A DNA stretch of 43,521 bases from NCBI RefSeq assembly GCF_022711995.1, contig NZ_JALAHI010000050.1:1-43521 (forward strand), written 5' to 3'. Positions 1-43,521 of the stretch are shown here, piece after piece. Numbering within the stretch: the first letter of the stretch is position 1; every line of letters starts with the position of its first letter. Under the pieces are notes generated by a model. It saw nothing but the letters and a program-made list of their open reading frames with translations, did no database searches and was not told the DNA's origin. This DNA comes from Enterococcus sp. GTDB lineage: Bacteria; Bacillota; Bacilli; Lactobacillales; Enterococcaceae. Position numbers and translations under genes: made by a program.

Positions 1-2
1 CC

Positions 3-33
3 TATAATAGAATTACGACTAAAAACGTTTGCA
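3..33 (+). promoter_or_regulatory. Probable -10 box plus CcpA (cre)-like operator for the GH35 gene
   Basis: A perfect TATAAT stands at 3-8; its -35 lies outside the window. Directly downstream, at 20-33, is TAAAAACGTTTGCA, a near match to the Gram-positive cre consensus with a palindromic AAACGTTT core. A cre site just after the -10 box usually means carbon catabolite repression by CcpA, which suits a glycosidase gene. A LacI-family local repressor could use the same half-sites. The assignment is from motif shape only. Confidence 0.5.
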
Positions 34-106
34 ATTACGCAACTACATGGGAGGGATAGTCGATCAACACTTGACTATCTGTCTGAGAAGAAAGAGGAGG
101 ACAATG

Positions 107-1561
107 ATGAAACAACGACAGCATTCTCAAAAATTGATATTAGGAGGAGAAGTCCATAATTCCACTGCTTCATCTATCACTTACATGGAGGAAAAAGTAT
201 GGGATAAGATTGACAAAGTCGCAATCAATACCCTTTTGATACCTATTTATTGGGAGCTGATCGAACCAGAGCCTAATCAATTTGATTTTTCATTAATTGA
301 TTCCCATTTAGAAAATGCCGCTGAGAAGAAAATCGATGTGATTTTTTTGTGGTTTGGCCTTTGGAAGAATGGTTTATCCACGTATGTTCCTGAATGGATC
401 AAAACGGATCCCAAATATTTTCGCATAGAGGATAGCGCCGGAAACAAGATGAATAGTTATAGTCCGCTATGTCAAGATGTGATAGCACAGGCTCAATCAG
501 CCTTTGCCGCCATCTGCGACTATTTGGGAAGTCATCCTTTGCGGGCCTCCATCAGAATGGTGCAGATTGAAAACGAGATTGGTAGTCTTGGCACTAGTCG
601 TGATCATTCGTCAGCAGCAGAAAAAGTCTATCAGATGGCGTTGCCGCAAGAAATCAGAAACCTCTATCCCGGAGCTAAACAATGGTCAGAAGTCCCCTCT
701 GGAGATGAAGTGTTTATGGCCTATCATTATGCCGCAGCAATCCAAGACTATGCAAAAATTGCAAGAAAACGTTTAGCGTTGCCGTTATTTACGAATGTAT
801 GGCTCAAAAAGCCAGACAGACAGCCGGGAGAATATCCCAGTGGTGGCGCTGTATCCACCACTTGGCAAATTTGGAAAGTTATTGCCTCGCAGTTGGATTT
901 TATTGCACCAGATATTTACGAAGAAGAAATCAAACCGATCATCGCGGAATATGGGAATGATCAGCCGTTGTTGATTCCGGAAACCCGAATTGACAAAAGA
1001 TATATTTCGAATCTATTTTATGCTTTTGGTCAAGGAGCAATCGGCTATTCACCTTTTGGTATCGAAGATCTTCTAACGGATGATACTAGTCAGGATTACC
1101 GCTTTTTATCCCAGTTAGGTTTAGCAAAAGACGCCTTTGATTCTTCCGGTACACTGCCTCATTTAAACCAAGGGTATCGAATCATTGCTGCTCTTGAGCC
1201 AGTGTTGCAAGATCAGGAAGCTCAGATCTTTTCATTTAAAAAAGAAGGGTCTCAGAACCAAATTGTGTATGAAAATGGGCAGGATCGCTGGGTAATCAAA
1301 TTATTTTCTCGAGACAAAATGATCAATTCCGCAGGTCTGATCATTAAACACAAAGAATATTACTATATCACCGGTGCTAATTTCGCATTGGATCTGCAAG
1401 CGCAGCAGGGTTCTAATCCCGTAGGTATCCTTTCTTTAGAAGAGGGGATTCTACAAGATGGGCAATGGCGGACAAATCGTCGCCTGAATGGGGATGAAGC
1501 CTATTTTCCATTTATCGGTGAAGATTTTAAAATTTTGCGCATGCGATTGTATTCTTATTAA
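107..1561 (+). CDS. GH35-type beta-galactosidase-like glycoside hydrolase (DUF5597 family)
   Basis: A TIM-barrel glycosidase of 484 residues. The N-terminal part carries the GGEVHNS and IYWELIEP strands typical of clan GH-A. The acid/base glutamate is in IENEIG (codon at 575-577) and the likely nucleophile in LLIPET (codon at 980-982), the arrangement of GH35 enzymes with a C-terminal DUF5597 domain. There is no signal peptide, so it should be cytoplasmic and act on imported oligosaccharides. AGGAGG at 95-100 lies 6 nt before the ATG at 107; the ATG at 104 is the alternative, and codons further upstream have no ribosome site. The upstream cre-like box suggests catabolite repression. The exact sugar is unknown; beta-galactoside is inferred from the family. 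Its neighbours upstream are outside the window. Confidence 0.8.
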   Translation: MKQRQHSQKLILGGEVHNSTASSITYMEEKVWDKIDKVAINTLLIPIYWELIEPEPNQFDFSLIDSHLENAAEKKIDVIFLWFGLWKNGLSTYVPEWIKTDPKYFRIEDSAGNKMNSYSPLCQDVIAQAQSAFAAICDYLGSHPLRASIRMVQIENEIGSLGTSRDHSSAAEKVYQMALPQEIRNLYPGAKQWSEVPSGDEVFMAYHYAAAIQDYAKIARKRLALPLFTNVWLKKPDRQPGEYPSGGAVSTTWQIWKVIASQLDFIAPDIYEEEIKPIIAEYGNDQPLLIPETRIDKRYISNLFYAFGQGAIGYSPFGIEDLLTDDTSQDYRFLSQLGLAKDAFDSSGTLPHLNQGYRIIAALEPVLQDQEAQIFSFKKEGSQNQIVYENGQDRWVIKLFSRDKMINSAGLIIKHKEYYYITGANFALDLQAQQGSNPVGILSLEEGILQDGQWRTNRRLNGDEAYFPFIGEDFKILRMRLYSY

Positions 1562-1576
1562 CGGATAGCAGTGAGA

Positions 1577-1603
1577 TCTGCTTCTAACTGCTTTTAAAGC
1601 AGA
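1577..1603 (+). terminator. Weak hairpin between the GH35 gene and hemW
   Basis: TCTGCTT at 1577-1583 can pair with AAGCAGA at 1597-1603, and the smaller palindrome CTGCTTTTAAAGCAG lies at 1588-1602. No U-run follows, so this is at best a weak terminator or an mRNA-end structure. It is the only structure I see after the glycosidase stop codon. Confidence 0.3.
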
Positions 1604-1727
1604 GGCGTTTCGAGATAATCTTACTTATGATAGAATGGGGAGCGGATATACCTCGGATCAGGTTCATTTGCTGCGAGTCGTATTTATGCAGTTGAACGTT
1701 GATTTGATCTCTGAAAGGAATAAAAAA

Positions 1728-2906
1728 ATGCAAACCATGAATAAGATTCCAATCAATACACTTCCCACCAGTACTTCTGCCTATATTCACATTCCATTCT
1801 GTGAACATATCTGCTATTACTGTGACTTTAATAAAGTTTTTTTAGAAGGGCAACCGGTAGATGAATACATCGACTGTTTGCTGAAAGAAATCGAATTGAC
1901 GGTAAGCAAGCAGCCGATCACTACTTGTGAAACGATTTATATTGGTGGCGGAACGCCAACTTCTCTTTCCGCTGCACAGCTAGATCGTCTGATTACGGGC
2001 GTGCATGAATTGCTGCCTACCCAAACAACCAAAGAATTTACGGTAGAGGCAAATCCCGGAGATTTAACCGAGGATAAACTGCTGGTCTTGAAAAATCTGG
2101 GCATTGATCGGTTGTCTATGGGGGTGCAGACTTTTGATAACCGCTTGTTGAAGAAAATTGGCCGCAAACACACGGCAGAGGATGTCTATCAAACGATCCG
2201 TTTGTTGGATAAACATGATTTTCAAAATATTACGATCGATCTGATTTATGCGTTACCTGGACAAACGATGGAAAGTTTTCGGGATACATTGACACGTGCT
2301 ATCGACTTAGGGTTGCCTCACTATGCTATGTATTCGCTGATTTTAGAGAATAAAACAATGTTCATGAATTGGGTAAGGCAAGGAAAAATGGAACTGCCTT
2401 CTCAAGAATCTGAGACGCAGATGTTTGAAGAAGCAATCACTGCCATGGCTAAAGCTGGCTTGTCGCAATATGAAATCAGCAACTTTGCCCGGCCAGGTTA
2501 TGAGTCTCAGCACAATCTTGTTTATTGGAATAATGAACACTATTACGGCTTTGGCGCAGGAGCGAGTGGTTATATCGGACAGACGAGATACAAAAACTTT
2601 GGACCGATCCAGCACTATCTGCGTCCGTTGAGGGAAGGACAGCTGCCGATCCATGAAACAGAGTCGTTAACGACCAGCAACCAAATGGAAGAAGAAATGT
2701 TTCTTGGGTTACGAAAAAAACAAGGTGTATCAAAAGCTATTTTTGCAGAAAAATTTGCTTGTTCCTTTGATTCCATCTATGGTGATGTCGTCAATCAGCT
2801 TGCGCAAAAAGGCTGGCTTGTTTCAGAAGAAGAGCGTGTGTATTTAACAAAAGCAGGAATGTTTATCGGCAATGATGTCTTTGAAAAATTTTTATTGAGT
2901 GAATGA
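1728..2906 (+). CDS. hemW: Radical SAM heme chaperone HemW (formerly called oxygen-independent coproporphyrinogen oxidase-like)
   Basis: A protein of 392 residues, normal for HemW. The radical-SAM cluster motif CxxxCxxC is at Cys25, Cys29 and Cys32 (CEHICYYCDF), followed by the YIGGGTPT glycine-rich SAM-binding segment. HemW binds heme and is thought to hand it to respiratory enzymes; it lacks the extra N-terminal features of true HemN. In lactic acid bacteria without heme synthesis it may serve acquired heme, which is inference here. The start at 1728 is chosen because AAAGGA lies 8 nt upstream; the longer open frame back to 1635 has no ribosome site. In many Firmicutes hemW sits just before hrcA-grpE-dnaK, as it does here. 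A strong terminator at 3048 separates the two units. Confidence 0.9.
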   Translation: MQTMNKIPINTLPTSTSAYIHIPFCEHICYYCDFNKVFLEGQPVDEYIDCLLKEIELTVSKQPITTCETIYIGGGTPTSLSAAQLDRLITGVHELLPTQTTKEFTVEANPGDLTEDKLLVLKNLGIDRLSMGVQTFDNRLLKKIGRKHTAEDVYQTIRLLDKHDFQNITIDLIYALPGQTMESFRDTLTRAIDLGLPHYAMYSLILENKTMFMNWVRQGKMELPSQESETQMFEEAITAMAKAGLSQYEISNFARPGYESQHNLVYWNNEHYYGFGAGASGYIGQTRYKNFGPIQHYLRPLREGQLPIHETESLTTSNQMEEEMFLGLRKKQGVSKAIFAEKFACSFDSIYGDVVNQLAQKGWLVSEEERVYLTKAGMFIGNDVFEKFLLSE

Positions 2907-3047
2907 ACGGTTATCGAAAGTGTGTCTGTGATAGAAGTGATGCGCTTCAAGAAATAAGCGAAGATTTCCAGAAATTATTTCTTGTTTTTCATGACATTTT
3001 GGTTTGATAGCGAAGGGAATACTGCTGATTAGTTGTTCTAGCAAGGC

Positions 3048-3083
3048 GCTGTGACAAGACTTTTGTCACAGCTTTTTGTTTTT
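3048..3083 (+). terminator. Intrinsic terminator after hemW
   Basis: A perfect 10-bp stem, GCTGTGACAA (3048-3057) with TTGTCACAGC (3063-3072), has a 5-nt loop and is followed by TTTTTGTTTTT. The stretch 2907-3047 between hemW and this hairpin holds nothing I can identify. Confidence 0.9.
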
Positions 3084-3102
3084 CACCGATAAAAATGGGC
3101 GA

Positions 3103-3129
3103 TTAGCACTCTCCATATAAGAGTGCTAA
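3103..3129 (+). promoter_or_regulatory. CIRCE element 1 (HrcA operator)
   Basis: TTAGCACTC, 9 nt, GAGTGCTAA: a perfect CIRCE inverted repeat. It lies upstream of the -35 box of the hrcA promoter. HrcA dimers bind CIRCE and are released on heat shock, when GroEL is titrated away. Confidence 0.97.
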
Positions 3130-3146
3130 AAATGTGTGTCAAATTC

Positions 3147-3174
3147 TTGACATTCGTAAGAAATATGGTATATT
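3147..3174 (+). promoter_or_regulatory. Sigma-A promoter of hrcA-grpE-dnaK
   Basis: TTGACA at 3147-3152 and TATATT at 3169-3174, spaced 16 bp. The start point should fall near 3181, immediately before the second CIRCE, so repressor binding would block the polymerase. Confidence 0.85.
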
Positions 3175-3184
3175 AATAATCGTG

Positions 3185-3211
3185 TTAGCACTTAATGAGA
3201 AAGAGTGCTAA
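3185..3211 (+). promoter_or_regulatory. CIRCE element 2 (HrcA operator)
   Basis: TTAGCACTT, 9 nt, GAGTGCTAA: one base off the perfect repeat. It overlaps the expected 5' end of the mRNA and ends just before the hrcA ribosome site GGAGGAG (3213-3219). Two CIRCE copies flanking one promoter suggest tight cooperative repression. Confidence 0.95.
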
Positions 3212-3227
3212 CGGAGGAGTGGATAAG

Positions 3228-4271
3228 ATGTTGACACAACGACAACAAACTATTTTACACCTCATCATCCAAAATTATACGGATACTGGTCAGCCTACGG
3301 GCTCCAAACGATTGATGGAGGATGGGGTTGAAGCAAGTTCGGCTACCATCCGCAATGAGATGAAGGCCTTAGAAGAAGCGGGTCTCTTATTGAAGACACA
3401 TTCCTCTTCTGGACGTGTTCCTTCAATGGCTGGTTACCGCTATTATGTTGATCACTTATTAAAACCATCAAAAGTCAATCAAAATGAGATCAAAGCGATT
3501 CGCCATTCCTTTGGGAAAGAGTTTCATGAGATCAACGAAATTATTAAGCAATCTGCGACGATCTTGTCCAATCTTACTAGCTATACTGCATTGTCCCTTG
3601 GACCGGATGTAAAAGAACGGAAATTGACTGGCTTTCGGATCGTTCCTTTGAATGCGCGGCAAATCATTGCGATCATTGTTACGGATAAAGGCAATGTTGA
3701 AAATCAAGTTTTCTCATTACCTTCATCGATGGATAGTAGCGATTTAGAAAAGATGGTTCGGATCATCAATGAAAAATTAGTGGGGGAACCCCTCATGACG
3801 GTCTATCATCGATTGCGAACAGAGATTCCGATGATTTTGCACAAGTATTTTCAAACGACAGAAGGAATCATTGATTTATTCGATGATATGCTGAGTCATC
3901 TCTTTGAAGAGAAAGTTTATGTTGGCGGACGAATGAATCTGTTGGATTTTGAAGCAAGTCAAGATGTGCGTCAATTCAAATCGATGTACTCTTTCATGAA
4001 AAATGCAGAGGAACTTACGCAATTGTTGGCACCAAGAGATTCAGCGATTCAAATCCGAATCGGTCAGGAACTCGGGAACGAGTTACTTCAAAATATGAGT
4101 TTGATTCAGGCGAGCTATGACATTGAAGGTCATGGTCAAGGAACGATTGCGTTATTAGGTCCTTCCAGTATGCCTTATTCACGAATGTTTGGACTGATGG
4201 ATGCCTTTCGAAGAGAGTTAGCAATGACATTGGCTGATTACTATCGCACACTAGATGCAAGCAGTGAATGA
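3228..4271 (+). CDS. hrcA: Heat-inducible transcription repressor HrcA
   Basis: A protein of 347 residues, the usual HrcA length. The N-terminal winged helix includes LTQRQQTILHLIIQNY and the SSATIRNEM recognition region; the GAF-like dimerisation domain follows. HrcA represses class I heat-shock genes by binding CIRCE, of which two copies lie just upstream, so the operon is autoregulated. The ATG at 3228 has GGAGGAG 8 nt before it; an in-frame start at 3195 would lie inside CIRCE 2 and is rejected. It is followed after a short gap by grpE. Confidence 0.96.
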   Translation: MLTQRQQTILHLIIQNYTDTGQPTGSKRLMEDGVEASSATIRNEMKALEEAGLLLKTHSSSGRVPSMAGYRYYVDHLLKPSKVNQNEIKAIRHSFGKEFHEINEIIKQSATILSNLTSYTALSLGPDVKERKLTGFRIVPLNARQIIAIIVTDKGNVENQVFSLPSSMDSSDLEKMVRIINEKLVGEPLMTVYHRLRTEIPMILHKYFQTTEGIIDLFDDMLSHLFEEKVYVGGRMNLLDFEASQDVRQFKSMYSFMKNAEELTQLLAPRDSAIQIRIGQELGNELLQNMSLIQASYDIEGHGQGTIALLGPSSMPYSRMFGLMDAFRRELAMTLADYYRTLDASSE

Positions 4272-4306
4272 TCAAATAAGTGAATTATAGAAGGGATGGT
4301 AAGCAA

Positions 4307-4873
4307 GTGTCAGAAAAAGAAGAACAGTTAGAAAAAGATTTAGAAACAACTGAAGAACCTCTGACAGAACCGTCAGAAGAAGCGATCGATGATGCTGGTC
4401 TATCAGAAGCAGAAGTAGAAAAAAGCGAAATCGATCTCTTAAAAGAAAAAAACAATGAATTAGAAGACCAATTTCTGCGAGCACGAGCGGAAATCGCTAA
4501 TATTACAGCTAGAAACCGTAATGAACGCGAGTTGTTGCAGAAGTATCGTTCACAAGATTTAGGCAAAAAACTATTGCCGGCGATCGATAACTTGGAACGG
4601 GCGATGGCAGCAGATGTGGACAAAGACCAAGCGGCTAACTTGAAAAAAGGTGTCGAAATGGTTCTAGAAAGTTTACGTCAAGCGTTGAAAGAAGAAGGAA
4701 TTGAAGAAATCCCTGCTGAAGGAGAACCTTTTGATCCAAATCTTCACCAAGCGGTACAAACCGTGCCTGCCACAGAAGATGTGCCTGCAGATACGATCGT
4801 GACAGTCTTGCAAAAAGGCTATAAGCTACATGATCGTGTCTTACGTGCTAGTATGGTTATCGTAGCACAATAA
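4307..4873 (+). CDS. grpE: Nucleotide exchange factor GrpE
   Basis: A protein of 188 residues. The acidic N-terminus leads into a long coiled coil (about residues 45-100) and a C-terminal beta-domain with the family signature around [13 protein letters not shown]. GrpE speeds ADP release from DnaK. I place the start at GTG 4307 (VSEKEEQ), with AAGGGA 10 nt upstream; the GTG at 4280 is in frame but has no ribosome site. It is the second gene of the CIRCE operon. Confidence 0.94.
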
Positions 4874-4888
4874 ATAAAAAGACGATGA

Positions 4889-6739
<1,851 letters not shown>

Positions 6740-6750
6740 TCGCTGTTTGT

Positions 6751-6784
6751 GAAAAAGCCAAAGTCACCACTTTGGCTTTTTCTT
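6751..6784 (+). terminator. Intrinsic terminator after dnaK
   Basis: A perfect 13-bp stem, GAAAAAGCCAAAG (6751-6763) with CTTTGGCTTTTTC (6770-6782), with a 6-nt loop. The A-run/T-run arms supply the U-tract. It separates the CIRCE operon from dnaJ, although read-through cannot be excluded. Confidence 0.9.
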
Positions 6785-6822
6785 ATGAATTTCTGAAACG
6801 TATTTTTCTGAAGCAAATTATA

Positions 6823-6831
6823 TGCTAAAAT
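6823..6831 (+). promoter_or_regulatory. Possible extended -10 promoter for dnaJ
   Basis: TGCTAAAAT is an extended -10 element (TGn plus TAAAAT). Only a poor -35 (about 6803-6808) can be seen. No CIRCE repeat lies here, so this promoter would give dnaJ expression independent of HrcA. Confidence 0.45.
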
Positions 6832-6865
6832 ACGAGGGACGCAAGAAAATAGTGGAGGGAAGCCA

Positions 6866-8032
6866 ATGGCAGACAAAAGAGATTATTATGAGGTCTTAGG
6901 TCTACAAAAAGGGGCTTCGGATGACGAAATAAAAAAAGCATATCGGAAGCTTTCCAAAAAGTATCATCCAGACATCAATAAAGAACCTGATGCAGAAGCA
7001 AAATTCAAAGAAATTTCTGAAGCATACGAAATACTGAGCGATCCTCAAAAACGCGCTGCCTATGATCAGTATGGCCACGCTGGAACAGATCCAAACTACG
7101 GTGGTGGTTATGGCGGCGGCTTTGGCGGCTTTAACGGTGGAGGATTCTCCGGCGGCGGTTTTGGTGGTTTTGAAGACATCTTTGAATCTTTCTTCGGTGG
7201 CGGTGGCAGAACAGCGAATCCGAATGCTCCGCGACAAGGAGCTGACTTGCAATATGCTGTCGATCTTTCTTTCGAAGAAGCGATTTTTGGTGTGGAAAAA
7301 AATATCCAGTATAACCGCGAAGAAACCTGTCATACCTGTGGCGGGAATGGGGCAAAACCCGGCACGCAACCTGAGACCTGTCATAAATGTCATGGCTCAG
7401 GTACGATCAATGTGGAACGTCAAACACCCCTTGGTCGTGTCATGAGTCGTCAAACCTGTGATGTATGTCACGGTACAGGGAAAGAAATCAAAGAACCTTG
7501 TACAACTTGTCATGGAACAGGTCATGAAAAGAAAAAACACAGTGTGAAAGTCAATGTACCTGCTGGTGTGGAAGATGGCCAACAAATGCGCTTATCCGGC
7601 CAAGGAGAAGCCGGCAGCAACGGTGGACCTTACGGCGATCTATATGTCGTTTTCCGTGTTGAGGAAAGTGACATCTTTGACCGTGATGGCTCCGAGATTT
7701 ATTACGAATTACCACTGAACTTTGTTCAAGCCGCTTTAGGTGACGAGGTCAATGTTCCGACTGTTCATGGAAATGTCAAATTGAAGATTCCGGCTGGTAC
7801 TCAAACTGGCACGAACTTCCGTCTAAGAGGCAAAGGTGCTCCGAAATTACGGGGCAATGGCAATGGCGACCAACAAGTCAAAGTCAAGTTGATCACACCG
7901 AAGAATTTGAACGAAGAACAAAAAGAAGCGTTACGGGCCTATGCAAAAGCTAGTGGTCATGTAACGACTGAGCAACAACCCGAAGGTTTTTTTGACAAAA
8001 TGAAAGATGCCTTTGGTGGCAAGAAAAAATAA
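6866..8032 (+). CDS. dnaJ: Chaperone DnaJ (Hsp40)
   Basis: A class I J-protein of 388 residues. The J-domain carries HPD at residues 34-36 and is followed by a Gly/Phe-rich linker. The zinc-binding region has four CxxCxGxG repeats ([32 protein letters not shown]), then the C-terminal substrate-binding domains. It stimulates DnaK ATPase and delivers clients. GTGGAGGG lies upstream of the ATG. It is separated from dnaK by a terminator and a possible own promoter. No clear terminator follows. Confidence 0.98.
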
Positions 8033-8195
8033 AGAATGATGGGTCTTTGACATAAGTTTTTCAATTGATTATCCGTAGGCGGCTAGTATTTCTCGGCTTT
8101 GTATCTCCCTTTGAGAGTGCAGGGGAAAGGAGTACCTCGCCTGCGGAAATTCCAGTTGTTCCTTCTGTCGGAGACTCGTTCTTTTTTACTGATAC

Positions 8196-8213
8196 TTGTG
8201 ATTTTATTCACAA
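8196..8213 (+). promoter_or_regulatory. Rex-type operator (and probable promoter) of gldA
   Basis: TTGTGA, 6 nt, TCACAA is a perfect inverted repeat that matches the Rex consensus of Gram-positive bacteria. It contains an extended -10 (TGATTTTAT, 8199-8207), so a bound repressor would cover the promoter. The start would lie near 8214, just before the ribosome site GAAGGAG. Rex senses the NADH/NAD ratio, which fits an NAD-dependent dehydrogenase. The stretch 8033-8195 has a TTGACA at 8047 and small hairpins but no riboswitch that I recognise. Confidence 0.7.
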
Positions 8214-8239
8214 TAAAAAGATCGAAAGAAGGAGATTTC

Positions 8240-9343
8240 GTGGAAAAAATATTTGTCAGTCCGCAACGGTATATCCAAGGAGAAAACTTATTAAAAAACG
8301 GATTGCATCATATCGTTTCGCTAGGAAGCAAATTGTTGCTGCTTACGGATCCTTTTGTCTGGAAGATCGCTGGTCAAGAACTAGCGGAGGATTTAGCCCA
8401 CCAGGGAGTCCTAGTTAGTGTCAATTTCAGTGGCGAATCTTCACAGGAAGAAATCACGCGAATCGTCAAAGAGGAAAGTGCAGGAATCGAAGCAGTAGTT
8501 GCGCTTGGTGGTGGAAAGGTGATTGATACCGGTAAAGCAGTGGCTCATTTGTTAAAGGTAGCGATTGCAGTTGTCCCTTCAGTTGCCTCGACTGACGCCC
8601 CGACTTCTTCCATTTCGGTTCTTTATTCAGCGGAAGGAAAATTTGAACAGTATCATTTTTATCCCAAGAATCCAGAGTTGGTCTTGGTTGATACCGCTCT
8701 AATAGTCAAAGCACCTGCAAAATTATTAACTTTTGGTATCGCAGATGGATTGGCGACATATGTTGAAGCTAGAGCAGTGGCTAAAAGTGGCGCTCAGAAT
8801 CTCGTGGGCGGACGACCGACTTTAGCTGCTTTGGCGATTGCTGAAAAGTGCGAAGCAGTGCTGTTTGCCAATGGATTGGCAGCGTATCAAGACAATCAAC
8901 AGCAACAAGTGACGGATGCCTTCGATCAAGTTGTCGAAGCAAATACTCTCTTGAGCGGACTGGGCTTTGAAAGTGGCGGACTAGCAGCAGCCCATGCGAT
9001 CCATAATGGCTTGACAGCCATCACTGGAACATTGCATCAACTTTCCCACGGCGAAAAAATTGCCTATACGACATTGATGCAATTGCTGCTTGAAGAAGAT
9101 ACCCAGGAATTGGATCGCTATATTACGCTATATCAAGCATTGGGATTACCGACAACGCTAGCTGAAATGCGGATGGCTACCCTCAGCGATCAGGAATTAC
9201 TAGCGATCGGTGTCCAAGCGACTATTCCAAATGAAACGATTCATCGAATGCCATTTACGATCACAGCAGAAGAGGTAGCAAAGGCGTTTAAGGCTGTCGA
9301 TGCATATGTCACCCAAAATTTTTCACAAAGAAAAAAAGATTGA
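8240..9343 (+). CDS. gldA: Glycerol dehydrogenase (iron/zinc-dependent, GldA family)
   Basis: A protein of 367 residues. The NAD-binding region contains the GGGK motif (ALGGGKVIDTGKAV) and PSVASTDAPTS. The metal-binding histidines are expected in AAHAIHNGLT and LSHGEKIAY. The family oxidises glycerol to dihydroxyacetone with NAD, or the reverse, often together with a dihydroxyacetone kinase that is not seen here. The start is GTG 8240, with GAAGGAG 5 nt upstream; the frame is open further upstream but without a ribosome site. Rex control is suggested by the operator at 8196. The stop codon overlaps the -35 box of the next promoter, so the two units are packed tightly. A related polyol dehydrogenase activity is possible. 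Confidence 0.88.
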   Translation: MEKIFVSPQRYIQGENLLKNGLHHIVSLGSKLLLLTDPFVWKIAGQELAEDLAHQGVLVSVNFSGESSQEEITRIVKEESAGIEAVVALGGGKVIDTGKAVAHLLKVAIAVVPSVASTDAPTSSISVLYSAEGKFEQYHFYPKNPELVLVDTALIVKAPAKLLTFGIADGLATYVEARAVAKSGAQNLVGGRPTLAALAIAEKCEAVLFANGLAAYQDNQQQQVTDAFDQVVEANTLLSGLGFESGGLAAAHAIHNGLTAITGTLHQLSHGEKIAYTTLMQLLLEEDTQELDRYITLYQALGLPTTLAEMRMATLSDQELLAIGVQATIPNETIHRMPFTITAEEVAKAFKAVDAYVTQNFSQRKKD

Positions 9344-9368
9344 CTTCTATTTTTTCCCGTGCTATTTT
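9340..9368 (+). promoter_or_regulatory. Promoter of the cysteine leader and mccA-mccB-yrrT-luxS
   Basis: TTGACT at 9340-9345, spacing 17, TATTTT at 9363-9368 with an extended TGC just before it. The predicted start near 9375 gives a 5' end about 26 nt before the leader ORF start codon. The -35 overlaps the gldA stop codon. Confidence 0.75.
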
Positions 9369-9400
9369 GTTTACAAGCTTAAAAAGGAGGGAACGTAGAC

Positions 9401-9481
9401 ATGACAAACAACAACTTTGCATTGGAATGTTGTTGTTGTATGGTGCTAAAAAGCAGCATACAGATTTGTCATGCCTATTAA
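9401..9481 (+). CDS. Cysteine-rich leader peptide, 26 residues, with Cys-Cys-Cys-Cys
   Basis: AGGAGG at 9385-9390, then ATG at 9401 after 10 nt. The peptide reads MTNNNFALECCCCMVLKSSI and continues QICHAY. Four consecutive TGT codons occupy 9428-9439 and a fifth Cys codon is at position 23. Cysteine is rare in this proteome, and the next genes make cysteine, so the peptide should sense charged tRNA-Cys rather than work as a protein. Its mRNA is itself highly paired: the start-codon region CATGACAAA (9400-9408) is complementary to TTTGTCATG (9465-9473). A coincidental ORF in a structured RNA is the alternative, but SD, spacing, Cys run and gene context agree. Confidence 0.78.
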   Translation: MTNNNFALECCCCMVLKSSIQICHAY

Positions 9482-9552
9482 TCGTTCCTTCATCTGGATA
9501 AATCACTCTAAGGGTCTTTTTCATCAAGGAAGGGTCTTAGAGTCATTCTCTA

Positions 9553-9590
9553 AGAGGTACTGATTGAATAGTCAGTGCCTCTTTTTGTTT
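9553..9590 (+). terminator. Attenuator terminator before mccA
   Basis: AGAGGTACTGA (9553-9563) pairs with TCAGTGCCTCT (9572-9582) over 11 bp with one G-U pair. The loop is 8 nt, and TTTTGTTT follows. It lies about 160 nt before mccA with no gene between, so it must act within the leader. The 156 nt between it and mccA contain the palindrome GGTGATCACC (9647-9656) and no other structure that I can name. Confidence 0.88.
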
Positions 9591-9746
9591 GCTTAAATTT
9601 TCCTGGTAAGGATCGGCAGATGAGCACAGATGATGCTTTTTGAGCGGGTGATCACCAAAAAAACAGTGATAAAACGCAGTTTCTCTGATTTGCTGCAGCA
9701 CTTTAGCGGACTGCTACCAATAATTTCATTGAAAAGAGGGTTGACC

Positions 9747-11833
<2,087 letters not shown>

Positions 11834-11834
11834 A

Positions 11835-12485
11835 ATGGGTCGTGAATTCATTCCGATTTTTTCTGAGTGGGCCGAAGAATATGACGAGACAGTCAAAGGG
11901 AAAGATGAAGAATATCGGGAGGTTTTTCTTCACTATTCAGAATTGTTAGCAGATATTGCTGAAAAAGCAGGAGATTCTGTGATAGAATTTGGTAGTGGTA
12001 CAGGTAATTTGACGTTAGAGTTGATCCGCAGAAATAAAAAAGTTTTTGCAGTTGAGCCATCGGCTGCGATGCGAAAAGTAGCTGAGGCAAAGCCGGAGTT
12101 ATCACAGGTAACTTTTGTGGATGGGGACATGGAACGATTTCCTCAGAATGATTTTCCGATTGATACGATCGTTTCTAGTTATGTCTTTCATCACTTGAAT
12201 GAAACAGAGAAACTGCGAGTGATCAAGAAATACAGAGCACTGCTTCCTGAAGGCGGAAAAGTCATTCTGGGAGATACGATGTTCTTGTCCGCCAATCATA
12301 AAGAAAGTATCCTAAGACAAGCTGTCAAAGCCAATCACTTACGATTGGCAGCGGATCTGCAACGAGAATACTACCCCTTGATACCAGATATTGAAGCCTA
12401 TTTTCGAGCCAATGGCTTTAGCATTCGCTTTAAGCAAATCAATGCTTTTGTTTGGCTCGTCGAAGCGAGAGGAGAAAAAGAATGA
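11835..12485 (+). CDS. yrrT: SAM-dependent methyltransferase, YrrT family
   Basis: A class I methyltransferase of 216 residues. Motif I is EFGSGTGNL and the acidic motif is AVEPSAAM. It closely resembles B. subtilis YrrT, including the start MGREFIPIF, and YrrT lies in the mtnN-mccA-mccB operon of Bacillus. The natural substrate is not established. The linkage suggests it makes or balances the S-adenosylhomocysteine that feeds recycling through MtnN and LuxS. It starts right after the mccB stop codon, and its end overlaps luxS in an ATGA arrangement, so the four genes form a tight operon. Confidence 0.85.
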
Positions 12486-12937
12486 AAATGAACGTGGAAA
12501 GCTTTAATCTAGATCACACGAAAGTCAAAGCACCCTATGTACGGGTCGCAGACAAAAAACAAGGGACAAAGGACACGATTATCAAATATGATGTTCGGTT
12601 AAAACAACCAAATCAAGCACATATGGAGATGGCCAGTCTCCATTCGTTGGAGCATTTGACCGCAGAATTGATTCGTAATCATGCCGACTATATTGTTGAT
12701 TGGTCACCGATGGGCTGCCAAACTGGCTTTTATTTAACGGTTTTAAATCATGAGGATTATGATGAAATTTTAGCCGTGTTAGAAAAAACGATGGAGGATG
12801 TGTTGAAAGCAACGGAAGTTCCAGCTAGTAATGAAGTTCAATGCGGCTGGGCTGCTAACCACACCTTAGAAGGCGCCCAACAATTGGCGAGGGAGTTTTT
12901 AGCTGAACGAGACAACTGGTCAACAGTCTTTGCGTAG
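12482..12937 (+). CDS. luxS: S-ribosylhomocysteine lyase LuxS
   Basis: A protein of 151 residues. The metal ligands H54 and H58 are in LHSLEHL (usually HTLEH, here with Ser) and the third ligand is C121 in VQCG. The catalytic cysteine is C79 in SPMGCQTGF. LuxS splits S-ribosylhomocysteine into homocysteine and 4,5-dihydroxypentane-2,3-dione, the precursor of autoinducer-2. The homocysteine can go straight into MccA and MccB. AGAGGAG lies 7 nt before the ATG at 12482, which overlaps the yrrT stop. The position behind a cysteine attenuator ties AI-2 output to sulfur status. The nucleosidase MtnN that makes its substrate is not in the window. Confidence 0.97.
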
Positions 12938-12947
12938 ATCCTTTCTG

Positions 12948-12998
12948 AAAAAGCTGTAAGTCACACGAAACGTTTCCGTGTGGTTTATAGCTTTTTTA
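12948..12998 (+). terminator. Intrinsic terminator after luxS
   Basis: A long imperfect stem. AAAAAGCTGTAA pairs with TTATAGCTTTTT with one G-U pair, and the upper part CACACG/CGTGTG encloses a loop. CTTTTTTATTTTA follows. It ends the cysteine/AI-2 operon. Confidence 0.88.
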
Positions 12999-13076
12999 TT
13001 TTATTTTATTGTGTAGAAAGAATCTTCTCAATGCGTCAGCGACAGTGATATACTATTCTTACTTTACTATTTTTTT

Positions 13077-13101
13077 GCAACTTTCTTGGTCTTCGCCCGT
13101 C
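13077..13101 (+). promoter_or_regulatory. ECF-type promoter (autoregulation of the sigma operon)
   Basis: GCAAC at 13077-13081 followed by TTT, a 16-nt gap, then CGTC at 13098-13101. This is the AAC/CGTC pattern of SigM/SigV-like ECF promoters, just upstream of an ECF sigma gene. The CGTC runs into TATATAAG, so sigma-A might also read here. Confidence 0.6.
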
Positions 13102-13121
13102 TATATAAGTAAGGAGGGAGC

Positions 13122-13586
13122 GTGTTGGAGGAAATCTATCAGAAATATTATGAGAAAATTCAGCGCTACTTTCAAAAAAGGGTGGTGGATGAGTACCAAG
13201 CAGAGGATTTAACACAGGATGTATTTATCAAAGTATTCTTAGCACTACCGAAAACCCAACCGGAAGACTTTGAACGATGGCTCTTTACGATTGCCAAGTT
13301 TACATTGTATGATTTTTATCGTCGTAAGCGATTTCTTTTGATCGCGGAAGAAGTCGACACTTTGATGCAAGCGATTTCTGCAGAGCCACAAGATCCTCTT
13401 ATGAGAGAAGAAGCACTTCGCAAAGTAAACCAATTGCCAGGCAAATTCAGGCATCCTTTGATATTGGTGATTCGTGGCTATAGTTATCAAGAAATTGCGG
13501 AAATTCTTGATCTATCAGTAAGCACTGTCAAATCTCGTGTCTTTCAAGCAAGAAAACAAGTAAAAAGCAGGTGGTTAAATGGATAA
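13122..13586 (+). CDS. ECF-subfamily RNA polymerase sigma factor
   Basis: A short sigma factor of 154 residues with only regions 2 and 4. Region 2 contains AEDLTQDVFIKVF (residues 27-39) and the WLFTIAKFTLYDFYRR promoter-melting helix. Region 4 has the helix-turn-helix YSYQEIAEILDLSVSTVKSRVFQARK. It should direct polymerase to AAC/CGTC promoters in response to an envelope signal and is probably autoregulated. The start is GTG 13122, or TTG 13125 with better spacing from AGGAGG at 13112-13117. The next gene overlaps by 8 nt and encodes its likely anti-sigma factor. It is not obviously SigV, because the partner is not an RsiV-type lysozyme receptor. Confidence 0.9.
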   Translation: MLEEIYQKYYEKIQRYFQKRVVDEYQAEDLTQDVFIKVFLALPKTQPEDFERWLFTIAKFTLYDFYRRKRFLLIAEEVDTLMQAISAEPQDPLMREEALRKVNQLPGKFRHPLILVIRGYSYQEIAEILDLSVSTVKSRVFQARKQVKSRWLNG

Positions 13587-14604
13587 AAAGCAATACCAGC
13601 AATTACAGAAATCAGTGAATCGTACAAAGAAAAGTATGCTGCTGCAAGTGGTTTATAGTGTGTTTTTTTGGGGACTAGTAGGGATTGTTTTAAGCTACTT
13701 TTTGCCGTTAGCCTATTATCGGGCAACGGGAGATGATCGTGAGGAGTATCAATCGATTCCATCAGCATTTAATGCCGGATATCAAGAAGACTCATTGAAA
13801 GATGATACCTTAGAAAAGTACCGCTATTATTGGTACGAAATGGGACAGAGAAACCTTCATTATGATCCGATTGATCGACAAGCACAGCTTGGCTTTTTAG
13901 GGAAAGAGGAAGTTTATCCAGTTATTTCCCGTTTAGGAAATCAAAAACGGGTTGCTTATACAGTTGAAGAACGCTATCTATTCAATCAAGTCATGAATAC
14001 AACGGTTTCCAGCGACACATTGACCGCATTTGCGCCTTCGACGACAATTTATGAACCGGGCAATAGTGTTTTAACCTATGATTCTTTTCTCGACTATTTG
14101 CGTTCACTTGGTGAGTACAAACAGGCTGAAATTTCTATTACGTTAAAAAATGCCCAAATTCCTAGTGAACTCCGGGAAAAACTGGCTGATTTATTTGTCC
14201 AGCACTATAGCATTGACTACCGCTCAGGCAATATTTTTGGTTATTCGGATGAAATGGTTCGTCAGACAATCAGCAATGATTATGATCAGCAAGTAACAGA
14301 AAGCGTCACGCAAGGACTCGTCTTTTTGGAAAAGCATTACAAAGATTTTGGAAATTTAGGTTGGGATCGGCAAGATAATCTCCATTTCACCAATAATTTA
14401 ACCGATCAAATCTATTTATACGACTTTGGCGACATCCTGGACTACGTCAAAGACAATGGTGTCAAGGTAAGTGCCGTTCATGTATCGGGGTCTTGTGCTG
14501 AATTAGCCCAGTGGTTAACAGAGAACCGTTCACTGGTCATGAGAGTTCAGTTGCAACAACTCTCAGATATCATGATCCAAGATGTGGTCACGGAAGGAGA
14601 ATGA
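13579..14604 (+). CDS. Membrane-bound anti-sigma factor (Sigma_reg_N/Sigma_reg_C type)
   Basis: A protein of 341 residues. A short cytoplasmic N-terminus with KK-rich segments is followed by one membrane helix at about residues 20-42, then a large extracellular domain. The arrangement (overlap with an ECF sigma gene, short inner segment, large outer sensor part) is that of anti-sigma factors. The overall look resembles the Sigma_reg_N plus Sigma_reg_C families. It has no zinc HxxxCxxC motif, so it is not a ZAS-type anti-sigma. It probably holds the sigma factor at the membrane until a surface signal triggers release. The family assignment is from memory of sequence style and could be refined by a profile search. 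Confidence 0.72.
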   Translation: MDKKQYQQLQKSVNRTKKSMLLQVVYSVFFWGLVGIVLSYFLPLAYYRATGDDREEYQSIPSAFNAGYQEDSLKDDTLEKYRYYWYEMGQRNLHYDPIDRQAQLGFLGKEEVYPVISRLGNQKRVAYTVEERYLFNQVMNTTVSSDTLTAFAPSTTIYEPGNSVLTYDSFLDYLRSLGEYKQAEISITLKNAQIPSELREKLADLFVQHYSIDYRSGNIFGYSDEMVRQTISNDYDQQVTESVTQGLVFLEKHYKDFGNLGWDRQDNLHFTNNLTDQIYLYDFGDILDYVKDNGVKVSAVHVSGSCAELAQWLTENRSLVMRVQLQQLSDIMIQDVVTEGE

Positions 14605-14610
14605 GGATTG

Positions 14611-14931
14611 ATGAAAAAAATTCCCTATAGCAGAGTTTTACGTTGGTTTGTAAAAGGATATTCGTTGGTGTTTTTGTTTATTTATTCCGTCAACCGATTT
14701 CTTTTTTTTCAATTTAGCAATGTAGTTATCAGCACAAATACAAACGCTGTTTCTTGGCCTGCAAGCACAAATACATTTGGCTGGATGAGCTTTGTATTTA
14801 GCCCGATTGGATTGTTTTTGGTCACGATCAGTCTTTGTTTGCTTGCCTGGAAAGAAAAGCGTTGGATCAGTGATTTGATTTATCCTTTTGTTGTTTTGTT
14901 ATTAGTAATCATTGGTATATTTCTGTATTGA
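14611..14931 (+). CDS. Small membrane protein of the sigma operon, unknown function
   Basis: A hydrophobic protein of 106 residues with three predicted membrane segments (about 14-34, 58-78 and 84-104). I do not recognise the family. AAGGAG lies 11 nt before ATG 14611; an in-frame TTG at 14608 is possible. It lies 6 nt after the anti-sigma gene and just before another small gene, so it is probably co-transcribed and may help sense or modulate the envelope signal. That role is inference from position only. Confidence 0.7.
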   Translation: MKKIPYSRVLRWFVKGYSLVFLFIYSVNRFLFFQFSNVVISTNTNAVSWPASTNTFGWMSFVFSPIGLFLVTISLCLLAWKEKRWISDLIYPFVVLLLVIIGIFLY

Positions 14932-14948
14932 TCAAAGGAGGGAGTACG

Positions 14949-15215
14949 ATGAGTTTTTTTAAGGAGCTAAAGGAGCAACGTCAGGAAAAAAAGGAAACGA
15001 AGAAGCAAGAATTGCGTAAAAAGAACGCTAAATTGCGGAAACAAGGAAAAGATCCGCTGAAAGGCTGGGGGCAAATGATGAATACTGGGGCTGGGGGATT
15101 CAATAAAGCCAATCCAATCGATACAAAAGTTTATTTTGGTGAAAAGCAGAAACGAATCGCTTCAGAAACACAGCACAAAAAGCAGCAACGAGAAACTAAA
15201 ATGTCAGATGAATAA
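14949..15215 (+). CDS. Small, highly charged protein, unknown function
   Basis: A soluble protein of 88 residues, extremely rich in Lys, Arg, Gln and Glu. The N-terminal half should form a basic helix or coiled coil (residues 5-40), followed by a Gly/Asn-containing segment (GWGQMMNTGAGGFN) and a second charged stretch. AAAGGAGGG precedes ATG 14949. It is the last gene of the sigma operon, before a bidirectional terminator. A nucleic-acid-binding or ribosome-associated role would suit the charge, but nothing in the sequence proves it. Confidence 0.7.
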   Translation: MSFFKELKEQRQEKKETKKQELRKKNAKLRKQGKDPLKGWGQMMNTGAGGFNKANPIDTKVYFGEKQKRIASETQHKKQQRETKMSDE

Positions 15216-15255
15216 CAAAATCCGCAGAAAACGACTAAGTTTTCTGCGGATTTTG
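15216..15255. terminator. Bidirectional terminator between the sigma operon and glnPQ
   Basis: A perfect 17-bp stem (15216-15232 with 15239-15255) has A-rich and T-rich ends on both strands and a 6-nt loop. It begins right after the stop codon of the charged small protein and serves the convergent minus-strand glnQ as well. Confidence 0.95.
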
Positions 15256-15256
15256 T

Positions 15257-15994
15257 TTAGATATTCAAGACTTTGTCTAAAAAGTCTTTGGTCCGTTCGT
15301 TTTTCGGGTTAGTGAAAATTTGTTCTGGGGTGCCATCTTCGAGGAAGTTTCCACCGTCGATAAACATGACACGGTTGGCGACTTCTTTGGCAAAGCCCAT
15401 TTCATGAGTAACGATCACCATCGTCATCCCTTGTTTGGCCAGTTTTTTCATAACATTCAAAACATCCCCAACCATTTCTGGGTCCAATGCTGATGTAGGT
15501 TCATCAAACAGCATGACATCCGGATTCATGGCTAATGCACGAGCGATAGCGACCCGTTGTTTTTGACCCCCAGATAGATTATCTGGGTACATGTCTTTTT
15601 TGTCGGCCAAGCCAACAGTATCCAATAGTTGAATCGCTTTTGTTTCAGCTTCATTGCGCGGCATCTTCTTTAGATCCATAGGTGCTAAGACAATGTTCTC
15701 CAGCACGGAAAGGTGAGGGAACAGATTGAAGTGTTGAAATACCATACCAATGTGCTGACGGACAGCGTTGATATTGGTATTTTTATCCATTAAGTGGGCG
15801 CCATCAATGATGATGTCTCCGCTGGTAGGTTCTTCTAAGCGGTTTAAACATCGCAGGAAAGTAGATTTACCTGATCCGGAAGGACCGATGACACAAACCA
15901 CTTCGCCTTCTTGAATCGACACATTGATGTCATTCAAAACAGTATTATCGCCATATTTTTTTACAAGATTTTCGACTAAGATTTTTTCTTTCAT
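15257..15994 (-). CDS. glnQ: Polar amino acid ABC transporter ATP-binding protein (GlnQ)
   Basis: A protein of 245 residues. Walker A is GPSGSGKST, the signature is LSGGQKQR, Walker B is [12 protein letters not shown], and the H-loop is in VIVTHEMGF. It is a typical ATPase of the glutamine/glutamate/arginine uptake class and should pair as a dimer with the GlnP membrane domain encoded just upstream. Its start codon follows directly on the glnP stop, with the ribosome site inside the end of glnP. It energises import of glutamine and related amino acids. Confidence 0.95.
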
Positions 15995-18163
15995 TTACTT
16001 CACCTTCTTTTCTAAAACTTTAGCAAGTTTTGTTAAAGCTGTGATAACGACTAGGTACATAACTGCGACAATCAAATAAACATAGGTACTTTGTGTGGTT
16101 CTTGCCACAATGATCTTTCCTGTTTGCAGCAACTCCACGACTCCGATCACGGAAATGATTGTCGTATCTTTCAGTGAGATGACGAATTGATTGACGAAAG
16201 ATGGAATCATAATTCTGATGGCTTGCGGTAAAACGATCTTTTGCATGGTCCGAGTATAGGTCAACCCTAAACTTCTGGAAGCTTCCATTTGTCCTACAGG
16301 AACAGCTTTGATCCCTCCGCGAACGATCTCTGCGATATACGCACTTGCATTTAGTGTCAAAGTAATCACACCGGCAGCAAAGTCAGGAATGGTAATTCCG
16401 ATCGCATCGGAAAGGCCAAAGAAGATGAAGAAAGCTAGCACCATCATTGGGATTCCCCGAATGATATCCACATAAATCCCGGCGAAGATCCGTAATGCTC
16501 GGATTGGGGCCACACTGAAGAGCCCTAAGATGATCCCGATAATCAATGCTAGTGCAAAGGAGATCAATGCAAGGAGCAGTGTATTCCATAACCCTTTCAA
16601 CAAGACCTTGTAATTGTTTTTGATTAGACCGGTAATCGTTGATTCATCGGCTTTCTTTTCAGTAGCTGACCCGTCTTTGATATAACGACCAACGATTTCA
16701 TCGTATTCGCCAGTTCGTTTCATTTCTTTTAATGCTTCATTGAACATTTGGATCAATTCAGGATTTTGGCCTTTTTTGACGGCAAATCCGTATTGTCCGC
16801 CCACTTCTTTTTCAATCGGTGTGCTCAATTTTTGCCCTTGACTGATGGCATAGCCAATAACTGGATAGTCATCCATCATTGCATCGATTTGACCGCCACT
16901 AACAGCAGCATAGAGTTGATCAGCAGCGTCATAATACTTGATGGTATAGCCATATTTGTCTTCATTCGCAATCAAGAAATCTGCACTTTCGGTACCAACT
17001 TTTGCACCGACTGTTTTTCCTTTTAAATCTTTATAAGACTTGATACTGTCATTTCCTTCTTTAACGGCGATTTGAATACCACTTTCAAAGTAGGAATCAG
17101 AGAAGTCATAGGCTTTTTTGCGTTCATCATTGATACTCATACCAGCAATCATGCCATCCGCTTGATTACCGTCTAACGCTTGAAGCGCGCCCGAGAAACC
17201 GATAAAGTTAAACTTGATATTGAATCCTTGCATTTCAGCAGCTCTTGTTAAAAGATCGACATCGATTCCGACATATTCATTGTCCTCATTTTGAAACTCA
17301 AAAGGAGCAAATGCGGAATCACTGGCGATTCGATAAACGTCTTTTTTCGGTTCTACTTTGACCATTTCGCTTGAGGAGTCGGAAGCACTATCTGATGTAC
17401 TTTCTGATGAAGCAATGTAAGTAGCAACGATCTCGTCGTATTTGCCGCTGGCTTTTAACTCTTTCAAACCAGCATTGAATTTAGCCAATAACTCTTGGTT
17501 TTGGCCTTTCTTGACGGCGAAGCCATATGAAGCACCTTTCTCAGGCTCACCCACAAGTTTCATGTCTTCTCCATTACTGATGGCATAACCTAAGACTGGA
17601 TAGTCATCAAAGATCGCTGCAACTGTTCCGTTACGAACAGCGCCATAAAGTCCGCTGGCATCATCATAGTTTTTGACCGAGTAGCCATATTTTTCCTGAT
17701 TGTTCTCTAGAAAACGAGCACTTTCCGTACCAACTTTAGCGCCAACCGTTTTCCCCTTCAAATCTTCATACGTTTTGATATCTTGATTGTCCTTTGCCAC
17801 AGCCATTTGAATTCCGCTGTCGAAGTAAGGATCTGAGAAATCAAAATTTTCTTTTCGTTCGTCGGTGATGCTCATTCCCGCGATCATCCCGTCAAGTTGA
17901 TTGGATTGGACGCCTTGTAACGAGGAATCAAAGCCTAATGGGCGCAAATCAACAGCGAAGCCTTGATCTTTCGCGATGGCATTTAACAGATCAATGTCGA
18001 TCCCTACATACTCATTTTTTTCGTTTTGAAATTCGAAAGGAGCAAATGTCAGGTCTGTTCCGATTTTATACGTTGTTTCTGCTGCACTGGCTGGCTTGTT
18101 CGCGAAAGCGAAGAAGCAAAAAATCATTGAAAACAGTGCATAAAACATATGTTTTCTTTTCAA
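15995..18163 (-). CDS. glnP: GlnP: two fused substrate-binding domains plus permease domain
   Basis: A fusion of 722 residues. The signal sequence has a predicted cut after ASA (residue 28). Receptor domain 1 spans about residues 31-251, a Ser-rich linker about 252-266, receptor domain 2 about 275-500, and the membrane domain about 515-720 has the permease EAA region (EASRSLGLTYTRTMQKIVLPQAI). The two receptor domains are clear duplicates, each with FAPFEFQNE, GMIAGMS and GKTVGAKVGTESA. Lactococcal GlnPQ has the same plan, one receptor preferring asparagine/glutamine and the other glutamine/glutamate. The start is TTG 18163, with AAGGGGG 7 nt upstream; the first internal ATG is too far from it. 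The linker DSASDSSSE is of low complexity. Confidence 0.94.
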   Translation of the reverse strand: MKRKHMFYALFSMIFCFFAFANKPASAAETTYKIGTDLTFAPFEFQNEKNEYVGIDIDLLNAIAKDQGFAVDLRPLGFDSSLQGVQSNQLDGMIAGMSITDERKENFDFSDPYFDSGIQMAVAKDNQDIKTYEDLKGKTVGAKVGTESARFLENNQEKYGYSVKNYDDASGLYGAVRNGTVAAIFDDYPVLGYAISNGEDMKLVGEPEKGASYGFAVKKGQNQELLAKFNAGLKELKASGKYDEIVATYIASSESTSDSASDSSSEMVKVEPKKDVYRIASDSAFAPFEFQNEDNEYVGIDVDLLTRAAEMQGFNIKFNFIGFSGALQALDGNQADGMIAGMSINDERKKAYDFSDSYFESGIQIAVKEGNDSIKSYKDLKGKTVGAKVGTESADFLIANEDKYGYTIKYYDAADQLYAAVSGGQIDAMMDDYPVIGYAISQGQKLSTPIEKEVGGQYGFAVKKGQNPELIQMFNEALKEMKRTGEYDEIVGRYIKDGSATEKKADESTITGLIKNNYKVLLKGLWNTLLLALISFALALIIGIILGLFSVAPIRALRIFAGIYVDIIRGIPMMVLAFFIFFGLSDAIGITIPDFAAGVITLTLNASAYIAEIVRGGIKAVPVGQMEASRSLGLTYTRTMQKIVLPQAIRIMIPSFVNQFVISLKDTTIISVIGVVELLQTGKIIVARTTQSTYVYLIVAVMYLVVITALTKLAKVLEKKVK

Positions 18164-18198
18164 GAAAATTCCCCCTTTTGATTTTAACGTATTTTTAG

Positions 18199-18227
18199 AT
18201 TATAGGTATTTTTACAAAAACGCACAA
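18199..18227 (-). promoter_or_regulatory. Promoter of glnPQ
   Basis: On the minus strand, TTGTGC (18222-18227) is followed after 17 nt by a perfect TATAAT (18199-18204). The start would lie near 18192, about 30 nt before the TTG start codon. I see no convincing CodY box. Confidence 0.75.
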
Positions 18228-18337
18228 GTCTTTCAATCAAAATTTGCAAAAAACAGCGCTATTTCTGACATAGAGTGTTAGAAAATCTTACATATTAAGT
18301 AAAGGGAAAGGAATCAAATAGAAAGTACAAAAGATGG

Positions 18338-18363
18338 CGAAAGTATGTTCGCTATGGTATACT
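18338..18363 (+). promoter_or_regulatory. LexA (SOS) box and extended -10 promoter of uvrB-uvrA
   Basis: CGAAAGTATGTTCG at 18338-18351 is one base off the Gram-positive LexA/DinR consensus (CGAAC, 4 nt, GTTCG). It lies between a weak -35 (about 18335) and an extended -10, TGGTATACT (18355-18363). LexA binding here would block transcription until DNA damage. Confidence 0.72.
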
Positions 18364-18435
18364 ATTTTATGGAAAAGCGTCAGCTTTCTTTTTGTTTGTC
18401 GACGCTTCGCAAATATAAATACAGGGGGAATGAAG

Positions 18436-20427
18436 ATGATCGAAAGAACGACTTCCCATGAATTTGAATTAGTGTCAAAATATCAGCCAGCAGGGGATCA
18501 GCCAGAAGCTATCCATCAACTGGTCGATGGTGTCGTTGGGGGCAAGAAAGCCCAAATTTTGTTAGGGGCAACAGGGACAGGGAAAACCTATACTGTTTCG
18601 AACTTGATCAAAGAGGTCAACAAGCCAACATTGATCATCGCTCACAATAAAACATTGGCTGGCCAATTATATGGTGAGTTCAAAGAATTCTTTCCTAATA
18701 ATGCTGTCGAATATTTTGTCAGTTATTATGATTATTATCAACCAGAAGCGTATGTCCCTTCCAGTGATACTTACATCGAAAAAGATTCAAGTATCAACGA
18801 TGAAATCGACAAACTGCGACACTCGGCGACTAGCTCATTGCTGGAACGCAACGATGTGATCGTGGTTGCTTCTGTTTCTTGCATTTTTGGTTTAGGTTCG
18901 CCGATCGAATATGCCAAACAAGTGGTGTCCTTGCGAGTGGGAATGGAAAAATCTCGGGATCAATTATTGAAAGAAATGATCGATATTCAATTTGAACGCA
19001 ATGACATTGACTTTCAACGGGGACGTTTCCGGGTTCGAGGAGATGTGGTTGAAATTTTCCCAGCTTCGCGAGATGAGCGAGCTTTGCGTATCGAATTTTT
19101 TGGCGATGAGATTGATCGGATTCGGGAAGTGGATGCATTGACCGGGGAAATCTTAGGGGAAACAGAACATATTTCGATTTTCCCAGCTACTCACTTTGTG
19201 ACCAATGAAGATCATATGGAACATGCGATTGCTTCTATCCAAAAGGAACTGGATGATCGACTAGCGATTCTAAAAAGTGAAAACAAACTATTGGAAGCAC
19301 AACGTTTAGAACAGCGAACCAATTACGATATCGAAATGTTGCGAGAGATGGGCTATACATCTGGGATCGAAAACTATTCAAGACATATGGATGGCCGAAA
19401 AGAAGGCGAACCGCCCTACACTTTGCTGGATTTCTTTCCTGATGATTTCTTGATTGTGATTGACGAATCTCACGTAACGATGCCGCAGATTCGTGGCATG
19501 TACAATGGCGACCGTGCCCGCAAACAGATGTTGGTGGATTATGGCTTCCGTTTGCCTTCTGCTTTAGATAACCGGCCATTGCGTTTAGAAGAGTTTGAAA
19601 AACATGTGAATCAAATCGTCTATGTTTCAGCCACGCCGGGACCTTATGAGCATGAACAAACAGATACCGTCATCCAACAAATCATTCGTCCAACCGGATT
19701 ATTGGATCCTGTTGTTGAGGTTCGCCCAATCATGGGACAAATTGATGACCTTGTAGGAGAAATCAATGAACGAGTTGAAAAAGATCAGCGGGTCTTTGTC
19801 ACCACATTGACGAAAAAAATGGCGGAGGATCTGACGGATTACTTCAAAGAGTTGGGAATCAAAGTCAAATACCTTCACAGCGATATCAAGACATTAGAAC
19901 GGACCGAGATCATTCGCGATTTACGTCTCGGTGAATTTGATGTATTAGTCGGCATCAATCTGCTTCGAGAAGGAATTGATGTTCCGGAAGTTTCTCTTGT
20001 AGCGATCCTAGATGCAGACAAAGAAGGCTTCTTGCGCAGTGAACGTTCGTTAGTTCAAACGATTGGGCGTGCGGCGCGAAATTCCGAAGGGAAAGTCATC
20101 ATGTATGCGGACAAGATGACAGACTCCATGCAACGGGCCATCGATGAAACCGAACGCCGTCGCAGGATCCAAGAAGCCTACAATAAAGAACATGGCATCG
20201 AACCGAAAACAATCATCAAGGAAATCCGTGATTTGATTGCTATTACGAAAGTTGCTGAAGAAACCGGCGAGTATACCACGACTTCTTATGAAGAGATGAC
20301 TCGGGAAGAAAAAGCAACTCTGTTATTGAAACTGGAAAAAGAAATGAAAGATGCCGCAAAAGCATTAGACTTTGAAACTGCAGCTACTTTACGAGACACG
20401 ATCTTAGAATTGAAAGCAGCTGAGTAA
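18436..20427 (+). CDS. uvrB: Excinuclease ABC subunit B (UvrB)
   Basis: A protein of 663 residues, normal for UvrB. Walker [11 protein letters not shown] is near residue 40, followed by the beta-hairpin [21 protein letters not shown] that clamps DNA. The helicase motif [11 protein letters not shown] and C-terminal helicase motifs (IGRAARN) follow. The final UVR motif, about residues 620-660, contacts UvrC. It verifies damage handed over by UvrA during nucleotide excision repair. AGGGGG lies 7 nt before ATG 18436; the ATG at 18430 is too close, and the longer frame starts inside the LexA box. uvrA follows 14 nt later, so the pair is one SOS-controlled operon. Confidence 0.97.
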
Positions 20428-20441
20428 AAGGAGACAAAAGA

Positions 20442-23258
20442 ATGGCAAATGATAAAATCGTAATCCATGGCGCTCGCGCACATAATTTAAAGAATATTGA
20501 CGTGACGATTCCGAGAGATAAACTGGTTGTTGTGACCGGTTTATCCGGATCAGGAAAGAGCTCCTTGGCGTTTGATACCCTTTATGCAGAAGGACAGCGA
20601 CGGTATGTGGAAAGCTTGTCAGCCTACGCGCGACAATTTTTAGGTCAGATGGACAAGCCAGATGTGGATAGTATCGATGGATTAAGTCCAGCGATTTCCA
20701 TTGATCAGAAAACAACGAGTAAGAATCCTCGATCAACTGTGGGGACGGTGACCGAAATCAATGACTATTTGCGTTTGTTGTACGCTCGTATTGGACACCC
20801 CATCTGTCCAAATGATCATATTGAGATCACTAGCCAATCTGTAGAACAAATGGTGGACGAAGTGTTGGCATTGCCAGATCGGACCAAAATTCAATTGTTG
20901 GCACCGATCGTTTACCAAAAGAAAGGCCAGCACAAAAAAGTTTTTGAAATGATCCAACGGGAAGGGTATGTAAGGATTCGCGTAGATGGCGAAATCTATG
21001 ATGTTTCGGAAGCCCCTGAGCTAGAAAAAAATAAGAAACACGATATCGCCATCGTGATTGACCGAATCGTTGTGAAAGAGGGGATTCGTTCACGATTGTT
21101 CGATTCTTTTGAAGCTGCATTGCGTTTGGCTGATGGCTACGCGGTAGTAGATGTGATCGGTCAAGAAGAAATGTTGTTTAGTGAACATTATTCTTGTCCT
21201 TATTGCGGCTTTACAGTAGGCGAGTTAGAACCCCGTCTATTTTCTTTCAATGCACCTTTTGGGGCTTGTCCGGATTGTGACGGATTAGGGGTAAAACTGG
21301 AAGTTGATACAGATCTAGTAATTCCTGATACTAGCAAAACGTTGCGGGAAGGAGCCATCGTTCCTTGGAATCCCATCAGTTCGCAATATTATCCACAAAT
21401 GCTGGAACAAGCTTGCTTGGAGTTCAATATTGATATGGATACGCCGTTTGAAGAATTGCCAGAAGAACATCAAGCCATTATTTTGAATGGTTCTAATGGC
21501 GAAATGTTCCATTTTCATTATGAAAATGATTTTGGCGGTGTACGGGATGTTGAAGTGCCTTTTGAAGGAATTCTTCCTAATATCAAACGTCGCTACCATG
21601 AAACCAACAGTGATTTTACCCGTGAGCAAATGCGTCTCTACATGACAGAATTGACTTGTAAAACCTGTCACGGCTACCGGCTAAACCCACAAGCATTATC
21701 CGTCAAAGTCAACGGCAAGCATATCGGCGAACTTAGTGAGATGGCCATCAATCATGCGTTATCATTTGTCGAAAAACTAACTCTCTCCGAACAAGAAACA
21801 ATGATCGCCAAGCCAATCGTCAAAGAAGTCGATGACCGACTAAGCTTTTTGCGTAATGTGGGCTTGGATTATCTGACACTTAGCCGGGCTTCAGGAACTC
21901 TTTCTGGAGGGGAAGCACAACGAATCCGTTTAGCCACCCAGATCGGTTCCAATCTTTCTGGTGTGCTATACATTTTAGATGAACCCTCCATCGGACTTCA
22001 TCAAAGAGACAACGATCGCTTGCTGGATTCCTTACGAAAAATGAGAGATCTTGGCAATACATTGATTGTGGTCGAACATGATGAAGACACCATGCGGGCG
22101 GCCGACTATTTGATTGATGTCGGTCCAGGAGCGGGCCATGCTGGCGGGGAGATCGTTGCAGCAGGGACACCTGCGGAAGTAGCTGCTAATGAAGATTCGC
22201 TAACCGGACAATACCTTTCTGGAAAACGAGAGATTCCAACACCGTCAGAACGTCGGACAGGGAATGGGCAATCCATTCGCTTGACTGGTGCGGCTGAGAA
22301 TAATTTGAAAAATGTCAACGTTGATTTTCCGCTTGGAAAGTTCATTGCTGTCACGGGGGTATCTGGTTCTGGAAAATCGACATTAGTCAATGAAATACTC
22401 AAAAAAGCTTTAGCACAAAAAATCAACCGCAACTCTAACAAGCCAGGAAAATATAAGAACCTTACTGGCTATGAAGCAATTGAAAAATTGATCGATATCG
22501 ATCAAAGTCCTATCGGACGGACTCCTCGAAGTAATCCTGCGACATATACCAGTGTTTTTGATGACATTCGCGACCTGTTTGCAAAAACCAATGAAGCAAA
22601 AGTGCGGGGATACAAAAAAGGACGCTTCAGCTTCAATGTTCGTGGGGGACGCTGTGAGGCATGTAAAGGGGACGGAATCATTAAAATCGAGATGCATTTC
22701 TTGCCTGATGTCTATGTTCCTTGCGAAGTTTGCCACGGCAAACGCTACAATTCAGAAACTCTAGAAGTACATTACAAAGGCAAGAATATCGCGGAAATCC
22801 TTGATATGACTGTCGAAGATGCGGTGGAATTCTTCAAGCATATTCCTAAGATCCATCGAAAATTACAAACCATTGTGGATGTTGGTTTGGGGTATGTCAC
22901 CATGGGTCAACCGGCAACGACTTTGTCTGGTGGGGAAGCCCAACGGATGAAACTTGCCAGTGAACTCCATAAAAATTCTCATGGAAAAAGCTTCTATATT
23001 TTAGATGAACCTACCACAGGTTTGCACACAGATGACATTGCCCGGCTATTAAAAGTCTTGGAGCGTTTTGTGGATGCAGGCAATACGGTTCTGGTGATCG
23101 AGCATAATCTTGATGTCATCAAATCAGCAGATCATGTGATCGATTTAGGTCCTGAAGGTGGAGAAGGCGGCGGAACAATTCTGGCAACTGGTACACCTGA
23201 GGAGATTGCGGCCGTTCCTGAAAGCTACACTGGAAAATATCTCAAAAAAGTTCTGTGA
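20442..23258 (+). CDS. uvrA: Excinuclease ABC subunit A (UvrA)
   Basis: A protein of 938 residues with two ABC ATPase modules. Walker A is [10 protein letters not shown] near residue 31 and [10 protein letters not shown] near residue 640; both LSGGEAQR signatures are present. Zinc-binding cysteine pairs are seen (CPYCGF...CPDC near residue 253 and CEACKGDG...CEVC in the second half). UvrA dimers scan DNA for lesions and load UvrB. AAAAGGAG precedes the ATG. No terminator follows directly; the nearest is at 23438. Confidence 0.98.
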
Positions 23259-23344
23259 TCAAGGGCCCATAAAGACGGATTTGTCGGGGAATTTAGTAAA
23301 ACTTAATATTTGCTGTAATAATTCTGCAAATTCTCAAATAACTC

Positions 23345-23480
23345 TTGTAATACAGCGTTTATTTGTTAAAATAGCAATAGGTAAATGTCTATTCGTACCA
23401 GAATAAACGACCTATAAGTTCTATCCGTTCAAAGAAGAAAAAAAGCAATCAGAGGTACATACTTTGATTGCTTTTTTCTT
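23345..23480 (+). ncRNA. Candidate small RNA unit between uvrA and the D-Asp ligase gene
   Basis: TTGTAA (23345-23350) and TAAAAT (23367-23372) form a possible promoter with 16-nt spacing. Transcription from about 23379 would yield about 100 nt. Its 5' part folds as nested stems: TAGGT (23378-23382) with ACCTA (23410-23414), and TATTC (23390-23394) with GAATA (23401-23405). It ends in a strong terminator at 23438-23480. No ORF with a ribosome site fits. It may instead be just the uvrA 3' untranslated region. Confidence 0.35.
23438..23480 (+). terminator. Intrinsic terminator after uvrA
   Basis: AAGCAATCA (23443-23451) pairs with TGATTGCTT (23465-23473), extended by flanking A and T runs; TTTTTTCTTT follows. 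With A-rich and T-rich arms it could work on either strand. Confidence 0.85.
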
Positions 23481-23491
23481 TATGGTATTAT
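23464..23491 (+). promoter_or_regulatory. Possible promoter of the D-Asp ligase/racemase operon
   Basis: TTGATT (23464-23469), 16 nt, TATTAT (23486-23491) preceded by TGG, an extended -10. The -35 overlaps the descending arm of the uvrA terminator. The alternative is an undetected promoter nearer to 23530. Confidence 0.42.
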
Positions 23492-23559
23492 AGGTCTGTT
23501 GTAACAAAGCAAATCAGTTTAACAATTAAATTTATCTATGCAAAAGAGAGAGTGGTTTT

Positions 23560-24813
23560 ATGAATTCAGAAAAATTCCTTCCTATTTTGTTGGGAAGTGA
23601 TATGAATGTCTATGGTATGGCAAGAGCCTTTCACGAAGCATACGGCATCCAATCAATTGCTTATGCAGGGACACAGCTTGCCCCGACCCGCTATAGCAAA
23701 ATCGTCAAAGTCAATGAAGTGGCAGGATTTGATCACGATCCTGGTTTTTTAAGTACCTTGATTGATTTGGCAAAAACCACTTATAACGATCCTGATATGA
23801 CTTATTTGTTGATTCCTTGCGGGGACGGTTATGCGGAATTGCTCGCTAAACATAAAGCAGAATTAGCATCTTATTACACATTCATCGCAAATGATTATTC
23901 TCTGTTGAAGCGATTGATCAACAAAGTGAGTTTCTATGAAGTGTGTGAAGAGTTTGGCTTACCGTATCCTAAGACCTTTATTTTGACACCTGATCTGTTA
24001 GAAAATGGTCGCTTTACACAAGAATTGCCATTTGCGTTTCCGGTGGCGTTGAAACCTGCCAACAGTGTTGCTTGGTTATCCGTCGATTTTGAAGGACGCA
24101 AAAAAGCCTTTATTATTGAAGATCGTGCCGAGTTTGATACGATTGTCGAACGAATCTATCAGACCGGCTATCATTATGAGATGATCGTACAAGATTTTAT
24201 CCCAGGTGACGACAGCAATATGCGTGTGTTGAACGCCTATGTCGATAAAAACCATAATGTCCGGGTGATGGCATTGGGTCATCCGCTATTAGAAGACCCA
24301 ACCCCTGGTGCTGTGGGAAATTATGTAGTTATTTTGCCAGATGAAAACCAACAGATCTATCAAATGATTGCGGCATTTTTAAAACAGATTGAATACGTAG
24401 GCTTTGCCAATTTCGACTTGAAATATGACAGTCGAGATGGTCAATACAAACTATTTGAGATCAACCTGCGCCAAGGAAGAAGCAGTTTCTTCGTCACATT
24501 GAGCGGATTGAATCTTGCTAAATTTTTGACAGAAGATTTGGTATTCAATACACCTTTCAAAGAGACCATCTATGGAAAAGCCGATGCACCTACAGCGAAG
24601 CTATGGCTAGGTGTACCGAAAAATATTTTCTTGGATTATGCCAATGAAAATGAAGAAAAAGAACGGGCGAAAAAGCTGCTAGCAGAAAACCGCTGGGGCA
24701 CTACCGTTTTTTATGATAAAGATCTTTCGATCAAACGTTGGATCTTACTAAAAAGAATGTTTTACCTTTACAACAAACGATTTAAATTGCATTTCCATTC
24801 GAAAGAAGGCTAG
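23560..24813 (+). CDS. aslfm: D-aspartate ligase (ATP-grasp), peptidoglycan cross-bridge enzyme
   Basis: An ATP-grasp ligase of 417 residues. The N-terminal pre-ATP domain begins with PILLGSDMNVYGMARAFHEAYG. The ATP-grasp core includes FPVALKPANS and, near residue 300, the Mg-binding region YKLFEINLRQGRSS. It closely resembles the E. faecium enzyme (Asl-fm) that adds D-aspartate to the lysine side chain of UDP-MurNAc-pentapeptide, which becomes the D-iso-Asx cross-bridge. The next gene, 3 nt downstream, is an aspartate racemase that would supply D-Asp. AGAGAGAG with GTGG precedes the ATG. A related carboxylate-amine ligase is possible, but the pairing supports the wall role. Confidence 0.88.
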   Translation: MNSEKFLPILLGSDMNVYGMARAFHEAYGIQSIAYAGTQLAPTRYSKIVKVNEVAGFDHDPGFLSTLIDLAKTTYNDPDMTYLLIPCGDGYAELLAKHKAELASYYTFIANDYSLLKRLINKVSFYEVCEEFGLPYPKTFILTPDLLENGRFTQELPFAFPVALKPANSVAWLSVDFEGRKKAFIIEDRAEFDTIVERIYQTGYHYEMIVQDFIPGDDSNMRVLNAYVDKNHNVRVMALGHPLLEDPTPGAVGNYVVILPDENQQIYQMIAAFLKQIEYVGFANFDLKYDSRDGQYKLFEINLRQGRSSFFVTLSGLNLAKFLTEDLVFNTPFKETIYGKADAPTAKLWLGVPKNIFLDYANENEEKERAKKLLAENRWGTTVFYDKDLSIKRWILLKRMFYLYNKRFKLHFHSKEG

Positions 24814-24816
24814 TCT

Positions 24817-25521
24817 ATGGAAAACTTCTTTAGTATTTTAGGCGGCATGGGAACGATGGCGACAGAAAGTTTTGTGCGAATCTTGAACCATCGGACGGTT
24901 GCCCATAAAGACCAAGATTATTTGAACTATGTGTTATTCAATCATGCGACAGTGCCGGATCGCACGGCCTATATATTGAACAATGATTTAGAGGATCCCG
25001 TTCCTTATTTACTTGATGATATCGCGAAACAGAATCTCTTACAGCCAAACTTTATTGTATTGACTTGCAATACCGCCCATTATTTCTTTGATCGGTTACA
25101 AGAAGCAACACCGATTCCATTACTACATATGCCGCGGGAAGCTGCAAAATCGATGCAAAAAGAAGGGGTTACCGGAAAAGTGGCCTTTTTAGGAACAGAA
25201 GGTAGTATCAAGGCTGGGATTTATGAAGCTGAGTTACGGGCACATGGTTTAGATGTCTATTTGCCTGAGCCGGAATTACAAAAAAAAGTCACTACATTGA
25301 TTTATGACCGCATCAAAGAATCTGCAACACTAGATCAAGAACTTTATTTTGAGATTTTAGAAGAAGTAACGCATAAAATCGGTTGTGAAAAAGCGCTTCT
25401 TGGATGTACCGAGCTATCATTGATGGAAGAATTCACGGAGAACAATCCTTATCCAGTGGTAGACGCGCAATCGATCTTAGTGGATCGAACAATTGAAAAA
25501 GCATTATCTTATCGAAATTGA
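24817..25521 (+). CDS. racD: Aspartate racemase
   Basis: A protein of 234 residues of the Asp/Glu racemase superfamily. The two catalytic cysteines are in LTCNTAHYF and LLGCTELSL, and the N-terminus carries the GGMGTMAT loop. It is cofactor-independent and converts L-Asp to D-Asp, the substrate of the ligase encoded just before it. It starts 3 nt after the ligase stop, with GAAGG upstream, so it is co-transcribed. Glutamate racemase (MurI) is less likely: that enzyme lacks this GGMGTMAT-type start. Confidence 0.9.
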
Positions 25522-25526
25522 GCGAG

Positions 25527-25567
25527 GCATTGACATGGGAGTCAACTCTCATGTTGGTGCTTTTTTT
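25527..25567 (+). terminator. Terminator after the aspartate racemase gene
   Basis: GCATTGACATGGGAG pairs with CTCTCATGTTGGTGC through 15 positions, several of them G-U. TTTTTTT (25561-25567) follows. Confidence 0.85.
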
Positions 25568-25598
25568 ATGCGGTAGTGTTTTAATGATACGCCCGGCA

Positions 25599-25607
25599 TG
25601 ATATACT
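25599..25607 (+). promoter_or_regulatory. Extended -10 promoter of rapZ-yvcK-whiA
   Basis: TGATATACT combines the TGn extension with TATACT; a weak T-rich -35 is at 25579-25584. It lies 28 nt before the rapZ start codon. Confidence 0.6.
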
Positions 25608-25634
25608 ATGGATGAGTGAGGAAGGAGTTTTACC

Positions 25635-26525
25635 ATGACAGAAGTAGATAATTTAGAGTTAGTCATCATTACTGGTATGAGTGGAGCGGGGAAAACCGTT
25701 GCCATTCAGAGTTTTGAGGATATGGGCTATTTTTGTATTGATAATATGCCCCCAAGTTTGATTCCTAAGTTTTGGGAATTGATTAAAGAATCAGGAAAAG
25801 TAACAAAAATTGCCTTAGTCGTTGATTTGCGTTCTCGGTCATTTTTCGAGGAAATTCAAAGTATGCTGATCGACATCGAAAATACCCAGTTTATCGATAC
25901 TCGAATTTTGTTTTTAGACGCCACCGACAACGAATTGGTCTCTCGTTACAAAGAGACAAGAAGAGCCCATCCTCTTGCGATGGATGGTTTGGTAACAGAA
26001 GGAATTCGCAAAGAACGAGCGATACTGGAGGATTTAAAGACAAAAGCCAATATCGTGATCGATACCACGAAGTTAACCCCACGACAATTGCGGGAAAAAA
26101 TCAATCAGGAGTTTCGTTCTTCCCATGAACATGGCTTTCGAGTGGAAGTCGTTTCCTTTGGCTTCAAGTACGGATTACCTATCGATGCAGACATCGTGAT
26201 GGATGTGCGATTTTTACCTAACCCACATTACATCCCTGAATTGCGTCCGTTAACCGGAAAAGAGCAAGCTGTCTATGACTATGTCATGTCTTTTCCAGAA
26301 ACAGAGACATTTTATCAGCAATTTGAAACACTGCTAGAGACAATCATGCCTGGCTACATCAAAGAAGGAAAAAGCAGTTTGACGGTTGCTATCGGCTGTA
26401 CGGGGGGGCAACATCGCTCGGTTGCTTTATCTGAACGAATCAGTAAAGCTTTAGCAAAAAACTATAAAGTCAATGTGACCCATCGCGACAAGGACAAACG
26501 CAAAGAGACGGTGAATCGCTCATGA
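25635..26525 (+). CDS. rapZ: RNase adapter / nucleotide-binding protein RapZ (YvcJ)
   Basis: A P-loop protein of 296 residues, with Walker A GMSGAGKT at residues 14-21 and the conserved C-terminal region [10 protein letters not shown]. In E. coli RapZ senses glucosamine-6-phosphate and steers decay of the GlmZ RNA. In Gram-positives (YvcJ) it binds GTP/ATP and affects competence and envelope, with a less clear target. AAGGAG precedes the ATG. Its stop overlaps yvcK in an ATGA arrangement. Confidence 0.95.
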
Positions 26526-27523
26526 AAATGAAAACCTATCGGATTCGTAAGCCGAAAATCGTTGTCATTGGTGGAGGCACTGGTTTGCCCGTCATTTTAA
26601 AGAGCTTACGGAACCAAGGTGTCGATATCACAGCAATCGTGACGGTGGCTGATGATGGCGGCAGTAGTGGTGAAATCCGTAATCTCGTTTCCTCCATCTC
26701 ACCGCCGGGGGATTTGCGAAACGTTTTGGCTGCCTTATCGGATATGCCTCAGCTGTACAATGATATTTTTCAATATCGTTTTAAAAAAGAAGACAAATTT
26801 TTGGCAAACCATGCCTTAGGGAATTTGATCATTGCAGCAATTTCAGAAATGCGCGGCAGTACGTATGAAGCAATCCAAATTCTTTCAAAAATCATGCATA
26901 TCGATGGGCATGTCTATCCGTCTTCTGATCAGCCATTGATTTTACATGCCGTATTTAAAGACGGGACTGAAGCGGTGGGGGAATCCAAAATCGCCGTAGA
27001 CCGTAAAACCATCGATCATGTATTTGTCCGCAATCAAGAGGACGAAAATGAACCTAAAGCAGCGCGTAAAGTGGTCACATCGATATTGGAAGCTGATATG
27101 ATCGTGTTGGGACCAGGCAGCTTGTTTACCAGCATCTTGCCCAATTTGATGATCAGTGAGATCGGTCAAGCGTTATTGGAAACAGCAGCGGAGACTGTCT
27201 ATATTTGCAATATCATGACACAAAAAGGTGAAACGGAACACTTTACGGATGCAGATCATGTTCGCGTGTTGCATAAACATTTAGGAAAAACCTTTATCGA
27301 TACCGTATTAGTCAATACAGAGAGAGTACCGGAAGGCTATATGGATCCGGAAATTTACGATGAATATTTAGTTCAAGTCAAGCATGATTTCCAAGGTCTA
27401 CGAGATGAGAGCTGCCGCGTGGTTTCAGCGGATTTCTTAGAATTACGTGATGGCGGTGTCTTTCATGATGGAGACAAAGTGATCGATGAATTACTGCGGA
27501 TCGTCTACGGTGCCAAAATCTAG
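26522..27523 (+). CDS. yvcK: Gluconeogenesis factor YvcK/CofD-like protein
   Basis: A protein of 333 residues of the CofD/UPF0052 family. It has a Rossmann-type start ([16 protein letters not shown]) and the conserved [12 protein letters not shown] and PPGDLRN segments. YvcK binds UDP-sugars such as UDP-GlcNAc and is needed for normal growth and wall shape on gluconeogenic carbon sources. It is often linked with control of GlmS in B. subtilis, and glmS also lies in this window. ATG 26522 overlaps rapZ; ATG 26528 is an alternative. whiA follows after 14 nt. Confidence 0.95.
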
Positions 27524-27537
27524 AAGGAGGTCTTGTC

Positions 27538-28473
27538 ATGTCTTTTGCAGCAGAGGTCAAAAAGGAGCTCACAACGTTAGAAGTGCATCGCGAGCATGCA
27601 AAAGCTGAATTAGCCGCTTTGATTCGCATGAACGGCTCCTTGAGTATCAACAACCAACAGTTTGTTCTCAATGTTCAAACGGAGAATGCGGCAATTGCCC
27701 GCCGAATCTATTCGCTTTTAAAGGATCATTACAATGTCCGGAGTGAACTACTGGTTCGCAGAAAGATGAAGTTGAAAAAGAACAATGTCTATATTGTTCG
27801 GTTAAAACAAGACACGAAACGAGTGTTATTGGATTTGGATATTATGGATGGTCTGATGTTTCACAGTCACGTGTCGGATGAAATCATGGGGAATGCTCAA
27901 AAAATGCGCTCCTATTTACGGGGGGCGTTTATGGCGTCCGGATCCGTCAATAATCCGGAAACCAGCCGTTATCATTTGGAAATTTATTCAATCTATGAAG
28001 AGCACAATCAAGATATTTGCGATATGTTGAATTATTACGGTCTGAATGCCCGCTCTTTAGAACGAAGAAATGGGTTTATTTCTTATTTAAAAGGAGCAGA
28101 AAAAATTGCCGATTTTCTCACATTGATTGGTGCCACTAATTCGATGTTGAAGTTTGAAGATGTGCGGATCGTTCGAGATATGCGTAACTCAGTCAATCGT
28201 TTAGTAAACTGTGAGACGGCCAATATGAATAAGACCATCGATGCAGCTTCCAAGCAAATCGATAATATTGAATTCATTCAGCAACGAGTAGGGCTGGGAG
28301 CCTTACCGGAAAAATTACAGGAAATTGCGGAACTCCGTTTGGAACACCCAGAAGTCAGTTTGAAGGAATTAGGGGAGATGATCCCTTCTGGAGCAATCTC
28401 CAAGTCAGGAATCAACCATCGTATCCGCAAAATCAATGAGTTTGCGGATCGTTTACGTGAAAAAGTCAGTTAA
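27538..28473 (+). CDS. whiA: DNA-binding protein WhiA
   Basis: A protein of 311 residues. The N-terminal part is LAGLIDADG homing-endonuclease-like without nuclease function ([25 protein letters not shown] in mid-protein), and the C-terminal helix-turn-helix ends in [14 protein letters not shown]. In Firmicutes it influences cell division and chromosome segregation. AAGGAGG precedes the ATG. It is the last gene of the conserved rapZ-yvcK-whiA operon. Confidence 0.96.
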
Positions 28474-28481
28474 CTAAAACG

Positions 28482-28620
28482 GTGCCCTCCGTCTATTAAG
28501 ACACTGCATCAGAGAATCGAAGCCAATGCAATGATTTTGCACTGGCTTAGTCAAATCATCTTGGTGATTCGATTGTTCTCTGCTGCGGTTCTCTTTTTTC
28601 GGAGGGCACAGTTTTTTTTT
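28482..28620. repeat. Split terminator stem with a structured insert of about 108 bp (EFAR-like?)
   Basis: GTGCCCTCCG (28482-28491) pairs perfectly with CGGAGGGCAC (28600-28609), and nine T residues follow (28612-28620). It would be an ordinary whiA terminator except for 108 nt between the arms. The insert has its own structure: GCA/TGC plus CAGAGAA (28510-28516) with TTCTCTG (28576-28582). Inside are two hairpins: AAGCCA with TGGCTT plus TGCA/TGCA (28520-28548), and AATCA with TGATT (28554-28569). This matches what I recall of EFAR repeats of enterococci, small mobile palindromes that insert in terminator stems. The outer stem can serve whiA and the convergent minus-strand gene. Confidence 0.55.
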
Positions 28621-29128
28621 ATTTATTGATCAGTTGTGACAACTCATCTCTAGAGATGGATTCATCAAAAATGCGGTCTCCAAAGATGACTGTGGGTACA
28701 AATTGAATGTTCGCTTGGCGAGCTTCGTTTACGATTTCATCAGCGGTAGAATGGGAATCAGTTAACCCTAACTGGTTTTGTGCAAAATCAGCAACCTCGT
28801 CTAGACTTAAATGGCCCCATTGGTCCTGTGTTTGAAAAATCTTGGTTATGTCAGCGATTGTTTGTTCGGGATCAGACCTTGAAACAAAACGGTGCATTAC
28901 ATTACCTCGTTGCAGAGACTCTTTCTCTTTATCGAGCAGTTTGATCACTCGTTGAATTTTTCCGGACGCAACGGCTTCGGATAAAATTGGCAGAGAATCT
29001 TCAAACCACATCCGGCAATAAGGACAACGCAGATTTAAGAACTCAATGATTGGCTGGGCGGTATCCGCACCAATCTTGATCCCAGTTGTGGTATTTGTTT
29101 TTTCAGCTTTGATAATTGAAATATCCAT
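28619..29128 (-). CDS. DsbA-like thioredoxin-fold protein
   Basis: A protein of 169 residues. CPYC is at residues 35-38 within FLNLRCPYCRMWFE, a helical insertion is in the middle, and the cis-proline is in FVPTVIFGD. This is the DsbA/Thioredoxin_4 plan. There is no signal peptide, so it should be cytoplasmic, perhaps a thiol-disulfide reductase or a FrnE/YjbH-like factor rather than a secreted oxidase. AAGGAGGG precedes the start codon on the minus strand. Its stop codon lies in the T-run of the whiA-side terminator, so the two genes converge. Confidence 0.82.
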   Translation of the reverse strand: MDISIIKAEKTNTTTGIKIGADTAQPIIEFLNLRCPYCRMWFEDSLPILSEAVASGKIQRVIKLLDKEKESLQRGNVMHRFVSRSDPEQTIADITKIFQTQDQWGHLSLDEVADFAQNQLGLTDSHSTADEIVNEARQANIQFVPTVIFGDRIFDESISRDELSQLINK

Positions 29129-29199
29129 GTTTTTCCCTCCTTTTTTATAGTTTAACAGAATTTTAACTAGAAGGAAAAGAAGAAACGATTCGGCAAAAT

Positions 29200-29328
29200 T
29201 TGTGAAATATCATCAAAAAGTAAAAAAAGTTATCGTTTATTTTTTCACTAAATCATGGGGATTTTCATTTGAAGTATTTATTCCCAGCCATCTTTCCGCT
29301 ATAATAGATTGTGTGAAATTGTTCAAAA
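29200..29328 (+). promoter_or_regulatory. nifJ promoter with Rex-like operator(s)
   Basis: TATAAT stands at 29300-29305 with only a weak -35 (TTTATT, about 29277). GTGTGAAATTGTTCAAAA at 29311-29328 matches the Rex consensus at about 16 of 18 positions and covers the start point. A single good half-site, TTGTGAAATAT, lies further upstream at 29200-29210. Rex would relieve repression when NADH is high, which suits a fermentative pyruvate oxidoreductase. Confidence 0.55.
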
Positions 29329-29352
29329 TGGAAGATAAAGGAAGTTTAATCG

Positions 29353-32300
29353 ATGCGCAAGAAAAAAACGATGGACGGAAATACAGCAGCCGCTTATATT
29401 TCTTATGCTTTTACAGAATTAGCCGCAATCTATCCAATCACCCCCAGCTCAACCATGGCGGAATTGGTAGATCAATGGTCTGCTAGCGGTAAAAAAAATA
29501 TCTTTGGACAGCCGGTGAAGGTGGTTGAGATGCAATCAGAAGCCGGAGCAGCCGGTGTGGTTCACGGCTCGTTGAAAACCGGTGCGTTAACAACAACTTA
29601 TACGGCTTCACAAGGATTGTTGTTGATGATTCCGAATATGTACAAAATTGCAGGAGAACGATTGCCGGGTGTATTTCATGTTGCCAGCCGTGCAGTCACT
29701 ACCAATGCGTTAAATATTTTTGGCGACCACACAGATGTGATGGCCACTCGTCAAACAGGATTTGCCATGTTGGCTGAAAGCAGTGTGCAAGAAGTCATGG
29801 ATCTTGCGCCGGTGGCTCACTTAGCTGCAATTGAGACTGGGATTCCTTTTCTCAATTTCTTTGATGGCTTTCGTACCAGTCATGAGATTCAGAAAATTGA
29901 TGTCCTTGAATACGATGAGCTGGCCCAATTGGTAGACCAAGAGGAGTTGGCTGCTTTTCGCGAAAAAGCAATGAATCCGAATCATCCCACAATCAGCGGC
30001 ACCAATCAAAATCCCGATATTCATTTCCAACAGCGGGAAACAGTCAATGCGCATTATGATGCATTGCCAGAAACGGTTCGAAAGTATATGAAGGCAATCA
30101 ACGATTTGCGAGGGACTCACTACGATTTAGTAGACTATTATGGTTGTGAGGACGCAGAGGAAGTAATCGTTACCATGGGTTCTTCTGCACAAACGGTGCA
30201 ACAAACCGTTGATCATCTAGTTAAACAAGGAAGAAAGGTCGGCGGGTTAACGATTCATTTGTATCGTCCTTTTCCATTAGCAGTCTTTTTGGAAAAACTT
30301 CCCTCAACGGTTCAAGCCATTGCCGTTTTAGACCGCAGCAAAGAACCAGGCGCCAATGGTGAATCCTTGCTGTTGGATGTGCAAAGTGCCATGTACGATG
30401 CCTCTATACGTCCGTCAATCATTGGAGGCCGTTATGGATTGGGATCGAAAGATGTTACTCCTGATCAAATCGTTGCGGTATTTGATGAATTGCTTAAACC
30501 AAAAGATGAACAAAAAAGACGCTTTACGATTGGGATCACAGATGATGTGACACACCTTTCTTTAACAAGTGAGGCTACGTTAGATTTAACCAATCCAAAG
30601 ACCTTTCAGGCAAAATTCTGGGGGTTTGGCTCCGATGGGACAGTTGGTGCCAATAAGTCAGCGATCAAAATCATTGGTGACCACACGGATAAGTATGTCC
30701 AAGGTTACTTCTACTATGATTCCAAAAAATCTGGCGGATTGACAGTTTCTCATCTGCGTTTCGGAGATACACCGATTCGCTCCACGTATTTGATCGAACA
30801 TGCGGATTTTGTGGCTTGCCATACCCCAGCCTATCTGCATACCTATGATTTGCTGAAAGGGTTGAAGAAGGGCGGTACCTTCTTACTGAATACTACTTGG
30901 AATCAACAGCAGATAGAAAACAACCTTCCTAAACACTTAAAACGCTACATCGCAGAAAACGAGATTCGTTTTTATACGATTAATGCGATGCAGTTAGCGA
31001 TGGAAACCGGTCTTGGCCGACGGATCAATACAGCGATGGAAACCGCCTTTTTCTATTTGTCTGATATTATGCCTTTTGAGAATGTATTGCCGATTCTAAA
31101 AGACGAGGTAATGAAAAATTATGGCCATAAATCCATGGCAATCGTTGAAAAAAATTATCTAGCGATTGATCGGACCATTGAATTGCTTTGTGAGATCCAA
31201 GTGCCTGCTGAATGGGCAGTGATCGATGTACCTGAGCGAAAATCAACCGCCACTTCCCGCTATGTGCGAGAAATTGTTGAACCAATCAATCGGCAAGAGG
31301 GCAATGCGTTATCTGTCGGCACACTGGTTCAAAATCAGATGACGGAAGGAGCCATGCCACTAGGGACAACGGCCGTTGAAAAGCGTGGAATTGCCTTAGA
31401 AGTACCGGAATGGTTATCTGATCGTTGTACGATGTGTAATGAATGTGCCTTCGTATGCCCTCATGCGGCCATCCGACCTTTCTTAGCGGATGAAGACGAA
31501 CTGGCAGAGGCACCAGAAGGCTTTATTGTCCGGGAGATGCGAGGAAAAGACGGACAAAAATACCGAATCCAAGTGTCGATCGAAGACTGTACAGGTTGCG
31601 GATTATGTGTGGAAGCTTGTCCAGCAAAAGACAAAGCGCTTGTTATGCGCCCTTATGAAAGCCAAAAAGAGCAGGCAATGAACTGGGCCTTTGCGATGAC
31701 GTTGCGTCAAAAGGAAAATCCGGCAAAACCGGGAACTGTGATGGGCACGCAATTCAACAAACCTCTTTTAGAATTTTCTGGGGCTTGTGCTGGCTGCGGG
31801 GAAACCCCTTATGTCAAACTATTGACTCAAATGTTCGGAGACCGCATGATGATTGCCAATGCCACCGGCTGTTCGTCAATTTGGGGTGGTGCTGCGCCAG
31901 TTTCTCCGTATACGACGAATGATCAAGGACAAGGACCTGCCTGGTCGAATTCATTGTTTGAAGACAATGCCGAATTTGGTTATGGAATGTTCTTGGCGAA
32001 TCAGACACGAAGAGAAGCGCTGGCGGAAAAAATGAAACAAGCAGCAGGTGAAGTTTCGGCAGAACTGCAAGAAATCATGAAGGATTGGATTGACCACATG
32101 GAAGATGGCGCAGGCACGCAACAACGGGCGGCTAAACTGCAGGCAGCATTACAGCAAGAAGCGCGTCAACACCCAAGCCTGCAAGCCATCCTTGATGACA
32201 GTGACTTGTTCGTTAAGCCAAGTCAATGGATGATTGGTGGCGACGGTTGGGCCTATGACATTGGTTTTGGCGGAATCGATCACGTTCTAGCTTCTGGTGC

Positions 32301-33024
32301 AAATGTCAACATTCTTGTTTTGGATAATGAAGTCTACTCAAATACTGGCGGACAAGTCTCCAAAGCAACGCCGACTTCAGCGATTGCCAAGTTTGCAGCC
32401 AGTGGAAAGTATGTGTCGAAAAAAGATCTTGGGATGATGGCGATGACTTACGGCCACGTCTATGTGGCACAAATTGCTTCCGGAGCCAACCAAATGCAAA
32501 CAATCAAAGCGTTTGAAGAAGCAGAGAAATTCCCTGGACCATCACTGATCATTGCTTACACTCCATGTATTACCCATGGATTAGCAGGGGGCATGAGCCA
32601 GTCGATCAAAGAGGCAAAAGAAGCAGTCGCTTCTGGATATTGGTCGTTGTATCGTCACAATCCATTAGCAGCTGAAAAAGGGAAACCAGCGATGACATTA
32701 GACTACAAAAAGCCTGATTTTTCATTGATGCCCACCTTTATGAAGACACAAGTTCGTTTTTCCGCGTTAGAAGCAGCGAATCCGAATGCGGCAGGCTCAC
32801 TGTTTGAGAAGACCGTCATGGATGCGAAAAACCGTTTTTATAATTATGCACGTCTAGCGGGTCAAGAAGAGAAGATTCGAGCAAAATTGGAAGCCGATTC
32901 GACTGAAAAAACGGTTGGGGAGAAACCAAAGGAGAAATCCAAGAGAAAAGAGATGGATCCAGAGGCTGAAGCAGCTCGTGCAGCAAGAAGGGCAGCGAGA
33001 GCCGAGCGCAGAAGAAAAGAATAA
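29353..33024 (+). CDS. nifJ: Pyruvate:ferredoxin (flavodoxin) oxidoreductase NifJ
   Basis: A single-chain PFOR of 1223 residues. The N-terminal thiamine-binding and CoA domains (AYISYAFTELAAIYPITPSS) are followed by a [4Fe-4S] ferredoxin domain, with Cys motifs starting at residue 692 (CTMCNECAFVCP) and residue 746 (CTGCGLCVEACP). A further cluster is signalled by GACAGCGETP, and the C-terminal TPP domain by GGDGWAYDIGFGG. It oxidises pyruvate and CoA to acetyl-CoA and CO2, reducing ferredoxin or flavodoxin, and works only without oxygen. AAAGGAAG lies 8 nt before the ATG. The last 50 or so residues are a charged tail (ARAARRAARAERRRKE at the end) beyond the conserved enzyme. No partner genes are adjacent; a strong terminator follows. 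Confidence 0.95.
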   Translation: MRKKKTMDGNTAAAYISYAFTELAAIYPITPSSTMAELVDQWSASGKKNIFGQPVKVVEMQSEAGAAGVVHGSLKTGALTTTYTASQGLLLMIPNMYKIAGERLPGVFHVASRAVTTNALNIFGDHTDVMATRQTGFAMLAESSVQEVMDLAPVAHLAAIETGIPFLNFFDGFRTSHEIQKIDVLEYDELAQLVDQEELAAFREKAMNPNHPTISGTNQNPDIHFQQRETVNAHYDALPETVRKYMKAINDLRGTHYDLVDYYGCEDAEEVIVTMGSSAQTVQQTVDHLVKQGRKVGGLTIHLYRPFPLAVFLEKLPSTVQAIAVLDRSKEPGANGESLLLDVQSAMYDASIRPSIIGGRYGLGSKDVTPDQIVAVFDELLKPKDEQKRRFTIGITDDVTHLSLTSEATLDLTNPKTFQAKFWGFGSDGTVGANKSAIKIIGDHTDKYVQGYFYYDSKKSGGLTVSHLRFGDTPIRSTYLIEHADFVACHTPAYLHTYDLLKGLKKGGTFLLNTTWNQQQIENNLPKHLKRYIAENEIRFYTINAMQLAMETGLGRRINTAMETAFFYLSDIMPFENVLPILKDEVMKNYGHKSMAIVEKNYLAIDRTIELLCEIQVPAEWAVIDVPERKSTATSRYVREIVEPINRQEGNALSVGTLVQNQMTEGAMPLGTTAVEKRGIALEVPEWLSDRCTMCNECAFVCPHAAIRPFLADEDELAEAPEGFIVREMRGKDGQKYRIQVSIEDCTGCGLCVEACPAKDKALVMRPYESQKEQAMNWAFAMTLRQKENPAKPGTVMGTQFNKPLLEFSGACAGCGETPYVKLLTQMFGDRMMIANATGCSSIWGGAAPVSPYTTNDQGQGPAWSNSLFEDNAEFGYGMFLANQTRREALAEKMKQAAGEVSAELQEIMKDWIDHMEDGAGTQQRAAKLQAALQQEARQHPSLQAILDDSDLFVKPSQWMIGGDGWAYDIGFGGIDHVLASGANVNILVLDNEVYSNTGGQVSKATPTSAIAKFAASGKYVSKKDLGMMAMTYGHVYVAQIASGANQMQTIKAFEEAEKFPGPSLIIAYTPCITHGLAGGMSQSIKEAKEAVASGYWSLYRHNPLAAEKGKPAMTLDYKKPDFSLMPTFMKTQVRFSALEAANPNAAGSLFEKTVMDAKNRFYNYARLAGQEEKIRAKLEADSTEKTVGEKPKEKSKRKEMDPEAEAARAARRAARAERRRKE

Positions 33025-33038
33025 GAAAAATGATCCAG

Positions 33039-33073
33039 CAGCTCTGTCGATGAGAGGACAGAGCTGTTTTTTT
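33039..33073 (+). terminator. Intrinsic terminator after nifJ
   Basis: A perfect 10-bp stem, CAGCTCTGTC (33039-33048) with GACAGAGCTG (33057-33066), with an 8-nt loop, then TTTTTTT. Confidence 0.93.
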
Positions 33074-33197
33074 GGGAGAAATCTTATAAAAAAAATAACA
33101 GAGTCATTCAACTGTCAGTAAATCATAGAAAAATGAGGATTTTTTCTGAAAAAAATAGAATAAATTTGCTTTTTCCAATCGGATAAAAGAAGTCCTA

Positions 33198-33206
33198 TGT
33201 TATACT
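33198..33206 (+). promoter_or_regulatory. Extended -10 promoter of cdaA-cdaR-glmM
   Basis: TGTTATACT provides TGn plus TATACT; no clear -35 is seen 17 bp upstream. It lies 37 nt before the cdaA start codon. Confidence 0.6.
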
Positions 33207-33242
33207 ATTACATGAAGTCTTAAGAATAAAGGAAGGCTGTTT

Positions 33243-34124
33243 ATGTCGATGAATTTTAGTAATTTTTTTAATTTTGATTATTGGAGAGAGTTCTTCTCAT
33301 TTAATATATTTTCCCTTTCATTTTTGATTAATGTGTTGGATGTTTTAGTTGTTTGGTATGTGGTCTACAAATTGATCCAGTTGGTTAGAGGCACCAAGGC
33401 GATCCAATTGTTCAAAGGGGTCGGACTGTTTATTGTCTTGCGCTTTTTAGCCGGTCTGATAGGGTTGCGTACCCTCTCTTGGCTGATGGATCAAGTCATC
33501 ACCTATGGAGTGATCGCAGCAATCGTGATCTTCCAACCGGAAATTCGTCGTGGATTGGAGCACTTAGGTCGTAGTTCGCTGTTTAAGACAACCAAGTCTG
33601 AAAAGCATGAAGACGAAGTAATGGTCCAGTCTTTGGATAAAGCGATCCAATATATGGCAAAACGTAAAATTGGTGCACTGATCACGATTGAACGCACCAC
33701 TGGATTAGAAGAGTATGTCGAAACGGGAATTGCATTGGATGCGGATATCACGGGAGAATTATTGATCAATATTTTCATCCCCAACACACCATTACATGAT
33801 GGGGCTGTCATCATCCGGGATGGAAAAATTGCTGTGTCGAGTGCCTATCTTCCTCTTTCAGAAAGCTTGCTGATTCCTAAGGAGTTCGGAACTCGACATC
33901 GAGCAGCAGTCGGTGTCTCAGAAGTCAGCGATGCGTTGACGATCGTTGTTTCTGAAGAAACTGGCGATGTCAGTATCACATTGAACAACCAATTGTTATC
34001 TGGATTGTCACGGGAGCAATATTTAGAAATTCTGAATCGCGAGCTGGTTCCGGAAGAAAAAGCGGCCAAGCGCAATCTATTGCAATCTTTCCTTGACGGT
34101 GTGAATAAAGGGGGAAGAAAATGA
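33243..34124 (+). CDS. cdaA: Diadenylate cyclase CdaA
   Basis: A protein of 293 residues. Three N-terminal membrane helices (about residues 25-45, 58-75, 80-97) precede the DisA_N-type cyclase domain. The catalytic motifs are DGA at 186-188 (LHDGAVII) and RHR at 218-220 (GTRHRAAVG). It condenses two ATP into c-di-AMP, which controls potassium and osmolyte transport and wall homeostasis. AAAGGAAGG lies 6 nt before the ATG. It overlaps cdaR by an ATGA and is followed by glmM, the conserved trio of Firmicutes. Confidence 0.97.
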   Translation: MSMNFSNFFNFDYWREFFSFNIFSLSFLINVLDVLVVWYVVYKLIQLVRGTKAIQLFKGVGLFIVLRFLAGLIGLRTLSWLMDQVITYGVIAAIVIFQPEIRRGLEHLGRSSLFKTTKSEKHEDEVMVQSLDKAIQYMAKRKIGALITIERTTGLEEYVETGIALDADITGELLINIFIPNTPLHDGAVIIRDGKIAVSSAYLPLSESLLIPKEFGTRHRAAVGVSEVSDALTIVVSEETGDVSITLNNQLLSGLSREQYLEILNRELVPEEKAAKRNLLQSFLDGVNKGGRK

Positions 34125-35218
34125 TTAAGAAAGAGCGCCAACGCAATATTTTTTATGGTATACTAGCGCTGTTCTTTAGTTTGGTCCTGTTTTTTATCGC
34201 AAGTGGCTCAACACTCAAAGTCGATCTTTCCGGATCTACCAGTAGTTATGAAGAAAACTTAAGCAACATTCCAATCCAAACCACCTATGATTCGGATCGC
34301 TATTTTATTCAAGGCTTTGAAACGACAGTCAACGTTACCTTGAAAAGTCGAAACCGGGTTCAATTAAATGCCGAAAAAAATGACGAAACACGAAATTTTC
34401 GGGTGATGGCAGATCTCTCTGAATTAGGGGAAGGCACCCATGAGGTTCCTTTAGAAGTTCAAAACCTAAGTTCTGGCGTGACGGCTGAAATTGAGCCCAA
34501 AACCATTACTGTGACGATCGAAAAGAAAGTGTCGAAGACGTTTACCGTCGAGCCTGTCCTATCAAGTACCAACCTAAAAGAAGGCTATTCCATCGCTTCT
34601 TTAGAAGCAGATCCGCAAAAAGTTGAAATCACAACTGGTGACCGAACATTAAAAGATATTGATCGAGTTGTAGCTGTTATCGATCCGAGTGAGATCGGGA
34701 CATCATCTTCTAAGGTCAAAGGAACGATTCAAGCTTGGGATTCAGCTAAAAATCCATTGGCAATCATACCAGATCCTGAAACAGTTAATGTTGCAGTGAC
34801 ATTGGACGCACCAACGAAACAAATCGAGTTATTTGTTAGCCAACAAGGAACAGTGCCCAATGGTGTCTCACACTTTATTTATCGGATGAGTGCCATCAGC
34901 GGTACGGTCTCTGGTGATCAGTCTATTTTGGATACATTGGAGCAAATTGGCGTACCAATTGATATTTCAAGGATTACCTCAACGGTTGAGCGGACGGTTG
35001 AAGTACCAGTACCAGATGGTGTGACCATCGATCCAAGTGTTGTCACAATCCAAGTAACGCCTGTTTTTCAAACAACGACTACGGATTCTCAGAAGGGCGC
35101 TGCGTCCTCTGACAATCCCCCTTCAGATGAGCAACCAGCAAGTGGGTCATCTAGTGAAGAAGCCCGCAACTCAGAAAGTGAAACAATCATGACGAGTTCG
35201 GACGAGAGTAAAGAATAA
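34121..35218 (+). CDS. cdaR: CdaA regulator CdaR (YbbR-domain protein)
   Basis: A protein of 365 residues. One N-terminal membrane anchor (about residues 9-28) is followed by extracytoplasmic YbbR repeats seen as recurring VEVPLEVQ/VTVTIEKK-type strands, and a low-complexity Ser/Glu-rich C-terminus (from about residue 320). It binds CdaA at the membrane and tunes c-di-AMP production. ATG 34121 overlaps the cdaA stop codon. The hydrophilic tail is disordered and probably reaches into the wall. Confidence 0.93.
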   Translation: MIKKERQRNIFYGILALFFSLVLFFIASGSTLKVDLSGSTSSYEENLSNIPIQTTYDSDRYFIQGFETTVNVTLKSRNRVQLNAEKNDETRNFRVMADLSELGEGTHEVPLEVQNLSSGVTAEIEPKTITVTIEKKVSKTFTVEPVLSSTNLKEGYSIASLEADPQKVEITTGDRTLKDIDRVVAVIDPSEIGTSSSKVKGTIQAWDSAKNPLAIIPDPETVNVAVTLDAPTKQIELFVSQQGTVPNGVSHFIYRMSAISGTVSGDQSILDTLEQIGVPIDISRITSTVERTVEVPVPDGVTIDPSVVTIQVTPVFQTTTTDSQKGAASSDNPPSDEQPASGSSSEEARNSESETIMTSSDESKE

Positions 35219-35233
35219 GAGAGGTTAATAATT

Positions 35234-36589
35234 ATGGGAAAATATTTTGGTACAGATGGTGTTCGTGGAGAAGCAAATAAGGAGCTTACGCCAGAATTGG
35301 CATTTAAACTTGGCCGTTACGGCGGCTATGTCTTGAGTCAACATGAGACTGGTGATCGCAGACCCCGGGTTTTAGTAGGTCGCGACACGCGGATCTCTGG
35401 ACAGTTATTAGAAAGCGCATTGATCGCTGGTTTGTTATCTGTAGGAATCGAAGTGTTTCAACTAGGTGTGATCTCTACACCAGGTGTCGCTTATCTGACA
35501 CGGGTCCAAAAAGCGAGTGCAGGGGTCATGATTTCCGCTTCACATAATCCAGCACAGGATAATGGGATCAAATTTTTCGGTAACGATGGATTCAAACTGG
35601 TGGATGAACAAGAAGCAGAAATCGAAGCCTTATTGGATTCTGCAGAAGATACATTGCCTCGACCTTCTGCTGAAGGCTTAGGAACAGTGGATGAATTCCC
35701 AGAAGGACTCTTGAAATATTCACAATTTCTACGTCAAACGATCCCAGGTGACTTAGAGGGTATCACAGTCTGTGTTGATGCCGCCAATGGCGCGACTGCT
35801 ACAAGTGTCAATCGCTTGTTTGCCGATTTAGAAACGGATTTTTATACCATGGGAACTTCTCCAAACGGGCTGAATATCAATGAGGGTGTTGGCTCTACTC
35901 ATCCTGAACGATTAGCTGAATTTGTAGTCGAAAAAGGCGCCGATGTTGGATTAGCTTTTGACGGTGACGGCGACCGGGTAATCGCCATTGATGAATTAGG
36001 GAATATCGTTGACGGCGATAAGATCATGTATATTTGCGCAAAATACTTAGCTGAACAGAAGCGTTTGAAACAAGATACTATTGTGACAACGGTTATGAGT
36101 AATTTAGGATTTCATAAAGCAGTAGAAGCCATTGGCTTAAAAGATGTCATCACTCAAGTTGGTGACCGTTACGTTGTCGAAGAAATGCGTAAAAATGATT
36201 ACAATTTTGGTGGCGAACAGTCAGGACACATGATTTTCTTGGATTTCAACACAACCGGGGATGGTATGCTGTCTGGTATCCAATTATTGAATATCATGAA
36301 ACAAACGGGCAAAAAACTGTCAGAGCTAGCTGGAGAGGTCACTATCTATCCGCAAAAGTTAGTCAATATTCGTGTGACAGATAAAAATGGTGCCATGGAT
36401 GTGCCTGCCATTCGCAAAATCGTCGAAGAAACAGAAGCAGAAATGAATGGGGAAGGCCGAATCTTGGTTCGCCCTTCTGGAACAGAACCTTTACTGCGAG
36501 TGATGGCAGAAGCGCCAACGACAGAAAAAGTAGATTATTACGTAGACAAAATTGCCGCCGTTGTTCGAGAAGAAATCGGGGCAGAATAA
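35234..36589 (+). CDS. glmM: Phosphoglucosamine mutase GlmM
   Basis: A protein of 451 residues. The phosphorylated serine is S103 in [12 protein letters not shown]. The Mg-binding loop is FDGDGDR, the sugar-binding motif is GGEQSGH, and the phosphate-binding loop is [12 protein letters not shown]. It converts glucosamine-6-phosphate, made by GlmS, to glucosamine-1-phosphate for UDP-GlcNAc. In other Firmicutes GlmM can bind and inhibit CdaA, and here they share an operon. It starts 15 nt after cdaR. Confidence 0.97.
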
Positions 36590-36598
36590 CTGAAAAAG

Positions 36599-36632
36599 AA
36601 ACCAACGGAAGGATCTTTCGTTGGTTTTTTTA
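36599..36632 (+). terminator. Intrinsic terminator after glmM
   Basis: AAACCAACG (36599-36607) pairs with CGTTGGTTT (36619-36627), continued inward by GAAG/CTTT, then a T-run. Confidence 0.88.
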
Positions 36633-36752
36633 TATTGTAAAAATTTAAATATAATGGATTGAAAGAATCACATATGGTATATTTAGTATGTAGGAAAATT
36701 CGTACTTGTAGCACTTTGTAAATGTCATACTGGTTTGAAGAAGGAGAACATT

Positions 36753-37079
36753 ATGGAGAATATTAGCGGATTTTTAATCGTTGGGTTGCTGTTTTTCGCA
36801 GGGATTCTATTTCTAAGTGGTCATGGCTGGCAATTGATTGCAGGGTATAATCTGGCTTCGGATGAGAAGAAAGCCCGTTACGATATAAAACGTTTGTATT
36901 TAGTAAATGGGGCAGGGGCATTACTCTTGGGTTTTTTATGCCTGTTAGCATTCTTTTTTAGTGATCAATGGGCTATGATTTCTCATATTCTATTAATCGG
37001 GTCTATCTTACTGACTTTAGTAGGAATAGTCATTTTGAACAGTACCTGGTGCATAAAAAATGTTACTAGGTCCCAGTGA
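36753..37079 (+). CDS. DUF3784 family small membrane protein
   Basis: A protein of 108 residues with three predicted membrane helices (about 5-25, 48-68, 75-98). GYNLASDEKKARYDIKRL between helices 1 and 2 is typical of DUF3784 proteins, whose function is unknown. AAGGAG lies 6 nt before ATG 36753. A possible extended -10, TGGTATATT, is at 36675-36683. It stands alone between the glmM terminator and a degraded region. Confidence 0.75.
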   Translation: MENISGFLIVGLLFFAGILFLSGHGWQLIAGYNLASDEKKARYDIKRLYLVNGAGALLLGFLCLLAFFFSDQWAMISHILLIGSILLTLVGIVILNSTWCIKNVTRSQ

Positions 37080-37089
37080 TTCCAAGAGG

Positions 37090-37292
37090 CGATAAGTGGT
37101 TAAGTGCCTTCCAACAATCTTTTTCAGAAAAAAGAATATTCTTTTGTTGTTATCCGTCCATTCGCAGGCGGGGGACTTTCTTATTGAAGATGGAAGTCAT
37201 ATTAGAAACATTGCCTAACGCTAGATATCATTGATCAGCCGTTTGAAGCCACCGCAGCTGCAGATAAAACGTTTAAAAAACAGATCAAAAAA
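37090..37292 (+). pseudogene. Possible decayed gene remnant, frame-shifted
   Basis: No intact ORF is here, but coding-like pieces appear in successive frames: DKWLSAFQQSFSEK (from about 37090), then VVIRPFAGGG, then DFLIEDGSHIRNIA, then LDIIDQPFEATAAADKTFKK (about 37232-37281). Joined by frame changes, they read like one protein. I do not recognise the family. The remnant has no start codon or ribosome site and runs into the glmS terminator. Chance open stretches are the alternative. Confidence 0.35.
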
Positions 37293-37331
37293 GACCAAAT
37301 ACCTACTGACAGGCATTTAGTCTTTTTTGAT
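37272..37331 (-). terminator. Intrinsic terminator of glmS (minus strand)
   Basis: ATCAAAAAAGAC (37284-37295) pairs with GTCTTTTTTGAT (37320-37331) over 12 bp, then AAAT with ATTT after a mismatch, with a 14-nt loop. On the minus strand the stem is followed by CTGTTTTTT. It lies 31 nt beyond the glmS stop codon. Confidence 0.85.
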
Positions 37332-37361
37332 TTGTTCTTACGAAAAAAACTTTTAAAAGTC

Positions 37362-39164
37362 TTATTCAACAGTTACTGATTTTGCCAGGTTTCGTGGCTT
37401 ATCCACGTCATAGCCCCGTTGTAATGTTGCATAGTAAGCCAACAATTGTGTAGGAATCACGGCAACTAGGCTAGTCACCAACGGATGGACAGCAGGCAAG
37501 ATCAATTGATCTGTTGCTTTTGCTAGTTCTTGACTGACGATCACGAGAGTATGGGCGCCGCGAGATTCAACTTCTTTCAAGTTTCCTCTCGTGTGAGAGC
37601 CAGTGACTTCTTCAGTGATGATGCCGATTACTGGTGTTCCTTCTTCGATCAATGCGATGGTCCCATGCTTCAATTCTCCGGCGGCAAATCCTTCTGCTTG
37701 AATATAAGAAATCTCTTTTAATTTCAATGCTGCTTCCATTGAGACATAGTAATCATTGCCGCGACCAATATAAAATGCATTCCGGCTAACGGATAAATAA
37801 TCTTCTGCCAATTGACTAATGAGCGCTTTTTCGTCTACCAATGTTTCCATTCCAGAAGCAACAAGACTTAATTCATGGAAAACATCAAAATCAAGAGCAG
37901 TCGAAACGCCTTTGGCATCGCCGATCGCTTTGGCTAACAATGAAAGGACAGCAATTTGAGCAGTGTAGGCTTTGGTAGAAGCCACAGCGATTTCAGGGCC
38001 TGCATGAAGCAGCAATGTATGATTGGCTTCCCGCGAAAGGGTCGATCCAGCTACATTGGTAATCGTCAAACTTGGCAAATTCAGTTGATTGATTTTTACT
38101 AGCACTTGACGGCTGTCAGCTGTTTCTCCACTTTGTGAGAGGAAGATGAAGAAAGGTTTTGCAGAGAGCAAAGGCATGTTGTAGCCGAATTCACTAGACA
38201 AATGTACTTCAACAGGAATTTGTGTTAAAGATTCTAGAATCGCTTTTGCAGCCCAGCCAGCATGATTACTGGTTCCGCAGGCGACAATATAAATGCGGTC
38301 ACTGGCGATCAGTTGGGCTTTCAACGCCTCATCAATTTTCACAGCGCCAGAAGCTTCTTGATATTCTTGAACAAGGCGACGCATCACAGCTGGTTGTTCA
38401 TCGATTTCTTTAAGCATATAGTAAGGATAGGTTCCTTTTTCGATGTCCGTTAAATCGAGTTGCGCTTCGTAAGAGTCACGAGAGACGCTATTTCCCTCAG
38501 CATCTTCGATTTCGATCTTAGCTGCTGTCACGGTTACCATCTCACCGTCTTCAATTTCCACAAAACGAGTGGTTTGATCCAACATCGCCAATGCATCGCT
38601 ACAAATCACGTTAAAACCATCCCCAAGTCCAATCAATAATGGGCTTTTGTTTTTTGCTACATAGATGGTTTCAGGATCATTTTTGTCCACTAATGCAAAG
38701 GCGTATGAGCCGCGAATCAAAGAGAGGGCTTTTTTGAACGCTTCTTTAGTGGAGTGGTCTTTCAATGCTTCGATCAAGTGAACAACGATCTCTGTATCCG
38801 TTTGACCTTCAAAATGATGATCACTTAAATAAGTCTGGTGCAATTCTTCAAAATTCTCAATCACTCCGTTGTGAACCAAGACTAACTCTTGATTCGAAGA
38901 AGTATGGGGATGAGCATTTTTTTCTGACGGTTTTCCGTGGGTTGCCCAACGGGTATGTCCGATACCAATCGTTCCTGTTACTTCTGGCGTCACTTTGTCT
39001 TCTAAATTTTTGATGCGACCTTGTGCTTTGACTAAATGAGCAGAAGTACGATCAGCAACAAAGAGACCTGCTGAGTCATACCCACGATATTCTAAACGTT
39101 CCAAGCCATTTAAAATGACCCTTTCAGCATTTGATTTTCCGACAATTCCTACAATTCCACACAT
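37362..39164 (-). CDS. glmS: Glutamine--fructose-6-phosphate aminotransferase (isomerizing) GlmS
   Basis: A protein of 600 residues. The catalytic Cys comes right after the initiator Met (MCGIVGIVG), starting the class II glutamine amidotransferase domain. Two SIS sugar-isomerase domains follow (CGTSNHAGWAAK and IGRGNDYYVSMEAALKLKEI), and the end is DKPRNLAKSVTVE. It makes glucosamine-6-phosphate from fructose-6-phosphate and glutamine, the entry to wall amino sugars. AGTAGGA lies about 10 nt upstream of the ATG. Upstream is a glmS ribozyme that would self-cleave with the enzyme's product, so expression falls when GlcN6P is plentiful. Confidence 0.98.
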   Translation of the reverse strand: MCGIVGIVGKSNAERVILNGLERLEYRGYDSAGLFVADRTSAHLVKAQGRIKNLEDKVTPEVTGTIGIGHTRWATHGKPSEKNAHPHTSSNQELVLVHNGVIENFEELHQTYLSDHHFEGQTDTEIVVHLIEALKDHSTKEAFKKALSLIRGSYAFALVDKNDPETIYVAKNKSPLLIGLGDGFNVICSDALAMLDQTTRFVEIEDGEMVTVTAAKIEIEDAEGNSVSRDSYEAQLDLTDIEKGTYPYYMLKEIDEQPAVMRRLVQEYQEASGAVKIDEALKAQLIASDRIYIVACGTSNHAGWAAKAILESLTQIPVEVHLSSEFGYNMPLLSAKPFFIFLSQSGETADSRQVLVKINQLNLPSLTITNVAGSTLSREANHTLLLHAGPEIAVASTKAYTAQIAVLSLLAKAIGDAKGVSTALDFDVFHELSLVASGMETLVDEKALISQLAEDYLSVSRNAFYIGRGNDYYVSMEAALKLKEISYIQAEGFAAGELKHGTIALIEEGTPVIGIITEEVTGSHTRGNLKEVESRGAHTLVIVSQELAKATDQLILPAVHPLVTSLVAVIPTQLLAYYATLQRGYDVDKPRNLAKSVTVE

Positions 39165-39207
39165 AATGACAAATCCTACTTTCCACTACTTAATTTAGTA
39201 TTCATTA

Positions 39208-39397
39208 TGTATTTCTACCTGCGGAGCAAGAGGTTTGTTTTCATCTCACGATGAGGTTTGTTCTTGCCTATAGAGTGCAGTCCCTAGAGTTACCCGCCGA
39301 AACCTTCGATAAACTCTTTCCTCGTCATCTGTTGTACAGATCAGGCGCTATTCCTATTGGTCTATCTATCCTCCTTAGCTTATTTTGTAGAAATACA
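39208..39397 (-). repeat. 11-bp inverted repeat enclosing the glmS ribozyme
   Basis: TGTATTTCTAC at 39208-39218 is the exact reverse complement of GTAGAAATACA at 39387-39397. On the mRNA, the arm at 39387-39397 begins at the predicted transcription start. The other arm follows the ribozyme core, so the primary transcript's 5' end could pair across the whole ribozyme. Confidence 0.6.
39209..39350 (-). ncRNA. glmS ribozyme (GlcN6P-activated self-cleaving riboswitch)
   Basis: On the minus strand the signature runs in order: AGCGCC, then GATCTG/CAGATGACGAGG, GTTTATCGAAGGTTTCGGCGG, then the P3/P4 arms CTGC...GCAG and CAAGA...TCTTG enclosing CTCATC/GATGA. This is the glmS catalytic RNA fold, placed directly upstream of glmS. 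By analogy the cut falls between the A at 39349 and the G at 39348. GlcN6P acts as the cofactor, and the cleaved mRNA, with a 5'-OH, is then degraded in Gram-positives. The 3' boundary is approximate. Confidence 0.94.
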
Positions 39398-39403
39398 AGC
39401 ATT

Positions 39404-39432
39404 ATAATAATGGTTATATGGTTAATAGTCAA
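39404..39432 (-). promoter_or_regulatory. Promoter of glmS
   Basis: On the minus strand, TTGACT (39427-39432) is followed after 17 nt by TATTAT (39404-39409). The start near 39397 gives a leader of about 230 nt holding the ribozyme. An orphan AAGGAGG (about 39368-39374) lies in the leader before the cleavage site without a start codon nearby. Confidence 0.72.
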
Positions 39433-39612
39433 GAGAAAAAGAATAAAAAATAAATTGGTATAGATGTAACCGATGTGAAACGTTGTTTTGTTATTGCGTT
39501 TTCTTTCAGAAGTTTTCTCTAATGCTCCATTCAGTAAAATTGGAATTGTCTTTTTTGACTATCCTTTTTTTTTTAATTTCGATACAATGACAGAAGAAAG
39601 TGAGGGATGAAG

Positions 39613-39903
39613 ATGTCAGAAACTGTCCAATGTATGACGTTTTCCGAGTTGAAGAAAATGGTTGAACAATTAGAGAAACAAGAGAATGTGCATGATGAAA
39701 CAAAAATCATGTTGGATACTGGCTGGGATAGCCTGCAAGAAGTTCTTCCAGGGGCTATTTCCGTTCAAGAAGCGCAAGAGTTTCGCGTACAAGATGAATT
39801 AACAAAAGAATATTTCGGCGGCTATGCATTGAAAGAAAAAAGCTACAAATTTGCTGCGGATGGACCGGTTGAAACAGTGATTGTGATTGAAAACCGCTAC
39901 TAA
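39613..39903 (+). CDS. Small conserved-looking protein, unknown function
   Basis: A soluble protein of 96 residues. The N-terminal helix MTFSELKKMVEQLEKQE is followed by a mixed alpha/beta part ending in VETVIVIENRY. I do not recognise the family. GAGGG lies 6 nt before ATG 39613, while the ATG at 39607 abuts it. It lies 45 nt before sppA on the same strand and is probably co-transcribed. Upstream, TTGACT (39555) and TACAAT (39583) are spaced 22 nt across a T-run, too far for a standard promoter. Confidence 0.75.
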   Translation: MSETVQCMTFSELKKMVEQLEKQENVHDETKIMLDTGWDSLQEVLPGAISVQEAQEFRVQDELTKEYFGGYALKEKSYKFAADGPVETVIVIENRY

Positions 39904-39948
39904 AAGACGAAACGTAAAGGAACAGACAAGGATAATAGGGGTGAAAAA

Positions 39949-40974
39949 ATGAATAAAAGAAGATGGATAGCTGTTGGGATTGCTATTGGATTGTTTGTAT
40001 GCTCAGGGGTTTTCGCATTAATGACTCCGACAACTAATGAAGAAAACTCACTGGATGGATGGAATGCGCTATTGTATGGGAGTAACGAGTTGGAGGAAAA
40101 CCAATTAGCGGCGGGAGACACCAATAATCGAATCCTACGTTTATCACTGGAGGGTACTATTGCCAACACGACAAGTGGAGGATTGTTTTCAACGGAGAGT
40201 TATGATCACCAGTTATTTCTTGAAGAATTACGGGCTGCACAAGAGGATCCGACCATTAAAGGAATATTGTTCGAGGTGAATTCACCGGGAGGCGGCGTTT
40301 ATGAGAGCGCAGAGATTGCTCGGGAAATGAAAAAGATCAAGGACATCGGGATTCCTCTTTATGTCAGTATGAAGAACACTGCAGCCAGCGGCGGATATTA
40401 TATTTCTGCTGGGGCGGATAAAATTTTTGCTACCGATGAAACCGTAACAGGATCGATAGGGGTCATTATGTCGGGATTAAATTATTCAGGTTTATTGGAC
40501 AAATTAGGGATCGAAGATAGCACTTATAAGAGTGGGGCTTTGAAAGATATGGGTTCCTCAACACGAGAAGCCACTCAGGAAGATAAAAAGGTTCTGCAAA
40601 CTTATGTAGACAATGCCTATGGACGCTTTGTGTCTGTTGTTGCCGAAGGAAGAGGAATGTCGGAAGAAGCGGTTAGAAAAATCGCTGACGGACGGATTTA
40701 TGATGGCCAACAAGCGCTGGAGAATGGCTTAGTTGATGAAATCGGCTTTCCAGAAGATGCCCTTGCAGCATTAGAAGCTGACCAAGGGTTAGAGGATGCG
40801 GAAATTTTTGAATATGGTGTGGGCTCAACAGGATTTGCTTCGACATGGCTGGGCTCGAAACTGGCAGAGTTTCAAGGATTGAAATCCACTGATTCTAGTC
40901 GTCTTCTGCAAGTTGTTGAAAGTCTAGGAACAATGGATGCGCCGAAACCTCTTTATTATTATGGAGGTGAATAA
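39949..40974 (+). CDS. sppA: Signal peptide peptidase SppA
   Basis: A membrane serine protease of 341 residues. One N-terminal anchor spans about residues 7-27. The catalytic serine is S147 in NTAASGGYYIS and the lysine is K199 in SGALKDMGS, the same positions as in B. subtilis SppA. It degrades leftover signal peptides and has been linked to lantibiotic and lysozyme resistance in relatives. AGGGGTG precedes the ATG. The RDD-family gene follows directly. Confidence 0.96.
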   Translation: MNKRRWIAVGIAIGLFVCSGVFALMTPTTNEENSLDGWNALLYGSNELEENQLAAGDTNNRILRLSLEGTIANTTSGGLFSTESYDHQLFLEELRAAQEDPTIKGILFEVNSPGGGVYESAEIAREMKKIKDIGIPLYVSMKNTAASGGYYISAGADKIFATDETVTGSIGVIMSGLNYSGLLDKLGIEDSTYKSGALKDMGSSTREATQEDKKVLQTYVDNAYGRFVSVVAEGRGMSEEAVRKIADGRIYDGQQALENGLVDEIGFPEDALAALEADQGLEDAEIFEYGVGSTGFASTWLGSKLAEFQGLKSTDSSRLLQVVESLGTMDAPKPLYYYGGE

Positions 40975-40976
40975 GC

Positions 40977-41753
40977 ATGTCTGAAAAAGAAACAGAGACA
41001 CCCATCCAACAAGACATGAATCAAATGGCCGAAAACGCGCCACAAGAAAATTTGAATTCTGGAACGGAGATGTCAAAGACACAAACCAAGCAAGAATTGA
41101 CATCGTCGAATACCGAAAACCAACAATCAGCAGAAGCGGATCATCCCGATGATTTCTTTCAACAAGTATTGGGTTCATTTAAGCGAAACGAATATAGCGA
41201 GGAAGAAATCCAGCTTCGACAAAAGGAATGGCAACGTTATGAGGGACAGGAAAACGAAACAGAGGATCGAAAACGCGTCAATGATTTTCCAGATTATTTC
41301 TTCGCCGGATTTTGGATTCGATTGTTTGCTTATCTTGTTGATGTGTTATGTATCGGTGCTGTGACAGGTATCACCCTGGATACAATCTATCACTTAGGAG
41401 GGTGGTCAAGTAGTGGTCATCCGTTTGGATTGTATCAACTACTTTCATTGGCGATCTATTTAAGCTATTTTGTTTTGTTGACAAAATTCAACCAAGGGCA
41501 AACGATCGGCAAGATGATTTTTGGCATTCGGGTGGTTTCCTTCACAGAAGCAGAGTTGAGTTGGAAAACGGTATTGATTAGAGAACTATGCATGCGGTAT
41601 GTGTTGCAATTCAATCTTTTCTTTTATTTAGGTTATTTGCCTGTGATTTTTACAAAAGAAAAGCAGCATGCTGGCGATTTCTTCTCTGAGACCAGCGTTG
41701 TGACGATCAATTTGATCAAAGCATTCAACAAACAAGTCAGTGCGGATAGTTAA
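40977..41753 (+). CDS. RDD-family membrane protein with long acidic N-terminus
   Basis: A protein of 258 residues. The first 100 or so residues are hydrophilic, rich in Glu and Gln. The RDD domain follows: FFAGFWIRLFAYLVDVLCIGAV as the first helix, then two or three more membrane segments, and GQTIGKMIFGIRVV typical of the family. Function is unknown; some RDD proteins are Na+/H+ or compatible-solute transport related. GGAGGTGA lies before the ATG and overlaps the end of sppA. It often pairs with sppA in lactic acid bacteria. Confidence 0.85.
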   Translation: MSEKETETPIQQDMNQMAENAPQENLNSGTEMSKTQTKQELTSSNTENQQSAEADHPDDFFQQVLGSFKRNEYSEEEIQLRQKEWQRYEGQENETEDRKRVNDFPDYFFAGFWIRLFAYLVDVLCIGAVTGITLDTIYHLGGWSSSGHPFGLYQLLSLAIYLSYFVLLTKFNQGQTIGKMIFGIRVVSFTEAELSWKTVLIRELCMRYVLQFNLFFYLGYLPVIFTKEKQHAGDFFSETSVVTINLIKAFNKQVSADS

Positions 41754-41847
41754 TGATAAAGGCTGGATTTCTTCTTTTGTTGAGATAACTTAGCGAATTC
41801 TGTTCTCTGTCAACTTCTTCTATCAAAGCACAGCAATCAATTAAGGG

Positions 41848-41870
41848 ATCTGCCTTTGCAGATAAAGGAG
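41848..41870 (+). promoter_or_regulatory. Hairpin abutting the ribosome site of the TPR gene
   Basis: ATCTGC (41848-41853), loop CTTT, GCAGAT (41858-41863): a 6-bp stem that ends immediately before the Shine-Dalgarno AAAGGAG (41864-41870). The loop sequence is complementary to part of the SD. It may tune translation; no terminator function is seen. Confidence 0.35.
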
Positions 41871-41877
41871 CGTGTAT

Positions 41878-42822
41878 ATGGGAGACACGATCGAGTTTCC
41901 AAAACCTGAAGACCGCCTGCGGCATGCAGCAGAAAAAGCTTATCAAGCTAAAGATTATTTAAAAGCGTATCAGTATTATCAAGAAATTTATACCCAACAA
42001 TCTTCTTTTGAAATCAACCAATGCCTCGTTGACTGTTTACAGCAATTGGCTGATTTTTCAAAAGCCTTGGAAGTGGCAGATGATTTCTTGGATGATTACT
42101 TGCAGGAGGAGCAGGGATTTATTCAAATCGGCCATTTACTGATCCTTGCAGGTCAATACTTGCAAGCAAGAAAATGGCTTATGCTTGCCGAGAAGTCTTC
42201 TGCAATCTCCCCAGCGGCAGGAGAGAACTTCGTGAGAGAGTTGGATAAAGTAGAAGAGGTTCAACAAATTTTGGGACTGGAAGATTTTTTAGGCAAAAAG
42301 CAGGCACTAAGCAGGATGGACCAAAGCAACCAGCCGGTCAGCGGAGCTATTTGGCATCATTTTTCGCAAGGCCTTACCAAGAACCAGTTTTTGTCCCTCA
42401 TGAGTGATTTGTTACCTCAGCTTCATAACCCCTTCTTGTTGCCTAAATTAGTTGAGGAGCTGGTTTGTCTGAGGACGTCACAGCCTTTTGAACTGATCGA
42501 TTACATGGGGAATAAACAGCAGATTATTCCCAGTGAGTTATTTCCATTAAGGGAAATGCCAGTTTTTAAGCAAATGCATCAAGTCTTAGATGAACAGATA
42601 GGGCAAGAAAATCCTATCTTAGCAGAAAGTATCTTGGAAGAATTGAATGATCATTTTGCAGTGAGCTATCCATTCCTGCCTGCCACGGAAGAAATCGAGC
42701 CTTGGGTGCAAAGTTATATCGACGAGTACCAGAACCTTTTTTCGGGAAGTTCGCCGCAAATAATCAATGAAGAAATATTGCGTAAGAAAACACGATTACG
42801 AAAGATTTTAGCTTCTATTTGA
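41878..42822 (+). CDS. Tetratricopeptide-repeat protein, unknown function
   Basis: A protein of 314 residues, mostly helical. TPR-like units are seen at about residues 12-45 (AEKAYQAKDYLKAYQYYQEIY), 45-75 and 85-115 (GHLLILAGQYLQARKWLMLAE). The C-terminal half is less regular (DLLPQLHNPFLLPKLVEELV). There is no signal peptide or catalytic motif. AAAGGAG lies 7 nt before ATG 41878; the GTG at 41872 is too close. It is probably a scaffold or adaptor. It lies before tig in the same direction, but tig has its own promoter. Confidence 0.78.
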   Translation: MGDTIEFPKPEDRLRHAAEKAYQAKDYLKAYQYYQEIYTQQSSFEINQCLVDCLQQLADFSKALEVADDFLDDYLQEEQGFIQIGHLLILAGQYLQARKWLMLAEKSSAISPAAGENFVRELDKVEEVQQILGLEDFLGKKQALSRMDQSNQPVSGAIWHHFSQGLTKNQFLSLMSDLLPQLHNPFLLPKLVEELVCLRTSQPFELIDYMGNKQQIIPSELFPLREMPVFKQMHQVLDEQIGQENPILAESILEELNDHFAVSYPFLPATEEIEPWVQSYIDEYQNLFSGSSPQIINEEILRKKTRLRKILASI

Positions 42823-42873
42823 ATTCCAGAGCGGATTACGCAAGAAAAAAACGAGAAGTTTCTAGGTAAAATG

Positions 42874-42902
42874 TTTACAATTAAAGAACGTTAGTGTACT
42901 AT
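42874..42902 (+). promoter_or_regulatory. Promoter of tig
   Basis: TTTACA (42874-42879), 17 nt, TACTAT (42897-42902). A second -10-like TATAAT at 42938-42943 has only ATGAAA as a -35. GGAGG lies before the tig start codon. Confidence 0.6.
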
Positions 42903-42963
42903 TTAAAGGTATGCATGAAACTATTTCATATGTAAAATATAATTGTTATTCGGAGGGAAATAA

Positions 42964-43521
42964 ATGACTGCAAAATGGGAAAAAACAGGCACCAATGATG
43001 GTGTATTGACATTTTCGATCGAGCAAGCTGAAATCCAAAAAGGCTTGACGACTGCATTTAATAAAGTGAAAGGCAACTTAAACGTACCTGGTTTCCGTAA
43101 AGGAAAAGTATCTCGCCAAGTGTTTAACCGTATGTACGGAGAAGAAGCATTGTATGAAGATGCTTTGAACGCTGTATTGCCAGAGGCTTATGAAGCAGCA
43201 GTAAAAGAAGCTGGTATTGATCCAGTATCACAACCAAAAATCGATGTTGACAGCATGGAAAAAGGTCAAGATTGGGTAATCAAAGCAGAAGTGACTGTGA
43301 AACCAGAAGTAAAACTTGGTGATTACAAAGACCTAACTGTTGAAAAACAAGACCGTGAAGTAACAGAAGAAGACGTTGATGCACGCATCAAACGCGAACA
43401 AGAAGCTCAAGCTGAGTTAGTTATCAAAGAAGACGAAGCTGCTGAAAATGGCGACACAGTCGTCATCGACTTCGAAGGTTTCTTAGGTGAAGAAACATTT
43501 GAAGGCGGCAAAGGTGAAAAC
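42964..43521 (+). CDS. tig: Trigger factor Tig, 5' part (cut by the window end)
   Basis: The first 186 codons are present and no stop is reached. The ribosome-binding signature GFRKGK is at residues 43-48 of the N-terminal domain. The end of the window is inside the start of the peptidyl-prolyl isomerase domain ([24 protein letters not shown]). Trigger factor sits at the ribosome exit tunnel and helps new chains fold. GGAGGG precedes ATG 42964. Codon use is strongly biased, as expected for a highly expressed gene. Confidence 0.96.

Follow-up and report, generated by a model that had tools for sequence, protein, structure and literature searches.

T-boxes, riboswitches and repressors are the devices to which the control of amino-acid genes in Firmicutes is normally attributed. 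In enterobacteria, the trp and his attenuators combine control codons with the mutually exclusive helices 1:2, 2:3 and 3:4. The polycysteine uORFs of mycobacteria are said to be leaderless ORFs, an account credited to Canestrari in 2020. In Mycobacterium and in other Actinobacteria, the Cys run of such polycysteine uORFs is close to the stop codon, and a conserved terminator hairpin is absent (PMC1262725). Two further papers describe leader-peptide attenuators for histidine that are predicted in the Firmicutes orders Bacillales, Eubacteriales and Erysipelotrichales (PMC2965389, PMC9413887), and another describes the uORFC-8-2 motif, located before cysS in Rhodobacterales, with two Cys codons and a two-stem structure (PMC8632094). 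The kind of attenuator is known elsewhere, namely from proteobacterial leaders, from the cysteine uORFs of Actinobacteria and Rhodobacterales, and from the predicted His leaders of Firmicutes. Among the matches listed in a literature search that covered few subscription papers, no cysteine leader-peptide attenuator was found in Enterococcus, Lactobacillales or Bacillota.

The locus described here belongs to a 43,521-nucleotide stretch of DNA from Enterococcus sp., called the window below. It is read as a cysteine-responsive, ribosome-mediated transcription attenuator located before mccA-mccB-yrrT-luxS, a reading to which we assign a probability of roughly 85%. Its elements, and the genes that follow, are these:

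9340..9368, + strand: promoter-like boxes TTGACT and TATTTT with a 17-nt spacer (motif scan)
9385..9391, + strand: Shine-Dalgarno sequence (SD) of the leader ORF, AGGAGGG (sequence)
9386-9406, + strand: segment A, the SD plus the start codon (folding)
9401..9481, + strand: leader peptide ORF of 26 codons, MTNNNFALECCCCMVLKSSIQICHAY (ORF reading)
9428..9439, + strand: four tandem Cys codons (TGT x4), the proposed stall site (sequence)
9438..9461, + strand: hairpin P-B, arms 9438-9446 and 9453-9461, directly 3' of the Cys codons (compensatory changes)
9467-9469, + strand: fifth Cys codon of the leader ORF (sequence)
9467..9473, + strand: TGTCATG, partner of CATGACA at 9400-9406 and with it the core of A:B (alignment)
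9475..9488, + strand: segment B, the putative antiterminator strand CTATTAATCGTTCC, which contains the leader stop codon (folding, alignment)
9501..9547, + strand: linker hairpin in the B-C interval (folding)
9556..9571, + strand: segment C, the terminator 5' arm plus loop, partner of B or D (folding, alignment)
9552..9590, + strand: intrinsic terminator C:D with U-tract, stem 9552-9583 (terminator search, folding)
9747..10703, + strand: mccA, PLP enzyme of the CysK/cystathionine beta-synthase type (protein family scan)
10682..11833, + strand: mccB, cystathionine gamma-synthase/lyase family (protein family scan)
11835..12485, + strand: yrrT-like methyltransferase, named after the initial annotation, its NCBIfam methyltransferase matches being below their cut-offs
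12461..12937, + strand: luxS, S-ribosylhomocysteine lyase, start approximate (protein family scan)

Like the His attenuators, this leader has a run of control codons in its ORF together with a terminator and, in its case, a putative antiterminator (PMC9413887), and both are placed in Gram-positives where T-boxes prevail; they differ in the amino acid, histidine, and in the genes, and they are set apart here by description and not by sequence. The comparison with uORFC-8-2 likewise follows its description only: tandem Cys codons in a uORF are followed by an intrinsic terminator in both, whereas that motif has two Cys codons and two stems, precedes cysS and belongs to alphaproteobacteria. With the actinobacterial polycysteine uORFs, the leader shares a Cys-codon run upstream of cys operons; its SD and terminator place it outside the mycobacterial leaderless-uORF class. 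Control codons are common to this leader and to the trp and his attenuators, and its helices would, as in these, be mutually exclusive. Unlike in these, B would here be captured by the start region, which precedes the stall site, and a separate hairpin is found at the control codons.

The SD, the 26-codon ORF with its TGT x4 and fifth Cys codon, and the terminator had all been noted in the initial annotation and were confirmed. It had also proposed a promoter, of which the boxes are indeed present, while their status above chance is not borne out by their number, since TTGACT-17-TATTTT occurs at 2 sites vs 2.5 expected (both strands, 9000-10000). In the printed upstream regions of relatives, boxes resembling a promoter were seen by eye at the same place. 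The start region of the leader ORF in the window is complementary to 9467-9491, and the folding energy of the leader gives a z of -9.07 against shuffles. From the terminator stem to mccA there are 163 nt in the window (9584-9746) and 167 in a relative (L038), compared with about 25-65 nt in most other aligned leaders and 78-114 in a few. Upstream of the leader, an apparent dnaK, dnaJ and glycerol-dehydrogenase gene were recognised by eye. An Rfam scan of the leader gave zero families above cut-off, and matches to caiA, TLS-PK4 and STnc390 were discarded because their scores are far below the cut-offs. Elsewhere in the window, a glmS ribozyme/riboswitch is located at 39215-39360 on the minus strand (Rfam RF00234, 76.9 bits).

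The survey of mccA orthologues covered 105 genomes of the family, 48 of them with an orthologue at E below 1e-100; in one genome (G003) mccA is broken, being split across two frames (L036 2862-3772). Forty-nine mccA loci were examined, the window included. The upstream region is cut off in one (L079), and the remaining 48 comprise 41 with one alignable leader (alignment A1) and 7, all of genus g17, with a different Cys-Cys leader. SD, uORF and terminator are present in 41/41 aligned leaders, each of which outfolds shuffled sequence with z below -3, and the ATG is an invariant column of the alignment. At least three tandem Cys codons are kept in 38 of the 41, the longest run being 4 in 21 leaders, 3 in 17, 2 in 2 and 1 in 1. 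The initial annotation had named loss of the Cys codons with retention of the fold as contrary to its reading; the alignment upstream of mccA gave no such pattern in general, the exceptions being L040 and L046, where one Cys of the run is replaced, and L052, where a single Cys codon is left before an operon without an adjacent mccB.

The distance from the start codon to the last codon of the Cys run is 36, 39, 42, 45 or 48 nt in the 41 leaders, always a multiple of 3, with starts picked in frame and that of L046 set by hand. When the first ATG after the SD is taken without the frame condition, it is in frame in 35/41, the other six having another ATG. Beyond the run, TGTCATG stands in phase 2 relative to the ORF in 24 leaders, in phase 0 in 16 and in phase 1 in one, and the peptide differs in sequence and frame between groups while the Cys codons persist. 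Since the frame after the run is unconserved, we read these comparisons to mean that translation matters as far as the Cys codons, and that beyond them it is the RNA, by its sequence and its structure, that counts. Arrest by a nascent peptide that senses tryptophan is known from TnaC, and the CCCC peptide, while in the exit tunnel, could similarly sense a thiol or free cysteine, which would agree with the Met-Val that follows the Cys run in 39/41 aligned leaders as judged by eye (L067 has Val-Val, and L052 has lost the run). However, the residues before the run vary, those after it differ by group as described, and other lineages carry CCCVV, CCCGL or CCQ; peptide arrest is considered very unlikely.

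Hairpin P-B begins inside the last Cys codon. Compensatory changes are found in alignment A1 at 4/8 of its pairs, with 99.7% of cells paired, and at 4/11 pairs of the terminator. The core of A:B pairs in 98.3% of cells, with changes on both sides at 1/7 pairs, which is no more than in shuffles (336/500 reach the observed value). In the wider alignment A4, whose 59 rows are fitted to the structure being counted and include one spurious row (L137 minus strand, 20.5 bits), compensatory changes reach 6/8 pairs of P-B, and A:B has changes on both sides at 3/7 pairs. In a swap test, the SD paired better with B segments of its own genus group than with those of other groups, with 0/2000 permutations reaching the observed value at n=39, a set that omits L052 and L054 and has group g13 split in two by hand; with all 41 leaders, 30/2000 permutations reach the observed mean. 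Groups g13 and g13b had no within-group gain in this test.

Throughout A1, P-B sits 10-11 nt upstream of CAU|G, which is conserved as such or in a closely similar form. RNA polymerase pause sites that are stabilised by a hairpin have a similar hairpin spacing. By this analogy, P-B is perhaps a pause hairpin that links RNA polymerase to the ribosome; in the footprint folding model it plays no part in the contest among B, A and C.

The evidence on the antiterminator is mixed. With the P-B 5' arm masked and the terminator 3' arm absent, B:C forms in 13/13 main-type leaders folded; L054 and L052, folded likewise, deviate from this pattern, and L054 is missing both B and the matching loop. In alignment A1, 89.1% of B:C cells pair, vs 16-52% when the strands are slid. 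The B:C pairs changed on both sides in A1 are not above shuffles (227/500), and further pair types are likewise no more frequent than in shuffles. The swap test for B:C within the family is not significant (604/2000 at n=39, 266/2000 at n=41), single-leader B:C energies are no better than for shuffled sequence (median 0.545), and only in 30/41 leaders does the best-pairing partner of C overlap with B. Among 65 leaders of several families, there are 51 in which the first five bases of B are matched by their exact reverse complement within the inner terminator, 5 in which they pair with one G-U and 9 in which they are without pairing. The pair types are CTATT/AATAG and CTAAT/ATTAG, the latter in 4 of the 6 CTAAT leaders. 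In genus g3, the leaders before mccB retain AATAG in a rebuilt terminator stem. Over 36 rows of this set, 20 B:C cells are changed on both sides vs 6.7 in shuffles (0/500 reach the observed value), while the number of B:C pairs with both-side changes in these same rows is not above shuffles (123/500). An antiterminator through the P-B 3' arm (CAGCATACC with GGTRCTG) was tried and rejected, as no helix passed the thresholds and B:C formed in all 13 leaders folded.

The position of the segments can be added to this. The interval between B and C outfolds shuffles, with z below -1 in 40/41 leaders and below -2 in 22, and such a folded linker would bring B and C together. The stop codon is 4-23 nt past the start of B in 34/41 leaders and at least 32 nt beyond it in 6/41; in L052 it precedes the start of B. 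Taken from sequence comparison, A:B and B:C are supported mainly by conserved complementarity, and P-B and the terminator by covariation; the ORF and the Cys codons, together with P-B, the terminator and the A/B/C complementarity, emerge from the alignment of leaders.

A different switch had been proposed in the initial annotation, within three local segments of the CTCTAAG type, by formation of either 1:2 (9505-9512 with 9536-9543) or 2:3 (9536-9543 with 9548-9555), with 9485-9490 and 9526-9531 as a third putative pairing. These segments are present and complementary in the window, but the ordered CTCTAAG triple is found only there: an ordered triple of at least five bases is absent in 4/5 congeners, and the fifth (G002) has only another 5-mer, AAGAG, its outer segments remaining and its middle one changed. 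The switch is unconserved even within the genus, and 2:3 would unpair no more of the terminator than its A-U base, with the upper stem intact. This local arrangement is hardly plausible as the switch.

The contest over B was followed in a folding model in which assumed ribosome footprints were masked and D was not yet made, with at least 5 expected B:C pairs as the criterion. B:C was obtained in 16/41 leaders with no ribosome and in 15/41 with a lone ribosome on the last Cys codon, the window not being among the latter. With ribosomes on both the last Cys codon and the start codon it was obtained in 39/41, with the start alone masked in 38/41, and with a ribosome between the hairpin and B in 31/41. 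A ribosome at the stop codon gave 0/41, and ribosomes on stop and start gave 4/41. According to the model, it is a ribosome on the stop codon that would hold B apart from C, the start region would be the other captor of B, and a stalled ribosome would act by failing to reach the stop codon. Once D is present, the terminator C:D wins at equilibrium, and the switch must therefore be kinetic.

For the preferred reading, a cysteine-responsive attenuator, we infer ribosome stalling, a response to cysteine, a sequence of steps and a part for P-B, as follows. RNA polymerase would transcribe the leader while a ribosome translates the small ORF, P-B possibly keeping the two together. With sufficient Cys-tRNA, the ribosome would pass the Cys codons, reach the stop codon and cover segment B, so that C would pair with D and transcription would end before mccA. 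When Cys-tRNA is scarce, the ribosome would stall on the TGT codons, before it reaches B; the bare B would then pair with C, and read-through into mccA-mccB-yrrT-luxS would follow. If there is no translation, the start region of the ORF could capture B through A:B.

A more elaborate form of this reading is put forward only tentatively, as a possible though doubtful one. The leader would found a new RNA family in Lactobacillales, where the ORF's own start site competes for the antiterminator strand and the read-out is given by ribosome positions: start plus Cys codons ON, stop codon OFF, and no ribosome OFF in many members. It may sense ribosome queuing at the Cys codons and not a single stall, which is conceivable since a second ribosome would fit into the 36-48 nt between the start and the last Cys codon, and P-B may pause RNA polymerase for coupling. 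These bacteria are thought to be poorly coupled in transcription and translation.

The distribution of the leader was surveyed with two models built from the leaders, R1 and R2, in genome samples that overlap and under strict filters. R1 matched 47/103 genomes and 7/17 genera of the family (E up to 0.01) and 38/395 genomes of the order (E up to 0.001). R2 matched 43/395 genomes and 11/80 genera of the order (E up to 0.01), with two matches taken as chance, as well as 4/398 genomes of the class, one being a genome (G437, 84% complete) labelled only as of the same class, and 2/398 of the phylum (E up to 0.001). The matches thus obtained extend into other families. The two that were taken as chance, L147 and L148, have E values of 0.005-0.008 and no Cys ORF. 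Nine genomes of genus g3 carry two copies of the leader, and in these mccA keeps its own; the second copy, examined in 6/9, lies each time before an mccB-like gene that is accompanied by an ABC transporter. In six more genomes of this genus, which have a single match, the copy is found in that same position (loci L122-L133 together). Where the operon has been divided, the leader apparently stays with the cysteine genes.

Similar neighbours are found at the other loci, where genes were named by eye from protein starts, the family scan being that of the window's four genes. The copy precedes an ABC transporter at L134, L135 and L139, mccA-mccB-yrrT-like genes at L136 and L143, an acyltransferase-like gene, cysK and a transporter at L137, L138, L140, L144 and L149, and cysK at L141. 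A weak match with a Cys run (L145) has an mccB-like gene 1.2 kb away, and another weak match (L146) is a Cys-Cys-Ala-Cys-Cys leader with a terminator before an apparent cystine symporter of the TcyP type. By eye, cysteine synthesis or transport genes are downstream in 24/25 further Cys-run copies, L145 being the uncertain one.

Leader ORFs that sense antibiotics are known in Firmicutes. An example is that of hflX (PMC8632094). The leader could be conceived as a general attenuator of translation stress, from antibiotics or redox stress, with the Cys codons as a mere slow spot; the cysteine genes downstream of those 24 copies and a run that is Cys in all lineages argue against it, and we hold this explanation to be very improbable. 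The mechanism class of the initial annotation, a leader peptide of Cys codons that controls a cysteine operon by transcription attenuation, is supported by conservation across several families and by the kinds of genes downstream.

The leaders of genus g17 offer a parallel. R1 had zero matches in the 4 g17 loci supplied and in the g17 genomes of the family sample, and the seven leaders (L074-L078, L080, L081) encode SYSCCQ.SR[CF]GD in unrelated sequence; in L080 and L081, Phe takes the place of the third Cys, which belongs to the loop of the hairpin. The order of elements is the same: Cys codons, hairpin, B-like strand, terminator. The hairpin after Cys-Cys has one compensatory pair and two broken cells among the 7 leaders, and the strand that follows it is CTTTGCGTG or TTTTGCGTG. 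This B-like strand can pair with ACGCAAAG in the start region in 5/7, L078 and L081 pairing otherwise, L081 weakly, and it is the best partner of the terminator 5' arm (GCGCGAAA or GCGCGGAA) in 6/7, not in L074. As judged from these sequences, g17 shows what appears to be a similar pairing logic in an unrelated sequence.

The T-box model has zero matches in the window. Elsewhere in the same genome there are 22 T-box matches, 15 of them over the cut-off (loci L150-L169); one (C135:8681-8933) stands directly before an mccB-similar gene and another (C123:89473-89703) 1.5 kb before such a gene. Apparently, this genome relies on T-boxes near sister genes and on a leader peptide at the present locus. 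If the attenuator reading is true, classical attenuation would be established in Firmicutes and conserved over several families, here in a genome that has 22 T-box matches. It would also define a cysteine regulon for enterococci, comprising synthesis, transport and luxS, and would furnish a natural test of transcription-translation coupling in these bacteria.
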